Source: Brevibacillus massiliensis
Lineage (GTDB): Bacteria > Bacillota > Bacilli > Brevibacillales > Brevibacillaceae
DNA: 64,000 nt
Assembly (NCBI RefSeq): GCF_000311785.1
Contig: NZ_HE978539.1
Coordinates: 154,268-218,267 of the forward strand
Direction: 5' to 3'
Below, one piece after another: positions 1-64,000 of this stretch (its first letter is position 1; every line of letters begins with the position of its first letter). Below the pieces are notes generated by a model. It searched no databases. It had not been told where the DNA came from and was given only the letters and a program-made list of their open reading frames with translations. Position numbers and translations under genes: made by a program.

Positions 1-60
1 TTTTTTTTGCCGCGGAAAAGAACCCATGCCTATATCTTCCTATCGGACTTCAAAATGAGG

Positions 61-180
61 CTTTTTCACAGGATAAGATAGGATGACTTCCTGAGACAGC
101 TTCCTTATCCTGCATGAAAAGCTTCCTATAAACAAGGACTCGACTACTTCTTCGAGAGGGCTTCAACCGAAGCTTTTCTT
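61..180 (+). repeat. Intergenic stem-loop repeat, copy A
   Basis: This composite non-coding repeat contains an imperfect hairpin (arms GGATAAG at 71-77 and CTTATCC at 104-110), a short CTCGA/TCGAG hairpin, and a terminator-like hairpin (GCTTC at 160-164, GAAGC at 169-173) followed by TTTTCTT. Related copies occur near 38107, 41550 and 48461. The first 60 bases hold no recognisable gene; the region lies upstream of the ABC export operon and may end transcription from a gene outside the window. Confidence 0.6.
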
Positions 181-280
181 AATAGATATTGCAAAATCTT
201 GTTACTTTTTGGAGGTTTGGCACGTCTATTCTATATGGAATGATACCAAATATTTTCAGCAAAAATTGAGGTGTGAACAA

Positions 281-982
281 ATGGCCAACGGAGTAGGCGA
301 ACTGGTGGTAAAAGGGGTGAACCACTCGTACGGGGCGGGAAAGTTACGGGTTCCGATTCTGTACGACATCCATTTGCACATTAAGAATGGAGAATTTGTG
401 GCGCTGTGCGGTACGTCCGGGTCGGGGAAGTCAACCCTGCTCAGCTTGCTGGCCGGCTTGATGAAGCCGGAGGATGGACAGATTTTTGTCAACGGCGAGG
501 AGATATCCCGCTACAGCGAAAACCAGTTATGCCAGTTTCGCCGCAGAAGCATGGGATTTGTCTTTCAATCGTTTAATCTGCTGCCCAATCTGACGGCACT
601 GGAAAATGTCGAGCTGCCCTTGATATTCGCCGGTGAAAGCATTCGCAGCAGGCGGAAAAGAGCAAAAGAAATGCTGGAACTGGTCGGGTTGGGTGAGCGC
701 ATCACCCACAAGCCAAACGAATTGAGCGGTGGACAGCAGCAGCGGGTCAGCATCGCGCGGGCTCTGGTAAACGCTCCGGGAATCGTCCTGGCCGACGAGC
801 CGACGGGTAACCTGGACAGTGCCACAGAAAAAGAGATCTTGCAATTGATGCGGCAGATGAACCGGGAACGGGGCACGACATATGTCATCGTCACACACGA
901 TCAGGAAGTGGCCCAACAGTCGGATCGCGTTATTTATATGCAGGACGGCAGAATTGTAGAAAAAGCAGAGAAGCCGGCGTGA
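281..982 (+). CDS. ABC transporter ATP-binding protein, MacB/LolD type
   Basis: This 233-residue ATPase should power the permease encoded next to it. Visible motifs are Walker A GTSGSGKST (residues 44-52), the Q-loop at Q96, signature LSGGQQQ (148-154), Walker B with DEPTGNLDS (about 168-180) and the switch His at 206. The LSGGQQQR and PTGNLD forms are typical of the MacB/LolD/FtsE branch. The ATG at 281 was chosen because GAGGTG precedes it by a normal spacing; the frame stays open to 209 without a better site. It is first of three same-strand genes (ATPase, permease, membrane-fusion protein). The cargo (antimicrobial peptide, lipid or drug) cannot be read from the sequence. Confidence 0.9.
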   Translation: MANGVGELVVKGVNHSYGAGKLRVPILYDIHLHIKNGEFVALCGTSGSGKSTLLSLLAGLMKPEDGQIFVNGEEISRYSENQLCQFRRRSMGFVFQSFNLLPNLTALENVELPLIFAGESIRSRRKRAKEMLELVGLGERITHKPNELSGGQQQRVSIARALVNAPGIVLADEPTGNLDSATEKEILQLMRQMNRERGTTYVIVTHDQEVAQQSDRVIYMQDGRIVEKAEKPA

Positions 983-1011
983 GCTTACACGGGTAAATGG
1001 GGTGCTAGAGA

Positions 1012-2484
1012 GTGAAACTGCTTGATTCATTGCGAATAGTTTGGCGGAATCTGTGGCGCATGAAGCTGCGGACCGCTCTGACGTCGGTTGGCGTCATGAT
1101 CGGGACGGCAGCGATTGTCGCGATGATTTCGCTTAGTCTGGGTTTAAAAGAGAATGCGGTAAAGAGCTTGGAGAACTGGGGAAGCCTCACGGAGATGGAG
1201 GTCGCTCCCAGCTACATGATGCCGGACCAGAAGACGATGAGGCCGCCTGACCAGATTAAGAAGCTGAATTCGACGGCAGTCCAGGAACTCAAGCAAGTGC
1301 CGGGAGTCAGCGCGGTCATGCCGACCAAGCAGTTGTACACCGACGTGACGTTAAAACTGGGCCGGCGCGAAGCCAACCTTCAACTGGTCGGAGTCGATGT
1401 GCAGGAGTCGAAGAATTACAAGAAAGAAGAGGTAGAGAAAGGAACGTATCTGGAAGGGCCGAAAAACGAGATTGTCGTCACGTATGAAGTGCCCCGGCAG
1501 ATGCGGGATGTGGAGAAAGAGCGGCGGGAAGCACGCAAGCGCGGTGCGAATAACGAATCCTCCGGCGGACGGGGCTTTTTTCCGGGCCCTGGCGGAGGGG
1601 AAGGCGAGGGCCAAACGGTTGTCGACATGGTCGGCAAGTCTGCCACATTGGTATTGACCAGAGAGTACTACATCGATAACGAACCGAAATTCGAACGGAA
1701 AGAGGTTCGGGTCAGAGTCGTCGGCCAACTGAAAAAAGAAGACCGAGGAAGATGGTGGGGCGGCAACACCGCTTATGTGCCAATGTCCTTGATCAATGAA
1801 CTGAATGAATGGGTCAACCAGGACGGCGGACGGGGCAGCTGGGGAATGTACGGGGATGATGAAGGCACCACCCGGATCAAGGACCGCAATCAAAAGAAAG
1901 AGATTGAATACGACACGATTACGGTGAAAGTGGCATCGCGCGAACAAGTGGAAGATACGGTCAAACGGATTCAAAACATCGGCTACGAGATTTACTCTCC
2001 TGCGGGCGCGCTTGAACAGATCAACCAATTCTTCTTCGTCGTGCAAATGATTCTGGGCGGGATTGCCGCCATCTCGCTGTTGGTCGCTTCTATCGGGATC
2101 GTCAATACGATGATCATGTCGATTTTGGAGCGGACGAAAGAGATCGGCATCATGAAGGTCATCGGCGCATCCGTCTACAACATACGCTGGCTGTTCCTGA
2201 TGGAATCGGGATTTATCGGATTGTTCGGCGGTTTTGCCGGGTTGGGCATCGCCTTTGGAGCGGTTGAACTGTTGAACTACCTTGGCCAAAACAGCGACTT
2301 CCTCAACCAGTTTGGCGGCGGCGGCCCCATGCCGGACAGTGGGCCGACAAAATTGGCCATCATCCCCTTGTGGCTGTCCGGGTTTGCAATCGGGTTTTCC
2401 TTCTTGATCGGTCTCATGGCGGGGATTTTTCCGGCGTTCCGGGCTTCGCGCCTCAGTCCGATGCAGGCAATTCGCTCTGAATAG
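1012..2484 (+). CDS. ABC transporter permease, MacB/FtsX family
   Basis: This 490-residue integral membrane protein starts at GTG and follows the ATPase after 29 bases. It has the MacB layout: one N-terminal membrane segment (about residues 22-46), a large extracytoplasmic region with a glycine-rich loop near residues 180-200, and three C-terminal membrane segments in the FtsX-type domain, which carries the family's ERTKEIGIMKVIGAS-like cytoplasmic turn. MacB-type permeases act as mechanotransmission devices rather than classical channels (family knowledge). The long charged loop after residue 160 is larger than in many homologues. The substrate is unknown. Confidence 0.88.
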   Translation: MKLLDSLRIVWRNLWRMKLRTALTSVGVMIGTAAIVAMISLSLGLKENAVKSLENWGSLTEMEVAPSYMMPDQKTMRPPDQIKKLNSTAVQELKQVPGVSAVMPTKQLYTDVTLKLGRREANLQLVGVDVQESKNYKKEEVEKGTYLEGPKNEIVVTYEVPRQMRDVEKERREARKRGANNESSGGRGFFPGPGGGEGEGQTVVDMVGKSATLVLTREYYIDNEPKFERKEVRVRVVGQLKKEDRGRWWGGNTAYVPMSLINELNEWVNQDGGRGSWGMYGDDEGTTRIKDRNQKKEIEYDTITVKVASREQVEDTVKRIQNIGYEIYSPAGALEQINQFFFVVQMILGGIAAISLLVASIGIVNTMIMSILERTKEIGIMKVIGASVYNIRWLFLMESGFIGLFGGFAGLGIAFGAVELLNYLGQNSDFLNQFGGGGPMPDSGPTKLAIIPLWLSGFAIGFSFLIGLMAGIFPAFRASRLSPMQAIRSE

Positions 2485-2534
2485 TCTTGTCGCATAACGA
2501 AGATATCAAGGTTGAAAATGGGGAGAAAAGAGAA

Positions 2535-4052
2535 ATGAACAAGAAAAAGTGGATCATCATTTCAGCGATCGCGATTGTATTGGCAGGAGGCGGAGTGTTC
2601 GGCTGGAAGTATCTCAAATCCGGTGAGGCGGTGCAAGAGGAGCCGATGGGGCCGCCAGAGATGCCTACCATTGCGGTAGATGTGGGTGAAGTGAAGAAGA
2701 CGATTTACGCTACCGGTACCGTTGAGGCAAAAGCGCGGGAAGAGGTAAATCCCGAGACAAGCGGAAAAGTGAAGGATGTGCTGGTAAAAGAAGGACAGCA
2801 CGTGAAGAAAGGGGACGTGCTGTTTACGCTGGACAGTGATGACGCCGCCCTGGAACTGCAAAAACTGGAATTGAACTTGCAGCGGATCAACAAGGATTTG
2901 AAAGAAATCAAAGAGAAAAAAGACAAGATCGTCGCCGATAAAGCGGGTAGAGTAAAAGAGGTGTTGGTCAAAGAAGGCGATGAAGTCTCGAAGGAAACCA
3001 TCATCGCGAAATTGACAAACCCCAACTATCTCAAAATAACAGGGAACTTCACGTCGTACGAGGTGGAGCACGTAAAAGTGGGGCAGAAAGCTAGAGTCTT
3101 CTTGTCCGGCCCGATGTTGTACATTGACGGAACAGTGACGAAGGTGGACCTGATCGGGAAGAAAGAAGACGGTTTTTCCGGAATGCATGAGATCGAAGTC
3201 CAGGTGAAAAAAGAAGGCTTCATGTACGCCAATGAAAAGGCTGTCATCGAACTGACCGGGACCGACGGGCTTCTCTTTACCAGTGTGGGTGAAGCGAAAT
3301 TTGAATTGCCGGACGACATTGAAGTCACGGCCGGCACCAGCGGGAAAGTAGCCAAGGTCCTGATCAAAGAAGATGATGACGTCAAGGAAAACCAGACGCT
3401 GGTGACGATGGATGTCTCCGCTCAGGAAATGGAGCTGCAGGAAAAGGAGCTGGCGCTGAAAGAATCCCTGCTTTCACTGGAGCAAAAGAAGCGGGATCTG
3501 GAGAAGAGCCAAGTAACGGCGCCGATCAGCGGGGAAGTGACGAAGGTGAACGTCAAGGCCGGCGAAACGAAGAACTCGTCCGAACCGGCAGTCGTCGTGA
3601 TGGATACCTCGGCCGTCTATTTTAAGGCGCATGTCGACGAGATCGATTTTCCGGCGATTCAGGTCGGGCAGACCGTTGATGTCTACATTACCGCCTTTGG
3701 CAACCAGCCTTTCCACGGCAAGGTAGTGGAACTGCCCAAAGAAGGCACCAAGCAGGATCGTTCCGTCCGCTTTGAAGTGAAGGTCGAATTGGAGAATAAT
3801 GGGAAGTTGAGTCACGGCATGACGGGTGACTGTGATATCAACATCAGCCAAAAGGACAATGTCCCGCGCCTGCCGGTCAATGCCGTAGAGGTCATGGAAG
3901 AGGGAAAAGGCACCGTCATGGTCAAAGATCCGCAAACCGGGGAGCCGGTTCCAAAAGACGTGGAGATCGGCATCGAGGGTGCCGAGTATGTCGAGATCAT
4001 CAGCGGGCTTTCACCCGGCGACGAAGTCATCATGATGGACGGACAGTTTTAA
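2535..4052 (+). CDS. HlyD/MacA-type membrane-fusion (adaptor) protein
   Basis: The product (505 residues from the ATG at 2535) has an N-terminal membrane anchor (about residues 6-24) and then extracytoplasmic lipoyl/barrel-sandwich and beta-barrel domains. Lipoyl-type half-motifs recur four times (GKVKDVLVKEGQHVKKGDVL, GRVKEVLVKEGDEV, GKVAKVLIKEDDDV, GEVTKVNVKAGE), so the module appears duplicated; a usual MacA has one pair. A short coiled coil (about residues 305-330) joins the second pair. The frame opens at a TTG at 2487, but the ATG with an upstream GGGGAG fits better. In a Gram-positive cell the protein would pass cargo into the wall space. It closes the three-gene operon and is followed by a terminator. 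Confidence 0.85.
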   Translation: MNKKKWIIISAIAIVLAGGGVFGWKYLKSGEAVQEEPMGPPEMPTIAVDVGEVKKTIYATGTVEAKAREEVNPETSGKVKDVLVKEGQHVKKGDVLFTLDSDDAALELQKLELNLQRINKDLKEIKEKKDKIVADKAGRVKEVLVKEGDEVSKETIIAKLTNPNYLKITGNFTSYEVEHVKVGQKARVFLSGPMLYIDGTVTKVDLIGKKEDGFSGMHEIEVQVKKEGFMYANEKAVIELTGTDGLLFTSVGEAKFELPDDIEVTAGTSGKVAKVLIKEDDDVKENQTLVTMDVSAQEMELQEKELALKESLLSLEQKKRDLEKSQVTAPISGEVTKVNVKAGETKNSSEPAVVVMDTSAVYFKAHVDEIDFPAIQVGQTVDVYITAFGNQPFHGKVVELPKEGTKQDRSVRFEVKVELENNGKLSHGMTGDCDINISQKDNVPRLPVNAVEVMEEGKGTVMVKDPQTGEPVPKDVEIGIEGAEYVEIISGLSPGDEVIMMDGQF

Positions 4053-4089
4053 TCAAATCTTGCTTTCCGAACGCCGTTATTCAATGCAG

Positions 4090-4127
4090 ACACCCACGGT
4101 CTCAGACGGGGAGACCGTGGGTGTTTG
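4090..4127 (+). terminator. Hairpin terminator between convergent genes
   Basis: A perfect 14-bp stem (4090-4103 with 4111-4124) and a 7-base loop separate the export operon from the convergent aldehyde dehydrogenase. The following T-run is short, but the stem may stop transcription from both sides. Confidence 0.7.
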
Positions 4128-4133
4128 TGCGCT

Positions 4134-5612
4134 TTAAGAACGTTTTTGGAACCAGCCGGTCGGGGCAACCTCCAGATTGACGTTGATCTGTTTGACCTCC
4201 AAGTACTCATCCAGCCCGTATGTGCCCAGTTCGCGGCCGATCCCGCTCTGCTTGTATCCGCCCCAGGGAGCTTCGTTGAATGTGGGGTGATAGGTGTTGA
4301 TCCAGGTGATGCCAGCCCGCAATTTGCGGATGACGCGATGGGCTTTTGCCACATCGGAGGTGAATACAGCCCCGGCGAGCCCGTACTTCGTCCCGTTGGC
4401 CAGGCGGATCGCTTCCTCTTCTGTCCGGAAGGTCTGGATGACGAGGACAGGGCCAAAGATTTCTTCCTGAACGATTTTCATTTCGGGAGTCGTATCGGTG
4501 AAGATGGTAGGCTCTATAAAAAAGCCCTTGTCCAAGCCGTTTTCCGTCATTCTCCTGCCTCCGGTAAGGAGTGTTGCCCCTTCTTTTTTGCCTACTTCGA
4601 TGTAGGAGAGGACGCGATTCATGTGTTCTTCGGAGATAAGCGGACCCATCTCGGTCGACTCGTCGGTGCCGGGACCTACGACGATTTGCTTGGCTCGGGC
4701 GACCAACTCGGGAACAAAGCGATCATACAGGCTCTCTTCGAGGATCAGCCGGGAACCCGCGGAGCAGACTTCGCCTTGATTGGCAAAAATAGCGTACAGG
4801 GCATAATCGACCGCTGTCTCGAAGTCGGCATCGGCAAATACGATATTCGGAGATTTTCCTCCCAGCTCAAGCCCCACTTTTTTCACCGTATCGGCAGCAG
4901 CCTTCATGATGGCGATACCGGTCTCCGTGCCGCCGGTAAATGCCACCATGTCCACCAGTGGATTTCGCGCCATTTCTGCCCCGACCGTCTCGCCTGCTCC
5001 CAGGACCAGATTGACGACTCCCGGAGGAAATCCGACGCGATCGATCAATTCGAACAGCTTGATCAAAGACAGCGGAGTCTGCTCGGCCGGCTTGATCACG
5101 ACGGTACAGCCGGCAGCGATGGCAGGGGCGATTTTCTGTGTAGCCATGACCAGCGGATAATTCCAGGGAATGATTTGGCTGACGACCCCAACAGGTTCGC
5201 GAACGACCATCGCCTGTATCTGATCGGGGACGTCATACGTCTGGCCGTGCGGTTTGGTAGCCAGTCCGGCGAAATAGCGAAACTGATTGACGGCGTCGGA
5301 TACATCGTAACGCGATTCGCGAAGCGGCTTGCCGTTGTTCAAGGTGTCCAACTGGGCAAATTCTTCTGCGTTCTCTTCCAGCAGATCCGCCAACCGATAG
5401 AGCAAAGCGGCGCGATTCCGAGCCTTGCTGTCGATCCAGCCGTCTTCGTCAAAGGCCCGTCTGGCTGCTTCGATGGCGGCGACCGCATCTGCGGTGGAGC
5501 CTTCCGCCACAGTCGCAATCACTTCGCCGGTAGCCGGGTTGATGACGTCCCTGGTCTCGTTCGTTGAACCGGGCACCCATTTGCCGTCAATATACATCTT
5601 TTGTGCTTCCAC
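4134..5612 (-). CDS. gbsA: Betaine-aldehyde dehydrogenase-like NAD(P)-dependent aldehyde dehydrogenase
   Basis: This 492-residue enzyme oxidises an aldehyde to the carboxylate with NAD(P)+. The catalytic set is visible: N151 in PWNYP, K174 in KPAEQTP, E249 in LELGGK and nucleophile C283 in GEVCSAGSR. The C-terminal segment HPTFNEAPWGGYKQSG and the overall sequence resemble Bacillus GbsA, which makes glycine betaine from betaine aldehyde. No choline dehydrogenase (gbsB) or choline importer lies nearby, so a broader aldehyde substrate (DhaS-like) is possible. The GTG start at 5612 has AAGGAG about nine bases upstream. An inverted repeat upstream may be an operator. Confidence 0.88.
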   Translation of the reverse strand: MEAQKMYIDGKWVPGSTNETRDVINPATGEVIATVAEGSTADAVAAIEAARRAFDEDGWIDSKARNRAALLYRLADLLEENAEEFAQLDTLNNGKPLRESRYDVSDAVNQFRYFAGLATKPHGQTYDVPDQIQAMVVREPVGVVSQIIPWNYPLVMATQKIAPAIAAGCTVVIKPAEQTPLSLIKLFELIDRVGFPPGVVNLVLGAGETVGAEMARNPLVDMVAFTGGTETGIAIMKAAADTVKKVGLELGGKSPNIVFADADFETAVDYALYAIFANQGEVCSAGSRLILEESLYDRFVPELVARAKQIVVGPGTDESTEMGPLISEEHMNRVLSYIEVGKKEGATLLTGGRRMTENGLDKGFFIEPTIFTDTTPEMKIVQEEIFGPVLVIQTFRTEEEAIRLANGTKYGLAGAVFTSDVAKAHRVIRKLRAGITWINTYHPTFNEAPWGGYKQSGIGRELGTYGLDEYLEVKQINVNLEVAPTGWFQKRS

Positions 5613-5718
5613 TGCGATTCACTCCTTCTCCATGTTTTCCCTGCTGTACTCCATAGTGATCGAATACACGATCAGCTCGATAACCTGTGTCTATCTCCCC
5701 CAAATATAAGAGAGTCAG

Positions 5719-5734
5719 GACTGAAAATTCAGTC
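5719..5734. promoter_or_regulatory. Inverted repeat upstream of the aldehyde dehydrogenase
   Basis: GACTGA and TCAGTC are separated by four bases. On the minus strand a TATATT box (5742-5747) lies just upstream, so the palindrome would sit at or just after the transcription start, a position suited to a repressor. No -35 match is convincing and the binding protein is unknown. Confidence 0.4.
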
Positions 5735-5799
5735 TGATTAGAATATACCATATCGCAGCTGAAAAATGCCCAAAAGAAAGGCGGTTTTAGGCCGATTGG

Positions 5800-6519
5800 C
5801 TAACGCAAGGGATGAATGGGGCCGACCAGAGCATGCACTCCTTTGGAGTAATGCAGGAGAGCCGGCTTGCCGAGCGGAGTATCCAGCAGTCCATCGGCCA
5901 GGGTATTGCGGCCGATATGTGCTTCTGCAGCGTGCAGCTTCCACGGATCGTGATACACCTCGGCCCAGTAGACGCACTTGGTCCGGGGGTGCTTGCTGTA
6001 CAGGACGTAACGCTCCATCAGCCAGTGCTCGATGGTACCTGCTTGTGCAGCAAAAGGAATGGAGGCAGGGCGGTAACAGCCGTCAAAGCATGTAGAAAAA
6101 GCGTCAGATGGCGTCCTTCTGCTGTGGACGATAATTTCCTGCCCATTTTGTCGAAAGGATATCTTCGCCTTGTGGTAGGGAAGGTGGTACCAAAGCTTGC
6201 CCATCTCTACGACCAGTGGATCGGAAGCGTCCAGCGTAATAAAAAAAATGCCGGGCCGACGGTGAGATTTTACATACGTTCTCAGGTTGATCTCCGGGAA
6301 TGTTGAAAAATATGGTATTTCGGCGAACACTTTTAACCGGATCCCGCTCATGAGAAAAGGGATAATGCTGATCCACGCCTGTCCGTCAAACGTATCCACT
6401 TCCAATTCGTCGGGAACCAGTCTCCGAATGCAGTCAACCGAGACAGGCCAGTGCGCGAAGAGGAGGTGTTCCCAGGTTTGAGTCATGATCCATTTTTGAT
6501 TGAAGGTAAATAAACCCAT
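5800..6519 (-). CDS. DUF2071 family protein (YqjF-like)
   Basis: The product is 239 residues from the ATG at 6519 and belongs to the DUF2071 (YqjF) group, related to the acetoacetate-decarboxylase-like fold; biochemical function is unknown. Family hallmarks are the start WIMTQTWEHLLFAHWPV, the LVPDELEVDTFDGQAW segment, and a later YFSTFPEINLRTYV stretch. The frame continues upstream to 6723, overlapping the next gene, but those 68 extra residues are low-complexity and lie inside the neighbour's coding sequence, so the shorter form is preferred. It sits 38 bases downstream of the glutamate-synthase-like gene and is probably co-transcribed with it. Confidence 0.8.
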   Translation of the reverse strand: MGLFTFNQKWIMTQTWEHLLFAHWPVSVDCIRRLVPDELEVDTFDGQAWISIIPFLMSGIRLKVFAEIPYFSTFPEINLRTYVKSHRRPGIFFITLDASDPLVVEMGKLWYHLPYHKAKISFRQNGQEIIVHSRRTPSDAFSTCFDGCYRPASIPFAAQAGTIEHWLMERYVLYSKHPRTKCVYWAEVYHDPWKLHAAEAHIGRNTLADGLLDTPLGKPALLHYSKGVHALVGPIHPLR

Positions 6520-6557
6520 TTGAAACCAGCCCCCTGATATCGAATCGAGCTGTCTGC

Positions 6558-8081
6558 CTAGGATTGCTGTTTGGAGCTGCTTTGCACTTGCTTTCGCAGC
6601 GCAAGCCACTTTTTCGGTATTCCGGTGCCTTGGCGTTTGCGAGCGGCCTTGCTGTCCTGGCCGCTTCCGGTTGGTTGATGCGGCTCGTAAGCTAGCGGAA
6701 TTTTTGTCACTTTGCTTGTCCATTCATCCAAGGCTGCCAGGTCGTCAGTGCCCACTTCTTGCAGCGAATGTTTGCCCATGGCGCGAATGGCAACCTTCAT
6801 TTCCTCCACAAAAGAAATCAAAAAATTTTTCAAATAACCGGCAGCTTCGTCAACATCGAATTCGTCCTTCATGCTGCCGGGGTAAAACGCGAGCTGGGTC
6901 GGAGGTTCCCAGGGAATCGCTTTTGTGACCTGATCGTGAGTCATTGCCCACAGCAAAGATGTCCCCAGATAGATGCCATCGGCTCCCATCGCGAGTGCCT
7001 TCAGACACTCTCCAGGATTGGAGTAACCCCCTCCGGTCAAAAAGGTAATCTTGCCTTTCATCTGCCGCTTTTTAAGATATTGGGTCGCGCGAGCCAGAGC
7101 GTAGACGCTGGGCAGCCCAAAGTCGTCCTCCAGAATAGGCGCGCCGCCTTTCGTTCCCGCCTGGCTTCCGTCCAAGCTGATAAAATCGACTCCGGCCTGT
7201 ATGGCGATTTCCAAATCCTCTTCCAATCTGTTGCTGGCACACATTTTTATCCCGATCGGCACACCGCCGGTAATGCTCCGCAGCCGGTCAACCAGGCGGC
7301 CAAGGTCCTCCGGCTGGTTGATCTCTTCGTGGCGCGAGGGGATTACAACTACTTCTTCATCCTCAACGTTCAGGATCTTGGCTGCCCTGCCCTGGATATA
7401 CTCGCGGGGAATTATGCTCGCGGCGGCAACGGTCGCCCCTTGTCCGATGTGAATTTCGATCGCGTCGGCCTGCTTGAGAATTTCCGGTTCTTTCGACCAG
7501 TGAGCCGAGTTGTACTGCAAGATATAATACTTGGCATTTGCCCTGTCTTCCGGAAGAAACCCGCCCTCACCGGAATTGGTAGAGGTCCCGACAGCAGCCG
7601 TTCCTTTCGCAATCGCCACTTTTACTTTTTCGCTGACGCCGATTCCGTAGCCCATGGCGGCGGCCATGATCGGAATGTCCAGGCGCAGCGGTTTTTTGGC
7701 CGTGGGTCCGATCGTGATGCTCATGTCGACTTCGGCGTACTCGTGGGCCGGCATGACGGCCAACTGGGCGGGAGAGAACACCAGACCGTCCAGATTTAAA
7801 AATTTGCGCGGACTCCCGAACGGCCTTTCAATGATACCTCCGGAGGCTGCACGCAGACTGTTTTCGATGACGGCTCCGGGGCCTGTTCTCGTCACAGCGG
7901 TGACCACTTCCCAAATATTGGTTGAATAGCGGTCTGACATCAATCTTTTGGTGAAGATCCCGACGAGCCATTTGATAAAGGGACGGGCAAACAGAAAGGC
8001 CAAGCCCCCCGCTACCAGAATGGCGAAAAACGCACCTGTAAAGGAACCGGCGACAAACAGCATCCAGTTGATCTTGAACAA
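6558..8081 (-). CDS. Glutamate synthase-related FMN-binding protein, membrane-anchored
   Basis: This 507-residue protein has an N-terminal hydrophobic segment (about residues 6-35) followed by the FMN/[3Fe-4S]-type barrel of glutamate synthase (GltB domain 2), including GIKMCASNRLEEDLEIAIQAG, FISLDGSQAGTKGGAP and LAMGADGIYLGTSLLWAM. The amidotransferase and GltD parts are absent, as in the stand-alone YerD-like group; ferredoxin-dependent glutamate synthesis has been proposed for such proteins but is not settled. The start is a TTG at 8081 with AAGGGGGA about nine bases upstream. The C-terminal tail (residues 470-507) is polar and low in complexity. Confidence 0.8.
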   Translation of the reverse strand: MFKINWMLFVAGSFTGAFFAILVAGGLAFLFARPFIKWLVGIFTKRLMSDRYSTNIWEVVTAVTRTGPGAVIENSLRAASGGIIERPFGSPRKFLNLDGLVFSPAQLAVMPAHEYAEVDMSITIGPTAKKPLRLDIPIMAAAMGYGIGVSEKVKVAIAKGTAAVGTSTNSGEGGFLPEDRANAKYYILQYNSAHWSKEPEILKQADAIEIHIGQGATVAAASIIPREYIQGRAAKILNVEDEEVVVIPSRHEEINQPEDLGRLVDRLRSITGGVPIGIKMCASNRLEEDLEIAIQAGVDFISLDGSQAGTKGGAPILEDDFGLPSVYALARATQYLKKRQMKGKITFLTGGGYSNPGECLKALAMGADGIYLGTSLLWAMTHDQVTKAIPWEPPTQLAFYPGSMKDEFDVDEAAGYLKNFLISFVEEMKVAIRAMGKHSLQEVGTDDLAALDEWTSKVTKIPLAYEPHQPTGSGQDSKAARKRQGTGIPKKWLALRKQVQSSSKQQS

Positions 8082-8206
8082 ACCAAAGATCCCCCTTGTA
8101 AAGGATTATGAGGGATAAAGCAAATTAGCACCCTTTTCCAGTTTATTTTGCCGGCCTGGCGCCGGATGTATTCATATTGGATTAGAACACCGCAACGGCT
8201 ATTCGG

Positions 8207-8237
8207 TGAATCAAATGAAGCCTGATTAGGAATGATA
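8207..8237 (+). promoter_or_regulatory. Possible sigma-G-type promoter of the ger operon
   Basis: TGAATC (8207-8212) and AATGATA (8231-8237) are 18 bases apart and resemble the forespore sigma-G consensus (TGAATA, 17-18, CATACTA), ending 31 bases before the start codon. Germinant receptor operons are normally sigma-G dependent; the match here is partial. Confidence 0.4.
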
Positions 8238-8268
8238 GCAGTAAAAAGTGACAAAAGAGGGTGGGAAT

Positions 8269-9876
8269 GTGGGATTGCTGAAAAAAATGCTAAAACGAAA
8301 ACAGAAGCCCTCTTCCGGATCGTCAGGGAGCATGCAGAACACGTCTGTACAAAACGCCCCTCTTCAGGCGGATCTGCAAGAGAACATAAATCAGATTCAG
8401 GAGGCTTTAGGATACTGCCCGGATATCATGGTTCGAAAGATTCTCATCAACAAAAGGCAGACGAGGGCGGCGATTGTTTTTACGGATGGCCTGATTGATG
8501 CAACTGCGGTTGAAAACTCAATCCTGAAGCCGCTGATGCTTGACTTTCCCGATAATTCCTCCGAGGAACCACCGCCTTCTGCGGCACAGGATCTGTTGGA
8601 GTTTATCCGCGAATCCGTGCTGACCGTCGGAGAACTGCAGGAGCTGACTGATTTAAAGGGGGCACTGGATGCCGTCCTGTCCGGAAATGTCGTTATCCTG
8701 GCAGATGGATATGCGCAGGGTTTTTCTGTTGACATGGCCGGCTGGGAGCAGCGCGGTGTGGATGAAGCCACGACCGAAACCGCGATCAGAGGGCCAAAAG
8801 AGGGCTTTGTAGAAGACATCCGCATCAATACAGTCCTGCTCCGCCGAAAAATCAAATCCCCCGCTCTTCGGTGGGAAACGAGGATAATCGGAAGAGTGAC
8901 AAAAACGAATGTAGCCGTCATGTACATCAAGGGGATCGTGAATGAAAAGATTCTGGAAGAAGTGTTCTTGCGTCTGGACAGCATCGACATTGACGGAATC
9001 ATGGACAGCGGATACATCGAAGAATTGATTCAGGACGAAACGTTTACCCCCTTTCCTACTGTGATCAATTCAGAGCGCCCTGACGTGGTAGCTGCTGCTT
9101 TGCTGGAAGGACGGATCGCCATTCTGGTGGACGGCACACCGTTTGTCTTGATGGTTCCCGCCCTGTTCATTCAATTTTTCCAGGCAGCGGAAGACTATTA
9201 CCATCGATCAGATGTTACCAGTCTGATTCGTCTGGTTCGTTACCTCACGTTTTTTATTACCTTGCTCGGTCCGTCTTTTTACATTGCGATCACGACATTT
9301 CATCAGGAAATGCTGCCGACCCCGCTCTTGATCAGTCTGGCAGCACAGCGCGAAGGGGTGCCCTTTCCCGCCTTTGTCGAAGCATTCATCATGGAGGTGG
9401 CATTTGAAATCCTGTTCGAAGCAGGCATTCGACTGCCCAGGGCAGTAGGGCAAGCGGTCTCCATCGTGGGTACATTGGTGTTGGGGACGGCGGCAGTTGA
9501 CGCGGGACTCGTTTCGGCCGCTATGGTGATCGTAGTCTCTCTCACTGCTATTTCCAGTTTTCTGGTTCCCCATTTCGAATTAAATATTGCTATAAGGATG
9601 ATCCGTTTTGTCTATATGGCGCTTGCCGCTACCTTTGGTTTGTTCGGCATCATTGTCGGTCTGCTCGCTCTTGTGCTTCACATGTGCAGTCTGCGTTCTT
9701 TCGGTGTACCGTACATGACGCCCCTGGCCCCGTTTGTACCTTCTGCCCAAAAAGATACGTTCATTCGCGTTCCCCGTTGGAGAATGTACACCCGTCCTAT
9801 CCTGCAAGCTGGACAAAATAAAGTGCGCCAGCAACCGCCGCAAAAGGCTAAACCAAAGCCGCCGGACAAACAATGA
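8269..9876 (+). CDS. Spore germination receptor subunit A (GerAA family)
   Basis: The product (535 residues from the GTG at 8269) is the large subunit of a GerA-type germinant receptor in the spore inner membrane. It has a long soluble N-terminal domain (about residues 1-290) with the family segments TETAIRGPKEGFVEDI, RINTVLLRRKIKSPALR and VAVMYIKGIVNE, then several membrane segments (about 300-490) containing ITTFHQEMLPTPLL and AFIMEVAFEILFEAGIRLPR. The GTG at 8269 is preferred over the in-frame GTG at 8248 because GAGGGTGG precedes it. The C-terminus is basic and proline-rich. It heads an A-C-orf-B operon; the germinant is unknown. Confidence 0.92.
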   Translation: MGLLKKMLKRKQKPSSGSSGSMQNTSVQNAPLQADLQENINQIQEALGYCPDIMVRKILINKRQTRAAIVFTDGLIDATAVENSILKPLMLDFPDNSSEEPPPSAAQDLLEFIRESVLTVGELQELTDLKGALDAVLSGNVVILADGYAQGFSVDMAGWEQRGVDEATTETAIRGPKEGFVEDIRINTVLLRRKIKSPALRWETRIIGRVTKTNVAVMYIKGIVNEKILEEVFLRLDSIDIDGIMDSGYIEELIQDETFTPFPTVINSERPDVVAAALLEGRIAILVDGTPFVLMVPALFIQFFQAAEDYYHRSDVTSLIRLVRYLTFFITLLGPSFYIAITTFHQEMLPTPLLISLAAQREGVPFPAFVEAFIMEVAFEILFEAGIRLPRAVGQAVSIVGTLVLGTAAVDAGLVSAAMVIVVSLTAISSFLVPHFELNIAIRMIRFVYMALAATFGLFGIIVGLLALVLHMCSLRSFGVPYMTPLAPFVPSAQKDTFIRVPRWRMYTRPILQAGQNKVRQQPPQKAKPKPPDKQ

Positions 9877-9896
9877 CAGGTTAGAGGGGATAAGCG

Positions 9897-11099
9897 ATGA
9901 AACGAAAGTTGATTTTGACGCTGGTTTTTGTCATGCTGCTGCCGCTTCTCGGCGGCTGCTGGAACCATCGCGAATTAAATCAGTTGGCCATAGCACTGGG
10001 ATTGGGAATCGACAAGGTGGGGGATAAATACCGCCTCTCTGTTCAAGTCGTCGATCCGGAACAAGTAGCGGCAAAAAAAGGGGGCGCCGCCGCAGAGCGG
10101 ACACCTGTGATCTTGTATTCGTTAACGGCAGACAGTGTTTTTGAAGCGGTGAGAAAAATGACGATCGCAAGTCCAAGACAGATATATCCGGCGCATCTTC
10201 GTATCCTGGTGTTCGGGGAATCAGCGGCGAGAGACGGGATAGGCAAAATCTTGGATGTAATATCCAGAAATTGGGAATTTCGAACTGACTTTTTTATCAT
10301 CGTGGCGAAGGGGACGACGGCCTTTGATATCATGGACAGCCTGACGCAGTTGGAGAAAATACCGGCCATGAAATTGTTTTCTTCTTTGAGAACCTCCGAC
10401 AAGATATGGGGGCCTACTACATCGGTAACGCTGGACAAACTGGTTACCCAATTGATAACGAAAGGGAAGGAACCGGTGCTGACCGGCATCCAATCATTTG
10501 GGGATCGGTCAATAGGGGGCACTTTGGAAAACGTGAAAAGGACGAAACCGGCTGAACGCCTGCGATACGGAGGGCTTGCGGTTTTTAAGAGAGATAAGTT
10601 GATCGGCTGGTTAAACCAACGGGATAGCTTAGGCTACGCCTATGTAAATGACATAATAAGAAGCACTCCCAATAGGGTTCCCTGTTCAAAAGGGAGGAAC
10701 ATCATGCTGGATGTGATCCGCTCAAAAACAAAAATGAAAGGGGATGTGGTCAACGGAAAGCCGCGAATCAAAGTGATGGTACGGCAGGAAGTAAATGTGG
10801 AGGAAGTCCACTGCAAGATTGACCTGATGAAACCAGAGACGATAAGCGAGTTGGAGAAAAAGGCAAACCAACACGTGAAAGCGTTGATCGAACATGCGGT
10901 GAAAACCGTACAGAAAAAGTACAAAGCCGATATCTTCGGATTTGGCGAGGAAATACATCGCAGCGACCCCAAAGCGTGGAAAAAGCTCAAGGATAACTGG
11001 GACGCAAAATTTGCCCAGCTTCCCGTGACAGTAGAGGTGGATACCAAGATCCGCCGTCTGGGCACCGTCGGCAATCCGCTCATCAAAGAAATCAAATAG
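9897..11099 (+). CDS. Spore germination lipoprotein subunit C (GerAC family)
   Basis: This 400-residue GerAC-type protein has a lipoprotein signal with lipobox LGGC (Cys near residue 20) followed by WNHRELNQLAIALGLGIDK, the family hallmark. Domains typical of GerAC follow (DSVFEAVRKM, then HLRILVFGE). It should be lipid-anchored to the outer face of the spore inner membrane and partner subunits A and B. The ATG at 9897 has GAGGGGAT upstream and lies 20 bases after the subunit A gene. Confidence 0.92.
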   Translation: MKRKLILTLVFVMLLPLLGGCWNHRELNQLAIALGLGIDKVGDKYRLSVQVVDPEQVAAKKGGAAAERTPVILYSLTADSVFEAVRKMTIASPRQIYPAHLRILVFGESAARDGIGKILDVISRNWEFRTDFFIIVAKGTTAFDIMDSLTQLEKIPAMKLFSSLRTSDKIWGPTTSVTLDKLVTQLITKGKEPVLTGIQSFGDRSIGGTLENVKRTKPAERLRYGGLAVFKRDKLIGWLNQRDSLGYAYVNDIIRSTPNRVPCSKGRNIMLDVIRSKTKMKGDVVNGKPRIKVMVRQEVNVEEVHCKIDLMKPETISELEKKANQHVKALIEHAVKTVQKKYKADIFGFGEEIHRSDPKAWKKLKDNWDAKFAQLPVTVEVDTKIRRLGTVGNPLIKEIK

Positions 11100-11116
11100 A
11101 GGAAGGGGGCAACTGG

Positions 11117-11350
11117 ATGTGGCAAATTTTCGGCATTTTGGCTGCAGCCATTGCGATTATTGGAATTGAGGTTCCGCGCTTGCGGCGGAAAGGGCTGGAA
11201 AAGGAACTGTGGGTCTTTTCCCTTCTGCTGTTCTTTGGGACTGGACTTGGCATTGCCAAGAGTCTGAACCTGCCGATTCCCAACCCCCTCGATTGGATCA
11301 TTGCCGTCTACAAGCCGACAAGCGATGCTTTGACAAGATTTTTGGAGTGA
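11117..11350 (+). CDS. Small membrane protein inside the ger operon
   Basis: The product has 77 residues, an N-terminal membrane segment (about 1-16), a basic loop with PRLRRKGLEKE and a second hydrophobic segment (about 32-52). The ATG has AGGAAGGGGG upstream, and the gene sits between the C and B subunit genes with short gaps, so it is almost certainly translated with them. Short two-helix proteins of this kind have been described as extra (D-type) receptor subunits in some Bacillus ger operons, but I cannot assign this one to that family by sequence alone. Confidence 0.75.
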   Translation: MWQIFGILAAAIAIIGIEVPRLRRKGLEKELWVFSLLLFFGTGLGIAKSLNLPIPNPLDWIIAVYKPTSDALTRFLE

Positions 11351-11396
11351 GGATGGACCGATTACAAGACGGGAAAAATGGAGGCAAAGTAGGACA

Positions 11397-12518
11397 ATGC
11401 TTGATAGAGAACGGATCGCTGCCCGTCAGTTTGCGATCATGACAATTCTGTACATCATCGGCAGCGCCATCCTGGTCATTCCGTCCCTGCTCGCTGCCAA
11501 GGCAAAGCAAGATGCCTGGATTGCCGCAATCGCAGCAGTCGGAATCGGCATGGCGTTCATCCCCTTGTACATTGCGTTGGGCAAGCGCTTCCCCGACAAG
11601 AATCTCGCCCAATACTGCGAGATCATACTCGGCAAGTGGCTGGGGAAAATAGCTTTTCTCTGCTTTTTAATCGGCTTTCCGTTTCTCATTGCCGCTCTTA
11701 CACTGCGCAATATCGGCGATTTTTTAACAATTGGCATTTTGACGAGGACCCCGATACAAGTCATCATGATTATCGTTTTGGCAGCGGTCGCCTGGGGGGT
11801 AAAGCTGGGGCTCGAGCCGATCGCCCGCGCCGCAGAGATTTTCTTCCCATTTGTCATCTTGCTGCTGTTTTTGTTACTCTTGTTTGTCTCGCCATACCTT
11901 CAACTGAAGAATCTGGAGCCTTTTCTTGAAAACGGCATCGCTCCGGTACTCAAGGGGGCCTTTACGCTTGTCAGCTATCCGCTGCTCGAACCCGTTGTCT
12001 TGTTGATGATCTTTCCTCATGTCCCAAAACCGAAGGAAGCGGGGCAAGCACTGTGGAGAGGGGTACTGATCGGGGGGATGATACTATTCGCGGTGACGCT
12101 TTTTTCCGTATCCGTTCTCGGGGTGGACATCGTAAAAGGCCACAGCTTTCCCAGTTTTGAATTGGCAAAAAAAATAAACATCGGCGACTTCCTTCAGCGA
12201 ATTGAAGCTTTGATGATGTTCATCTGGATCATTACGATCTTTTTCCGGCTGACGATCCTGGTCTACGTGATATCTGCGGGACTGGCCCAGACCTTCAATC
12301 TGAAGGATTATCGCATGCTCTCCTTGCCGCTTTGCGTTATTCTCACCGTAATGGCTCTCGTGATCGTGCCGAACAGCAGCTATCTGCTCGCTTTCAACCA
12401 AAAAATCTGGCCGCTGTACGTATACAATTTCGGCCTGTTTTTTCCCTTGCTGCTGTGGATCGCAGGAATTGTACGGAGAAAAGGAAAGTGCGCTGCGAGG
12501 AAGGATGAAACCGGTTGA
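11397..12518 (+). CDS. Spore germination permease subunit B (GerAB family)
   Basis: This 373-residue, roughly ten-helix protein belongs to the GerAB/APC-superfamily transporters. It begins IAARQFAIMTILYIIGSAIL and contains family segments KQDAWIAAIAAVGIG and YPLLEPVVLLMIFPHVPK. In receptor complexes subunit B binds the germinant (family knowledge). The ATG at 11397 has a weak TAGGAC upstream, with GGAGG further away. The order A-C-small-B differs from the classical A-B-C gerA operon. Confidence 0.9.
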   Translation: MLDRERIAARQFAIMTILYIIGSAILVIPSLLAAKAKQDAWIAAIAAVGIGMAFIPLYIALGKRFPDKNLAQYCEIILGKWLGKIAFLCFLIGFPFLIAALTLRNIGDFLTIGILTRTPIQVIMIIVLAAVAWGVKLGLEPIARAAEIFFPFVILLLFLLLLFVSPYLQLKNLEPFLENGIAPVLKGAFTLVSYPLLEPVVLLMIFPHVPKPKEAGQALWRGVLIGGMILFAVTLFSVSVLGVDIVKGHSFPSFELAKKINIGDFLQRIEALMMFIWIITIFFRLTILVYVISAGLAQTFNLKDYRMLSLPLCVILTVMALVIVPNSSYLLAFNQKIWPLYVYNFGLFFPLLLWIAGIVRRKGKCAARKDETG

Positions 12519-12560
12519 CGCAGAACCAATCCATAAGCGCGCGAAAAAAGGAGGGGTAGC

Positions 12561-12914
12561 GTGATTAGGTTAAAGCGAATATACGAACAGCCGGAACCCA
12601 GCGACGGACGGCGGATTCTCGTCGATCGGATCTGGCCGAGAGGCGTCTCCAAACAGGACGCCTGTCTCGACCAATGGATGAAGGAACTGGCCCCGAGCAG
12701 TGAACTCAGGAAATTGTTCTGCCACGATCCGGAGCGGTTTGACGAATTTGCCCACCGGTACCGGCAAGAGATCGACAGCGATGATACCCGCCGACAGCTT
12801 TTCTCCCAGTTGAAGGAGTGGTCCGCACACGAGGTGGTGACATTGGTCTACGCGGCGAAGGACCAAGAGCATAACCAGGCGGTTGTACTGCGGAATCTGC
12901 TGGAAGAATCCTAA
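12561..12914 (+). CDS. DUF488 family protein (YeaO-like)
   Basis: This 117-residue protein starts at GTG after AGGAGGGG. DUF488 features include the opening IRLKRIYE, the RILVDRIWPRGVSK block, then HDPERFDEFAHRYRQEI and the terminal VTLVYAAKDQEHNQAVVL. The function of the family is not established. Its stop codon overlaps the stop of the convergent ABC ATPase gene by four bases. Confidence 0.85.
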   Translation: MIRLKRIYEQPEPSDGRRILVDRIWPRGVSKQDACLDQWMKELAPSSELRKLFCHDPERFDEFAHRYRQEIDSDDTRRQLFSQLKEWSAHEVVTLVYAAKDQEHNQAVVLRNLLEES

Positions 12915-13702
12915 GCCCTCTCCGGCTGCAGCAGGATGTTGATCCACAAGCGTCCGTCTTTTGTGTGGATGTCGACGGGGGCTTCGAAAAACGAAGTCAG
13001 ATTGTCGCTGGTCAATACGTCGGCGGTTTTTCCGGCAGAGTAGATCTCTCCGCGGCGCAGGAGCAGCGTGTGGCTAAAAATTGGCAATATTTCCTCCGTG
13101 TGATGGGTCACGTAAAGCATTGTCGGCGCATCCGGTAGCCGGCCCAGCCGCTCAATCGACATCAGCAGCTGCTCGCGTGAGAAGAGATCCAGTCCGGTAC
13201 AAGGTTCGTCCAGGATCAGCAGGCGAGGAGAAGTCATCAGCGCCCGGCCGATCAACACCTTTTGCTTTTCTCCCTGGGAAAGGGTTTGAAAGGGGCGCTC
13301 GGCCAGGCGGGCGCAGCCCAACTGATCGAGGATTTCCAGCGCGCGCTGGACATCTGCCTCCTGCGGCTGTTCGAACAATCCGATGCTGGCATACTTCCCG
13401 CTGAGGACAATCTCCTTGGCGCTCTCCCTGCGGTAGATCTTCTCCTGCAGGGACGAACTGACCCATCCGATCGCCTTTCGCAATTCGCGCAGGTCAACGC
13501 TGCCAAATGCTTGTCCCAATATGCTTACCTTGCCTGTCGTCGGCCAGATGTAGCCGTTGATGATATTCAGCAGCGTGGTTTTGCCGGAACCGTTCAGCCC
13601 GACGATGGCCCAGTGCTCGCCGGGCTTTACGCTCCAGTTGATGTTCTTCAGGATAGGTCTGCCTTCCCGTACCCAGGAGACGTCCTGTATGTCCACAGTC
13701 AT
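12911..13702 (-). CDS. Stand-alone ABC ATPase, YlmA/ModF-like
   Basis: This 263-residue ATPase has Walker A GLNGSGKTT (35-43), signature LSQGEKQK, Walker B LLILDEPCTGLD and a switch His in VTHHTEEI. The sequence IINGYIWPTTGKVSILG and the RELRKAIGWVSSSLQ segment are characteristic of the YlmA group, whose role is unknown. The second ATG (13702) has GGGAG six bases upstream; the first ATG (13735) has no ribosome site. No permease gene is adjacent, so it may serve a distant transporter or a non-transport role. Confidence 0.85.
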   Translation of the reverse strand: MTVDIQDVSWVREGRPILKNINWSVKPGEHWAIVGLNGSGKTTLLNIINGYIWPTTGKVSILGQAFGSVDLRELRKAIGWVSSSLQEKIYRRESAKEIVLSGKYASIGLFEQPQEADVQRALEILDQLGCARLAERPFQTLSQGEKQKVLIGRALMTSPRLLILDEPCTGLDLFSREQLLMSIERLGRLPDAPTMLYVTHHTEEILPIFSHTLLLRRGEIYSAGKTADVLTSDNLTSFFEAPVDIHTKDGRLWINILLQPERA

Positions 13703-13859
13703 GAGTTCTCCCGCCCTTCCATTGTCTTTTGTCATGTTTTTTTCTCATTATAACAGCCAGTCGGAAAAAATGTTATCAATAACCATTTAAAAAATGGGCT
13801 ACTCATGATAAGATTCTGATAATGTAGAAACTGGTGTTTAAAAAAGGGGGAGCAGGTGG

Positions 13860-14933
13860 ATGTTTGCGTCTCACAAGAAGAGAAATGCCATGATGGTTGT
13901 CTTTTTTGCCTTAATGCTTTTGTTCGTTACAGCGTGTGGGCAGCAAAGTACAGGCGCTCCGGAGCCGCAGCAGGGGCAAGAGGCCAATTCCGGCGGACAA
14001 GCGGAAGCTCCAAAGGAAGAAGCCAAGCCGGAGAAACCGCTGAAGATCGGCATTGTCCAGATTATTGAACACCCGGCGCTGGATGCGGCACGTGAAGGGT
14101 TTATCGCGGAGATGACCAAGCTGGGCTACGAAAAAGGCAAAGACGTGGTCTACGACATTAAGTCGGCGCAAGGAAACATGGATACGGCTATTTCGATTGC
14201 GCAGAAGTTTCAGGGCGACAATGTCGACATGATTTTCGCCATTGCCACACAGGCAGCACAGGCGTCGGCACAGGTGACGAAGGATATCCCCATCCTGTTT
14301 ACGGCTGTGACTGATCCCGTGGCTGTCAACGTCGTTGCGTCGATGGATAAACCGGGCGGAAACGTGACGGGGACGACCGATATGAACCCGGTAGAGGAAC
14401 AGCTTCAACTGATCAAGGAGATCAAGGCTGACGCGAAGAAAGTCGGCATTATTTACAGCGCTGGCGAAGTCAACTCCAAAGTGCAGGTCGATTTGGCAAA
14501 AACAGCCTCCAGCAAGTTGGGCCTGGAAATCGTTGAAGCTGCGATCTCCAACGTATCAGAGGTAAAGCAAGCGGCTGAATCGCTCGTCGGCAAGGTGGAT
14601 GCGATCTACATCCCGACAGACAACGTGGTTGTCGCGTCGATCGCGGCTGTCTTGAAAGTGGCTGAGGCTCAGAAGATTCCGGTCATTGCCGGTGAAGAAA
14701 ATACGGTGAAGAGCGGCGCCATCACCACTTACGGAATCGATTACGGCAAGCTGGGCGAGCAAACCGCCGACATGGCCGACAAGATCTTCAAAGGCCAGGC
14801 GAAACCCGCCGACATGCCGGTGGAAAAGCAGGCAGACATGAAGCTGATCATCAACAAGAAAGCGGCTGAACGCATGGGCGTCACCCTGCCGCAATCGCTC
14901 TTGGATCGCGCTCAGGAAGTCATTGAGCAGTAA
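13860..14933 (+). CDS. ABC transporter substrate-binding lipoprotein, TrpX-like (PF04392)
   Basis: This 357-residue protein has a lipoprotein signal peptide (lipobox VTAC, Cys near residue 26), a proline/glutamate-rich linker and a two-lobed binding domain. Diagnostic segments are KIGIVQIIEHPALD, GNMDTAISIAQKF, PILFTAVTDPVA and NVTGTTDMNPV. The family includes streptococcal TrpX, a tryptophan or aromatic-compound importer, but substrates vary. The ATG follows GGGGGAGCAGGTGG. The permease and ATPase genes follow directly. No T-box or trp leader is visible upstream; a short CCATTT/AAATGG palindrome (13783-13797) is the only notable element. Confidence 0.85.
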   Translation: MFASHKKRNAMMVVFFALMLLFVTACGQQSTGAPEPQQGQEANSGGQAEAPKEEAKPEKPLKIGIVQIIEHPALDAAREGFIAEMTKLGYEKGKDVVYDIKSAQGNMDTAISIAQKFQGDNVDMIFAIATQAAQASAQVTKDIPILFTAVTDPVAVNVVASMDKPGGNVTGTTDMNPVEEQLQLIKEIKADAKKVGIIYSAGEVNSKVQVDLAKTASSKLGLEIVEAAISNVSEVKQAAESLVGKVDAIYIPTDNVVVASIAAVLKVAEAQKIPVIAGEENTVKSGAITTYGIDYGKLGEQTADMADKIFKGQAKPADMPVEKQADMKLIINKKAAERMGVTLPQSLLDRAQEVIEQ

Positions 14934-14962
14934 GCTTACGGCTGCCTTTCAAGGAGGAAACT

Positions 14963-15889
14963 ATGGGCTTCGCAATCAACGGTGCAATTGAACAAGGATT
15001 ACTATATGCGATCATGGCCCTGGGTGTGTACATTTCCTTTCGCATCTTAAACTTTCCTGATCTGACTGTAGACGGCAGTTTTGCTCTCGGAGGTGCTGTA
15101 GCCGCCAAATTGATTTTGGACGGCTACAGCCCGTTTCTTGCCATGCTGGTTGCCCTGTTGGCGGGAGCGGTCGCAGGCTTCCTGACAGGTTTGATGAGCA
15201 CGAAGGGAAAGATCAACGGTCTGCTCGCCGGGATTTTGTCGATGATCGGCCTTTGGTCGATCAATTTGCGAATCATGGGCGACAGTTCCAATCTTGCACT
15301 GCTTAGGGAAACGACGCTTGTTACCATGGTGGAGGATTTGCATGTTCCCGATCTCGTGATCGGCGGAGTCACCATCATCACCGGGGTAGCAATCGTCTTT
15401 TTGGTGGTCATACTCATCGTCAAGCTGCTGATCGACTGGTTTCTCCATACCGATCTCGGCCTTGACGTGCGGGCGACGGGGGACAACGCCACGATGATTC
15501 GCAGCTTTGGCGCCAATACGGACCGGACGACGATCATCGGCCTGGCCCTGTCGAATGCGCTGGTGGCTTGTTCGGGGGCATGGATCGCCCAGTACCAGGG
15601 GTTTGCCGACGTCGGGATGGGGGTCGGGATGATCGTCATCGGATTGGCTTCCGTCATCGTCGGCGAAGTGCTGTTCGGCCGGCCGACGATCATGCGGGCC
15701 ACGCTGGCTGTCATCGGAGGCTCGCTCGTCTACCGGCTGGTCATCGCCTTTGCCTTGCGGGCCGGGTTGAAGACGTCCGATATGAAGCTGGTTACGGCGC
15801 TGATCGTGATCCTGGCGCTGACGCTGCCGAATCTGTTGAAGGGCGTCATCAAGAAAAGCAAGAATAACGGCAAAGGGGGAACAAGCTGA
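14963..15889 (+). CDS. ABC transporter permease, TrpY-like (branched-chain permease family)
   Basis: This 308-residue membrane protein has about eight membrane segments and starts FAINGAIEQGLLYAIMALGVY. The FRILNFPDLTVDGSFALGGA motif and DLGLDVRATGDNATMIRSFG loop are characteristic of permeases paired with PF04392 binding proteins. AAGGAGG precedes the ATG. The stop TGA overlaps the ATG of the ATPase gene by one base, indicating translational coupling. Confidence 0.88.
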   Translation: MGFAINGAIEQGLLYAIMALGVYISFRILNFPDLTVDGSFALGGAVAAKLILDGYSPFLAMLVALLAGAVAGFLTGLMSTKGKINGLLAGILSMIGLWSINLRIMGDSSNLALLRETTLVTMVEDLHVPDLVIGGVTIITGVAIVFLVVILIVKLLIDWFLHTDLGLDVRATGDNATMIRSFGANTDRTTIIGLALSNALVACSGAWIAQYQGFADVGMGVGMIVIGLASVIVGEVLFGRPTIMRATLAVIGGSLVYRLVIAFALRAGLKTSDMKLVTALIVILALTLPNLLKGVIKKSKNNGKGGTS

Positions 15890-16686
15890 TGCTGACAATC
15901 TCCCGGGTTCGTAAAGTGTTCAATGCCGGTACAGTCAACGAGAAGATAGCTTTGCATGAGATCAATCTCCACCTTGCTCCCGGGGATTTCGTCACGGTGA
16001 TCGGAAGCAACGGGGCCGGGAAGTCGACCGTGATGAACGTCATTTCCGGCGGCATCATTCCGGATCAGGGGACGATCACAATCGACGGGAAAGATGTGAC
16101 CAAGCTGGGCGAGCACCAGCGGGCCGTCTATGTCGGCCGCGTCTTTCAGGACCCGATGGCGGGGACTGCCCCCAATATGACGATCGAGGAAAATCTGGCG
16201 ATCGCATGCGCCCGCGGGAAGCGGCGCACCCTGGCGTTTGGCGTCAACAACAAGAAGCGGGAGCTGTTTCGCGAACACTTGCGGTCGTTGGGACAAGGTC
16301 TGGAAGATCGCCTGAAGACAAAAGTGGGCTTTCTGTCCGGCGGTCAAAGACAGGCTCTCAGTCTGTTGATGGCCACCTTTACCAAACCCAAAATCCTGCT
16401 GCTTGACGAGCACACCGCCGCGCTCGACCCGAAACGGGCCCAGCTCATCGTCGATTTGACCCGTCAGGTCGTAGAGCAGAACAACCTGACGACCCTGATG
16501 GTGACGCACAATATGGAGCAGGCGCTGAACATGGGCAACAGGCTCCTGATGCTGCACGAGGGACGCATCATCCTGGACATCCCGGAAGAAAAGAAACGAA
16601 AAATGACAACCAAGGATTTGCTCCGCGCCTTCGAAGAAGCCAGAGGCGGAGAGGCGTTTGCGGAGGATCGCTACATGCTGACGTAA
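15889..16686 (+). CDS. ABC transporter ATP-binding protein, TrpZ-like
   Basis: This 265-residue ATPase completes the importer. Motifs are Walker A GSNGAGKST (about residues 43-51), signature LSGGQRQ, Walker B ILLLDEHTAALD and switch His in VTHNMEQAL. The HTAALDPK variant of the D-loop region is usual in this subgroup. It is the last gene of the three-gene operon; a weak hairpin and T-rich stretch follow. Confidence 0.88.
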   Translation: MLTISRVRKVFNAGTVNEKIALHEINLHLAPGDFVTVIGSNGAGKSTVMNVISGGIIPDQGTITIDGKDVTKLGEHQRAVYVGRVFQDPMAGTAPNMTIEENLAIACARGKRRTLAFGVNNKKRELFREHLRSLGQGLEDRLKTKVGFLSGGQRQALSLLMATFTKPKILLLDEHTAALDPKRAQLIVDLTRQVVEQNNLTTLMVTHNMEQALNMGNRLLMLHEGRIILDIPEEKKRKMTTKDLLRAFEEARGGEAFAEDRYMLT

Positions 16687-16688
16687 AA

Positions 16689-16719
16689 GGGGAGGACTAC
16701 CGGTCCTTCTCTTTTTATT
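16689..16719 (+). terminator. Probable terminator of the TrpXYZ-like operon
   Basis: A short AGGAC/GTCCT hairpin is followed by a pyrimidine-rich TCTCTTTTT run just after the ATPase stop codon. Confidence 0.45.
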
Positions 16720-16764
16720 GAACAAGAGGTTTTCGAAATCGGGGGCTGTAGAAAAAAGCTGCGA

Positions 16765-16981
16765 GGAGACCGAGAAAAATGGAGCGAGCGCAGGCCTTGG
16801 CAAGGCCTATCAGTCGGAGCGGAAAAAAGCGGCACACGCTTGTCGACCAATTACTTCACCGAGATACTACCGTCCGTAGGTCGGCATTTGGTCGACGTGC
16901 CGTTTTTTGTAGTGGAGACGGCCAGTCCAGCTTCCCCGCTGGCGTGCCACGAACGAAGCGAGCCCATTTTTCTCGGTCTCC
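16765..16981. repeat. Nested inverted-repeat element with cloverleaf-like folding
   Basis: An 18-bp perfect inverted repeat (16765-16782 with 16964-16981) closes this 217-base non-coding element. Inside lie a side hairpin on the left (AGGCCTTG/CAAGGCCT, about 16792-16808), one on the right (CCAGC/GCTGG, about 16926-16942), and a central imperfect stem (16823-16850 with 16888-16908) including GTCGACCAA/TTGGTCGAC, topped by CCGA/TCGG and CTAC/GTAG pairings. Frames on both strands are short. It could be a folded RNA or a small mobile (MITE-like) element. No target duplication or second copy is visible here. Confidence 0.6.
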
Positions 16982-17033
16982 CCGGACTATGTTCTCCAAA
17001 GTAAAAGCCTCCCCCTAATTTCCAGTCCAAAAA

Positions 17034-17060
17034 TGAAACTTCTGTTCCGGTAAAATCGTA
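17034..17060 (+). promoter_or_regulatory. ECF (sigma-W-like) promoter of the pspA operon
   Basis: TGAAAC (17034-17039) and CGTA (17057-17060) are 17 bases apart, matching the sigma-W type consensus (TGAAAC, 16-17, CGTA). It lies 65 bases upstream of the pspA start. The Bacillus subtilis pspA homologue is sigma-W controlled, which supports the call. Confidence 0.65.
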
Positions 17061-17125
17061 ATACATTGGTAAGAAAACTGTACTGCAAACTGGTACGTAA
17101 AAATATTTTGAGGAGGCTCGTTACC

Positions 17126-17791
17126 ATGTCTATCTTTAAACGTTTGCGTGACCTCACTTTAGCCAATGTCTACGCGTTGATCGAAAAGGCGGAAGACCCC
17201 GTCAAGATGACCGATCAGTATTTGCGGGACATGCAGGAAGATTTGGATGAAGCGGAAAAAGCGGTAGCGGCACAAATTGCCTTGGAGAAAAAATTCAAGC
17301 TGTTGTACGAAGAGCAGGAAGCGCTTGTCAAAAAGCGGGATGAACAGGCCCACGTGGCGGCACAGGCAAAAAATGTCGACCTGGCTCGGCGGGCGCTGGA
17401 AGAGAAGAAAGCTGCCCAGCAGAAAGCCGAAGAGTACAAGGCGAGCTGGGAGCAATACAAGGCAACGGCGGACAATCTGCGAGCCAAGCTGGAAGATATG
17501 CGCAAACAGATTACCGATCTGAAGAACAAGCGGGAAACACTGGTCGCAAGGGCCAATGCGGCGAAAGCCCAAACGAACATCAACAGGGCGATGTCCGGCA
17601 TGAATTCGGATTCGGCACTTGCCGGTTTGAAACGCATGGAGGACAAAGTGCTTGAGATGGAATCCCGGGCGGAAGCCAGCGGCGAAATCTACAAAAAAGA
17701 AAAATCGCTTGATGAAGAGATTGCCGCTCTCAGCAAGGATCAACAAGTTGAGGAAGAACTGGCCCAATTGTTGAAAAAGTACGAGGGGTAA
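17126..17791 (+). CDS. pspA: PspA/IM30 family membrane-stress protein
   Basis: This 221-residue, almost wholly alpha-helical protein is the phage-shock protein A homologue (PspA/LiaH/Vipp1, ESCRT-III superfamily), which polymerises on damaged cytoplasmic membrane. It starts MSIFKRLRDLTLANVYALIE, the amphipathic helix that binds membrane, and continues as long coiled coils rich in Glu, Lys and Ala. The ATG at 17126 has GAGGAGG upstream. It is first in a cluster with DUF350, DUF4178 and DUF4247 proteins, a known PspA neighbourhood, behind an ECF-type promoter. Confidence 0.92.
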   Translation: MSIFKRLRDLTLANVYALIEKAEDPVKMTDQYLRDMQEDLDEAEKAVAAQIALEKKFKLLYEEQEALVKKRDEQAHVAAQAKNVDLARRALEEKKAAQQKAEEYKASWEQYKATADNLRAKLEDMRKQITDLKNKRETLVARANAAKAQTNINRAMSGMNSDSALAGLKRMEDKVLEMESRAEASGEIYKKEKSLDEEIAALSKDQQVEEELAQLLKKYEG

Positions 17792-17856
17792 GCCGCACGG
17801 GCGGTTCCCCTTTTCTTTTCTTCAAGCGAGCGATACGGAGTGCGGAGGTGTAGTGT

Positions 17857-18261
17857 GTGGATTGGCAGAATGTGGTAGGTATGCTCATTTGGACGGCTGC
17901 GAGCGCGGTGCTTTTAGTCGTGCTCATGTGGCTGGATTCCTTTTTCACCAAGTACAATGACATGGCGGAAATCAAGCAGGGAAATGTCGCCGTTACGACC
18001 CGGTTCGTGATGAAGCTGTTCTCCCAAGGGTATATCTTGTCCCAGTCAATCATCAAGTCCAACGACCTGCTGCATGCGCTGCAGGCGTCAGTCATTTCCT
18101 TTGTGATTCTCGTCATTATCGAATGGATTGTACGATTGTTTTTAAGGAAAGCGGCTGATCTGAATTTGGACCAGGGGACGAAGCAGGGCAAGGTGGCACA
18201 TGCATTGGTGGCTGGCTCCCTCCACGTGGTCGGTGCTTTGATCCTGGGCGCATGCCTGTAA
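17857..18261 (+). CDS. DUF350 family membrane protein
   Basis: This 134-residue protein has four likely membrane segments (about 5-25, 45-65, 72-92, 108-134) and begins with GTG after GGAGGTG. The central segment DMAEIKQGNVAVTTRFVMKL matches the DUF350 pattern of a small membrane protein duplicated across two hairpins. DUF350 proteins are recurrent PspA neighbours; the molecular role is unknown. Confidence 0.82.
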   Translation: MDWQNVVGMLIWTAASAVLLVVLMWLDSFFTKYNDMAEIKQGNVAVTTRFVMKLFSQGYILSQSIIKSNDLLHALQASVISFVILVIIEWIVRLFLRKAADLNLDQGTKQGKVAHALVAGSLHVVGALILGACL

Positions 18262-18283
18262 CACGAAACGAGAAGGTGAGTAG

Positions 18284-18790
18284 ATGAGTCTGTTTCGGCG
18301 AGTAAAAAATCTCTTTGCAAAACCAGAACCGCCCCAGGCAGAAAAAAGCCCCTTGCTCCTTGGTCCGGGGGATGTCGTGGAAGTGTCCCTGGTAACCTAT
18401 CAAGTGACGGGAAGAACCCGCAATGCCCAGCGCAACGCGGTTCTGCTGACACTTCAGGACGGCCGCGACGTGCGCTATCTGCACATCGAGGAGCGGGAGA
18501 GAATCACCTATGCCTTGTACAGCCCAATCGACGGCCGCCTGGATTCGTTTGATGAAGTGCCGACTACCATTGAGCTGGAGGACACGAACTACTACCTGGA
18601 GGAACAGTACAACGGCGAAGTACGGGTCCTTGGCAAGACGCCTTTCGGATTGGACGGCGAACAATACGTCTGGCAGTACCAATCGGATGATCGCAAGCTG
18701 CTGCGGATTGAATGGCAGGACGGGCGGTTTATGCTGTACGAAGGAGAAGCGGTCATTGCGGCGGACGTGAAGATCTTACATGGTGCATAA
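18284..18790 (+). CDS. DUF4178 domain protein
   Basis: This 168-residue soluble protein shows the DUF4178 pattern: LGPGDVVEV, a TYQVTGRTR strand, YLHIEERERITYALYSPIDG and a conserved YNGEVRVLGKTPFG-like turn. DUF4178 proteins co-occur with PspA, DUF350 and in some genomes a polyamine aminopropyltransferase, which is absent here. It lies 22 bases after the DUF350 gene and 12 before the next gene. Function unknown. Confidence 0.8.
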   Translation: MSLFRRVKNLFAKPEPPQAEKSPLLLGPGDVVEVSLVTYQVTGRTRNAQRNAVLLTLQDGRDVRYLHIEERERITYALYSPIDGRLDSFDEVPTTIELEDTNYYLEEQYNGEVRVLGKTPFGLDGEQYVWQYQSDDRKLLRIEWQDGRFMLYEGEAVIAADVKILHGA

Positions 18791-18802
18791 GGGGGTGGGC
18801 GG

Positions 18803-19585
18803 ATGCAGCAGCGGCTGTACCAGTTGATAAAAATGGGCTTGGCGGTTATCGTCCTGGCTACGATCTTCGCAGGCCATAGCGGTTCATCTGTGAGCATGGC
18901 GTACCCCTTGGAATCCGTTTCCGAACAGGGACAACAGGTTTCCCGCGTGTACCGCGCTGCGGGGGAGACAGTGCCCGAAGTCGCGAAAAAACTGGCCGAT
19001 CAGCGAAAGCCTGCCGAGATCTCAGAGGAAGATCCTGAGCGGATGTTCCTGGTGTACCCCGATGAACTGTACCATCTCCAGCGCGATCCCGAGAACCCGG
19101 ATGACACGCTGATCGAGGTGGATAACAAGGAGTTTGTCCAAAGCAACTACAGTTCTTCCTTCCTGGAAGGGTATCTTGTCGCCAGCGTTATCAACAGCCT
19201 GATGGATTCCCTTGGCGGCGATCACGGGACGTATCGCGGATACAGCCACAAGGACGTGAACAGCCCCAGCTACCACACGCCGACGAACGCGGAAAAAAAA
19301 CAGGCACCGCCGCTGACGGTGGAGGGGAAAGGGTCGATTTTGAAGCGCGGGAGTGACTCGTCTCGCGCGGGCACATCGATTGGTTCAGACGAAAGCATTT
19401 TCAAGAAGAAATCTCCTGCTGCCTCGTCCGGAGGCGTCGGAACCATAACAAGGTCAAGCGGCAGCAGCGGCTCCTCGTTGGACACCGAGGTCACGCCGAA
19501 AAAGAGCAAATGGTTCTCCCCTCCGCGCAACAACTCTCCCCCGAAGACCAAAGTGGGCGGTTTTGGACGGATAAAAAGAAGATAG
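18803..19585 (+). CDS. DUF4247 domain protein with low-complexity tail
   Basis: This 260-residue protein has an N-terminal signal or anchor segment (about residues 8-33), a DUF4247-type region with FLVYPDELYHLQRDPEN and NYSSSFLEGYLVASVINSLM, and a basic Ser/Gly/Lys-rich tail (about 165-260) that is probably disordered. It would lie outside the cytoplasmic membrane, possibly facing the wall. It ends the pspA cluster; a strong hairpin begins at its stop codon. Function unknown. Confidence 0.78.
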   Translation: MQQRLYQLIKMGLAVIVLATIFAGHSGSSVSMAYPLESVSEQGQQVSRVYRAAGETVPEVAKKLADQRKPAEISEEDPERMFLVYPDELYHLQRDPENPDDTLIEVDNKEFVQSNYSSSFLEGYLVASVINSLMDSLGGDHGTYRGYSHKDVNSPSYHTPTNAEKKQAPPLTVEGKGSILKRGSDSSRAGTSIGSDESIFKKKSPAASSGGVGTITRSSGSSGSSLDTEVTPKKSKWFSPPRNNSPPKTKVGGFGRIKRR

Positions 19586-19612
19586 GCCTTGGCGGTTGAT
19601 TCGCCAAGGCCT
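19584..19612 (+). terminator. Terminator of the pspA operon
   Basis: An 11-bp perfect stem AGGCCTTGGCG/CGCCAAGGCCT with a 7-base loop overlaps the stop codon. The T-run is short, so it may act as a stabilising 3' end as well. Confidence 0.6.
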
Positions 19613-19631
19613 TAATGGCGTAAAGCAAATG

Positions 19632-19768
19632 CGGCTGGGGCATTCACTGAAGCCGGGAGAATCGCCATTTACGGGCTAGAGACCCGCGAGTATCAAAGCT
19701 TCCTCGAAAATGAAGGCGGCAAATTGACGGTGATTGCCGCGATGCGAAACAACCGCTCCCGGACGTAA
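19632..19768 (+). pseudogene. Possible orphan gene fragment
   Basis: A plus-strand frame without a clear start or ribosome site encodes about 45 protein-like residues (ending LTVIAAMRNNRSRT) between the pspA operon terminator and the convergent TauE gene. The composition resembles real coding sequence, with a segment RIAIYGLETREYQSFLEN, but I do not recognise a family. The rest of the 250-base gap shows nothing else. Confidence 0.3.
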
Positions 19769-19838
19769 CAGGATGCAGGCTTGCCCGCAATGCGACGATC
19801 AGCTTCCTTCGCTGCCCATCTTGTGCCGCAGAGGCATT

Positions 19839-20606
19839 TCAGATTAACTTGAGTCCGCTGATCAGGATGATCATGGAGATGGTGTACTGCAGGAAACGGG
19901 TGGGGACACGGGTGGACAGGATGCTGCCGATAAAGACGCCGGGTACGGAACCGAACAACAGCTGCAGGACAATGGGGTAGTCGACCGTTCCGAAGCTGGC
20001 ATGGGCGAGGCCGGCGGCAGTCACCAGGAAGAAAGCGTGGGCGATGTCCGTTCCGACGACTTCTTTTCCCTGCAGGTTAAAGAAATACATCAAGGCGAGG
20101 GCGAAAAGGGAGCCGCTGCCAATGGAAGTGAGTCCGACGATGAAACCGAGCACTGCACCGGTGGAGATGGTTAAGGTCCGCTTCTCTTTCAGTCCGCAAA
20201 GCTGCCAGCGGTTGGGGCGGGGTTCGCGTTTATGTAGGACCGTTTTTGCGATCATTGCGATTGGGATGAGTATCAGGGCAAACCCGAGGACTTTCTTGAT
20301 CAGCGTATCCGCTCCGCCGAAGGTGTGTTCGACCCACTGAATGAGATTGACGGCGACGACGGCGCTCGGCACGCTGCCGATGGCAAAGTACAGGGCGATC
20401 TGCCAATGAACGGTCCGCTGCCGCCAGTGCTGGATCGCTCCAAAAATTTTCGTGATGGAATTGTAGACCAGGTCTGTACCGACGGCGATGGTTGGTTGAA
20501 TGCCCAACATGATCAAAATAGGCGTTAGCAAGGCTGCTCCTCCGACACCGGTAAGGCCGACCAAAAAACCGACAAACAGGCCGATCGCAATCAGGCTAAA
20601 GTCCAT
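19839..20606 (-). CDS. TauE/SafE family anion exporter
   Basis: This 255-residue membrane protein has about eight membrane segments and the duplicated TauE/SafE signature: GLFVGFLVGLTGVGGAALLTP in the first half and GFIVGLTSIGSGSLFALAL in the second. Members export sulfite, sulfonates or other organic anions; the substrate here is unknown. The ATG at 20606 has AGGAAG upstream; the frame is open further to 20729, but that extension lacks a ribosome site and looks non-coding. A TATACT box lies about 30 bases upstream on the minus strand. Confidence 0.85.
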   Translation of the reverse strand: MDFSLIAIGLFVGFLVGLTGVGGAALLTPILIMLGIQPTIAVGTDLVYNSITKIFGAIQHWRQRTVHWQIALYFAIGSVPSAVVAVNLIQWVEHTFGGADTLIKKVLGFALILIPIAMIAKTVLHKREPRPNRWQLCGLKEKRTLTISTGAVLGFIVGLTSIGSGSLFALALMYFFNLQGKEVVGTDIAHAFFLVTAAGLAHASFGTVDYPIVLQLLFGSVPGVFIGSILSTRVPTRFLQYTISMIILISGLKLI

Positions 20607-20836
20607 GTGCGTTTTCTTCCTCTTTTCCCAGATAGCGTGAGTATAGGCAAACTCCCTACAAACTAATATCAGGGTATGGCGCAAGGGGATGACTGGTGAA
20701 GTGGAGCGGCAAAATAGGCATTTGTCCAAATCACATCTGTTGAAAAATCGTCAAGAATCATCCTGTTTTTAAGACTGTGCATTTGGTAAAGTTACCGTAG
20801 TGCAATCTTTCTACAAATAGAGGAAAAGGTATTCGG

Positions 20837-20866
20837 TTGACTCGTCTCACTCGGTTTCGTTACAAT
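20837..20866 (+). promoter_or_regulatory. Sigma-A-type promoter of ctaB-ctaA
   Basis: TTGACT (20837-20842) and TACAAT (20861-20866) are 18 bases apart, about 100 bases upstream of the ctaB start. The remaining part of the 20607-20963 gap shows no other element. Confidence 0.6.
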
Positions 20867-20963
20867 TATATACGGTATTTTTTTAGCTGGCAGGGAATGC
20901 TTCGAGTAACAGGTGTTTACAGATGAGTTGAAGGATATTATCAGGACAAGGAGGGCAATCGCT

Positions 20964-21929
20964 GTGGAACAACAGTTTGTGGTGAAGGAATCGGACGGCC
21001 AACTCCTCGAGACAGATTCCCATCCGCAGGCAGAATCAGTGCAACCCGCAACATGGAGTGACTATCTGCATCTGACTAAGCCGGGGATCACCTTATCAAA
21101 TCTGATGACGACGTTTACCGGCTTTTGGTTGGCAGTTTCAAGTACAAACCCTGAATGGACCACATTGGAATTCGTTCACAAGGGTTTTCTTACATTGCTG
21201 GGCACGGCGCTCGTAATCGCGTCAGGGGCCGCACTTAACAACTACTATGATCGTGAACTCGACGCAAAAATGAAGCGTACGAAGAACCGGGCTGTAGCGT
21301 CAGGACGGATTCATCCCCGTTATGCCATTACGATTGGAGTAGCGCTTCTGCTCGTTGGACTCTTGACTTTGATGTACGTAAACCCATTGACGGCAGTATT
21401 TGGCTTGATTGGACACATTCTCTACGTCCTGGTTTACACTCCGTTGAAACGGGTGACGACGTTGAATACCGTCATAGGCGGTCTATCTGGAGCGGTGCCG
21501 CCGGTCATCGGTTGGGTAGCCGTATCCAACAGCCTCGATATGGGGGCTTGGATCCTGTTCTTGATTTTGTTCCTGTGGCAGCCGCCGCACTTCCTGGCGT
21601 TGGCGATGCTGAAAGCGGAGGAATACCGCGCCGGGGGAATCCCGATGCTCCCCGTGGTGAAAGGCTTTGCCGAGACGAAACGGCAGATGTTCAACTACGC
21701 TGCGGCATTGCTGCCTGCTTCGCTGCTGTTGATGCTGTACGCAAACGTGGGTTACATCTACCTGGTTGCTGCCATGGCGCTCGGCGGTGTTTACCTCTGG
21801 CTGTCGGTGAAAGGATTCTCTGTCAAGGAAGAGGATGACCTCGTCTGGGCGAGAAAAATGTTCGGTTTTTCCCTGCTGTATTTGACCGCGATTTGCGCGG
21901 CTGTCATGATCAGTTCGATTCAATTCTAG
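20964..21929 (+). CDS. ctaB: Protoheme IX farnesyltransferase (heme O synthase)
   Basis: This 321-residue UbiA-family enzyme adds a farnesyl group to heme B to form heme O, the first step to heme A of aa3-type oxidases. The Mg-diphosphate motif NYYDRELDAKMKRT (from about residue 93) and the second region VVKGFAETKRQMFNY are present, with about nine membrane segments. The GTG at 20964 has AAGGAGG nine bases upstream; an upstream in-frame GTG (20913) lacks one. ctaA follows in the same direction, unlike the divergent arrangement in B. subtilis. Confidence 0.93.
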   Translation: MEQQFVVKESDGQLLETDSHPQAESVQPATWSDYLHLTKPGITLSNLMTTFTGFWLAVSSTNPEWTTLEFVHKGFLTLLGTALVIASGAALNNYYDRELDAKMKRTKNRAVASGRIHPRYAITIGVALLLVGLLTLMYVNPLTAVFGLIGHILYVLVYTPLKRVTTLNTVIGGLSGAVPPVIGWVAVSNSLDMGAWILFLILFLWQPPHFLALAMLKAEEYRAGGIPMLPVVKGFAETKRQMFNYAAALLPASLLLMLYANVGYIYLVAAMALGGVYLWLSVKGFSVKEEDDLVWARKMFGFSLLYLTAICAAVMISSIQF

Positions 21930-21953
21930 CGAATACCGCGTATACCCAAGGAA

Positions 21954-21986
21954 CATCTCTTGTACTACGGGGGGTGTTTCTTTTAT
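21954..21986 (+). terminator. Weak hairpin between ctaB and ctaA
   Basis: GGAACATC can pair with GGTGTTTC (two G-U pairs), followed by TTTTAT. It may attenuate read-through between the two heme genes. Confidence 0.35.
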
Positions 21987-22017
21987 GTGACATCACGCAG
22001 GAAAAGAGGTGCTGACA

Positions 22018-22977
22018 ATGGATAAGTGGCTGAGACGGGTAGGCATTGCTGCGACGATCGTGATGTTCCTGGTGATGATCGGCGGATCATTGGTGACGAA
22101 GACCGGTTCCGCATTGGGGTGCGGCAACGATTGGCCGCTGTGCAACGGCAAATTTGTCCCGGAGTATACGTTGGAATCGATCGTTGAGTACATGCATCGG
22201 CTGGTAACCGGACTTGCCGGAATCGTCGTCCTGGTGTTTGTGATCATGGCCTGGCGGCGCTATCCGCGCAGCAGGCAAGTACGGGCGCTGTCCGTGTTTG
22301 CGGGATTTTTTCTGATCGTCGAATCCCTGCTTGGCGCATCTGCCGTGATGTGGCCTCAGTCGCCTCCGGTGATGGCGCTTCACTTCGGCTTGTCGCTGTT
22401 GGCATTTGCCGGAGTGTTCCTGTTGATGTTGTTCGTCCTGCAGCGGGAGAAGGAAGAGAGCCTCGTCTCGCAGCCGGTTTCCGCGGGATTTCGCCGCTAC
22501 GTTTGGGCGGTAACGATCTACGCTTACGGAGTCGTCTACATTGGGGCTTACGTCCGCCATACCAATGCCAGCTTGGCCTGTCCGGACTGGCCGCTGTGCC
22601 GGGGAAGTCTCATTCCCGAACTGTCGGGGCTGGTAGCCGTCCAATTTTTCCATCGCGTCTGTGCTGCCATTCTATTTTTCCTTATATTGGTAATTGCTGT
22701 ATATGCGGTCCGTCATTACAAAGTAAAAAGGCGCGATGTTTACAAGGCCAGCATTCTGGCGCTCATCCTGGTCGGCATACAGGTATTGAGCGGGGGCTGG
22801 GTGGTATATTCACGATTGATCATCTACGCTACCTTGTTCCACTCGGCGGTCATTACCTGTTTGTTCGGGGTGCTGTGCTACCTCTGTCTGCAGGCGCTCA
22901 AGCAGCCTCAAGACAGCAAACAGGAAAAGTCGCTGATCGAGCCCAATCCTTCGGCCGTTACCTGGCAAAAAGTATAA
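22018..22977 (+). CDS. ctaA: Heme A synthase
   Basis: This 319-residue, eight-helix membrane enzyme oxidises the C8 methyl of heme O to a formyl, giving heme A. It carries the cysteine pair C35/C42 in the first extracellular loop, E57 and H60 in the next helix, and a second cysteine pair in SLACPDWPLCRG, the same numbering and spacing as in the B. subtilis enzyme. The ATG at 22018 with GAGGTG upstream is preferred to the in-frame GTG at 22009. Confidence 0.93.
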   Translation: MDKWLRRVGIAATIVMFLVMIGGSLVTKTGSALGCGNDWPLCNGKFVPEYTLESIVEYMHRLVTGLAGIVVLVFVIMAWRRYPRSRQVRALSVFAGFFLIVESLLGASAVMWPQSPPVMALHFGLSLLAFAGVFLLMLFVLQREKEESLVSQPVSAGFRRYVWAVTIYAYGVVYIGAYVRHTNASLACPDWPLCRGSLIPELSGLVAVQFFHRVCAAILFFLILVIAVYAVRHYKVKRRDVYKASILALILVGIQVLSGGWVVYSRLIIYATLFHSAVITCLFGVLCYLCLQALKQPQDSKQEKSLIEPNPSAVTWQKV

Positions 22978-22980
22978 TCC

Positions 22981-23015
22981 AAAACCAGCACTGTACAGAC
23001 AGGTGCTGGTTTTTT
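22981..23015 (+). terminator. Rho-independent terminator after ctaA
   Basis: An 11-bp stem AAAACCAGCAC/GTGCTGGTTTT runs into a T-tract; a canonical terminator. Confidence 0.85.
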
Positions 23016-23071
23016 GCACTTCTGTTACAATAAAGGCAAAAGGCAAACACGTGATCGATAGGGGTGAGCGA

Positions 23072-24331
23072 ATGCGGATTTTACATACGGCCGATTGGCA
23101 TTTCGGCAGGATGCTGGAAGGGCGGGACAGGCGTGCGGAGCAGGCGGCTTTTGTCGATGAGCTGTGCCGCATAGCCGACGAGAGGCAGGCAGACCTCGTC
23201 CTGATAGCCGGCGATGTGTACGATTCGTTCAACCCGCCGGCTTGGGCCGAGGAATTGTATTACCAGGCCTTGGAGAGGCTGTCTTGCCAAGGCAGGCGGG
23301 GGGTCGTGGTCATCGCCGGCAACCACGATCAGCCGGAGCGGGTCAGAGCGGCGGCGCCATTGGCGGAAAAACACGGTATCGTTCTGCTCGGCTTGCCAAA
23401 GGAGGCGCCGCGGATCAGCGGACAAGATGTACCTGAGGGCAGGGTGCGGGTCGTCGCCGCCGGCCCGTCCTGGCTGGAGCTGGCGGTGCCGGGTGCGGAT
23501 CATCATGTGGTGATTCTCGCGCTGCCGTATCCATCCGAGGCCAGGCTGCGGGAGCTGCTCAGCGAGAACTTCACACCGGAACAAATGCAGCAGGCTTTTT
23601 CCGAGCGCATCAGCATGTTGTTCGCCGATTTGGCCCGCCATTTTCGTACGGATACGGTCAATCTGGTGATGAGCCATCTGTTTGTGCTGGGCGGCGCCGA
23701 GAGCGAATCGGAGAGGCCGATTCAGATCGGCGGGACGTATACGGTACACCCTTCCGCTTTCCCGAAGACGGCTGACTACGTCGCGCTGGGACATCTTCAC
23801 CGTCCCCAGCTGCTTGGCACTGAGCCGCGAATCCGCTACAGCGGTTCTCCGTTGGCGTACAGCTTTTCGGAAGCGGGTCAGAGCAAGGCGGTTGTCCTGG
23901 TGGAAATCACCCCTCAATCAGAGGTTCGCGAAGAGCTCATTTACCTGAAAAGCGGGCGTCCGCTCGTCCGCTGGCAGGCGACAGGGGGAGCGGCGGAAGT
24001 GGAGCAGTGGGTGGCCGAAGGGCGCGACGCCGGATGCTGGATTGACCTGGAGCTGCACGTGCCGGACGTGATCGATCCGGCCGAATTTCAGCGCCTGCGC
24101 AAGCTGAGTGACAATTTTGTCAAGGTGCAGCGGGTTCTGGTCAAGGGCGAGAGCCGGGGGACACAGGAAGCTGGGGAAGGCGGCGCCGGTGAGCGGGAAG
24201 AGCTGACGGCCACGCAGCTGTTTTGCCGCTTTTACGAACGGAAGCGCGGCGCCAAGCCGGATGACAAGCTGGTTCAATTGTTCTCCCGGTTGATGGCGGC
24301 TGCGGGCAGCCGGCAAGGAGGAGAGGAATAG
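23072..24331 (+). CDS. sbcD: Nuclease SbcCD subunit D (Mre11-type)
   Basis: This 419-residue calcineurin-like phosphoesterase is the nuclease subunit of SbcCD, which trims DNA hairpins and blocked ends. Metal-binding motifs are D8/H10 in HTADWH, D48 in IAGDVYDS, GNHDQP (83-88), SHLF and LGHLHRPQ. The ATG has AGGGGTGAG upstream. The C-terminal region (350-419) is the capping and SbcC-binding part. The gene is adjacent to sbcC and precedes addB-addA, forming one DNA-end-processing block. Confidence 0.93.
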   Translation: MRILHTADWHFGRMLEGRDRRAEQAAFVDELCRIADERQADLVLIAGDVYDSFNPPAWAEELYYQALERLSCQGRRGVVVIAGNHDQPERVRAAAPLAEKHGIVLLGLPKEAPRISGQDVPEGRVRVVAAGPSWLELAVPGADHHVVILALPYPSEARLRELLSENFTPEQMQQAFSERISMLFADLARHFRTDTVNLVMSHLFVLGGAESESERPIQIGGTYTVHPSAFPKTADYVALGHLHRPQLLGTEPRIRYSGSPLAYSFSEAGQSKAVVLVEITPQSEVREELIYLKSGRPLVRWQATGGAAEVEQWVAEGRDAGCWIDLELHVPDVIDPAEFQRLRKLSDNFVKVQRVLVKGESRGTQEAGEGGAGEREELTATQLFCRFYERKRGAKPDDKLVQLFSRLMAAAGSRQGGEE

Positions 24332-27300
24332 GTGAAACCGATTCAGCTTAAGCTGTCCGGGATGCACAGCTATCGCGAGCTGCAGGTCGTAGACTTCGAA
24401 AAGCTGTGCGAGGCGGGATTATTCGGGATTTTTGGTCCGACGGGCAGCGGGAAATCAACGATTCTCGATGCGATTACACTGGCTTTGTACGGACAGGTCG
24501 TGCGCATGGGCGGGGGATCCCATCCCAAAGAGGTCTTAAACCAACTCGAAGACCGCCTGTTCGTCTCCTTTACCTTTGAGCTCGGCGGCGGAGACATGCG
24601 CCGCAGGTACACGATCGAACGGGAATTTGGCGTCGATAAAAAAGGCAACAAACGCCAGCCGGAAGTGAGATTAATCGAACGGGCCATGTCGCCAGGCCAG
24701 GAAGACCGCGTGCTTGAGTCGAAGGCCACAGCGGCGACAGCAGCGGTAGAGCAGTTGATCGGTCTTACAATACACGATTTCACCCGCGCGGTTGTGCTCC
24801 CTCAGGGGCAGTTTTCCCGGTTTCTGACCCTGACTGGCAAAGAACGCAACGAGATGCTGCAGCGCATGTTTTACCTGCATGAATACGGAGAGAAGCTGAG
24901 TGAACAAGTTCGCGGCGCATACGAGCAAAACAAGGCTGAGCTGCACCAGTTGGAGCTCGCCTTGGCCGGACTGGGCGACGCCGGGCCGGATGCGCTGCTG
25001 GCCGCTTCTCAGGAGTTGGAGTCAAAGGCGAAGCTGGAAGTGCAGGCAGCAGAGGACTACCGAGCCTTGTCCGAGAAACGCCGCGAGTGGGAACAAATTC
25101 GCAGCTGGCAGACGGAACGCTCGGCGCTGCTGGACAAGCTTGCTGCCATGCAGGCGGAAGCAGCCGATGTCGAAGCGCTGGCGGAGCGGATTGCCGAAAT
25201 GGAAGCGAGCGCACAGGTCTGGCCGGTGCTGGAGCGGTATCGCCACATCCAACTCAGACGGCAGCAGACGGAACAGCAGCTGCAAAGCCTGCGCCTCCAG
25301 CGGGACGAACAGACGCTGGTCTACCGGCACAAGGAGCAGGCGTATCAGACCCTGCAAGCCCGCCTGAGAGCCGAGGAGCCGCTGTTGATCGAAGAGAAGA
25401 GCCGGATGGAGCAGGCAGCCCAGTGGGAGGAAGAACTGCTCAGGGAAAAAGCGGCGCTGGAAAGCGTTCAAAACGAGCTTGCAGAAGTACAGGCACGCGG
25501 AGAGCGGGCGGCCAAGGCAGTAGCGGCGGCAGAGCGAGAGCTGCAGCGGCTGGATGAGGAACTGAATCTGCTCGACGGGCAGCTGCAGCAGCTGTCAGTC
25601 TCTGCCGAAGAGCGCAAACGGATCAACGGGCTGCTGGAGGCAAAAAAAGCCTGGAAGCAGGCCGTGCAAAGGCTGCAGGAAGCAGAGAGAGAGGCGGCCG
25701 AGGCGAAAAAGCAGCAAAGCAACGTCGCCGAACAGGCACATCGCGGCCAGCTCGCCTGGCAAAAGGCTTCAGAGGAACGGGAGCGGGCCCAGAACCTGCT
25801 GGCGGAAGCGGAAGCAGCCTTGCAAGAGATGCCAGGGGAAGAGGAGATGGAACGGCTTCGCGACACACTGGTGCAAATCAAGCTGATCGGGCAGGAATGG
25901 CGGGAGTTGAGCCGGGCCCAGCTCGCCTGGCAGCAGCGGCGGCTGGCCTTGGAAGAGTCGTGGAACGGCGCGGAAGAACAGTGTCGGCAGGCGGAAGCCG
26001 CCTTCCAGTCCGCAGCGGCGGAGCAGAGCAAAAAGCAGCAGTTCAAACAGCAGGCGGAAGAGAATTGGCTGAGGTGGCGGCAGGATAACCTGGTGCAGCA
26101 TTTAAGAGAGCAGCTGACAGAAGGAGAGCCCTGCCCCATATGCGGGTCAGTCGATCACCGAACCGCACATCTCCCGGGCGGCAGCGAGGCCTTAGCAGCT
26201 GCACCGCTTGCGGGAGAAGGGGAGTACCGCTTGGCCTTGGAGGTCTGTCAAGCGGAGCTGGAGACGGCAGAGGAAGCCCTGCGGCGGACATCCGAGGCGT
26301 GGCAGGCCGCCAAGCTGGAGCTTGAGACCTTAAAGCGGGACCGCTCCAAGCTGGAGGAAGAACAGCTGGTGCTGCAGGAGCGATCCGAGCAGATCCGCAA
26401 TCGATTAGCCGAATGCGGCGAAGGATGGCAGGCTGGAAGCGTTGACGAGCTTTCCCGGATGTTCAAGGAACAGGAGGCAAACAGCCGGCTGCTCGGAGAA
26501 CGGCGGGAACAGCAGCGGTTGTTGCTGCAATCCCGGCAGCAGACGCTGGCTGCCCTGCGCGAACAGGAATTGGAGCAAAAGTCGGCCTATGACAAACTGA
26601 CAGCGGTGCGGGAACAGTGGGACGAACGGGCGGCCGCCGCAGAAAAGCGCTGTTCTCAGGCGCAGAGCGAAGCCGATCAGGCTGCGGAATATCTGCAGCA
26701 GCTCGGCAGCAGTGGTGAGTTAGCGGCGGAACACATCGAAGCGGCCGCTGCCGAACTGGATGAGCGGGAAACCCGACATGCCAAGCTGCAGCAAACGAAG
26801 CTGGAGCGGACGGAGCAGCGCAAGCGATTGCACGCCGAACTGGAGCAAAGCAGGTCAGATCACACCCGCTTGGCCATCCAACAGGCGGGACTTGCGGAGC
26901 GGCTGCAGGAACGCCGGCAGCTCTGGGAGCAAAAGCAGCGGCAGTGGCTGGAGCGAACAGGCGGAGAACAGGCCCGGGTACGGCTGCAGCAGTTGGAACA
27001 ACAGCTCAGCCGCTTGCGTGAGGAAGTACATACCGCCGAGCAGGCGTACAAGCAGGCTGCCGACGATCGGCAGATGCTGATGGAGACGCTGCTCAAGGCG
27101 GAAGAAGCCGCCGCGCTGCTCGCCCGGCAGCAGCAGGAGGCCGAGGCAGAACTGCAGGCGGCAGTGAAGGCAAGCGGCCTTCAGGAGCTGTCCCGGGTCG
27201 AGGCGGCCCATCGGGAGCGGGAGAAGCTGGCGGACTACAAGGCGAGAGTAGAGCACTTCCGCACGCTTAGAAGTCAGCTTGAGTACGACGAACAGCGATT

Positions 27301-28003
27301 GGCAAAGCAGCTGAACGGGCGAAGCGTCGATGAGGCCGAGTGGGCCAAGCTGAACGCGGCATGCGACGAATGCGAGCAGGCGCTGCAATTGTTAAAGGAC
27401 CAGGTGGCCGTCGCCCGCCAGTCGCTCGCCACGATTGAGTCCAATCATCAAAAATGGCTGTCTCTGCAAGCGCGCTGCACGGAAATAAGAGATGAACAGA
27501 GCAGATTGGAAGAACTGCGGCGGTTGTTCGAAGGAAAGGCGTTCGTTCAGTTTATCGCTGAGGAAAAACTGGCATCGATCGCCCGGGACGCCTCTTTCCA
27601 CCTCGCCCGGATGACGAAGAACCGTTACGGTTTGGAGCTGGGCGCCGAGGGGGAATTCGTCCTGCGCGACGAGGGGGCTGGGGGGCTTCGACGTCCCGTC
27701 AGCACCCTGTCAGGCGGGGAGACCTTCCTGACGTCGCTGGCTTTGGCCCTCGCCTTGTCGGTTGAGATTCAGCTAAATGGCGGGCGGCTGGAGTTTTTCT
27801 TCCTGGATGAAGGGTTTGGCACGCTTGACCCCGAGCTTTTGGAAGTGGTGATGGACGCGCTGGAGCGCCTGCGAATGGCCGACTTTGCGATTGGCGTGAT
27901 CAGCCACGTGCCGGAAATGCGCATGCGCATGCCCCGCAGGCTGATCGTCACGCCTGCGGAGCCGATCGGCGCGGGCAGCCGCATTGCGATGGAAATCGAC
28001 TGA
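24332..28003 (+). CDS. sbcC: Nuclease SbcCD subunit C (Rad50-type ATPase)
   Basis: This 1223-residue SMC-like ATPase has Walker A GPTGSGKST (35-43), long coiled coils (about 190-590 and 640-1020), a zinc hook CPIC at residues 601-604, signature LSGGE near 1126 and Walker B FFLDEGFG near 1159. It bridges and gates DNA ends for SbcD. The GTG start is immediately after the sbcD stop codon, with AAGGAGGAG just upstream, indicating coupling. It is somewhat longer than the usual 1000-1150 residues, the extra length lying in Gln/Glu/Ala-rich coiled coil. Confidence 0.93.
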   Translation: MKPIQLKLSGMHSYRELQVVDFEKLCEAGLFGIFGPTGSGKSTILDAITLALYGQVVRMGGGSHPKEVLNQLEDRLFVSFTFELGGGDMRRRYTIEREFGVDKKGNKRQPEVRLIERAMSPGQEDRVLESKATAATAAVEQLIGLTIHDFTRAVVLPQGQFSRFLTLTGKERNEMLQRMFYLHEYGEKLSEQVRGAYEQNKAELHQLELALAGLGDAGPDALLAASQELESKAKLEVQAAEDYRALSEKRREWEQIRSWQTERSALLDKLAAMQAEAADVEALAERIAEMEASAQVWPVLERYRHIQLRRQQTEQQLQSLRLQRDEQTLVYRHKEQAYQTLQARLRAEEPLLIEEKSRMEQAAQWEEELLREKAALESVQNELAEVQARGERAAKAVAAAERELQRLDEELNLLDGQLQQLSVSAEERKRINGLLEAKKAWKQAVQRLQEAEREAAEAKKQQSNVAEQAHRGQLAWQKASEERERAQNLLAEAEAALQEMPGEEEMERLRDTLVQIKLIGQEWRELSRAQLAWQQRRLALEESWNGAEEQCRQAEAAFQSAAAEQSKKQQFKQQAEENWLRWRQDNLVQHLREQLTEGEPCPICGSVDHRTAHLPGGSEALAAAPLAGEGEYRLALEVCQAELETAEEALRRTSEAWQAAKLELETLKRDRSKLEEEQLVLQERSEQIRNRLAECGEGWQAGSVDELSRMFKEQEANSRLLGERREQQRLLLQSRQQTLAALREQELEQKSAYDKLTAVREQWDERAAAAEKRCSQAQSEADQAAEYLQQLGSSGELAAEHIEAAAAELDERETRHAKLQQTKLERTEQRKRLHAELEQSRSDHTRLAIQQAGLAERLQERRQLWEQKQRQWLERTGGEQARVRLQQLEQQLSRLREEVHTAEQAYKQAADDRQMLMETLLKAEEAAALLARQQQEAEAELQAAVKASGLQELSRVEAAHREREKLADYKARVEHFRTLRSQLEYDEQRLAKQLNGRSVDEAEWAKLNAACDECEQALQLLKDQVAVARQSLATIESNHQKWLSLQARCTEIRDEQSRLEELRRLFEGKAFVQFIAEEKLASIARDASFHLARMTKNRYGLELGAEGEFVLRDEGAGGLRRPVSTLSGGETFLTSLALALALSVEIQLNGGRLEFFFLDEGFGTLDPELLEVVMDALERLRMADFAIGVISHVPEMRMRMPRRLIVTPAEPIGAGSRIAMEID

Positions 28004-28015
28004 GGAGGGGAGACG

Positions 28016-31000
28016 ATGGCGGTACGGTTCATTTTGGGAAGAGCGGGGACGGGCAAAACGACCGAAATCATGCAGCAAATTACCGAACGGATGAAACAGC
28101 AGCGAGACGGTACGCCGCTGATCTACCTGGTCCCGGAACAAGCTACCTTTCAGGTCGAGCGCCGGCTGGCGGCGATGCCGGGATTGGGAGGGTTGATACG
28201 GGCCCAGGTGCTTAGTTTCCGCCGGCTCGCCTACCGGATTTTGCAGGAAGCAGGCGGGATGGCGAAACTCCCCATCGATGAATTGGGCAAACAGATGGTG
28301 CTGAGAATGCTGCTGGAAAAACACGGGGAACATCTCCAGCTGTTCCACCGCGCCGCGCAAAAGCCGGGCTTCGCCGAGCAATTGGCCAGGATGATCAGCG
28401 AATGCAAACGGTACGGGGTGACCCCGGAGATGCTGGCTGAGCGGGAATGGAAGAACAGCACGCTTTCGCAGAAAATGGGCGACCTCTCGCTATTGATGAG
28501 AGAGTACGACCGCTACATGGATGGCGTGTACTACGATACCGACGACATGCTGGGCCGCGTTGCCGAGAAGATCGCCGCTTCCGAGTATTTGCGCGAGGCG
28601 GAAATCTGGCTGGATGGGTTTAGCGGGTTCACCAAGCAAGAATACTTGCTGATCGGGCAGCTGATGCGCTGCGCCCGCGAGGTGACCATCGCCCTCTGCC
28701 TGGACCCGGCGGAACGGGAACAACCGGTCGACCCTCTGCACGTGTTTTATCCGACACAGGATACCTATCAGCGCTTGCTTGAGCTTGCCCGGGAAGCCTC
28801 CGTAGAAGTAGGGCAGCCGATTTTGTTGGAACAAGCGCATCGCTTTGCCGCAAGCCCGCAGCTCGCCCATCTCGAGCGAACCTATTTTTCCCTGCAGCCG
28901 CCGGGACATGCGCCCGCGGCTTCGCGGGAAGGCGAAGTGGAGCTGGTCACGGCTGTAAACCGCCGGGCGGAGGTGCAGGCGCTGGCATTGCGGATTCTCG
29001 CCCTGGTGCGGGATCAGGGATACCGCTGGCGGGAGCTTGGCGTGCTGCTCCGCGATATTGGCATCTACGCGGATGAGATTGCCAGCGTCTTTACCGACTA
29101 CGAGATCCCGTTCTTTTTGGACCAAAAGCGATCCGTGCTGCACCATCCGTTGATCGAACTGGTCCGGTCGGCGCTTGAAGTGGTCACCAAAAAGTGGGGG
29201 TATGAAGCGGTTTTCCGCTGTCTCAAGACGGATCTGATCGCTCCCCCGGGAGCCGAATCCGCGGCAGATGCGCGTTCAGAGGTGGATCTGCTGGAAAACT
29301 ACGTGCTGGCATACGGCATTTACGGTTCACAGTGGTCCAGCGAGCAGCCGTGGTCATTTCATTCGGAGCGGGAGACGGCTTTTGCCGGGATCGACAGCAT
29401 CCGGCGAAGGTACGCCCAGCCGCTGCTCGCCTTTGAACGGGCGGTTAAACAGGCGGAAGGGGAAAACGTCAGAGCGATGACGGCTGCCTTGTATCAATTT
29501 GTCGCCGACTTGCAGGTGGAAGACAAGCTGGCAGAGTGGCAGGGACAGGCAGAAGCGGCGGGAGATTTGGAAGCCGCTCGCGAACACGCCCAGGTGTGGA
29601 ACCAGTTCGTCGATTTGCTCGACCAGGTAGTCGAGGCGATGGGGCAGCTGAAGCTCGATCTGGTTACATACAGCCGCATCCTCGACAGCGGATTGGAAAG
29701 CATCCGGCTCGGGCTTGTTCCCCCGTCGCTCGACCAGGTTGTGATCGGCCAGATGGAGCGATCTCGCCACGCCAATGTCAAAGTGCTGTTCCTGCTCGGC
29801 GTAAACGAAGGGATCATCCCGCAGCGGCCGAGCGAGGAGGGCATTTTGGACGAAGCGGAGCGCGAGCAGGCGGCTGAAACCGGGATTGAGCTTGCGCCCG
29901 GCGCCAGAGAGCGTCTGATGGCGGAGCAGTACCTGCTGTACCGCGCGCTGACTCGCCCTTCGGAGAGGTTGTGGGCAAGCTGTGCGCTGGCAGATGACGA
30001 GGGCAAGGCGCTGCTGCCTTCATCCGCCTTCCAGCGAATCCGGCAGGCGCTTCCCGATGTGACGATCCGACTGTTTACCAACCAGCCGAGCGGACTTGCC
30101 TCGTCGGACGCCGACCTCGTCGGACGTCCGCGGCAGCTGTTCAGCCATCTGCTGAGCCTGCTGCGGCAGATGAAGCAGGGGACGCCGCTAACCCCGTTCT
30201 GGTGGGAGGTGTACGACTGGTTTGCCAGACGGGGGAAGCCGGAATCGGAGGAACATCGCCAGGTCGCCGGCCTGATGTACGACAACCAGGTGAGGAAATT
30301 GCCCCCTGAGCTCAGCAGGGATTTGTACGGGAAAAGCCTCAGGATGAGCGTTTCCAGGCTGGAGCGGTTCCAGGCTTGTCCCTTCTCTCATTTTGCCTCT
30401 CACGGGTTGAGATTGGCGGAGAGGCAGTTGTACAAGCTGGAGCGGTTTGATGTCGGAGAACTGTTCCACGCATCGCTCAAGCGGGCGGTGGAAGAGATGA
30501 ACGAACGGGGGCTCGACTGGGGAAAGCTGAGCGAGCGGGACAGCTTTACTCTGGCAAGCGATGTCGTGGACGAGCTGGTGCCAAAGACCCGCAGCAGCAT
30601 CCTCAGCCGAACGGCCCGCTACCGGTTTGTCACGGGGACGTTGAAGCGGGCAGTGGGACGCGCCCTGGCCGTCTTGGGGGAACATGCCAGACGGAGCCGC
30701 TTTGTCCCGGTCGGCCTGGAAGTGGCTTTCGGACCGGGAGGGGAACTTCCCGGACTTGCGCTGGAGCTGGAGAACGGCGTTACTCTCCAACTCATCGGGC
30801 GAATTGACCGGGTCGATCAATCGGCTGAGGCAGGTCAGCGCTATCTGCGGGTCATCGACTACAAATCGGGGCCAAAATCACTCTCTCTGTCCGACGTCTG
30901 GAACGGGTTGAATCTGCAGCTGCTGGTCTACCTGGACGTCGTCGCAGCCAACGCCAAAGAGTGGCTGGGAGAGGAGTGCGAAGTGGGCGGGGTCTTTTAC

Positions 31001-31513
31001 TACCAGGTAGCCGATCCGTTTATCTCCGCCAAGCGGATGCTGTCGCCCGAGGAAGCGGCCAAGCAGCGTGCCGGCAAGCTCAAAATGAAAGGGCTGATGC
31101 GGGCGGACCGGGAATTGGTGCGCCTGATGGACGATCAACTGGAATCGGGCTGGTCCGACCTGCTGCCGGTCGGGTTGAAAAATGACGGAACGTTCCGGTC
31201 TCAATCCGCGGTGGCGACAGCGGAGGAGTTTGCCGGGCTGCAGAGGCATGTACGCAATACAGTCAAACAGCTGAGCCAGCGGATGGTCGAGGGAGAGATT
31301 GCCATTGCGCCGTATGTACAGGGGACGTTTTCTGCCTGTCAGATGTGTGCGTACAAGCCTGTTTGCCAATTCGATCCGTTGCATGAGGGAAACCGCCAAC
31401 GGATGATCGGCAAACTCCCCAATCGCGAAGTCATGCAGCTTATTATGCAAGAGACCGTGCAGCGGCAAGGGGAAGGAGGAAGTGCACATGGCGATGAAGG
31501 CGGCCAAGCCTGA
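28016..31513 (+). CDS. addB: Helicase-nuclease AddAB subunit B
   Basis: This 1165-residue subunit of AddAB processes double-strand breaks for RecA loading. Walker A GRAGTGKTT is at residues 8-16. The C-terminal RecB-like nuclease contains VIDYKSGPKS. Four cysteines, C788 in RFQACPFSHF and C1108, C1111 and C1117 in CQMCAYKPVC, form the iron-sulfur staple typical of AddB. The ATG follows GGAGGGGAG. The last 26 bases overlap the start of addA. Confidence 0.93.
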   Translation: MAVRFILGRAGTGKTTEIMQQITERMKQQRDGTPLIYLVPEQATFQVERRLAAMPGLGGLIRAQVLSFRRLAYRILQEAGGMAKLPIDELGKQMVLRMLLEKHGEHLQLFHRAAQKPGFAEQLARMISECKRYGVTPEMLAEREWKNSTLSQKMGDLSLLMREYDRYMDGVYYDTDDMLGRVAEKIAASEYLREAEIWLDGFSGFTKQEYLLIGQLMRCAREVTIALCLDPAEREQPVDPLHVFYPTQDTYQRLLELAREASVEVGQPILLEQAHRFAASPQLAHLERTYFSLQPPGHAPAASREGEVELVTAVNRRAEVQALALRILALVRDQGYRWRELGVLLRDIGIYADEIASVFTDYEIPFFLDQKRSVLHHPLIELVRSALEVVTKKWGYEAVFRCLKTDLIAPPGAESAADARSEVDLLENYVLAYGIYGSQWSSEQPWSFHSERETAFAGIDSIRRRYAQPLLAFERAVKQAEGENVRAMTAALYQFVADLQVEDKLAEWQGQAEAAGDLEAAREHAQVWNQFVDLLDQVVEAMGQLKLDLVTYSRILDSGLESIRLGLVPPSLDQVVIGQMERSRHANVKVLFLLGVNEGIIPQRPSEEGILDEAEREQAAETGIELAPGARERLMAEQYLLYRALTRPSERLWASCALADDEGKALLPSSAFQRIRQALPDVTIRLFTNQPSGLASSDADLVGRPRQLFSHLLSLLRQMKQGTPLTPFWWEVYDWFARRGKPESEEHRQVAGLMYDNQVRKLPPELSRDLYGKSLRMSVSRLERFQACPFSHFASHGLRLAERQLYKLERFDVGELFHASLKRAVEEMNERGLDWGKLSERDSFTLASDVVDELVPKTRSSILSRTARYRFVTGTLKRAVGRALAVLGEHARRSRFVPVGLEVAFGPGGELPGLALELENGVTLQLIGRIDRVDQSAEAGQRYLRVIDYKSGPKSLSLSDVWNGLNLQLLVYLDVVAANAKEWLGEECEVGGVFYYQVADPFISAKRMLSPEEAAKQRAGKLKMKGLMRADRELVRLMDDQLESGWSDLLPVGLKNDGTFRSQSAVATAEEFAGLQRHVRNTVKQLSQRMVEGEIAIAPYVQGTFSACQMCAYKPVCQFDPLHEGNRQRMIGKLPNREVMQLIMQETVQRQGEGGSAHGDEGGQA

Positions 31514-34500
31514 ACACTGGACAGATGAGCAGTGGCAGGCGATTACAGAGAGAGGAGACCATCTGCTGGTAGCGGCTGCCGCGGGATCGGGGAAGACGTC
31601 GGTACTGGTCGAGCGCATCATCCGCCGGGTCAGCGATCCCGAAGAAGAAGTGGGTGTGGACCGACTGCTCGTTGTCACATTCACCAACGCGGCGGCGGCC
31701 GAAATGCGGCAGCGGATCGGCGAGGCGCTGCGCAAGGCGCTTGAAGCAAACCCGGCTTCTCCGCATCTGCGCCGCCAGTTGACCCTGCTGCAGCGGGCGA
31801 CGATAACGACGCTCCACTCCTTTTGCTTGGGACTGCTCAGGCAGTATTACTACCTGGTCGACGTGGATCCCGATTTCCGCATTGCCGATGAATTGGAAAT
31901 CGAACTGCTTCGCCAGGACGTATTGGAAGCAAAGCTGGAAGAGTGGTATCAGGACGATGCCGAATTTCTCGCCTTGGCCGACGCGATGATTGACGGGAGG
32001 GACGACACCGGTCTGGTAAACCTGCTCCTGCAGCTGCACAACTTTTCGCGGAGCCATCCCGAACCGGACGCCTGGCTGCGCCAGTCTGCCGAGATGTTTG
32101 AGCTGCAGGAAGGGGCCTCGCTCGCAGACCATCTCTGGACGAGGTATCTGCTGGAGGCGCTCAGCCTGGAAGTGAAAATGATCCTGGGACTGCTGGAAAA
32201 AGCGATTGCACTCGCCGGAGCGCCTGACGGACCTGGCAGTTACCTGCCCTTGCTTGAACAGGAGCGGGATGCCGTCCAGACGGCTGTACTTGCCTGTGAA
32301 TCCGGTTGGGAGCCGCTGCGCCGGGCATTGGCCGCGATCTCGTTTGGCAAACTCCCGGCGGCCAAAGGGGTGGATGACGCTCTGAAAAAGCAGGTGCAAA
32401 GCCTGCGCAACAAAGCGAAAGAGAAAGTGGAGGCGCTGCAGGAAGAGTACTTTGCAGCAACGGATGAAGATTACCTGCGCGACCTGCGCCGCTTGGCTCC
32501 GCTGATGGGAACACTGGCCCGGGCAGTGAGCCAGTTTGACGCGGCTTTTGCGGCGGAAAAACAGGCCCGCGGCTTGGTTGACTTCAGCGACCTGGAGCAT
32601 CTCGCCCTGCAAATTTTGCGCGAGTCCGACGAGGCGGGAGGGTTCCGGCCGTCGTCTGTCGCCCGAAAGCTGCAAGATCAGTTTGCAGAGGTGCTGGTCG
32701 ACGAGTACCAGGACATCAACCTGACCCAGGAGACAATACTGCAGTTGGTCTCGCGCGATCCGGGCGAGGGGACTGCAGGCAACCGCTTTATGGTTGGGGA
32801 CGTGAAACAGAGCATCTACCGCTTCCGGCAAGCGGAGCCCAGGTTGTTTTTGGAAAAATATGTATCATATCGAACGAGTGGCGAAGGCGAGCGGCAGGGG
32901 GCGGGACGGCGAATTGATCTGGCGGCGAACTTCCGCAGCCGCACGGTCGTCGTCGATGCGGTCAACTTCCTGTTTCGCCAGATCATGACCCCGCGCGTGG
33001 GCGAGATCGCCTACGACAGGTCCGCCGAGCTGATCGGCAGGGCTCGTTATCCAGATGCCTACTCGGATGCGTTGGACGTGGAAGTGCATCTGATCGACCG
33101 TCACCTGCCCGATGGAGATGATGACGGCAACAAGAACTTTGGCGGGGACGGGATAGATGAGGTCCCGGGCGGCGGTGAATCCGCTGAGGGATACGAACTG
33201 CTGGAAGCCGAGCAGGTTGGTGCCCCGCAGTTGGAGGCCAGGCTGATCGCAGAGCGGATCCGCAGGTGGATGGAGCCGGGAGCGGGATCGGCGCCGCTGC
33301 ATGTCTTTGACAAAAGCAGCGGAGGGATGCGGCCGCTGGCTTACCGGGATATCGTCATCCTGCTGCGGGCCAACGCCGGCTGGGCGCAGCCGATGATGGA
33401 GGAGCTGCAGGCAGCCGGGATTCCCGTGTATGCCGAGCAGAACGGAGGCTACTTCTCCGCCACTGAGGTAGAGGTCATGCTGTCGCTGCTGCGCGTTATC
33501 GACAATCCGCAGCAGGATATTCCGCTGGCGGCAGTGCTGCGCTCGCCGATCGTCGGTCTGACTGAACAGCAGCTGGCCGAATTGCGCATTGCCAATCCGG
33601 GCATCCCCTTCCATCAGGCAGTGCAGCTTTACGTTCGCGAGGGACGGGATGAGAGCGAGCTGGACAGGCGTTTGCGCGACTTTTTCCGGCGTGTTGAAGA
33701 CTGGCGGACAGCAGCCAGACGCGGTTCTCTCGCTGATCTGCTAGCACGGATTTACCGCGAAACGGGCTATCTGGAGTTTGTCGCTTCGCTGGAAAACGGT
33801 CAGCAGCGGCAGGCGAATCTGCGGGCGCTGTACGACCGCGCCCGCCAATATGAGGCTACATCGTTTCGCGGACTGTTCCGCTTCCTGCGATTTGTCGACC
33901 GGCTGCAGCAAAAAGGGCGTGACATGGGAGAGGCCCGCACGATCGGGGAGAATGAAGACGTTGTGCGGGTCATGACCATCCACAAGAGCAAGGGTTTGGA
34001 GTTTCCCGTGGTATTTGTCGCCGGGTTAGGGAAACAATTTAACACGATGGATGAAAAGAAGCACTTCCTGCTGCACAAAGACCTCGGTTTTGGCCCCAAG
34101 GTGTCCGATCCCGAGCTTCGCCTTCGTTATCCCAGCCTCGCGTACCAGGCGGTCCGACATCAGCTTCACCGCGAGATGCTGGCTGAGGAGATGCGCGTTC
34201 TGTACGTCGCTTTGACGCGGGCGCGGGAGAAGCTGATCTTGGTTGCTTCCGAGAAAAATCTGGCGAAAAGCATTACCGCCTGGTGTGATCAGGCTGGTTC
34301 GGGGGATGCGCTGGCTGACGAGGATCTCATCCAGGCAAAAAGCTGCCTGGACTGGGTAGGTCGGGCCCTGGTGCGCCACCCGGCCGGGTCTGCCTTGCGG
34401 GAGAAATGCCGGGAACAGGGAGGAGAACTCAGCCTCACGACTGTGCCCGATGACTCACGCTGGTCGTTTTCCTTCTACCAGGCGGACCAGTTTTCCGCAA

Positions 34501-35348
34501 AAAAAGCGGAAACGAACCTGGATCGGCAGGTCTGGGAGCGAATCGTCAGCCTGCAATCAGTGGGGAGCAGACCGGAAGATCCATTCTGGCGGGAGCAGCT
34601 TGAACGTCAGCTGACCTGGAGCTACCCGCACCTCCTGGCTGCGCAGACCGCGGCCAAGTGGAGCGTCAGCGAGCTGAAACGGGTGACTGAAGATGTCTCG
34701 GAAAGCGAGCAGCTCAGGCTGTCTGCTGATGCAAGTCCGGCTCGCAAATGGGCGCAGGTCAACAAGAAGCCGCGCTTTCTCACGGAACAGACAACCAAGA
34801 CCTTTAGCCGGGCGGAGATCGGAACGATTGTGCATACGGTCATGCAGCAGCTGGACCTGAAACAACCCCTGGACGAAGCCGGCGTGCTGCACCAGCTGCA
34901 GGACATGGTGGACCGGGAATACCTCACCCGGGAGCAGGCTGCACAGGTAAACTGTCAGCAAATTGCTTCATTCTTCGCCTCGCCGCTGGGCCAGCGGCTG
35001 AAAGCCGCGGCCCGGGTGCATCGCGAGCTGCCGTTTACGATGGCCGTCCCATTGGATCAGATCCTGTCTGATGCCTTTACGGAAACAGAGGAGCAGGTAA
35101 TCGTGCAAGGGGTTATTGACTGCCTGGCAGAAGAACGGGACGGTTCGCTGATTTTGGTCGACTACAAGACAGACGCCATGATCGGCAGCGATCGTGCCGC
35201 CTCGCTTGATCAGCTAACCAACCGCTATCGGAAACAGCTCCAGCTTTACACGCAGGCAGTCGAACAGATCTGGCAGCGGCGAGTCGACAAAAGCTACCTG
35301 TACTTCTTCTCCGCAGGAGAGGCCGTCCTCGTCGGCGAAGGCAAGTGA
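31488..35348 (+). CDS. addA: Helicase-nuclease AddAB subunit A
   Basis: This 1286-residue UvrD-type helicase with C-terminal nuclease is the translocating subunit of AddAB. Walker A AAGSGKTS is at 31-38; other helicase motifs include FTNAAAAEMRQRI, VDEYQDIN, VGDVKQSIYRFRQAEP, MTIHKSKGLEFPVVFV and LYVALTRA. The nuclease motif is DYKTD at 1225-1229. The ATG at 31488 has GGAGG eight bases upstream and lies inside the end of addB; a GTG two codons earlier is less well placed. A strong terminator follows. Confidence 0.94.
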   Translation: MAMKAAKPEHWTDEQWQAITERGDHLLVAAAAGSGKTSVLVERIIRRVSDPEEEVGVDRLLVVTFTNAAAAEMRQRIGEALRKALEANPASPHLRRQLTLLQRATITTLHSFCLGLLRQYYYLVDVDPDFRIADELEIELLRQDVLEAKLEEWYQDDAEFLALADAMIDGRDDTGLVNLLLQLHNFSRSHPEPDAWLRQSAEMFELQEGASLADHLWTRYLLEALSLEVKMILGLLEKAIALAGAPDGPGSYLPLLEQERDAVQTAVLACESGWEPLRRALAAISFGKLPAAKGVDDALKKQVQSLRNKAKEKVEALQEEYFAATDEDYLRDLRRLAPLMGTLARAVSQFDAAFAAEKQARGLVDFSDLEHLALQILRESDEAGGFRPSSVARKLQDQFAEVLVDEYQDINLTQETILQLVSRDPGEGTAGNRFMVGDVKQSIYRFRQAEPRLFLEKYVSYRTSGEGERQGAGRRIDLAANFRSRTVVVDAVNFLFRQIMTPRVGEIAYDRSAELIGRARYPDAYSDALDVEVHLIDRHLPDGDDDGNKNFGGDGIDEVPGGGESAEGYELLEAEQVGAPQLEARLIAERIRRWMEPGAGSAPLHVFDKSSGGMRPLAYRDIVILLRANAGWAQPMMEELQAAGIPVYAEQNGGYFSATEVEVMLSLLRVIDNPQQDIPLAAVLRSPIVGLTEQQLAELRIANPGIPFHQAVQLYVREGRDESELDRRLRDFFRRVEDWRTAARRGSLADLLARIYRETGYLEFVASLENGQQRQANLRALYDRARQYEATSFRGLFRFLRFVDRLQQKGRDMGEARTIGENEDVVRVMTIHKSKGLEFPVVFVAGLGKQFNTMDEKKHFLLHKDLGFGPKVSDPELRLRYPSLAYQAVRHQLHREMLAEEMRVLYVALTRAREKLILVASEKNLAKSITAWCDQAGSGDALADEDLIQAKSCLDWVGRALVRHPAGSALREKCREQGGELSLTTVPDDSRWSFSFYQADQFSAKKAETNLDRQVWERIVSLQSVGSRPEDPFWREQLERQLTWSYPHLLAAQTAAKWSVSELKRVTEDVSESEQLRLSADASPARKWAQVNKKPRFLTEQTTKTFSRAEIGTIVHTVMQQLDLKQPLDEAGVLHQLQDMVDREYLTREQAAQVNCQQIASFFASPLGQRLKAAARVHRELPFTMAVPLDQILSDAFTETEEQVIVQGVIDCLAEERDGSLILVDYKTDAMIGSDRAASLDQLTNRYRKQLQLYTQAVEQIWQRRVDKSYLYFFSAGEAVLVGEGK

Positions 35349-35349
35349 A

Positions 35350-35395
35350 AAAAAGGAACGCCCCGGGAAATACCCCCGGGCGTTCCTTTTTTTGT
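35350..35395. terminator. Bidirectional terminator between addA and the wall hydrolase gene
   Basis: GGAACGCCCCGGG pairs with CCCGGGCGTTCC and the hairpin is flanked by A-rich and T-rich runs on either side, so it should terminate both convergent genes. Confidence 0.88.
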
Positions 35396-35406
35396 AGCTA
35401 GTGGAG

Positions 35407-36036
35407 TTATTTAAGTACGTAAACCTTGATATCTTGCACACCGAAGTAGGAAGCGTCATTCGTTGGCAGGAAGATGTCCACACGCTCCCCCTTTATTGCG
35501 CCGCCGATGTCGGCTGCTTTCGCCACCATGCCACCGTCTGGCAAATGGGGAGATTTGTATCCTGTGATGTATACGGTGGAACCGAGCGGAATCACCTTTG
35601 GGTCTACCGCGATGGTTCCCACTTTTAATGGATTTCCGAAGTAATCCACACCAGCCCAGCCGCCGTTTTCAGCTGCAGAAGCCGTGTAGCCGGTAGCTTT
35701 TGCCGAGATGACTCTACTGAAAGACAAGGTTTTGCCTGCAGGGGTAGTAATGGTGCTCTCCAGTGCTTTCGGAGCAGAAGCACTGGCAGCCTTAACTGTT
35801 GCGTTTTTGTTCTCTGGGAGTTGGATTTTTTGGCCAATTTGCAAATTGTACGGATCGAGACCCTGATTGGCAGCAAGGATCGATTGCAGGGGGATGTTGC
35901 GTTCCTGTGAAATTTTGAAAAATGTGTCATTTTGTTTGATTTCGTAAGTAGCAGCAAATGTTGGGGTAGAGATACTTGCGAACAGCAGAGCGCAAGCCGT
36001 GGACGCCAAAGTTTTTCTGGCTGACCATTTTTTCAT
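35407..36036 (-). CDS. Secreted LysM and 3D-domain wall hydrolase (YocH-like)
   Basis: This 209-residue secreted protein has a signal peptide (about residues 1-28, cleavage after TFA), one LysM peptidoglycan-binding domain (29-74, YEIKQNDTFFKISQERNI), an Ala-rich linker and a 3D domain (about 110-209) with the Asp-bearing AVDPKVIPLGS and DIGGAIKGERVDIF motifs found in MltA/YocH-type muralytic enzymes. The second ATG (36036) is correctly spaced from AAGGAG, whereas the first (36042) is too close. A c-di-AMP riboswitch occupies the leader. Confidence 0.88.
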   Translation of the reverse strand: MKKWSARKTLASTACALLFASISTPTFAATYEIKQNDTFFKISQERNIPLQSILAANQGLDPYNLQIGQKIQLPENKNATVKAASASAPKALESTITTPAGKTLSFSRVISAKATGYTASAAENGGWAGVDYFGNPLKVGTIAVDPKVIPLGSTVYITGYKSPHLPDGGMVAKAADIGGAIKGERVDIFLPTNDASYFGVQDIKVYVLK

Positions 36037-36056
36037 CAACATCTTCTCCTTTCACA

Positions 36057-36195
36057 TGCCTACGAGGTTAGTTGTCGGGTTCGGGTCAAGGAGGCTGCCC
36101 TACGCAATTGCGATTCACCCCAAATCGAAGGCCGCTTTTGACCCTCGATAAAAAAAGTCCCCCGCACTTCCTGTTTGGGAAGTTTCGGCGATAAC
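36057..36195 (-). ncRNA. c-di-AMP riboswitch (ydaO-yuaA type)
   Basis: Read on the minus strand, this leader contains the conserved blocks of the ydaO-yuaA aptamer in order: TCGCCGAAACTT, GCGGGGGAC, GGGGTGAATCGC, GTAGGG, GACCCGAACCCGACA and CTAACCTCGTAGGC. The ribosome site of the wall hydrolase gene begins about ten bases after the aptamer, so closing of the last stem could hide it. A TATAAT box (minus strand, 36240-36245) lies upstream. In Bacillus this riboswitch class represses wall hydrolase and osmolyte or potassium transport genes when c-di-AMP is high. Confidence 0.9.
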
Positions 36196-36344
36196 AATCC
36201 ATACGATAACATAGGTTCTTGTTTAAAATAAATGATAAAATTATAGTAGCAGTGTAAATTATTGTCCCTTGACAGTCAGGTTTTTTCTTCTTGTCTTTCC
36301 ATGGCGGACGTTTTTAAGCCAATGTATACAAGGGATGGAATCGT

Positions 36345-36373
36345 TTGGACTGACTAAAAATACGTGCTATACT
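36345..36373 (+). promoter_or_regulatory. Sigma-A-type promoter of purU
   Basis: TTGGAC (36345-36350) and TATACT (36368-36373) are 17 bases apart, ending 40 bases before the purU start. Confidence 0.65.
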
Positions 36374-36412
36374 AAAGGGAAAACGGCAACGAGAGATAGA
36401 GGAGAGAAACAA

Positions 36413-37309
36413 ATGAGTCAACTGTCAGACAGCAGGCGGCGCGCCTACCAGGAAAAACACAAGGATCACGCCCGAATGCTCATCACCTGCCCGGATCGGC
36501 CGGGAATTGTCTACGCTGTATCCCGATTTTTAGCCGAAAACGGCGCTAACATTTCACAGTCCGATCAATACTCGACCGATCCTGAGGGCGGCCGCTTTTT
36601 TATGCGGATCGAGTTTGACCTGCCCAATCTAGAGGAACGATGCGAAGAGTTGAAGCGAGGTTTTCAACCGATTGCAGACCAGTTTCAAATGAACTGGACG
36701 CTCGTGGAGGCCCGCAGGCTCAAACGGATCGCCATCTTCGTATCCAAGGAGGATCACTGCCTGTTGGAACTTCTCTGGCAGTGGCAGTCTGGTGCCCTGC
36801 ACGCTGATATCGCAATGGTCATCAGCAATCATCCTGATATGAGGGAAACAGTGGAAGCGTTTGGCATCCCTTACCATGTGATATCGGTCACGAGCGAGAC
36901 TAAGGCCGAGGCAGAGCGTCGGCAGATGGAACTGCTGAAGGATATCGACCTGATCGTTCTGGCCCGCTACATGCAGATCCTCTCACCTCAGTTCCTGCGG
37001 GATTATCCGCAGCGGATCATCAATATCCATCACTCCTTCCTGCCGGCGTTTGTCGGCGCAAAGCCGTACGATCAGGCGTACAAGCGCGGCGTAAAACTGA
37101 TCGGGGCTACTGCCCACTACGTGACGGAGGAGCTTGACGCAGGTCCGATCATCGAACAAGACGTTCAGCGGGTGACCCATCGGGACGATGTCGAGGCGCT
37201 TAAAATGAAGGGGCGGCAAATCGAGCGTACCGTCTTGGCACAGGCGGTCACCTGGCACCTGGAAGATCGCGTTCTGGTCTACGACAACAAGACCGTCGTC
37301 TTTCCTTAA
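36413..37309 (+). CDS. purU: Formyltetrahydrofolate deformylase
   Basis: This 298-residue enzyme hydrolyses 10-formyl-tetrahydrofolate to formate and tetrahydrofolate, balancing the one-carbon pool. An N-terminal ACT domain (about 20-100, [20 protein letters not shown]) is followed by a formyltransferase fold with [20 protein letters not shown] and [11 protein letters not shown]; Asn, His and Asp of these motifs form the active site. The ATG at 36413 follows GGAGAG; the frame is open upstream to 36269 but across the promoter. Confidence 0.92.
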
Positions 37310-37328
37310 AAGGAGAGACGACGGTCTT
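37289..37328 (+). terminator. Terminator overlapping the purU stop codon
   Basis: A 17-bp stem with one G-U pair starts in the last codons of purU (AAGACCGTCGTC) and closes at 37328, followed by GGTTTGT. It lies between convergent purU and the esterase gene and may serve both. Confidence 0.65.
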
Positions 37329-37356
37329 GGTTTGTATTGCAGCTCGCTTCCTGCTG

Positions 37357-38028
37357 CTACTTCATTCGTTCTTTCAGGATCTCGGATACGTGTTTGATCA
37401 CTTCTCCTGCCTCAGGTCCGTGCAGGATCAGGTGCCCCGATTCGGGGAAGGAGAGGAGACGCGTGTCCTCACTTCCGGCGTGTTTTTGCAAGTGGCGGGC
37501 GCTGACCGCCTGTACCGTGTCGTCCTTCTCTCCCTGTACGATCACATAAGGACATGTGACCTGAGGCAGCAGTTGCTTCGTTTCCGCCAGGAGCATGCGA
37601 AATTCCAGCATGCTCCGTATAGGGAATTTTGCCATTCCGTTTACGTAACGGGTGAAATGGGTGCGAAAATCGTCCCGCAGATTAACGGCAGCCTGCTTGA
37701 TATCCCAGTAGTAAAAAGGGGTGTTGAGCGTGAACAGGTGGTGCACGGGATGGCGGGAGGCAATCTGCAGGGCGAGCAGGCCGCCCATGGAGAAGCCGAT
37801 TACTGCGATTTTATCGCATCGCAGGCTCAGCCGTTTGTACGCTTCTACGGCTGAATTGATCCAGTCGGAACGCCTGCTTTGACTCAGTGCGCGGCGCCCG
37901 GCACCGTGCCCTGCGAGCGTAGGGCATTCAATGACATAGCCCTGCTCTTGTAGAGCTTCAGCCAGAGGCAGAACTTCGTAAACGTCGCCGGCAAAGCCGT
38001 GGAGGATTAAACAACCAACCGCAGACAT
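37357..38028 (-). CDS. Alpha/beta hydrolase, carboxylesterase type
   Basis: This 223-residue alpha/beta hydrolase resembles the small Est30/EstA carboxylesterases and monoacylglycerol lipases. The nucleophile S80 is in GFSMGG, the acid in VQGEKDDTV and the His in PESGHLILHG. The oxyanion-hole segment is LILHGFAGD. The ATG at 38028 has AAAGGA eight bases upstream and is preferred over the in-frame ATG (38037) and start at 38061. The natural substrate is unknown. Confidence 0.82.
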   Translation of the reverse strand: MSAVGCLILHGFAGDVYEVLPLAEALQEQGYVIECPTLAGHGAGRRALSQSRRSDWINSAVEAYKRLSLRCDKIAVIGFSMGGLLALQIASRHPVHHLFTLNTPFYYWDIKQAAVNLRDDFRTHFTRYVNGMAKFPIRSMLEFRMLLAETKQLLPQVTCPYVIVQGEKDDTVQAVSARHLQKHAGSEDTRLLSFPESGHLILHGPEAGEVIKHVSEILKERMK

Positions 38029-38051
38029 AGGGAACATCCTTTCGAAAAGAC

Positions 38052-38085
38052 CAACTCCCATTGCCCAATCAGGCAGTTGGAGTTG
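38052..38085 (-). terminator. Terminator downstream of scoAB
   Basis: On the minus strand CAACTCC-AACTGCC pairs with GGCAAT-GGGAGTTG and is followed by GTCTTTTC, just ahead of the esterase gene's ribosome site. Confidence 0.5.
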
Positions 38086-38106
38086 ATCTTTGCCAACAGC
38101 ATTTTT

Positions 38107-38142
38107 ACAGGATAGATGGCTTCAATTGAAGCTTTTTTTATA
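38107..38142 (+). repeat. Intergenic stem-loop repeat, copy D (partial)
   Basis: ACAGGATAGAT is followed by the palindrome GCTTCAATTGAAGC and a T7 run. It shares the ACAGGATA start and the GGCTTC-AA-GAAGC-T-run end of the repeat at 61-180 but lacks the middle. Its T-run faces the plus strand although the flanking genes run leftward, so it is not simply the scoB terminator. Confidence 0.45.
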
Positions 38143-38794
38143 AGGAAATGGTCTTGAGCTGATCGGACACACGCAGGGGAGGCTGCGTGCAAGACTGGAT
38201 ATCTTCCGGCGTATACCCCGGGGCGACTTCCACCAGCAGTAATCCTTCCGGAGTCACATCCAGCACGGCGCGGTCCGTTATGATCCGGTTTACTACCTTT
38301 TTGCCCGTGAGCGGCAGCGCGCATTGGTTCAAGATCTTCGGTTCGCCGTGTTTGTTGACGTGCTCCATGATGACGACAATCTTCTTGGCGCCGTGAACCA
38401 AGTCCATGGCGCCGCCCATTCCCTTTACCATTTTACCCGGAATCATCCAGTTGGCCAAATCGCCCTCAGCGGACACCTCCATCGCCCCCAGAATCGCCAG
38501 GTCTATGTGGCCGCCGCGGATCATGGCGAACGATTCTGCGCTGGAGAAGTAAGCGGCGCCCGGGATTGCGGTAACCGTTTCTTTTCCGGCGTTAATCAGG
38601 TCGGGATCAACTTCCGACTCGGTCGGGTAGGGGCCGATGCCAAGCAGCCCGTTTTCCGATTGCAGCACCACGTTCATTCCTTCAGGGATATAATTGGCGA
38701 CCATCGTCGGCATGCCGATTCCGAGATTGACGTAGAAGCCGTCCTGAATTTCCCGGGCTGCCCGCATTGCCACTTGTTCGCGAGTAAGTGCCAT
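38138..38794 (-). CDS. scoB: Succinyl-CoA:3-ketoacid CoA-transferase subunit B
   Basis: This 218-residue beta subunit carries the catalytic Glu (E47) in [15 protein letters not shown], which forms the glutamyl-CoA thioester. Other family blocks are [15 protein letters not shown] and [16 protein letters not shown]. With subunit A it activates acetoacetate using succinyl-CoA, supporting ketone-body or acetoacetate use. AGAGGAGG precedes the ATG. It lies 21 bases after scoA. Confidence 0.92.
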
Positions 38795-38815
38795 GAAAAT
38801 CCTCCTCTTTTTCGC

Positions 38816-39508
38816 TTATTTTTGTACGGTGAGCCGTTCGATTCGCTTCTCAAAGCGGGGGGCCTGGATCAGGCGCTGGACGTAGATGCTGGGTGTGTGA
38901 ATGTGTTCCGGATCAAGTTCACCCACTTCGACAATTTCTTCTACCTCAACGATGGTTACTTTTCCGGCGGCAGCCATCATCGGATTAAAGTTTTGCGCTG
39001 TTTTACGGTAAACCAGGTTGCCCAGCTTATCCGCCTTCCACGCTTTGATCAGGGCAAAGTCACCCGTAATGCCCCTCTCAAGCAGATACTCCTTGCCGTC
39101 AAATACCCGCGTTTCCCGCCCTTCCGCGATCGGAGTGCCGACACCGGCAGGCGTGTAAAATGCGGGGATACCGGCTCCGCCAGCCCGGATGCGCTCGGCG
39201 AGAGTCCCTTGGGGAGTAAGCTCCACCTCCAGTTCGCCGGAGAGGAACTGGCGCTCAAATTCCTTGTTTTCGCCCACGTAAGAGGAGATCATTTTTTTTA
39301 TCTGCTTTTCACGCAGCATGAGACCGAGTCCCCAGTCATCGACACCGCAGTTATTGGAAACGACGGTTACATTTTTGACCCCCTTGTCCCTTAGCGCGAT
39401 GATCAGGTTTTCGGGAATACCGACCAACCCAAAGCCGCCGACGAGGAGCGTAGCGCCGTCGTGGATATCGGCTACAATCTCGGAATAAGATGTAAAAATT
39501 TGTGCCAT
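38816..39508 (-). CDS. scoA: Succinyl-CoA:3-ketoacid CoA-transferase subunit A
   Basis: This 230-residue alpha subunit has the CoA-transferase family I signature [19 protein letters not shown] and [14 protein letters not shown], plus [20 protein letters not shown]. The ATG at 39508 has GGGAGGG upstream; the frame extends to 39577 without a ribosome site. It is first of the scoAB pair. A TACAAT-like -10 box lies about 80 bases upstream, but no good -35 partner was found. Confidence 0.92.
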
Positions 39509-39672
39509 GTAATTCCCTCCCACTCTATCAACTTTTTTTCGGAAGATTCCCTTTTTTGTGGATGTAATCGCTGTCATAAATTCGTTACGATCATTGTACC
39601 AAATGTTGGGTAGCCGGGAAAGGGAAACTATTGCCTGGCAGCTGGGTCATTTGTTAAAACCATCAGGAAAGC

Positions 39673-39699
39673 AAAAAGGGAGGGGACGAGGCCCCCTCC
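39673..39699 (-). terminator. Terminator of the TRAP transporter operon
   Basis: On the minus strand GGAGGGG pairs with CCCCTCC and is followed by CTTTTTGC, 37 bases after the dctM stop codon. Confidence 0.8.
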
Positions 39700-39735
39700 G
39701 TTCAGTTTCTGATAGATGATGGTATAAACGCTTTG

Positions 39736-41013
39736 TTACTTGCCGGCTACCAGATTTGGCAGCAAGAGACTGACATCGTCCCAATAGGTGACCAGACCGA
39801 GGACGATCAGCAGGACCCCGATCATCGGGGCAAGCGGTCTGATCATCTGTGCCAAATTGACCTTGGCAATCGAAGATGTCACAAACAAGCAGACACCCAG
39901 CGGCGGGGTAATCATCCCGATCGTCAGGTTAACCGCCAGAATGATTCCAAAGTGGACGGGATCGACACCGACGGCCGTAACCAACGGCAGAAACAGCGGG
40001 GTGAAGATTGTCAATGCGCTGATCGTGTCGATAAACGTACCGGCAATCAACAGGACGATGTTGATCAACAGCAAGAGTACCCACGGTTCGTTGGATAAAG
40101 ACGAGACCATGCTGCCAAGCTGGGCAGGAATGTCGTGAAAGGCTAGCAGCCAGGTAAACAGCGTGGCGTTGCCGATAACGAACAGGATTGTTGCTGAACT
40201 AATGACGGTTTCAAGCAATACGTTCTTTATATCTTTCCATTTCAATTCACGATAGACGAATGCGCCGATGACGAAAGCGTACACCACGGCAATCACGCCG
40301 GATTCGGTTGCGGTAAAGATCCCTGTGCGAAAACCGCCGATGATAATCACTGGCAAAAGCAGCGCGAGAAAAGCATCTTTCAATCCCACCAGGAGTTCTT
40401 TGGCCGAGGCCATTTTTTCGCGCCCTCTGATATTGTTCTTTTTGCCGTAGAAATAAACGTAAAACATGAGCGCCAAGGCCATCAATAAACCAGGGATAAT
40501 CCCCGCCAGGAACAAATCGCCAATGGATACGCTGGCCATGACACCATACAGGATGAGCGGGATCGATGGCGGAATTACCGGGCCGATCGTCGACGCAGAA
40601 GCAACCAGTGACGCAGAGAAGCGGCGATCATATCCCTGTGCCACCATTGCCGGAATCAGAATGCCGCCGATTGCTGCGGCGTCAGCGATCGCCGAACCGG
40701 AGATCGCCGAGAAAAACGTGCATGCCAACACGGCTACCATCGCCAGTCCAGCCGGCAGATGGCCAACAAGCAAACTTGCAAAGGAGACCAGGCGTTTGGA
40801 AATGCCGCCCACTGTCATCAGTTCGCCAGCCAGTACGAACAGGGGGATGGCGATTAAGGAAAACGAGTCGACCCCGGAAAATGTTTTTTGGGCGACGACA
40901 ATCAAATCCGTGCCGCTGATTAAGAGACCAACCAATGAGGTGATGCCGATTCCGTAAGCAATGGGGATGCGAAGCAAAAAAAGTGCAAAGAGAAGTCCGA
41001 TCAGCCAAATCAC
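39736..41013 (-). CDS. dctM: TRAP transporter large permease (DctM family)
   Basis: This 425-residue, roughly 12-helix membrane protein is the sodium-coupled transport subunit of a TRAP system. It begins MIWLIGLLFALFLLRIPIAYGIGI and contains DctM hallmarks GSAIADAAAIGGILIPAMVAQGYD, PPSIPLILYGVMA and VNLTIGMITPPLGVCLF. The GTG start lies two bases after the dctQ stop, with GGGAGGTG inside the end of dctQ, so translation is coupled. Last gene of the leftward cluster. Confidence 0.92.
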   Translation of the reverse strand: MIWLIGLLFALFLLRIPIAYGIGITSLVGLLISGTDLIVVAQKTFSGVDSFSLIAIPLFVLAGELMTVGGISKRLVSFASLLVGHLPAGLAMVAVLACTFFSAISGSAIADAAAIGGILIPAMVAQGYDRRFSASLVASASTIGPVIPPSIPLILYGVMASVSIGDLFLAGIIPGLLMALALMFYVYFYGKKNNIRGREKMASAKELLVGLKDAFLALLLPVIIIGGFRTGIFTATESGVIAVVYAFVIGAFVYRELKWKDIKNVLLETVISSATILFVIGNATLFTWLLAFHDIPAQLGSMVSSLSNEPWVLLLLINIVLLIAGTFIDTISALTIFTPLFLPLVTAVGVDPVHFGIILAVNLTIGMITPPLGVCLFVTSSIAKVNLAQMIRPLAPMIGVLLIVLGLVTYWDDVSLLLPNLVAGK

Positions 41014-41014
41014 C

Positions 41015-41476
41015 CTAGTTCACCTCCCGGTTGCGAATTTCAGCAATCATGTTTTTCAACAGGTAATACAACATAATCAGACCGGAAATGGGGATGATCA
41101 TATACAGGTAGGAGAGGGAGAGCTCAAGCGTTGGTGTCGTTGCCAGCTTGGAGTTGACGGTGTGTTTTGCACCGTAGTAAATCAGGACTCCAACGAATGC
41201 GATACTGAGAACGTAGCCGATGCTGACGATCCATTTCCGCAGGTTGGCTGGTACAGCCCCCAGTACGTCTACTGTCAGATGACGCTGGTATTTTACTCCC
41301 AGTCCAGCCCCAAGAAAAACCATGTAGACAAAGGCGATGCGTGTTACTTCTTCGGTCCAGGGAGCAGGAAGTTTTATCACAAACCTGAACAGAACCTGTA
41401 AAAATACCGTAACAACAAGGGTAGACAGACAAAGACAGGTTAAGATCTCCAACCAATTTTTAGCCAGTCGCTTCAT
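41015..41476 (-). CDS. dctQ: TRAP transporter small permease (DctQ family)
   Basis: This 153-residue protein with four membrane segments is the small TRAP permease. The typical core is WTEEVTRIAFVYMVFLGAGLGVKYQRHLTVD. The ATG at 41476 has a GGAG ten bases upstream; the frame runs on to 41602 through the stem-loop repeat, which is evidently not coding. Confidence 0.88.
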   Translation of the reverse strand: MKRLAKNWLEILTCLCLSTLVVTVFLQVLFRFVIKLPAPWTEEVTRIAFVYMVFLGAGLGVKYQRHLTVDVLGAVPANLRKWIVSIGYVLSIAFVGVLIYYGAKHTVNSKLATTPTLELSLSYLYMIIPISGLIMLYYLLKNMIAEIRNREVN

Positions 41477-41516
41477 TGTGGACACGCTCCAGTCAAATAA
41501 TTTTCCCGCTCTTCCA

Positions 41517-41636
41517 TGTAAATAAGGACTGCCCGCGCAGCCCCTATTTACAGGATAAGAAAGGGGCCCTTGGGCCGGCTTCCTTATCCCGCATGAAAAC
41601 ATCGTCTGAAGAGGAACTCGACAACGCCGTGGAGAC
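41517..41636 (+). repeat. Intergenic stem-loop repeat, copy B, between dctP and dctQ
   Basis: Two tandem hairpins fill the gap between the binding-protein and small-permease genes: 41517-41552 (TGTAAATA/TATTTACA with an inner CTGC/GCAG) and 41553-41590 (GGATAAGAAAG paired with CTTCCTTATCC, inner GGCCC/GGGCC). The second shares ACAGGATAAGA and GCTTCCTTATCC-GCATGAAAA with the copy at 68-120. In the dct mRNA these stems may stabilise the dctP message or reduce read-through into dctQM. Confidence 0.7.
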
Positions 41637-41671
41637 TTTTAGCAAAGGTTATTCATGCTTGGCGTGCTGCA

Positions 41672-42706
41672 TTATTCAGCTGCGGCTTTGATTTGATCGA
41701 TCAGTTCCTGAGGTACTTTGTCAGCGAGTACTTTGGCTACGCCGCTCGTTGCTTCGGCGAATGCTGCCCGATCAGGCTCGGTTATGTTCACTCCGTGTTG
41801 TTTCAGTTCTTCGATGGATTGTGCTTCCTTGTCGGACAAAATTTTACGCTGTTCTTGTGCCGCTTTTTGGACTGCTTCCGCTACCCATTGTTTTTGCTCG
41901 TCATTCAGCGAGTTATAGGCTTTATTGCTCATGATGACAACAGCAGGTGTGTAGGTGTGAGCGGTCAGTGCCAGTTGTTTTTGCACCTCGTAAAACTTCA
42001 TTGACATGATCGTGGCAATCGGATTTTCTTGACCATCGACGGTTCCTTGCTCAAGTGCGCTGTAGAGCTCGTTAAATTCGACCGGTGTCGGGTTGGCGCC
42101 CAAGGATTTCATAAACTCTTGCCATACAGGGGCGGGTTGAACGCGTACTTTTAACCCCTTCATGTCGGCAGGAGTATTGATGGGAGTTGACTTTGTGGTC
42201 ATGTTGCGGAAGCCTACTTCCCAGAATCCGAGGGCTTTCATTCCCTTTTCGTCTGCTTTTTGCAGCAGGCTTTTGCCGATATCTCCGTCCAGCACTTTGT
42301 ATACGTGGTCGCTGTCTTTAAACAGGAACGGAATGCCAAATACATTCATCTCCGGAACAACGTTGGCAAACGAGCTTTCGGCAGCTTGGACGGACATATC
42401 GATGATTCCGTTCATTACCCCTTCAACTGCATCCTTTTCGTTGCCCAAGGTTGCGTTCGGATGAATATTTACCTTGATGGTGTTGTTGCTGAGCGACTCC
42501 AATTCCTTCTTGAATATTTCCGCCCCAATATGGTATTGATGGGTTTCCGATCCGGTATGGGCGAGCTTGATTTGAATGGTTTGAGCAGGCTGCTCGCCAG
42601 CTTGTCCGCCAGCCGGTTCTGATGAACCTCCGCCTGAACAACCTGCGAGTGCGGTCAAGACCAGAGTGGTGCTGAGAATCCCCGTTAAGAGTTTGAACTT
42701 TCGCAT
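41672..42706 (-). CDS. dctP: TRAP transporter substrate-binding lipoprotein (DctP family)
   Basis: This 344-residue solute receptor has a lipoprotein signal (lipobox LAGC, Cys near residue 23) and a Gly/Ser/Glu linker. The DctP fold is shown by IKLAHTGSETHQYHIGAEIFK, GFWEVGFRNMTTK, LKVRVQPAPVWQEFMKSLGANPTP and ELYSALEQGTVDGQENPIATI; the Arg in KVRVQPAP normally pairs with the substrate carboxylate. GGGGGAAG precedes the ATG. The ligand is an organic acid of unknown identity. Confidence 0.92.
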   Translation of the reverse strand: MRKFKLLTGILSTTLVLTALAGCSGGGSSEPAGGQAGEQPAQTIQIKLAHTGSETHQYHIGAEIFKKELESLSNNTIKVNIHPNATLGNEKDAVEGVMNGIIDMSVQAAESSFANVVPEMNVFGIPFLFKDSDHVYKVLDGDIGKSLLQKADEKGMKALGFWEVGFRNMTTKSTPINTPADMKGLKVRVQPAPVWQEFMKSLGANPTPVEFNELYSALEQGTVDGQENPIATIMSMKFYEVQKQLALTAHTYTPAVVIMSNKAYNSLNDEQKQWVAEAVQKAAQEQRKILSDKEAQSIEELKQHGVNITEPDRAAFAEATSGVAKVLADKVPQELIDQIKAAAE

Positions 42707-42780
42707 TGCTATACTTCCCCCTTATGTAGACAATTTGTATATGATGATTTTGTTTGTTTATTTCGGTCGGGCTCTGCTGT

Positions 42781-43569
42781 TTACACCCCGTAAAGATCAA
42801 GTCGCTGATCGTCAAATACAGGGATTTTTTTGCGAATTTCGTCTACTTTGCCTAAATCGATCTCAATATGGCAGATTTGCTCACGGTCGTCTGCAGACAG
42901 CAGGATTTCTCCCCACGGGTCGATCACCATAGAGCTTCCCGGGAAGGCAGTGCCCCGGCTTTCCCCGCAGCGGTTGACGGCAATCATGTAGGCTTGATTT
43001 TCAATCGCCCGGGCAGTAAGCAAGGTTCTCCAGTGATCGACGCGAGCTGTCGGCCATTGGGCCACGTTGATCAGAATTTTGGCACCTTCCTTGACTAGTC
43101 TGCGGGACAGCTGCGGGAAGCGCAGATCATAGCAGATCATGGCGCCGAAAGTAGTGCCTTTACAGTCAAACAAGGCAAATGAGCTGCCGGCTTTTAAGTA
43201 TTGATCTTCATCCATTAGGCGGAACAGGTGCATTTTGTCGTAGCGCAGCACCTCTTTGCCCGCATCATCAAAGAGCAGCATGGTATTGGTGATGTCGCCG
43301 CTTGCGGTGTCACGGTAGAGCACGCTGCCAGCTAACACCATCACCCGGTTTTCCTTCGCAAAGGAAGAAAACATTTCCCTGGTTCGTTGGCCGTCGGCAT
43401 CGGCAATCTGCTCCGCTTTTTCCAGGGCGTACCCGGTGTTCCACATCTCCGGCAGAATAATCAGTTCCGGCTGTCCCGGCATCGCCTTCTCCATGAGGCG
43501 GCCAGCGTGCTCATAGTTGTAGTCAGGTTCGCCAATTTGCAGATCCATTTGGATTAAGGCAATCTTCAT
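42781..43569 (-). CDS. Carbon-nitrogen hydrolase (nitrilase superfamily)
   Basis: This 262-residue amidase has the Glu-Lys-Cys triad of the family: E41 in ILPEMW, K112 in YDKMHLF and C146 in MICYDLRFP. It resembles the omega-amidase/MtnU group, which hydrolyses 2-oxo acid amides, but its context here (TRAP transporter, DUF2848) suggests an amide or N-carbamoyl intermediate of the imported acid. The ATG at 43569 is eight bases after GGAGG and two after the stop of the upstream gene; an ATG at 43575 is too close to the ribosome site. Confidence 0.85.
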   Translation of the reverse strand: MKIALIQMDLQIGEPDYNYEHAGRLMEKAMPGQPELIILPEMWNTGYALEKAEQIADADGQRTREMFSSFAKENRVMVLAGSVLYRDTASGDITNTMLLFDDAGKEVLRYDKMHLFRLMDEDQYLKAGSSFALFDCKGTTFGAMICYDLRFPQLSRRLVKEGAKILINVAQWPTARVDHWRTLLTARAIENQAYMIAVNRCGESRGTAFPGSSMVIDPWGEILLSADDREQICHIEIDLGKVDEIRKKIPVFDDQRLDLYGV

Positions 43570-43571
43570 CT

Positions 43572-44258
43572 TCATCCCTCCTGAATCACAACAGAGTAAG
43601 AGCTGCTTAGCGATCGAAGCAAGATCGGATCATACAGTTCCATTTCAAACTTGTCGCCATAAACAAAGCCTTCAAGCGTAGGTACCGTTCCGGAGAAAAT
43701 AACGGTGTCGGCAAGATCGTGATAGCCAAAACCGGCCAACTTTTCCAGGAGATCCTTAACAGGGAGGAGCGCAGTCAGGTTGTGGTCTTGATACAGTCGT
43801 CTCCCCGCTGCGTCCGTTACCCAACAGCGCAAGATCAGCTGATCCCAGTGCTGTTCCACGTCCTGCAATCGCCAGAAGGTGTTACTCAGCGGCTTGGGGC
43901 ATGTTTCCTTTGACTTTTGGATGTCTTCTTTTTCCAGATGGCGATCGGTGTGATCGCTTCCCACGGTAACCAACCACTCTGTCCCGTTGTGCATCAGTAC
44001 GTATTCCGCTTCGCCTGAGGTCTGTTTACCTGTTACCGTTATCACCTCCTCGAAGGTCAATGCGGTTACCGGATGAGGATAGATGGTCGGCACAGTCGGC
44101 GGGGGAGCGACGCCAATTTCTGCCAGCTCGTGGATGTGTTCCTGCACTTTTTCCTGATCCCGCCCCCCGTAGCCGACGACGTAAACGCTCTTAACCTGGC
44201 ACGTCTGTTCCTCCGTTCCTTTGTCCAAGTGATCGATCTTGATCCTGATGTTCATCAT
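43572..44258 (-). CDS. DUF2848 family protein
   Basis: This 228-residue protein matches DUF2848: an early VVGYGGRDQEKVQEHIHELAEIG, a Pro-rich PPPTVPTIYPHP segment and YVLMHNGTEWLVTVGSDHTDR. The layout recalls the fumarylacetoacetase-like fold, with the GSDHTDR acidic site, but the reaction is unknown. The start overlaps the gntR stop (ATGATGA) and its stop lies two bases before the hydrolase start, so all three genes are translated together. Confidence 0.78.
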   Translation of the reverse strand: MMNIRIKIDHLDKGTEEQTCQVKSVYVVGYGGRDQEKVQEHIHELAEIGVAPPPTVPTIYPHPVTALTFEEVITVTGKQTSGEAEYVLMHNGTEWLVTVGSDHTDRHLEKEDIQKSKETCPKPLSNTFWRLQDVEQHWDQLILRCWVTDAAGRRLYQDHNLTALLPVKDLLEKLAGFGYHDLADTVIFSGTVPTLEGFVYGDKFEMELYDPILLRSLSSSYSVVIQEG

Positions 44259-44923
44259 TGATGACCTCCCATTTGATCCAGATTGAACATGATCGCTACC
44301 CGGGTTTGATTTAAGTGATGGGCAATGGCCTGCTTTGCTTCCGCCAGATCTCGTTTTTTCACTGCATTCAGGATCCTCGCGTGTTCCTGGAGGGTCTGCT
44401 CGTTTCGGCCAGGAAGATTGAGCGCCTGTACGCCAAACCAGCGCATTTGATCGCTAATCGTTTGCATCAGGGAGAGCACGCGGCGATTTCCGCACAATTC
44501 TGCGAAGTAGTTGTGAAAGTCTTTATCTATCGAGATAAATGTCTTGTGATCCGCAATATGCTCAGATTGCTGAAGGTAAACCTTTTCTGCGAGCGCGATT
44601 TGTTCGTCGGTGATCTTCGGAATGATCAGCTCCATGATCAATCCTTCAATTGCCCAACGAAGCTGCAATACATCCTCTACGTCTTCTCGCAAAATATGGC
44701 TGACAAACGTTCCTTTGCGGGGGACAGATTTTACCCACCCCTCAATTTCCAAGAGTTGAATGGCCTCTCGGATCGGTGTTCGGCTGATGCCCAGGCTTTC
44801 GCTCAAATTTCGTTCGTACAGTGCTTCGCCAGGCAGGATGGCGTGATTAATGATGGCGTTTTTGATCTCTTCATAAGCCTGTTGTTTAAACAAACGCGGT
44901 TGATGAATCTTCCCAAGACGCAC
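44255..44923 (-). CDS. GntR-family regulator, FadR/FCD subfamily
   Basis: This 222-residue regulator has an N-terminal winged helix-turn-helix (about 10-75; YERNLSESLGISRTPIREAIQLLEIEGWV) and a C-terminal helical FCD ligand domain (about 85-215) with metal-binding-type residues in DKDFHNYFAELCGN and AIAHHLNQT. It heads the catabolic and TRAP operon, so it probably senses the substrate or an intermediate and controls its own operon. The GTG start at 44923 follows GGAGGGG. A perfect palindrome on the -10 box upstream is its likely operator. Confidence 0.9.
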   Translation of the reverse strand: MRLGKIHQPRLFKQQAYEEIKNAIINHAILPGEALYERNLSESLGISRTPIREAIQLLEIEGWVKSVPRKGTFVSHILREDVEDVLQLRWAIEGLIMELIIPKITDEQIALAEKVYLQQSEHIADHKTFISIDKDFHNYFAELCGNRRVLSLMQTISDQMRWFGVQALNLPGRNEQTLQEHARILNAVKKRDLAEAKQAIAHHLNQTRVAIMFNLDQMGGHQ

Positions 44924-44949
44924 CTGTTCCCCTCCTTTCCAATCTTTTC

Positions 44950-44998
44950 GGTATGAGGTATGAGGTATGTGGCATTAGGTATAAGGCATGTGGCATGC
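44950..44998. repeat. Seven tandem heptamers in the gntR leader
   Basis: Seven consecutive 7-base units follow GGYATRW-like sequence (GGTATGA, GGTATGA, GGTATGT, GGCATTA, GGTATAA, GGCATGT, GGCATGC). They lie in the transcribed leader between the gntR promoter and its start codon. Confidence 0.75.
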
Positions 44999-45007
44999 CA
45001 GATGTAC

Positions 45008-45029
45008 TTTTTGCAGTATAATGCAAAAA
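45008..45029. promoter_or_regulatory. Palindromic operator of the gntR-DUF2848-TRAP operon
   Basis: TTTTTGCA and TGCAAAAA form a perfect 8-bp palindrome with a 6-base spacer that contains the minus-strand -10 box. The placement predicts simple autorepression by the adjacent GntR protein. Confidence 0.65.
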
Positions 45030-45043
45030 TTTAACGTAGTCAA
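45015..45043 (-). promoter_or_regulatory. Sigma-A-type promoter of the gntR operon
   Basis: On the minus strand TTGACT (45038-45043), a 17-base spacer and TATACT (45015-45020) form a near-consensus promoter. The remaining plus-strand side of this gap (45044-45300) shows no convincing gene; a 42-codon frame at about 45154-45282 lacks a well-spaced ribosome site. Confidence 0.8.
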
Positions 45044-45303
45044 TATATTCCCTTATGACGATTTTTAGCCTCTCTTTAAAAAAATCGAAAGAAACAGTAT
45101 CCGGTTTGGGTTGCCGGTTCATGAAAAATAAGGAAGGAGGACCCTTCAGAGGAATGTTGCCGACAGTGCAGACGACAGTTGGAAAATGGATGTACGAGGC
45201 TTGCCGGGGAGAAAACAGGCTTTTCTTTATTGCGTATTCTCTGCTATACTTAGAAATTGAGCCAGACGTTATTTTTTGAAAAGCTAAAAGGAGTGCAAAC
45301 TTG

Positions 45304-45705
45304 ATGGCAGTAGAAGTGGGAAGCATCATTGAAGGGAAAGTGACAGCGATCAAACCGTTTGGGATGTTCGTTGCCGTGACTGACACAGAACAAGGCTTGG
45401 TTCATATTTCCCAAGTAGCTAACGGATTTGTCAAGGATATTAATGAACACTTTTCCGTTGGAGATACCGTTAAAGTAAAAGTGCTCTCCATCGATGATGC
45501 TGGAAAAATCTCGCTTTCCGTTCGCGCCGCATTGCCGGCGTCAGAGACCAGCTCTCGTGATGATCGCCGTGGCGGAGGCCCTCGCGGCGGCTACAACAAA
45601 CGGGACAGTGCCAGTTCCTTTGAGGACAAATTGAAGAAGTGGCTGAAGCACAGTGAAGAAAATCTCGCCACCATCAACAAAAAGCAGAGTAAACGAGGCT
45701 ACTAG
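45304..45705 (+). CDS. yabR: S1-domain RNA-binding protein, YabR/GSP13-like
   Basis: This 133-residue protein has one S1 domain (about 4-75; EVGSIIEGKVTAIKPFGMFV, then GLVHISQVA and GDTVKVKVLSIDDAGKISLS), an Arg/Gly-rich linker and a basic tail with SSFEDKLKKWLKHSEENL, as in Bacillus YabR and general stress protein 13. Such proteins associate with ribosomes or RNA. AAGGAG lies upstream; an in-frame TTG (45301) one codon earlier is an alternative start. A TATACT box at 45245-45250 may be its -10. Confidence 0.88.
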   Translation: MAVEVGSIIEGKVTAIKPFGMFVAVTDTEQGLVHISQVANGFVKDINEHFSVGDTVKVKVLSIDDAGKISLSVRAALPASETSSRDDRRGGGPRGGYNKRDSASSFEDKLKKWLKHSEENLATINKKQSKRGY

Positions 45706-45726
45706 GCCTTTCATAATACGCTGAGT

Positions 45727-45756
45727 GAAGAGGAACGCTTCGTTCCTCTTCTTTGT
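45727..45756 (+). terminator. Terminator after yabR
   Basis: GAAGAGGAAC pairs with GTTCCTCTTC across a 5-base loop and is followed by TTTG. Confidence 0.75.
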
Positions 45757-45815
45757 ATTTGGGGAAAGTTATCATCATAGGCAAAGCCGCAAGTGAGCGA
45801 GGAGGTGAGCGGCGA

Positions 45816-46622
45816 ATGATCGTGGAACAAGAAGAGTTGGAGCCGGTCCAACCGGGGGTAAGGTTGTACACGGTCACGTATGAAAGCCAGGGCCTGCGCG
45901 TCAAGGCCGCTATGGCCGTGCCGGATGGAGCGGGTCCTTTTCCGGCTTTGCTGTACTGTCGGGGCGGGATGAAGGAGATTGGCAAAGTCCGCGTGGAGCG
46001 GATCTCGCAAATGGCGGCTTTTGGTTACCTCGTTTTTGCCCCTCATTACCGGGGAAATGAAGGAACGGAGGGGAGAGATGAGTTTGGCGGAGCGGAACGT
46101 CACGACGTGTATGCCGCTTTTGATTTGCTCAAGGCTTCTCCCTGGGTTCTTGCCGACCAAATCAGCTTGTACGGCTTTTCGCGCGGGGGAATGATGGCGC
46201 TCTTGGCGGCCATCGAATGCCCTGGCTTTCACAGTGCCGTGATCTGGGCAGGGGTATGCGATCTGTTTCTGACGTATCAGGAACGGGTGGATTTGCGCAG
46301 GATGCTCCGGCGGGTTGTCGGTCATCCGGTAAAAAACCGGCAGGCGTACCTGGAGCGATCCCCCGTCTACCGCGCAGGCGAGGTTTCGTGTCCGGTCTTG
46401 ATCATCCATGGGACGGAGGACGAAAACGTAAGCAAAACACATGCTGTGAAGTTGGCCGAGGCGTTGGCCGCCCACAACAAACCGCATGAGCTGTGGCTGG
46501 TTGAAGGGGCGGCACACTTGTTTGATTCCGCACAGATCCAAGAGTACACGGTCAAAATGTTTGACTGGCTGCGTCGGGCAAACAGCCTGTCAAGTGCAGA
46601 GGCCGACCGGGCTGACCGGTAG
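45816..46622 (+). CDS. Alpha/beta hydrolase, S9 (prolyl-oligopeptidase-like) family
   Basis: This 268-residue hydrolase has nucleophile S122 in LYGFSRGGMM, an Asp in IIHGTEDENV and a His in VEGAAHLF. The segment VFAPHYRGNEGTEGRDEFGG is typical of acylaminoacyl-peptidase-like (DAP/S9) catalytic domains, here without the beta-propeller. The ATG at 45816 has GAGGAGGTGAG upstream. The 3' end overlaps the convergent histidine kinase gene by 33 bases. Confidence 0.82.
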   Translation: MIVEQEELEPVQPGVRLYTVTYESQGLRVKAAMAVPDGAGPFPALLYCRGGMKEIGKVRVERISQMAAFGYLVFAPHYRGNEGTEGRDEFGGAERHDVYAAFDLLKASPWVLADQISLYGFSRGGMMALLAAIECPGFHSAVIWAGVCDLFLTYQERVDLRRMLRRVVGHPVKNRQAYLERSPVYRAGEVSCPVLIIHGTEDENVSKTHAVKLAEALAAHNKPHELWLVEGAAHLFDSAQIQEYTVKMFDWLRRANSLSSAEADRADR

Positions 46623-48425
46623 CGAGATGACGACTGTCGTCCCTTCTCCTTCCTGGCTTTCGATGTGAATATTTCCACCGTGGTTTTTGACCATTTGCAT
46701 GGAGATGGACAGGCCAAGTCCCGTTCCCTGTTCTTTAAAGGAGAAAAAAGGATCAAAGACGTGAGGCAGGATGTCGGCAGAGATTCCGATCCCGGTATCC
46801 CGGATTGACAAGTACACCATCCCGTTCTGTTTTTTGCTGTCGATGGAGAGCGTACCTCCATTCGGCATAGCCTCTATTCCATTTTTTATCAGATTCAGAA
46901 GAATTTGCTTTAATTGCTCCACATCTGCTTGAATGGTTATCTCCCGATCGTACAATTCGATCATTTCGATATTGTGCAGCAGTGCCTCTCCCTTCATTAG
47001 AGGCAGGATGGACCCAAAGATTTCCCCGATCGTCACGTTGCGATAATCAGGCCGCGATGGTTTGGAAAGCTGCAGCATTTCGGTAACGATTTGATTTACT
47101 CGTTCAATTTCCTTTAAAATCAGTGGAATGTGGTACGCTTTCTTCTCATCTTCCGTCAATGTTCCCATCAGCAGCTGGATAAATCCGTAAATCACGGTTA
47201 ACGGGTTGCGGATTTCGTGGGCGGCGCCGGCAGCCAGTTTGCCGACAAGGGACAACTTTTCCGACTGGTTGATAAATTCCTGGACCTTTTCTTGCTCGGT
47301 GATATCTGTCAGAACGACAATCCAGCCGATCGTCTCCCGGTCCTTGTCCAGGAGCGGGGCGTAGGAGACCAGAGCGGAAAAGGTGCCGCCTCTCTTGTGG
47401 TACAGGATGATTTTGCGATTTTCAAACCAGCAGTCGGCTTCCTCCGCAGCCGGCTGCTCCCATGGCGAAATCGAGCCTTCCGGGGACAGCGGGAAAAAGC
47501 GCTCGTCCAATATGACCAGTTCCTTCGCCTTTTCATTCATGTGAATTTCCGAGGTCGGGTAATGGCAGGTGATCACCCCGACTGGCAGTGAATCGAGAAT
47601 TTGCTGTCGAACAATTTTTTCCGTTTCCAACACCAGCCGCTGCTCAAGTGCCTGTTGAAACAGTTCCGAAATGTTTTGCGACATTTTGCTGAACTCTTGC
47701 GCTAACTCGTAAAATTCATCATGCTCGCTGCAGTTTACTTTTTGGCCAAATGTGCCGCTTGATACTTTGCGTACCTCGGTAATCAAGGATTGAATCGGGA
47801 GAAGGAGCTGACGGCGGAAGTACAGTGCGCAAAAAGTGCCGAACAGAATGGAGATGACGGAGAGTGTGTAGGTAATCCTCAAGGAGGCATGCAGGCTGTC
47901 GTTCGTTTTCTCGAATTCCCATTCGGTCTGCTGTTCCAACAAGCGGAGCGACTTGTTCATCCCGTGTTCCAGCCGGGAGATTCGCGGCTCCACGTCTTCT
48001 TTCAAAACGTAATTGATGGCTTGTACGTTTTCCTCTTGCAGCAGAGGGTTGATTTTATTCAAAAAGATGAAATCCAGATCGCGTATCAGGTCAATGACAA
48101 GAAAGAGTTCCTCATTTTCTTTTGTCTTTTGCAGCAGGTTAAGCTGGTTGTTGTTGATTAATTGCGCTTCGTATTTTTGCAGGTAAGCAGGCTGCTGCGT
48201 CGCGATGTACATATTCAGGTTAAAGGTTTTGCTGTACAGCTGGTTTTTCACTTCCACCAATGTGCTCGTCAGCGGTTGTATCTTCTGGGCAAGGAGCATC
48301 TCCTGCGAGATCAGGCCGGTCATTTGATAACTGAACAAGCCGGCAAGAAAGCAGATCAAGAGTACCATGACAAAGTAGCTAAGCATCATTTGTTTGCGAA
48401 ATCCCAGAGAACGAAAGCGAGACAT
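46590..48425 (-). CDS. Membrane sensor histidine kinase (HAMP-PAS-HisKA)
   Basis: This 611-residue kinase has two membrane segments (about 13-33 and 184-203) around a helical extracellular sensor, a HAMP domain (about 204-257), a PAS domain (270-380), HisKA with phospho-acceptor H403 in AAHEIRNPLT, and a HATPase domain with N511/N515, DTGIG (543-547) and GTGLGLSI (567-574). The layout matches orphan sporulation-type kinases of the Kin group; no response regulator is next to it. It follows a BMP/Med-like binding protein gene, which may deliver the signal. The ATG follows AGGAGG. Confidence 0.88.
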   Translation of the reverse strand: MSRFRSLGFRKQMMLSYFVMVLLICFLAGLFSYQMTGLISQEMLLAQKIQPLTSTLVEVKNQLYSKTFNLNMYIATQQPAYLQKYEAQLINNNQLNLLQKTKENEELFLVIDLIRDLDFIFLNKINPLLQEENVQAINYVLKEDVEPRISRLEHGMNKSLRLLEQQTEWEFEKTNDSLHASLRITYTLSVISILFGTFCALYFRRQLLLPIQSLITEVRKVSSGTFGQKVNCSEHDEFYELAQEFSKMSQNISELFQQALEQRLVLETEKIVRQQILDSLPVGVITCHYPTSEIHMNEKAKELVILDERFFPLSPEGSISPWEQPAAEEADCWFENRKIILYHKRGGTFSALVSYAPLLDKDRETIGWIVVLTDITEQEKVQEFINQSEKLSLVGKLAAGAAHEIRNPLTVIYGFIQLLMGTLTEDEKKAYHIPLILKEIERVNQIVTEMLQLSKPSRPDYRNVTIGEIFGSILPLMKGEALLHNIEMIELYDREITIQADVEQLKQILLNLIKNGIEAMPNGGTLSIDSKKQNGMVYLSIRDTGIGISADILPHVFDPFFSFKEQGTGLGLSISMQMVKNHGGNIHIESQEGEGTTVVISLPVSPVGLCT

Positions 48426-48454
48426 GCTTGTTGCCTCCTGGAGGTGTATTTCTT

Positions 48455-48509
48455 GCTTTATTCTCGAAGACCTTGACTGCTTCTTCGAGATGGGTTCGAT
48501 CGTTTTTTC
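48455..48509 (+). repeat. Intergenic stem-loop repeat, copy C
   Basis: TTCTCGAAGA pairs with TCTTCGAGA (48461-48490) and is followed by TGGGTTCGATCG and a T6 run. CTTCTTCGAGA and the following GG-TTC-T-run match the 3' half of the repeat at 61-180. It separates the binding-protein gene from the downstream kinase gene, both leftward. Confidence 0.5.
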
Positions 48510-49481
48510 TTACAATCGCTGTATTTCAAAATTTATTTTTTCCTTGATGGAATTGGGGACCATCGGACCGTACGGACCCAAATGCACCCCGCCTTCCGCC
48601 AAGCCATAGTAGATTTCGCCAGTCGGCAATTGATCTTTCAAGTACCGCTGAATCAGATTCTCATATACCTGGTTCACATCCAGGATCAAGCTGGTCAGGA
48701 CGTGGTTGGGGGCGATAAAGCGCTGGTCACTGATGTAGCCTATGACGTAAATATTCGCCTTTTGGGCCTCCGTAATAACGGGCAAATTATAACTGTCGCC
48801 GGTCGTGTAGATCACGTCCACCCCGTCTTGGATCAGCTTGCGAGTGGCTTGCACCGCCAGATCCTTCGATGAAAAGTCGGGGATCTTCTGGACGTAGGCG
48901 ACAGTCGAATCGTCGGCGGACACCACGCCAGCCTTAAACCCCTCCTGCTGAGCCGTTTCATGCGGTTTGTCGACGGACAGATAGGCAACCTTGTGGTTTT
49001 TGCTCATCATGGCAGCAAATTTGCCTACTAAATAACCAGCGGACCACATGTCGTAGCGGATTACCGTCTGGTTCGGGTAACTGGCTGTCCCGTTGAGCGT
49101 GACAAAGTGCGTCTGCGGAAAGCGGGAGGCGGCAGCCGTGAAGGGGGACGAAAATACTACGCCGTGCCCAATCACCAGATTGTACCCCTGTTTTGCGAAC
49201 GCCGTTGCGGCAGAAAATATCTCTTCGGCTTTCATATTAGCGGCTACGGTCAGATCGAACTCGTACTTATCCGCCAACTGCTGCAAGCTTTCAAGTGCAG
49301 TGCTGTTCCAGCCTTGATCGTAAGTGGGGCCTTCCAGCAGCAGAGCGATCCGAACGTTGTTGTCCGATATAGAGTTTGACGATCTTATTTGGTTTAAGTT
49401 GAAAAGGAACAAGAGCGTTAAGAAGAGTAAGCAGACGGCGACAGTAACAACCAATACAGGCAGCCGAAAGATAAACTTCAT
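48510..49481 (-). CDS. Membrane-anchored BMP-family (Med-like) binding protein
   Basis: This 323-residue protein has an N-terminal membrane anchor (about 7-28) without a lipobox cysteine and a periplasmic-binding-protein fold of the basic membrane protein (BMP/PnrA) family: RIALLLEGPTYDQGWNSTA, DLAVQATRKLIQDGVDVIY and YGLAEGGVHLGPYGPMVP. BMP proteins bind nucleosides in importers; the B. subtilis relative Med affects competence and sporulation. No permease is present and a kinase gene follows, so a sensory role is likely. The second ATG (49481) is better spaced from GGAG. Confidence 0.8.
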   Translation of the reverse strand: MKFIFRLPVLVVTVAVCLLFLTLLFLFNLNQIRSSNSISDNNVRIALLLEGPTYDQGWNSTALESLQQLADKYEFDLTVAANMKAEEIFSAATAFAKQGYNLVIGHGVVFSSPFTAAASRFPQTHFVTLNGTASYPNQTVIRYDMWSAGYLVGKFAAMMSKNHKVAYLSVDKPHETAQQEGFKAGVVSADDSTVAYVQKIPDFSSKDLAVQATRKLIQDGVDVIYTTGDSYNLPVITEAQKANIYVIGYISDQRFIAPNHVLTSLILDVNQVYENLIQRYLKDQLPTGEIYYGLAEGGVHLGPYGPMVPNSIKEKINFEIQRL

Positions 49482-49541
49482 CATAGCTCCAAATCGACTC
49501 CTTTCCCAACATCCGACCCTTGCTCTAGCATTTGGACAAGA

Positions 49542-49549
49542 TTCGACAA
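49542..49549 (-). promoter_or_regulatory. Spo0A-box match upstream of the Med-like/kinase operon
   Basis: TTGTCGAA on the minus strand matches the Spo0A-box core (TGTCGAA) about 60 bases upstream of the start codon. A single box of this length can occur by chance. Confidence 0.35.
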
Positions 49550-49601
49550 ATTACTCCGAAATCCTTCACAATGTTTTCTTCAAAAAAGGTAAGTTTTATT
49601 A

Positions 49602-49630
49602 TTGACTTTCAAAAGAATAGATGGTATATT
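49602..49630 (+). promoter_or_regulatory. Sigma-A promoter of the tRNA pair
   Basis: TTGACT (49602-49607), 17 bases, TATATT (49625-49630), 37 bases before tRNA-Leu. Confidence 0.8.
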
Positions 49631-49667
49631 AATTTCTGTCGCTGAGCTTAAAAGAATTTCATCGAAT

Positions 49668-49754
49668 GCGGTCGTGGCGGAATTGGCAGACGCGCTAGAT
49701 TCAGGTTCTAGTGGTGGCAACACCGTGGAGGTTCAAGTCCTCTCGACCGCACCA
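49668..49754 (+). tRNA. tRNA-Leu (CAG)
   Basis: A full cloverleaf with acceptor GCGGTCG/CGACCGC, a long variable arm, anticodon loop TTCAGGT (CAG, reading CUG codons) and encoded CCA end. Confidence 0.95.
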
Positions 49755-49773
49755 TCCCAACAACAAATGAGTT

Positions 49774-49847
49774 GCCCCTATAGTTAAACGGTATAACAGA
49801 TCACTCGTAATGATCAGTTCGTGGTTCGATTCCGCGTGGGGGCACCA
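49774..49847 (+). tRNA. tRNA-Thr (CGT)
   Basis: Acceptor GCCCCTA/TGGGGGC, anticodon stem GATCA/TGATC with loop CTCGTAA (anticodon CGU, reading ACG), T-loop GTTCGATTC and encoded CCA. It is transcribed with tRNA-Leu 19 bases upstream. Confidence 0.94.
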
Positions 49848-49858
49848 TTACAGTGAAA

Positions 49859-49881
49859 AACCGCATCGCGATGCGGTTCTT
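49859..49881 (+). terminator. Terminator of the tRNA operon
   Basis: The perfect palindrome AACCGCATCGCGATGCGGTT ends 31 bases after tRNA-Thr; only a short T stretch follows. Confidence 0.7.
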
Positions 49882-49900
49882 GGCATAATACGGTACATAG

Positions 49901-49945
49901 AAGCCTCTTTCATTGTCTTTTACAGGCAGATGGAAGAGGCTTTTT
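49901..49945 (+). terminator. Second terminator downstream of the tRNAs
   Basis: AAGCCTCTTTCAT pairs with ATGGAAGAGGCTT across a 17-base loop and is followed by TTTTT. A backup for the tRNA operon. Confidence 0.7.
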
Positions 49946-50227
49946 GCGTGGAGCTCAGTTCTGTAATAATCGGGGGGGGATATCTCAAAAAGTCGATTCG
50001 TGGCCAGACTAACTCCGGCAACTTAACAGATCCGTTGGAAATCAACAGTGATTTCCCATATGTATTTCACCGTTCGTTTCGAGGCCTCATGAGCCTTGTA
50101 GCTCCCCCGATGATTCATGAAATTAGTCATCATTCCTCCAGATAAGATTTGATGGTTTTCTCGTTTATCATGGAAAAATGGAAGTCTCCATTACGTATTT
50201 AAAAGCTTCTAAAGCAGCAACAGAAGC

Positions 50228-50483
50228 TTTTTGGCACCATTTGGATTGGGTATGATTATGATGCTTAGTGTCGGTTTATTAGAACAAACGTGAATGCTTG
50301 CAGCGTCTGTTCGCAAGACGATTATCGGAGCAACTGTTTCATTAATTTGTAAGAATTGTCGTCCTAGTTGGTATAAATGCAAGCAATATCATGACGGTAA
50401 TCGGTGTTTATGGAGCTGAATATAAGCGGATTCCTCTTCTGATTGTATTTATATTGATGGCTACCTCCATAAATCTTTTTTAA
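50228..50483 (+). pseudogene. Remnant of an integral membrane (permease-like) protein
   Basis: Conceptual translation with one stop and one frame change gives hydrophobic segments FLAPFGLGMIMMLSVGLLEQT, then MLAASVRKTIIGATVSLI, then IVVLVGINASNIMTVIGVYG followed by AEYKRIPLLIVFILMATSIN. These look like successive transporter helices. I cannot name the family. There is no start site. Confidence 0.5.
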
Positions 50484-50739
50484 TGGCAAGCGGCACAGCG
50501 AAGTGGTTAATATTGGAATGGTCCTGGTCGCTTGCCAAGGTATTTGTCTACGTAACTTGACTAGTGCTAGCACTCAGTCACTTGGAAACCTATATAGGAA
50601 TAATTATCTAAAGTGTTTCTTATGGGATTGGAATTAGAATGGGTGACTAGAGTGGAAAATTACGTTAGGGCACATCATATTACACATCATTTCTGAATCG
50701 GAATCGTGAATGTCTTCACGTTTGAGAACTTTCGGATAA

Positions 50740-50964
50740 GGAGACACTTCGTGGGGCGGACGGAGCCGCGGGGACGAGGATAGTCAATATAATTCTCGCC
50801 AAAACAAACCAAATGCCTGTCAAGAATTTAACGTGAAAGTTGACTACGATGATTCTTGTGCCGCATTTGAAATGGACCTCTGGCTGAAAATGCACTGTGA
50901 GCTGAAGAAGGATTTGCCCCTATTCCCGGGATGCCTTTTCATTGGCATCCCTCCGCTCGTTTAA
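50740..50964 (+). other. Unexplained 74-codon frame
   Basis: An uninterrupted frame encodes a Cys- and Asp-rich segment (CQEFNVKVDYDDSCAAFEMD, then LWLKMHCELKKDLPLFPG) with non-random composition, but has no in-frame start near the AAGGAG at its 5' end. It may be the end of a broken gene. It runs into the terminator hairpin and stop codon of the next gene on the other strand. Confidence 0.3.
50928..50952 (-). terminator. Hairpin after the coiled-coil gene
   Basis: GGGATGCC and GGCATCCC pair across an 8-base loop just beyond the stop codon of the leftward coiled-coil gene; no T-run follows. Confidence 0.5.
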
Positions 50965-51275
50965 TTCGCAATTACTTTTTTCAGCAGCTTTATGTCAGTG
51001 TGGTGTTCTTTTACAGTGTCTTGAACCTCCCGTAATAAAACCTCTGTTTCCGTGTTATGGGCAACTTGTACCTGAATCTGGTCAACCTTCTTTTCCAATT
51101 GATCAAACCGATCGTACATTTCGTTTTTAAACTCGTACATTTCGTTTTTAAACTCGTACATTTCGTTTTTAAATTCGTACATTTCGTTTTTAAACTCGTG
51201 CATGTCGATTTTGAACTCGCGTATTTCGCTTTGCAACCCCGCAATCGCCTGCAGAACCTTCTCTACGTCCTCCAT
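50961..51275 (-). CDS. Small coiled-coil protein with tandem heptads
   Basis: The 104-residue product is almost entirely coiled coil. Its centre is four identical or near-identical heptads EFKNEMY (residues about 27-54) preceded by two related ones, then a DRFDQLEKKVDQIQVQV and VQDTVKEHHTDIKLLKK tail. AGGGGG precedes the ATG. No membrane segment is seen. The DNA carries matching 21-bp tandem repeats, so length probably varies between strains. Similar proteins are annotated as hypothetical; function unknown. Confidence 0.75.
   Translation of the reverse strand: MEDVEKVLQAIAGLQSEIREFKIDMHEFKNEMYEFKNEMYEFKNEMYEFKNEMYDRFDQLEKKVDQIQVQVAHNTETEVLLREVQDTVKEHHTDIKLLKKVIAN
51113..51217. repeat. 21-bp tandem repeat, five units, inside the coiled-coil gene
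   Basis: Units begin at 51113, 51134, 51155, 51176 and 51197. The first four are identical except for one base; the fifth is diverged. The 21-base period adds whole heptads, keeping frame and coiled-coil phase. Confidence 0.9.
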
Positions 51276-51402
51276 AGCATCCCCCTACTTACGTATCATT
51301 TACTGTTATTGTACTACTTTATATGGGACAAAAACATACGGTTTGGAGATCCAGAAGTAGAATGTGTCGGTGCCATTTTTTCTTACATGAGGAATCCACC
51401 AT

Positions 51403-51446
51403 AAGAATGAGCCTCCTGCTCTCAAAGAAGCTCGTTCTTATTTTTT
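51403..51446 (+). terminator. Terminator-like hairpin
   Basis: AAGAATGAGC pairs with GCTCGTTCTT and is followed by ATTTTTT on the plus strand. No plus-strand gene is recognised upstream, so it may end a small RNA or be a relic. Confidence 0.55.
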
Positions 51447-51636
51447 GCTGCGAGAATGTTACGGCGCCATGATAAAAAGGCAGAAAAACACGAGCAGCAG
51501 CACCAGAAAAAAAACGCTCGCAGCGCTCGGTCAGCATACCAGATCACTCCCTGCCCATTGTTTTCTACATACAAAAGTTTTTCCTTTCGTTAAATATATG
51601 AATATTCGTCGAACTTGGCTCCTCCTACAAGCGATG

Positions 51637-51678
51637 AAAAGCCTGATTTTCTGCCGGCGGCAAAAATCAGGCTTTTTT
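51637..51678. terminator. Strong bidirectional terminator
   Basis: AAAAGCCTGATTTT pairs with AAAATCAGGCTTTT, with an inner GCC/GGC, and T6 follows on the plus strand with TTTT on the minus strand. It isolates the ba3 oxidase operon from upstream transcription. The stretch 51276-51758 otherwise holds only a possible frameshifted 25-codon hydrophobic frame. Confidence 0.75.
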
Positions 51679-51758
51679 CTTTTGGTTATCAGGGAGTTCC
51701 CCGACTTACTCGCCTGCTGCTTCCCTCTAGAATGAGGATGTAAAGGAGGTTGAAACAA

Positions 51759-51902
51759 GTGAGTCGAAACGTGCCGCAGTTCAAGGAAAAGACGGGCAGC
51801 AATGCGTCGCTGAAAGGAACGCTGGCATCCGTGCTGCTGGTCGGGGCATTTATCGTCGTCAGTTGGTTCGGCATATTTTTTCTGTTTCTGAGCCGCAGCT
51901 AG
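51759..51902 (+). CDS. Cytochrome c oxidase subunit IIa, ba3 type
   Basis: This 47-residue protein starts at GTG eight bases after AAGGAGG. It has a polar N-terminus and one membrane helix (SVLLVGAFIVVSWFGIFFLF) ending in SRS. Size, single helix and position just upstream of subunit II match subunit IIa of ba3-type oxidases, which replaces the missing first helix of subunit II. It is short enough to be missed by automated gene calling. Confidence 0.8.
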   Translation: MSRNVPQFKEKTGSNASLKGTLASVLLVGAFIVVSWFGIFFLFLSRS

Positions 51903-51942
51903 GGCGAGGGGCGGATTACGGCAAGGATGGAGGGAGAAACAA

Positions 51943-52431
51943 ATGCACTTGCACAAATACGAAAAAATCTGGCTGCTATTCGGAGGCGGGGTCCTCGTTC
52001 TCTTTATTCTCATTTTATCGGTAAACAGCTTCGCCATGGGGATGATGCCGCCCAGCCACATGGAGATGATCGACCCGACAAAGGTGGATCAAACACCGCC
52101 GTTTGACAACCCGGGGTTGAGGCAGGTGGGCGACAATGAGTATGAGCTTGTGATGACGGCATTTATCTTCGGTTATGCGCCAAATGAGATCGAGATTCCG
52201 GCGGGAGCCAAGGTCACGTTCAAGGTGACCAGCAAAGACGTGGTGCACGGATTTGCCATTCCCGGCACCAATGTCAATATGATGATCACGCCAGGCTATA
52301 TCAGCACGTTGACACATACATTTTCCGATCCGGGAGAGTATTTGATCCTGTGCAACGAGTATTGCGGGATTGGCCACCAGGTGATGGCGACCCGGATCGT
52401 GGTAAAGGGTAAGGAAGGGGAGAAATCGTGA
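51943..52431 (+). CDS. Cytochrome c oxidase subunit II, ba3 type
   Basis: This 162-residue subunit has one N-terminal helix (about 8-31) and an extracellular cupredoxin domain. The dinuclear copper (CuA) site is in CNEYCGIGHQVM near residue 138, with the upstream His in VVHGFAIPG. CuA takes electrons from cytochrome c. It is much shorter than aa3-type subunit II and carries no fused cytochrome domain. GGAGGGAGA precedes the ATG; the stop overlaps the subunit I start. Confidence 0.92.
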   Translation: MHLHKYEKIWLLFGGGVLVLFILILSVNSFAMGMMPPSHMEMIDPTKVDQTPPFDNPGLRQVGDNEYELVMTAFIFGYAPNEIEIPAGAKVTFKVTSKDVVHGFAIPGTNVNMMITPGYISTLTHTFSDPGEYLILCNEYCGIGHQVMATRIVVKGKEGEKS

Positions 52432-54104
52432 TGGAGGAACGCAAAGATACTGCGGCCGTTCAAAAGATGCGTGTGGACCGGGCCGCTTCTTCGCTCTGCA
52501 TGGCCTATCTGTTGATCGCGTTTTTCGCGTTTGGGCTTGCCGCGCTTGCCGGTGTCCTGCAGGGGCTTGTCCGCGGCGGCATGGTCACTTTGCCGGGCGG
52601 AATCAATTACTATCAACTGCTGACGGCCCACGGCGTCTTGATGGGACTGGTGTTTACGACCTTTTTCATCATCGGGTTCCTCATCTCCGGGGTTGCCAGG
52701 ACGACAGGCGGGGCGTTGACGCCCGGATCGCTTCGATTGGGCTGGATCGGTTGGGCGCTGATGACGGTGGGCACGCTGATCGGCGTAGTGACGATTCTGC
52801 GCAACGACGCGTCTGTGCTGTACACCTTTTACGCGCCGATGAAAGCCTCTCCGTATTTCTACATCGGCACGGCGCTGCTTGTGGTGGGAAGCTGGATCGC
52901 GGGGATCGGCATTATCGCCAGCTATCGGGCCTGGCGGAAACGGAATCCCGGGAAGACATCGCCGCTGTTCTCCTTTATGGCGGTCGCGACGATCGTCCTG
53001 TGGTTTATCGCGACGATTGGCGTTGCGGTATCGGTGGTATTTTTACTGATCCCCTGGTCGTTTGGCTGGGTCGACCGGGTCAACGTCCTCTTGACTCGCA
53101 CGCTGTTCTGGTATTTTGGCCATCCGTTGGTGTACTTCTGGCTGATGCCGGCGTATATCGCCTGGTACGTCAACATTCCGCGCATTATCGGCGGGAAGCT
53201 GTTCAGCGATGCGCTGGCCAGACTCGCGTTTTTGCTCTTGATCCTGTTCTCGATCCCGGTCGGGTTTCACCATCAATTGACGGAACCCGGCGTCTCAGCC
53301 GACTGGAAATTTGTCCATGTCATCCTGACTTTTGCGGTGGTCATTCCGACGCTGATGACGGCGTTCTCGCTGTTCGCCGTATTTGAGACGACCGGTCGGG
53401 CCAAAGGGGCAAAAGGGCTGTTCGGTTGGTTTGCCGTTTTGCCCTGGAAGGACGTGCGCTTTTTTGCGCCGATGATCGGGATGCTGGCGTTTATCCCCGC
53501 CGGAGCAGGCGGCATTATCAACGCCAGCAACCAGTTGAACCAGGTCGTCCACAACACGATTTGGGTCACCGGCCACTTCCACTTGACGGCAGCAACGAGT
53601 GTCACCTTAACCTTTTTCGGCGTCAGCTATTGGCTGATCCCGGCTCTGACGGGAAGAACGCTGACGGCGGGGATCAACCGTCTCGGCATCCTGCAAACCG
53701 TGCTGTGGACGATCGGGATGCTGATCATGTCGGGATCGATGCACTACCTCGGGCTGATGGGAGCCCCGCGCCGCACGGCTTACACGACGTATGGCGACAG
53801 CGCCGCTGCCCTGGGCTGGATGCCGTACCACCAACTGATGGCGATCGGCGGCGTTCTGCTCTTCCTGGCTGCCGCGTTAATGGTCGGGATCGTCATCTAC
53901 CTGGCTTTCTTTGCGCCCAAGGGCATGACCGAGTATCCGATCGGCGAAGAGGCGGCCGGCGCGCTGGCCACTCCGCGCATCCTGGAGAGATGGCCGGTAT
54001 GGATCGGCATTTCGGTCTTCTTGATCCTCATCGCCTACGGTATGCCGATTATGGATCAAGTCACCCATGTTCCGCCCGGTTCGCCGCCGATCCGCACGTG
54101 GTAG
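52431..54104 (+). CDS. Cytochrome c oxidase subunit I, ba3 type (B-family heme-copper oxidase)
   Basis: This 557-residue, about 13-helix subunit holds heme b, the high-spin heme and CuB. Ligand regions are LTAHGVLMGLVFTTF (low-spin heme His), WYFGHPLVYFWLMPAY (CuB His and cross-linked Tyr in the GHPxVYFW form), HHQLTEPG and HFHLTAATS (His ligands). The Glu of A-family oxidases is absent from the GHP motif, as expected for the B family. ba3 oxidases have high oxygen affinity. ATG (52431) or the overlapping GTG (52428) may start translation; GGGGAG lies upstream. Confidence 0.93.
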   Translation: MEERKDTAAVQKMRVDRAASSLCMAYLLIAFFAFGLAALAGVLQGLVRGGMVTLPGGINYYQLLTAHGVLMGLVFTTFFIIGFLISGVARTTGGALTPGSLRLGWIGWALMTVGTLIGVVTILRNDASVLYTFYAPMKASPYFYIGTALLVVGSWIAGIGIIASYRAWRKRNPGKTSPLFSFMAVATIVLWFIATIGVAVSVVFLLIPWSFGWVDRVNVLLTRTLFWYFGHPLVYFWLMPAYIAWYVNIPRIIGGKLFSDALARLAFLLLILFSIPVGFHHQLTEPGVSADWKFVHVILTFAVVIPTLMTAFSLFAVFETTGRAKGAKGLFGWFAVLPWKDVRFFAPMIGMLAFIPAGAGGIINASNQLNQVVHNTIWVTGHFHLTAATSVTLTFFGVSYWLIPALTGRTLTAGINRLGILQTVLWTIGMLIMSGSMHYLGLMGAPRRTAYTTYGDSAAALGWMPYHQLMAIGGVLLFLAAALMVGIVIYLAFFAPKGMTEYPIGEEAAGALATPRILERWPVWIGISVFLILIAYGMPIMDQVTHVPPGSPPIRTW

Positions 54105-54152
54105 GCAGCCGGATCAGAGCGTAAGCAAAAAGCCGTTTGCAGTCAGTTTGAT

Positions 54153-54179
54153 CGCCTCCGTGCCGAGCGGAGGCGTTTT
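54153..54179 (+). terminator. Terminator of the ba3 oxidase operon
   Basis: CGCCTCCG pairs with CGGAGGCG across a 7-base loop, followed by TTTTC. Confidence 0.75.
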
Positions 54180-54251
54180 CCTCTCACAACCCTGTTATTC
54201 CTGGTGGACGACTTGAATTTACGGATGCTTTCCGGAAAGGGGGAGTATGTG

Positions 54252-54689
54252 GTGGGGCAGCGGGAAGAGATTGAAGCCAAGCTTCATCAGCTAAGAAATG
54301 AAACCTCCGCAGACTTTGTCGCTTTGGCATTGCCCGATGGGAAGAACCGGCTTCTCTGGAAATACGGATCGGGAAACAGGTATGACCGCTACAAGCGAAT
54401 CGTCACGCGCACGGGGAAGGGGTTTGTCGGGAAGGCGATCATGTCGCGTTGCCCGGTCATCTACCATGCGTTTGCTCCGCGCAGTGGAGATGACCCCAGC
54501 AACTACCCGATCTTGTTGGCAGAGAACCTGACCTCTGCTGTTATCGTGCCGTTCGGTCCCGCTGGACAAGGAGTCGGGGTGCTGCTGGCAGGATGCAGGG
54601 AGGACCGCCAGCTGACCTCTGAAGCGATCCTGCGCATTATCGCCGAGGCTGGGGAACTGGCCAATCCCTCGTACAGACTGTTCATGTGA
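54252..54689 (+). CDS. nreA: GAF-domain nitrate sensor, NreA-like
   Basis: The product is one GAF domain (145 residues from the GTG at 54252) followed by NreB- and NreC-type genes. Staphylococcal NreA binds nitrate and restrains NreB. Segments KIVTRTGKGFVGKAI-like (here RIVTRTGKGFVGKAI) and VIVPFGPAGQGVGVLLAG show the GAF core. GGGGGAG lies six bases before the chosen GTG; in-frame GTGs at 54249 and 54204 are alternatives, the latter without a ribosome site. No nitrate reductase is seen in the window. Confidence 0.78.
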   Translation: MGQREEIEAKLHQLRNETSADFVALALPDGKNRLLWKYGSGNRYDRYKRIVTRTGKGFVGKAIMSRCPVIYHAFAPRSGDDPSNYPILLAENLTSAVIVPFGPAGQGVGVLLAGCREDRQLTSEAILRIIAEAGELANPSYRLFM

Positions 54690-54794
54690 AAGTTTCCCAA
54701 AAAGGACACAGTTGTATCCCGGCCAAATGGCAAGCGAGCGATATAATGGTCTTATTCAGGAGCACCAAGGAAGATATTTCTTGGGAGGAAAGTC

Positions 54795-55889
54795 ATGGGT
54801 ACAATGAATTGGATCGGTGCGAATACAGCCAAGGGTCATTTTTTGGAGACCCTGTTTGAACATATGTCGGATGCCATTTTGATTGTCGATACCAACGGTT
54901 TTCTGATTGGCGTCAATCAAGCGGCTGAGCGGCTGACAGGCTGGACGGCTGAGGAGTTGGTCGGCAAAGTACATCTATGTACGATTTGCCGCGGGATGGC
55001 AACGTGCACACAGGAAGCCGCCTGTGAGGACTGCTTCGCCCGTCAGCCGCGGTTGGCGTCTTTTGAGATTCGCCTGCGGACCAAGAGCGGAGAGGAATTC
55101 CCGGTCATCGCCAGTTCGACCCGCCTTCCGGACGAAGCCATGGGGGCGCTGGCGCTGATCTTGCGGGACATGACCGAGCAGCAGCGAATGGAGCGGGAAC
55201 GGTTTCGCCGGATGATGAGCAGCCGGATGATTCAGGCCCAGGAAGACGAGCGCAGGCGGATTTCCCGCGAATTGCACGACAGCATCGGACAAACTTTGTA
55301 CAGCATCCTGGTCGGACTGCGGGTCGTCAACGGGCTTGAGATGGAGGAGTCCATGCGCAAGCTGCTGGCTGACATGGATCAGCTCGCGTCCAGCGCTTTG
55401 GACGAGGTCAAACACATGGCGGTGGAGCTGCGCCCCTCGACCCTGGACGATCTCGGGTTGGTGCCGGCGATCCGCTCGTTTGTCAAACGGTTCGAGCAAA
55501 CGTTTGGGATCATCTCAACCTTCCAGGCTGTCGGCGGCAGGAGGCGTTTTCGTCCCGAGGTGGAAACCGCGCTGTACCGCATCTGCCAGGAAGCGATGAC
55601 GAACGCTGCCAAGTACGCCCATACGGATACGATAGCGGTCTCGCTGCTGGATACAGGCGAGACGGTCGAACTGTGCATCAAGGATGAGGGATGCGGCTTT
55701 AACCCTGACAATTTGGAGGTACAGGGGACCGGACTCGGGCTGTACGGGATGAAGGAGCGAACCCACCTGATCGGAGGAGTGCTGCAGATTCGCTCTAAGC
55801 CAGGGGAAGGAACAGAGGTGCACGTGGTCGTACCATTGAACGAAGGCGGTGATCTTGCAGATGTCGATCAGAATCATACTCGCGGATGA
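54795..55889 (+). CDS. nreB: Oxygen-sensing histidine kinase, NreB-like
   Basis: This 364-residue soluble kinase has a PAS domain (about 15-130) in which C62, C65, C77 and C80 (CX2C-X11-CX2C) reproduce the spacing of the [4Fe-4S] oxygen-sensing site of Staphylococcus NreB. A HisKA_3 domain follows with H161 in RELHDSIGQ and a HATPase domain with QEAMTNAAKYA and GTGLGLYGMKER. Loss of the cluster in oxygen switches the kinase off in NreB. GGAGGAAAG precedes the ATG. It overlaps nreC. Confidence 0.88.
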   Translation: MGTMNWIGANTAKGHFLETLFEHMSDAILIVDTNGFLIGVNQAAERLTGWTAEELVGKVHLCTICRGMATCTQEAACEDCFARQPRLASFEIRLRTKSGEEFPVIASSTRLPDEAMGALALILRDMTEQQRMERERFRRMMSSRMIQAQEDERRRISRELHDSIGQTLYSILVGLRVVNGLEMEESMRKLLADMDQLASSALDEVKHMAVELRPSTLDDLGLVPAIRSFVKRFEQTFGIISTFQAVGGRRRFRPEVETALYRICQEAMTNAAKYAHTDTIAVSLLDTGETVELCIKDEGCGFNPDNLEVQGTGLGLYGMKERTHLIGGVLQIRSKPGEGTEVHVVVPLNEGGDLADVDQNHTRG

Positions 55890-56517
55890 TCACGCTGTCG
55901 TCCGGACGGGCCTGTCCATGTTGATCCAGGCACAGCCGGACATGGAAGTGATCGATACGGCGGCAGACGGCAAAGAGGCCTTTGACAAATCCATCAGATT
56001 AAACCCCGATGTAGTCGTCATGGATCTGAGCATGCCGCCTGGCGAGAACGGGTTATCTGCCACTGCCAGGCTGAAGGAAGCGAAGCCGGAGATCAACGTC
56101 TTGGTTTTAACCATGCATGATGACGAGGAATACCTCTTTCGCATCCTGAAGGCTGGAGCGTCAGGGTATATCTTGAAAAGCGCCCCCGACAATGAATTGA
56201 TCGCTGCCATTCGGACGGTACACCAGGGAGCGGCGTACTTGTATCCTTCGGCTGCCAGAACCCTGATTCAGGAGTTTCTGCATCGGGTCGAGCAGGGCAA
56301 GGACTTGGACGATTACCAGGTTCTCACGGAGCGGGAGCGGGAAATCCTCACCTACATTGCCAAGGGCTACTCAAACAAAGAGATTGCCGAACTGCTGCAT
56401 GTGTCCGTCAAGACGGTTGAAACACATAAGGCGCACGTCATGGAAAAGCTGCAGTTAAAAACCAGGCCGGAACTTGTAAAGTATGCGCTGAAGAAGGGGC
56501 TTTTGGATCTTGAATGA
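55861..56517 (+). CDS. nreC: Response regulator, NreC-like (NarL family)
   Basis: This 218-residue regulator has a receiver domain (D9, D10, phospho-acceptor D55 in VVMDLSMPP, and Lys in YILKSAP) and a LuxR-type DNA-binding domain (about 150-210; [20 protein letters not shown]). The ATG at 55861 lies within the end of nreB and is preferred over the GTG at 55849. NreC activates nitrate and nitrite respiration genes in staphylococci; targets here may include the adjacent oxidase. Confidence 0.88.
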
Positions 56518-56573
56518 AAAGCCCCTCTTTGCAATACCAATGCAAAACTGAAGTGACCAGGGGGGGAAGCGGT

Positions 56574-57542
56574 TTGATTGACTTGCAGGGGACGTGGAAG
56601 GAATTGATTGAATATTATGGCGTTACCGAGGAGGATCTGCAGATTCTCCATCGCAATCGGGACTTTTTTGACACCCGTGCGACAGAGATTGTCGACGCTT
56701 TTTACGCGGAATTGATGAAGCGGGATCACCTGGCCAAAATCATTCGGGACAACAGCACGTTGGAGAGGCTGAAAGGAACGCAAATCTGGTATCTCAAGTC
56801 GCTCGGCAGCGATCGGATCGATGAAGCGTACATTGAAGGGCGTAAGAGGGTCGGAGCAGTCCATGCCAAAGTCGGGCTCTCCTCTTCCTGGTACCTGGGG
56901 GGCTACAGCATTTACGTTCGTCTGATTAGCGAGAGAATTCACAACACACCGGATCCGCACAGGTTTTATGAAGCGATCGTAAAACGGCTGTTCTTCGATT
57001 CTGCGGTCATCATGGAGCAGTACATCGGAGATACGCAGAAGAGGAATCAGCTCTTTCGCAAGCAGATGGAGCAGATCTCTTCTGAATTGGAAGCGTCTGT
57101 ATCCCATGTCAACACGATTGCGAGAGAGTACGCCTCGTCAGCCGGCGTGTTAGCCCAGTCGCAGGAACAGATCGTTCAATCGATGGCCAACCTGCAGGAA
57201 CGAAGCAAAGTGATTGAGAAGCTGAGCCAATTCGTCGCAGAGGTGGCGTCACAGACCAACTTGCTGGGGCTGAACGCAGCGATCGAAGCGGCGCGGGCGG
57301 GAGAACACGGACGAGGCTTCAGCGTGGTGGCAAACGAGGTGCGAAAACTGGCAGACCGGGCGAAAAGCTCTTCGCAGGAAATTCAGGAATCGGTCGCTCT
57401 CGTGCTGTCACTGATGAACCAGATCGATCAGCAAATCGAGACCAACATGTCGATTACCCAGCAGCAGGCGGCGGCAGCGGAAGAGCTGGCTGCCCTGATG
57501 AGCGGAATCGAGCAGATGTCTGTCCGCCTGAAAGAGGTATAG
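56574..57542 (+). CDS. hemAT: Globin-coupled oxygen sensor, HemAT-like
   Basis: The product (322 residues from TTG at 56574) has an N-terminal protoglobin-type sensor domain (about 5-165) with the likely proximal heme ligand H97 in [10 protein letters not shown], and a C-terminal methyl-accepting chemotaxis signalling domain whose hairpin tip is [20 protein letters not shown]. It lacks membrane helices. It is about 110 residues shorter than B. subtilis HemAT, mainly in the signalling helices. GGGGGGAAG precedes the TTG; an ATG at 56514 overlapping the nreC stop is the alternative start. Its place after nreC suggests shared oxygen-response control. Confidence 0.85.
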
Positions 57543-57635
57543 TTGTGTAAATATTCCTATCTATACATGAAAGCGGTTTTATTTGCAAACACTACCTGGG
57601 AACCAATAAACGGGTGAAAGGAGTAGTGTATTTTC

Positions 57636-57929
57636 ATGCTGCAAACCACCGGGCAGTCGCAACAGCCACAACAGCCGATGATGATGACACCGCCGGCAGT
57701 TGTCACGACGAAAGACTTGGCCTATCTCAAGGACGCCATGTCCTGGACACTGCTGGCAATGAAGAAGTGCGCCCACTTTGCCAAAGAGTGCACCGATCCC
57801 CAGGTCAGACAGGCGATCGACAGGGCCGGGCAAATGCATATGCGTCACTACAACATGCTGCTGAAACACTGCAAGAACAACAATCTGCAGGCGATGGCCC
57901 GCGTGCCGCAGCCTGCCGGTTCCCAATAA
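57636..57929 (+). CDS. Small CotF-related spore coat-type protein
   Basis: This 97-residue protein has a Gln/Pro/Met-rich N-terminus and a helical domain (DLAYLKDAMSWTLLAMKKCA to HMRHYNMLLKHC) of the ferritin-like CotF/YhcQ type, with QPMMM and VTTKDLAYLKD typical of small coat-associated proteins. AAAGGAG lies upstream with rather long spacing. A second CotF-like gene follows 15 bases downstream. Confidence 0.75.
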   Translation: MLQTTGQSQQPQQPMMMTPPAVVTTKDLAYLKDAMSWTLLAMKKCAHFAKECTDPQVRQAIDRAGQMHMRHYNMLLKHCKNNNLQAMARVPQPAGSQ

Positions 57930-57944
57930 GGAGGCGGTTGAATC

Positions 57945-58292
57945 GTGTTGATGCAAAACAATCAGATTCAAAACCCGAAACCGCCGAACGAACCGCAGGT
58001 AAAAGGGCCGGAAATGAACGACCGGGATCGCTTGAACGATATTTTGGCCACGGAGAAATACCTGACAGACAGCTTTAACACTGCGGTGCGAGAGGCGAGC
58101 CACAACCAGCTGTACCAGGATATGATGACGATCCTCACCGAAACACATCAATGCCAGCGAAATATCTTTGACTTGATGTTTCAAAAGGGCTGGTACAAGT
58201 TGGAGGCGGAAAACCAGCAAAAACTGGATCAAGCTTACCAGCAGTTCAGCGGTTACGCCACGCAATTCCCCTACCAGGCAGCGATGCAATAA
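57945..58292 (+). CDS. CotF family spore coat protein
   Basis: This 115-residue protein matches the CotF family: MNDRDRLNDILATEKYLTDS, SHNQLYQDMMTILTETHQ and a terminal QKLDQAYQQFSGYATQFPY. It is a structural coat component in related species. The GTG start follows AAGGAGG; an in-frame ATG two codons later is possible. The pair is followed by a short proline-rich gene. Confidence 0.85.
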   Translation: MLMQNNQIQNPKPPNEPQVKGPEMNDRDRLNDILATEKYLTDSFNTAVREASHNQLYQDMMTILTETHQCQRNIFDLMFQKGWYKLEAENQQKLDQAYQQFSGYATQFPYQAAMQ

Positions 58293-58333
58293 ACAGCCCC
58301 TGGTCTGTGATCAAGGGTGAAAGGAGGGCAGAC

Positions 58334-58471
58334 ATGGAAAAACCGATTCCGGAAATTCCCCAGGTAGATGTCCCTGACGAGTTCACCCAGGTAGACCTGC
58401 CAGAAATCGGGGAGACGACACCCCATCCGCAAACGCCCGATAATCCGCAAGCACATACCCCGATTTTGTAA
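58334..58471 (+). CDS. Short acidic proline-rich peptide (45 residues)
   Basis: The ATG has AAAGGAGGGCAGAC upstream, the best ribosome site in this cluster, so translation is likely. The peptide begins MEKPIPEIPQVDVP and is rich in Pro, Glu, Asp and Thr, with the repeated element QVD(V/L)P; it should be unstructured. It lies 41 bases after the CotF gene and before a terminator, so it is probably a sporulation or coat-associated peptide. No family is recognised. Confidence 0.65.
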   Translation: MEKPIPEIPQVDVPDEFTQVDLPEIGETTPHPQTPDNPQAHTPIL

Positions 58472-58487
58472 CGGGACAGCGGAACAG

Positions 58488-58523
58488 GGCAGCCGGCCGG
58501 ACGAACCGGGCGGCTGCCTTTTT
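58488..58523 (+). terminator. Terminator of the coat protein cluster
   Basis: GGCAGCCG pairs with CGGCTGCC and is followed by TTTTTGC. Confidence 0.8.
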
Positions 58524-58622
58524 GCTTTTCAAAAAAGCGTCCCCCGAAAAAAGGAATAGACAATTCCCCTTGTTTCTGTAAAAGTTAAAGGTAAAAACAG
58601 AGGATCGTCGAGGAGGGTCACG

Positions 58623-58976
58623 GTGGCTCGGGTGCTAATTGTTGACGATGCAGCTTTTATGCGACATTTGCTTGCCAAAATGTTAGAAGGCGTTCATGAA
58701 GTGTGCGGAGAAGCGGCTAACGGCATGGAGGGAGTTGACCTGTATAAACGGTTATTACCGGATATTGTGACGATGGACATCAGCATGCCGGACATGGAGG
58801 GGATCGAGGCCCTGAGACGGATTCTTTCTTTTGATCCAAATGCGAAAATTCTGATATGTTCAGCGATAGGATACCGCCAAATGGTGCTGGAAGCAATCAA
58901 ATGCGGAGCCAAAGACTTTATCACCAAGCCTTTTCAAAAAGAACGGCTGCTTGATGCCATCGCCCGTTGGGTGTAG
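58623..58976 (+). CDS. Single-domain response regulator, CheY-like
   Basis: This 117-residue receiver-only protein has LIVDDAAFMR (acid pocket), phospho-acceptor Asp in PDIVTMDISMPDMEG, and the conserved Lys in DFITKPFQ. It starts at GTG after GAGGAGGGT. The receiver is nearest to CheY, but no chemotaxis operon is nearby; it may serve HemAT-type signalling or another stand-alone pathway. Confidence 0.88.
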   Translation: MARVLIVDDAAFMRHLLAKMLEGVHEVCGEAANGMEGVDLYKRLLPDIVTMDISMPDMEGIEALRRILSFDPNAKILICSAIGYRQMVLEAIKCGAKDFITKPFQKERLLDAIARWV

Positions 58977-58995
58977 AAACGCGAGGCGTTATAAT
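58967..58995 (+). promoter_or_regulatory. Sigma-A-type promoter of adeR
   Basis: TTGGGT (58967-58972), 17 bases, TATAAT (58990-58995), 63 bases before the regulator start. Confidence 0.55.
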
Positions 58996-59058
58996 AGGAA
59001 ACGACTCCTTTTTTGCAAGAGTCCAAGTGAAGCTACTTAAAGAGGGCGTGAATCTCGA

Positions 59059-60291
59059 ATGACCTCACAACCTAATTACTTTTTGCAATTTCAACATGCT
59101 GATATAGACGAGCTGGCCGATGCGATCGGCGAATTGCTGCAAAATCCCATCACGATTGAAGATGTGGACCACAAGCTGATCGCTTACAGCTCGCACGGCG
59201 ACAGCACGGATCTGGCGCGGTCATCTACGATCCTGGGACGCCGCGTTCCGGAAAAGGTGCTGACCAGGCTGTGGAAGGACGGGGTGTTCCAGCAGCTTTT
59301 CACTCAAGATGACCCGGTTCACATTCCCGCAAAGGATGAAGTGGGCCTGGGAAAGCGGGTGGCCATAGCGATTCGCAAAGGGCCGGATATCCTCGGCTAC
59401 ATCTGGGCGCAGGAAGTGAATCGGGCGATTACCGCAGAAGACGATGAAGTGCTGCGGCAAGCGGCAAAAGCGGCTGTACCCCGCCTGCTCCAGCGGCAGG
59501 GGAAAGGGAAGGCGGAAGAACAGCGGCGAAAGGAATTTTTCTGGGAGCTGCTGCTCGGCAATCACGCAAGCGAGGCCGCGATCAAGCAGAAGGCAGACAC
59601 TCTGCAGCTGCGGCTTCCCACACCCTTTCTGGTGTGCATCGTCGAATCGACGGTTCCGCAGATGGAACAGCTTCTCTATCCGTGGCTTAAACGGCATCAA
59701 CTGCTGTGGGTGACAGACGGACAGCAGATCATCATGCTGCTAGGCCTGTCTCCTGTCGCCGAAGCGGAGGGCGTACCCCTGATCCAGTACGCCGAACAGT
59801 TTTTGACGGAGCTGCTTTCCCAGATCCGCGAGCGGTTTGGCAAAGAACACAAAGTGACCGAAGTTTACGGCTGCGCCCACAAGACGTATCGCGAGATCGA
59901 ACACGGTTATCAGGAAGCGCTGCAGGTCCTGCAGATCAAGCGGTTGTTTCCGGTTGAGACCAAACAGGTACACGGCTTTCGCGATCTGGGAATTTACCGC
60001 TTTTTGCCCCAGCTGAAAAAATGGGCCGATGCGGAAGGGTATGAAAACGAACGTCTTTCGCTATTGCGCCAGTACGACCGCGAAAACATGACCAACTTGA
60101 CGGAAACGCTGGAAATTTTTCTCGATGCTGCCGGCAAGGCCAGCGTCACGGCACAAAAGCTGCACATCCACATCAATACGCTGAGCTATCGCCTGCGGAG
60201 GATTGAAGAGATTACCGGCGTGGACCTGGAAGATCAAAATCAGCGCACCAGCCTCTACCTCGATCTGAAACTGGAGAAATTAAGGGAGTAG
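59059..60291 (+). CDS. adeR: PucR-family regulator, AdeR-like
   Basis: This 410-residue regulator ends in the PucR-type helix-turn-helix (LDAAGKASVTAQKLHIHINT, then LSYRLRRIEEITGVDL) after a GGDEF-like CdaR domain and an N-terminal sensor part. It lies directly upstream of ald in the same direction, as the AdeR activator does in Bacillus. AdeR activates ald in response to alanine and is needed for efficient sporulation in B. subtilis. GAGGG lies somewhat far upstream of the ATG. Confidence 0.85.
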   Translation: MTSQPNYFLQFQHADIDELADAIGELLQNPITIEDVDHKLIAYSSHGDSTDLARSSTILGRRVPEKVLTRLWKDGVFQQLFTQDDPVHIPAKDEVGLGKRVAIAIRKGPDILGYIWAQEVNRAITAEDDEVLRQAAKAAVPRLLQRQGKGKAEEQRRKEFFWELLLGNHASEAAIKQKADTLQLRLPTPFLVCIVESTVPQMEQLLYPWLKRHQLLWVTDGQQIIMLLGLSPVAEAEGVPLIQYAEQFLTELLSQIRERFGKEHKVTEVYGCAHKTYREIEHGYQEALQVLQIKRLFPVETKQVHGFRDLGIYRFLPQLKKWADAEGYENERLSLLRQYDRENMTNLTETLEIFLDAAGKASVTAQKLHIHINTLSYRLRRIEEITGVDLEDQNQRTSLYLDLKLEKLRE

Positions 60292-60305
60292 TCAGGTGCG
60301 ACAGC

Positions 60306-60327
60306 CATTTGTGAAAATCCACAAATG
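60306..60327. promoter_or_regulatory. Probable AdeR operator upstream of ald
   Basis: CATTTGTG and CACAAATG form a perfect 8-bp palindrome with a 6-base spacer. Its centre is about 74-75 bases before the start predicted from the TACAAT box at 60379-60384, which has no good -35 partner, as expected of an activator-dependent promoter. To my recollection AdeR acts from a similar distance in B. subtilis. Confidence 0.6.
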
Positions 60328-60428
60328 AACAACCATATAATCAAGGGAATCACCAATGAGAAATCAAAAAAGTCGCAGTACAATAAAGATATGCAAGAAT
60401 TTAGCGGACTTAAAAGGAGGCTTTTCTC

Positions 60429-61553
60429 ATGATTGTCGGTGTTCCCAAAGAGATAAAAAACAATGAAAATCGCGTCGCTCTCACTCCCGCGGGGGTAACG
60501 GCTCTCGTCCAGAACGGACATCAGGTGCTGGTTGAAACAAACGCTGGTCTCGGAAGCGGTTTCAATGACAGCGACTACGCCGCCGAAGGAGCAAAAATCG
60601 TCCCAACGGCAGCAGATGCCTGGGCAGCGGATATGGTGATGAAGGTAAAAGAACCGATCGCGTCCGAATATCAGTATTTCCGTGAAGGACTGATTCTCTT
60701 TACCTATCTGCACCTCGCGCCGGAGCCGGAGCTGACCAAAGCGCTGATGGACAAGAAGGTCATCGCGATCGCGTATGAAACCATTCAGCTGGACAACGGT
60801 GCTCTGCCGCTGCTCACGCCGATGAGTGAGGTTGCAGGACGCATGTCCGTGCAGATCGGCGCGCAGTTCCTGGAAAAAATCTACGGCGGAAAAGGCGTTC
60901 TGTTGAGCGGCGTTCCAGGCGTGCCGAAAGGCGAAGTCGTGATTGTCGGAGGCGGAATCGTCGGCACCAACGCCGCCAAAATGGCTGCGGGACTGGGCGC
61001 CAACGTCACCATCCTCGACATCAGTGCAGATCGCTTGCGCCAGTTGGACGACCTGTTCCAGGGCAGGGTGCAAACCCTGATGTCCAACAGCTACAACATT
61101 GCCAATGCCGTAAGGAAAGCCGACCTGCTGATCGGCGCCGTGCTCATCCCTGGTGCCCGCGCACCGCGCCTCGTCACGGAAGAGATGGTCAAAACGATGT
61201 CCCCAGGTTCCGTCATCGTCGACGTGGCAATCGACCAAGGCGGCTGCATCGCTACCAGCGACCGGATTACTACGCATGACAACCCGACCTTCGAAAAACA
61301 CGGCGTCATCCACTACTCCGTGGCCAATATGCCTGGAGCAGTCGCCCGTACGTCCACGCTGGCCCTGACCAACGCGACGATGGCCTACGCTCTCCAGTTG
61401 GCCAACAAAGGGTACCGCGACGCCGTCATCCAAAACCCCGCGCTGGCGAAGGGCGTAAACGTCATCGATGGCAAAGTCGTCTATAAGTCGGTGGCCGAAG
61501 CGCATGGATTGCCATACCATTCCATTCAAGATGTCTTACTGGTAAAAAATTAA
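60429..61553 (+). CDS. ald: Alanine dehydrogenase
   Basis: This 374-residue NAD-dependent enzyme interconverts L-alanine and pyruvate plus ammonia, supplying pyruvate from alanine in sporulating cells. Conserved parts are the start [19 protein letters not shown], the substrate-site Lys in MKVKEP, the His in [13 protein letters not shown], the nucleotide fold [17 protein letters not shown] and [17 protein letters not shown] lies ten bases before the ATG. A terminator follows. Confidence 0.95.
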
Positions 61554-61574
61554 GAACAGCTGCTGTATGACAGG

Positions 61575-61613
61575 CAGGATCCGCCCGGCTGCTCGGGCGC
61601 GGTCCTGTTTTTG
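61575..61613 (+). terminator. Terminator of ald
   Basis: CAGGATCCGCCCG pairs imperfectly with CGGGCGCGGTCCTG, followed by TTTTTG. Confidence 0.8.
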
Positions 61614-61642
61614 TTTTCTAATAAAGTGGAATGTGGTATGCT
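61614..61642 (+). promoter_or_regulatory. Weak sigma-A-type promoter of pyrD
   Basis: TTTTCT, 17 bases, TATGCT, ending 37 bases before the TTG start. Confidence 0.4.
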
Positions 61643-61679
61643 CTAAGGCAGATAAAAAGCAACAGGGAGTGGGCTAAAC

Positions 61680-62768
61680 TTGTACCAACTAATAAAGAAG
61701 TATCTGTTTAAGCTTGACCCGGAGGAAGCTCATGAAAAGACCATCGAGGCGCTGCACCTTGCTCAGAAGAATCCGGCGGTGACGACCTTGATGCGGCTGC
61801 TGTACGGGTTTGGCGATAAACGTTTGGCGACTGAGTTATGGGGTTTGAAGTTTCCCAACCCTGTCGGTCTGGCAGCGGGATACGACAAAAATGCAGAGGT
61901 GTACCTCGCTTTGGCGGCGCTGGGATTTGGATTCATCGAGACAGGGACGATTACGCCGATCGCACAGCCGGGAAACAACCGCCCGCGCCTGTTTCGTCTG
62001 GTAGATGACAAAGCGGTGATCAACCGCATGGGATTTAACAACAAGGGGGCGTATATCGCCTCGCAAAGCTTGATTGATTACGCGTTTGCCGACATACCGA
62101 TCGGCGTAAACATTGGAAAGAACAAGACGACGCCGAACGAACTGGCGGCTGATGATTACGAAAAGTGCCTGGACATGTTGTACCGCTACGGCCACTACTT
62201 CGTGATCAACGTCAGTTCCCCCAACACGCCGAATCTGCGCGACCTGCAGCAGACAGAAAGCCTGCGGGAGCTGCTGCGCCGGGTCCGCGGCAAAGCGACG
62301 GAGCTGGAGAAGCGAGGGGTCAAAGCCAAGCCGATTTTGCTGAAAATAGCCCCTGACATGTCGGATGAACAGATGCACGATGTCATCCGCGTCGCGGTGG
62401 AAGAAAAAATGTCGGGGATTATCGCGACCAACACGACTTTATCTCGCGACGGTCTGTCTGAACGTGTCCACGCTGATGAAGTCGGCGGTCTGAGCGGCAA
62501 GCCGCTGACTGAGCGCTCGACGGCATGGATCAGGGACATTTACCAGGAAGTAGGAGGCGAATTGCCGATTATCGGTGTCGGCGGGATTTTTACCGGGGAT
62601 GATGCCTACGATAAAATTCGCGCCGGGGCCAGCCTGGTGCAGGTCTATACCGGGATGATCTACGAAGGGCCGGGCATCGTCAAGCGAATCAACAAGCGGC
62701 TGCTGCAGCTGATGGAGCGGGACGGCTTTTCCACGATCAGCGAAGCGGTGGGCGCCGATCATAAATAG
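61680..62768 (+). CDS. pyrD: Dihydroorotate dehydrogenase (quinone), class 2
   Basis: This 362-residue flavoenzyme oxidises dihydroorotate to orotate with menaquinone as acceptor. The N-terminal helices MYQLIKKYLFKLDPEEAHE are the membrane and quinone-binding extension of class 2. The catalytic base Ser is in NVSSPNTPNLRDLQ; FMN contacts include GLAAGYDKNAEV and IGVGGIFTGDDAYDKI. It starts at TTG after GGGAGTGG. It stands apart from any pyr operon, unlike the class 1B enzyme of Bacillus, and no PyrK is present. Confidence 0.94.
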   Translation: MYQLIKKYLFKLDPEEAHEKTIEALHLAQKNPAVTTLMRLLYGFGDKRLATELWGLKFPNPVGLAAGYDKNAEVYLALAALGFGFIETGTITPIAQPGNNRPRLFRLVDDKAVINRMGFNNKGAYIASQSLIDYAFADIPIGVNIGKNKTTPNELAADDYEKCLDMLYRYGHYFVINVSSPNTPNLRDLQQTESLRELLRRVRGKATELEKRGVKAKPILLKIAPDMSDEQMHDVIRVAVEEKMSGIIATNTTLSRDGLSERVHADEVGGLSGKPLTERSTAWIRDIYQEVGGELPIIGVGGIFTGDDAYDKIRAGASLVQVYTGMIYEGPGIVKRINKRLLQLMERDGFSTISEAVGADHK

Positions 62769-62779
62769 GAGGGATTCTG

Positions 62780-63721
62780 ATGAAGGTACTCGTGCTGGGA
62801 GCCGGAGCGGTAGGCGGCTATTTTGGCGGACGCCTGGCTGAAAAGGGAGCGGACGTGACTTTTTTGGTCCGGGAGAAACGGAAGCAGCAGTTGACAGAGC
62901 GGGGGTTGCGGATCGAAAGTGTCCACGGCGATGCCCGGTTGGAGCCGAACGTGATCACCAGCGGTGAGGCGGTTAGGCCGTACGATCTCGTCATTTTGTC
63001 GACCAAGGCGTACAGCAGCGAACAACTGCTGGCAGCCGTGGAAAGCGTCGCCCCCTACGTGGGAGAGCACAGCGTGATTCTGCCGCTTTTAAACGGCATC
63101 GCCCACATGGAGCTTCTGCAGCAAAGGTTTGGCGAGGAACGCGTACTGGGCGGTCTTTGCTTTATCGAATCAACGCTAAACGAGCACGGGGACGTCATTC
63201 AGACAAGCCCTGTCCACCGGTTGCTGTACGGAGAGTGGAAGGGCGGCCGCTCATCCAGGGTTGAGGCGCTGGAGAAGCTGTTCGCCGGTGCGGGCGCCAG
63301 CTTCGTCTTAAGTGAAGATATCGTGCGGGAGATGTGGCACAAGTACATGTTCATCGCGACGATGTCGGGGATGACCACGCTTATGCAGGCCGCTGTCGGA
63401 CCGATCCGGGATTCGCAGTACGGACCGGAGCTGACCCGCCAGTTGTTTGAGGAGACAGCCGCAGTGATCCGGGCGACTGGCGCTGCGATTGACAGCCAAA
63501 TCGTCGAGAAACAAATGGATATGTTTGGAAAACAGGGATATAATATGAAATCGTCAATGCTGCGCGACATGGAAAAGGGACTGCCTGTCGAAGCGGATTA
63601 CCTGCAGGGCTACTTGCTCCGTTTGGCTGAGCGGCACAACGTGAGCACACCGCTCCTGCAGATTGTTTACAATAATCTAAAAGTCTACGAAATCAAGCGC
63701 GCCGCCCTGGAAAAGGTATAA
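62780..63721 (+). CDS. panE: 2-dehydropantoate 2-reductase
   Basis: This 313-residue NADPH-dependent reductase (PanE/ApbA) converts ketopantoate to pantoate for coenzyme A. The nucleotide motif [11 protein letters not shown] starts at residue 7; [21 protein letters not shown] (catalytic Lys) and [20 protein letters not shown] follow. AGGAGGG precedes the ATG 11 bases after pyrD, so the two genes are co-transcribed. Confidence 0.92.
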
Positions 63722-63744
63722 TAAAGGGGAAGGAGGGCTGCCTG

Positions 63745-64000
63745 ATGGAAGTGATTCGAATCTCGCCGCGCGGCTACTGTTACGGCGTGGTCGACGCGAT
63801 GGTTTTGGCGCTGACGACGGCGAAAAATATTGATCTTCCGCGTCCGATCTACATTCTTGGCATGATCGTACACAATGCCCATGTGGTCGAGGCATTTCGC
63901 AAAGAGGGCATCATTACGCTGGATGGCGAGGACCGTCTGTCCTTGCTGGAGCAAATCGACAAAGGGACAGTCATTTTCACGGCGCATGGCGTATCGCCTG
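63745..64000 (+). CDS. ispH: 4-hydroxy-3-methylbut-2-enyl diphosphate reductase, 5' part
   Basis: Only the first 85 codons are in the window. IspH (LytB) makes IPP and DMAPP in the last step of the MEP isoprenoid pathway. The first iron-sulfur Cys is in [11 protein letters not shown] near residue 12, and the substrate-binding His-containing segments [10 protein letters not shown] and FTAHGVSP follow. AAGGAGGG precedes the ATG. It lies 24 bases after panE. Confidence 0.9.

Follow-up and report, generated by a model that had tools for sequence, protein, structure and literature searches.

The gntR-DUF2848-CN hydrolase-dctPQM operon of Brevibacillus massiliensis: a conserved DUF2848-amide hydrolase pair and its candidate substrates

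Organization and control of the operon

The window, i.e., the whole 64,000-nucleotide stretch of Brevibacillus massiliensis DNA that was analysed, contains six minus-strand genes in the order gntR(FCD)-DUF2848-CN hydrolase-dctPQM (Table 1). A previous, sequence-only reading of this DNA had proposed a cluster of a GntR regulator, a DUF2848 protein, a C-N hydrolase and a TRAP transporter under one promoter; all six genes were recovered at the coordinates it had given, together with the promoter and the terminator. The genes from gntR to dctM form a single minus-strand operon, with one promoter and a terminator ahead of scoAB. Overlaps of 4 bp join GntR to DUF2848 and DUF2848 to the CN hydrolase, and DctQ and DctM are 1 bp apart; the CN hydrolase and DctP are separated by 74 bp, DctP and DctQ by 195 bp. 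For DctQ, a start at 41476 is more likely than one at 41602, as it fits the lengths of the homologues. No RNA families overlapping the operon were found. In the 5.06-Mb genome, DUF2848 is a single-copy gene.

Table 1. Features of the operon and its control region (window positions).
Feature	Positions	Strand	Remarks
Sigma-A-like promoter, TTGACT-17-TATACT	45015..45043	-	10/12 matches
Palindrome TTTTTGCATTATACTGCAAAAA, overlapping the -10 box	45008..45029	-	No counterpart upstream of orthologues
Predicted operator palindrome ATCTGGCATGCCACAT, core TGGCATGCCA	44988..45003	-	Kept upstream of orthologous gntR
Heptad-phased array, seven ATRCC half-sites, 7-bp steps	44950..44998	-	First half-site within ATCTGGCATGCCACAT
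GntR + FCD regulator, probable autorepressor	44255..44923	-	PF00392 5e-19, PF07729 3.7e-27
DUF2848 protein, predicted FAH fold	43572..44258	-	PF11010 3.7e-64
CN hydrolase, nitrilase superfamily, YafV/Nit-like	42781..43575	-	PF00795 1.3e-51
DctP, TRAP solute receptor	41672..42706	-	Pfam match far above cut-off
DctQ, TRAP small permease subunit	41015..41476	-	ORF from 41602
DctM, TRAP large permease subunit	39736..41013	-	Pfam 2.9e-122
Intrinsic terminator-like hairpin between dctM and scoAB	39679..39699	-	Ahead of scoAB

DctP, DctQ and DctM are all present and adjacent, constituting a complete DctP-type TRAP transporter. Transporters of this type import small carboxylates. Cys23 of DctP is invariant and lipoprotein-like, and among the matches listed, the closest solved TRAP receptors are about 39% identical to this protein.

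The operator had been described as one palindrome. A conserved palindrome does exist, but two are present upstream of gntR, TTTTTGCATTATACTGCAAAAA and ATCTGGCATGCCACAT, and the former was rejected as a conserved operator, being absent upstream of the orthologues. The latter leads into an array of half-sites located between the -10 box and gntR, at offsets -73, -66, -59, -52, -45, -38 and -31. The conserved operator is predicted to be TGGCATGCCA with this heptad array: its consensus reads TGGYATRCCA, followed by more ATRCC half-sites at exact 7-bp steps. Seven half-sites are found in the window, and two to four with the same phasing at loci L019, L023, L028, L029, L037, L038, L041 and L099; the operator palindrome of L028 is degenerate. 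With up to one mismatch allowed, ATCTGGCATGCCACAT has one site in the genome, in which the longer heptad repeat is likewise unique. A scan of 398 genomes from the class for the array pattern (≤1 mismatch) gave 12 sites, versus one for a reversed control. The exact matches, all of them, and the G043 site lie ahead of orthologous gntR and DUF2848; one site precedes a solitary orthologous gntR (L144/L145), and a similar pattern occurs at one unrelated operon. GntR would bind the TGGCATGCCA operator and the heptad array, repressing its own promoter, and would be released once the substrate or a product builds up. Such a heptad-phased operator represents a simple regulatory system, open to testing.

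Conservation of the DUF2848-amide hydrolase pair

DUF2848 is present in 13 of 149 related genomes. The same six-gene order is found in L019, L023, L028 and L026/L038, with protein identities of about 50-80%, and in L027/L037, an MFS transporter takes the place of the TRAP system. For a wider sample, a collection scan supplied 80 named genomes, whose loci are the most similar ones, and eight annotated plasmid neighbourhoods were added; the 80-locus set leans to Paraburkholderia and Pseudomonas, and neighbours were labelled by tblastn with single marker-protein queries.

Of 100 loci from several phyla, 87 have an amide hydrolase gene no more than 4 kb from DUF2848. The other 13 have no recognised amide hydrolase within this distance, four of them being near contig ends. 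The linked enzymes belong to four unrelated families: nitrilase-type CN hydrolases, amidase-signature (AS) enzymes, isochorismatase-like proteins and the 5-oxoprolinase PxpABC. Although CN hydrolases are common enzymes, they were observed as neighbours 42 times, where about two are expected by chance according to a rough Poisson estimate in which relatedness is not taken into account. On the DUF2848 tree, the exchange between CN hydrolase and AS amidase amounts to one change, versus ten for the presence of HpaB. Because of this linkage and of the single family exchange compared with ten HpaB changes, DUF2848 and the amide hydrolase appear as a stable core. That these two make up the invariant pair, while transporters and hydroxylases come and go, is well supported by the gene neighbourhoods. 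As the linkage is near-constant, the two enzymes very probably act on the same molecule.

The linkage of DUF2848 to a hydrolase had been proposed from the window, with its absence from other genomes named beforehand as the refuting outcome; the gene-neighbourhood analysis found it conserved at these 87 loci, and the six-gene set in several genera. The proposal that the operon serves to take up and degrade an organic acid bearing an amide-type group is likewise supported. The importer, by contrast, had been called dedicated: DctPQM indeed belongs to the operon, but the transporters near DUF2848 vary (TRAP, TAXI, MFS and ABC), and TRAP is one of several interchangeable systems in the relatives. 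It had further been suggested that scoAB, beyond a terminator, may use a ketoacid product. The terminator is present (39699-39679), but among the 102 loci examined, scoAB is near DUF2848 at the window locus only. With no link at any other locus and a terminator in between, scoAB was rejected as a pathway member.

Predicted fold and activities of the two enzymes

The DUF2848 protein, left as unknown in the sequence-only reading, is confirmed as a member of this Pfam family (PF11010, 216 bits vs. a gathering score of 23.4), to which a predicted FAH-fold model can now be added. In the full-text collection that was searched, no paper names DUF2848. Single-sequence and profile searches against PDB chains gave no significant match for the protein; the relationship to the FAH superfamily is visible through the fold search only. 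With 51 homologues as input, AlphaFold gave a model with a pLDDT of 95.8. All 33 Foldseek matches of this model at E<1e-3 are members of the FAH superfamily, as are all enzymes in the first 49 rows of the structural alignment (Z 20.5 to 13.1). The FAH fold is predicted with high confidence. FAH-family enzymes act on alpha-keto acids and enols, and classically split C-C bonds.

The motif SGEAE...SDHTDRxLE...SK of DUF2848 maps onto the FAH motif E-x-E...D-x-T-x-R-x-x-Q...K. This placement combines the motif with a weak hhalign alignment to four FAH proteins of the same genome (E 0.069, low probability), which served for motif placement only. Eight residues, H41, E44, E83, E85, D102, R106, E109 and K117, are invariant in the 51 sequences and are predicted to be catalytic. 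By the same placement, E83, E85 and D102 occupy the metal triad E-x-E...D, and K117 the position of the catalytic Lys of the superfamily. The spacing H41-x-x-E44 is that of the His30-Glu33 dyad of FAHD1 (PMC8398924), at a place where hhalign shows a gap. The position aligned with Gln109 of FAHD1, a residue important for decarboxylation (PMC8398924), is a Glu (E109) in 51/51 sequences. The conserved FAH motifs and this Glu argue for a metal-dependent enzyme acting on an alpha-keto, alpha-hydroxy or enol acid, and not for a FAHD1-like decarboxylase.

The CN hydrolase (PF00795, 175.9 bits) has YafV/Nit-type amidases as its nearest models, and the Glu-Lys-Cys triad motifs are kept in 46-48 of 48 DUF2848-linked CN hydrolases. 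The score with the nearest NCBIfam model, YafV (PRK10438), is 171.5 bits, below the equivalog cut-off of 249, and that with the deaminated-glutathione-amidase model is also below its cut-off; because of these scores, an omega-amidase activity can only be inferred for this enzyme, one of 14 CN hydrolases encoded in the genome. Omega-amidases hydrolyse 2-oxoglutaramate and also 2-oxosuccinamate (PMC5485471).

With this second substrate, a C4 or acylpyruvate route can be drawn, in which an acid resembling 2-oxosuccinamate or maleamate would lose ammonia through the action of the CN hydrolase, and DUF2848 would act on the product like FAHD1, as an oxaloacetate decarboxylase, acylpyruvase or tautomerase. 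FAHD1 is indeed among the structures nearest to the predicted fold and shares the dyad spacing, but the invariant Glu at the Gln109 position does not fit, and the route gives no account of the neighbouring 5-oxoprolinase, D-glutamate cyclase, UbiD and ring hydroxylases; we consider it unlikely. The CN hydrolase is also distantly similar to N-carbamoyl hydrolases, and the cluster of L027/L037 adjoins hut-like histidine-degradation genes (assigned by eye), as would suit a ureide or carbamoyl acid (e.g., hydantoin-5-propionate or N-carbamoyl acids) and a decarbamoylase function of the CN hydrolase. Its best matches, however, are Nit/YafV-type amidases and not carbamoylases, and the conserved set is devoid of a hydantoinase, so that a decarbamoylase seems most improbable.

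Candidate substrates and comparison with known systems

The enzymes encoded next to DUF2848 in the relatives provide further clues. In Bacillota clade A (L016, L017, L020-L022 and L025) and in many Proteobacteria, the pair is accompanied by an HpaB-type flavin monooxygenase of the two-component kind, together with a cupin and a flavin-reductase-like protein (annotated in L030 and L035); at other loci, xanthine-dehydrogenase-type (Xdh) subunits occur instead of HpaB. UbiX and a UbiD-family decarboxylase lie near DUF2848 in L025 and L018. The UbiD of L025 is nearest to the pyrrole-2-carboxylate decarboxylase PA0254/HudA (457 bits vs. 377 for Fdc1) and keeps the substrate-contacting Asn318 of HudA. 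That of L018 is nearest to the furan-type HmfF (502 bits), yet has an Asn in place of the His that confers furan specificity. The signal is mixed, as L043 and L067 carry a His at this position; the pyrrole-type Asn is present in two of the four linked UbiD decarboxylases. D-glutamate cyclase and PxpABC, both 5-oxoproline enzymes, are found near 10 and 4 of 101 DUF2848 copies, respectively. For example, the order in L095 is PxpA-DUF2848-PxpB-PxpC, and in L028 the cyclase lies directly 3' of dctM.

These last neighbours would fit an operon for salvage of 5-oxoproline (pyroglutamate) or D-5-oxoproline with DUF2848 as an accessory, the more so as some DctP receptors of Bordetella bind pyroglutamate (PMC11574862). 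The window operon, however, contains neither enzyme, both being located in a separate Pxp-type cluster of the genome, and the CN hydrolase would be superfluous; such a salvage role is quite improbable.

From older biochemical work, pyrrole-2-carboxylate is degraded via 5-hydroxypyrrole-2-carboxylate to 2-oxoglutarate; no paper on this intermediate was found in the full-text collection searched. A two-component pyrrole-2-carboxylate monooxygenase has been described in Rhodococcus (Becker 1997, as cited in PMC6165268). The imported compound could be pyrrole-2-carboxylate itself, hydroxylated first by an unlinked Xdh-type enzyme. The HpaB or Xdh genes that adjoin DUF2848 at many loci and the pyrrole-type UbiD of L018 and L025 are in line with this, as are five Xdh molybdenum-subunit genes located elsewhere in the genome. 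Against it, neither the window operon nor its direct orthologues have a ring hydroxylase. As for HpaB, the genome encodes three, but these were rejected as the missing hydroxylase: they share no more than 30-34% identity with the pathway enzyme and lie in other clusters. Moreover, L041, L048 and L085 (Maledivibacter, Peptoniphilus and a Clostridia MAG), from anaerobic groups, have the same core with neither HpaB nor Xdh and with no oxygenase. Import of the pyrrole acid is distinctly unlikely: because anaerobes carry the core without an oxygenase, the compound taken up can probably be degraded without an oxygen-dependent step, which favours direct import of a lactam or amide acid.

Three clues, namely a ring acid of the pyrrole type, a lactam of the 5-oxoproline type and amide hydrolysis as an obligatory step, converge on 2-oxoglutaramate and its lactam, 2-hydroxy-5-oxoproline. 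Most 2-oxoglutaramate is locked in this cyclic form. The fate of the lactam has been described as little explored (PMC6302742). Our preferred substrate is this C5 lactam or amide acid, 2-hydroxy-5-oxoproline (cyclic 2-oxoglutaramate), with a probability of about 0.4. The small carboxylate would be taken up by the TRAP transporter, ready-made in the window operon with its lack of a linked hydroxylase. DUF2848 would chelate the alpha-hydroxy/alpha-keto carboxylate of 2-hydroxy-5-oxoproline, open or hydrate the ring and pass on the open-chain 2-oxoglutaramate, from which the CN hydrolase would form 2-oxoglutarate and ammonia. In relatives that have UbiD and either HpaB or an Xdh-type hydroxylase, the DUF2848-amide hydrolase pair would carry out the final steps of pyrrole-2-carboxylate degradation. 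The reaction assigned to DUF2848 itself, opening 2-hydroxy-5-oxoproline or hydrating and opening 5-hydroxypyrrole-2-carboxylate to give 2-hydroxy-5-oxoproline, is tentative and may well be wrong.

Several observations count against the C5 lactam. The 2-oxoglutaramate route has no need of C-C cleavage, the classical FAH chemistry. To this are added the scores of the CN hydrolase below the YafV and deaminated-glutathione-amidase cut-offs, the His in UbiD of L043 and L067 and the 13 loci with no recognised amide hydrolase nearby.

If DUF2848 does open the lactam, the DUF2848-amidase pair would be a widespread entry turning N-heterocyclic or lactam acids into 2-oxoglutarate, into which hydroxylases and transporters are plugged. 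If the substrate is right, genes would be at hand for pyrrole-2-carboxylate breakdown, along with an enzyme for the little-explored lactam (PMC6302742). DUF2848 is a broad, uncharacterised family, and its placement in the FAH superfamily, combined with the amide hydrolase pairing, offers a testable pathway step.

Compared with known systems, the window DctP belongs to the same TRAP receptor family as the pyroglutamate-binding Bordetella DctP (PMC11574862), but the latter is not among the closest structures listed for it. Like the omega-amidases (Nit2/YafV/MtnU) that act on 2-oxoglutaramate, the CN hydrolase is a nitrilase-superfamily amidase with Glu-Lys-Cys motifs; unlike them, it scores below the equivalog cut-offs, and its gene shares a transcription unit with those of a FAH-type enzyme and an importer, instead of a transaminase or methionine salvage genes. 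The HpaB-type oxygenase with flavin reductase and the HudA-like UbiD in clusters of the relatives may be counterparts of the Rhodococcus monooxygenase and HudA; the window operon has neither. Finally, the DUF2848 model matches FAH-superfamily enzymes such as FAHD1, Cg1458, HpcE and fumarylpyruvate hydrolase in fold along its entire length (Z about 19-20.5), and the protein has the invariant E-x-E...D metal motif and the Lys, as well as an invariant H-x-x-E that may correspond to the dyad. It nevertheless constitutes a separate Pfam family, with no significant PDB sequence match, and differs from FAHD1 by the invariant Glu replacing Gln109 and by its tie to amide hydrolases.

Operator array and intergenic elements

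The operator array preceding gntR, a series of evenly spaced half-sites, contains seven ATRCC copies in the window and two to four in the orthologues. An array of similar pattern also precedes an unrelated operon (loci L135, L136, L139 and L142). At locus L145, a protein orthologous to the window GntR, with which it shares 54% identity, is encoded by a solitary gene; this gene has the same operator pattern as in the window, with no DUF2848 operon behind it. Within the gap between dctP and dctQ, a G+C-rich stretch resembles an inverted repeat, and may keep the permease genes at a lower expression level than dctP. A c-di-AMP riboswitch is located downstream of the operon region.

Features of the window and of separate loci (L); contigs (C) are given for loci in the same genome, G000
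Feature	Location	Strand	Detail
dctP-dctQ gap	window 41477-41671		195 bp
Operator array	window 44950-45003	minus	TGGCATGCCA then ATRCC half-sites, exact 7-bp spacing
c-di-AMP riboswitch	window 36041-36200	minus	RF00379, 80 bits
HpaB-type oxygenase cluster	L121 2168-8853 (C1)
Tandem HpaB-family genes	L120 8084-11000 (C12)
D-glutamate cyclase near PxpC and PxpB	L122 9344-14050 (C8)
Solitary gntR (other locus)	L145 11178-11885

Related genes elsewhere in the genome

The D-glutamate cyclase, PxpC and PxpB genes share the genome of the DUF2848 operon, at a separate site. Both tandem HpaB-family genes encode proteins with ~34% identity to the HpaB-type monooxygenase found beside DUF2848 in relatives. 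The other HpaB-type oxygenase is clustered with genes for an alpha/beta hydrolase, a maleate-isomerase-like protein, a flavin reductase, an isochorismatase-like protein and an aminopeptidase/NicX-like protein; when the sequence is read by eye, this cluster resembles a hydroxypyridine or nicotinate pathway.
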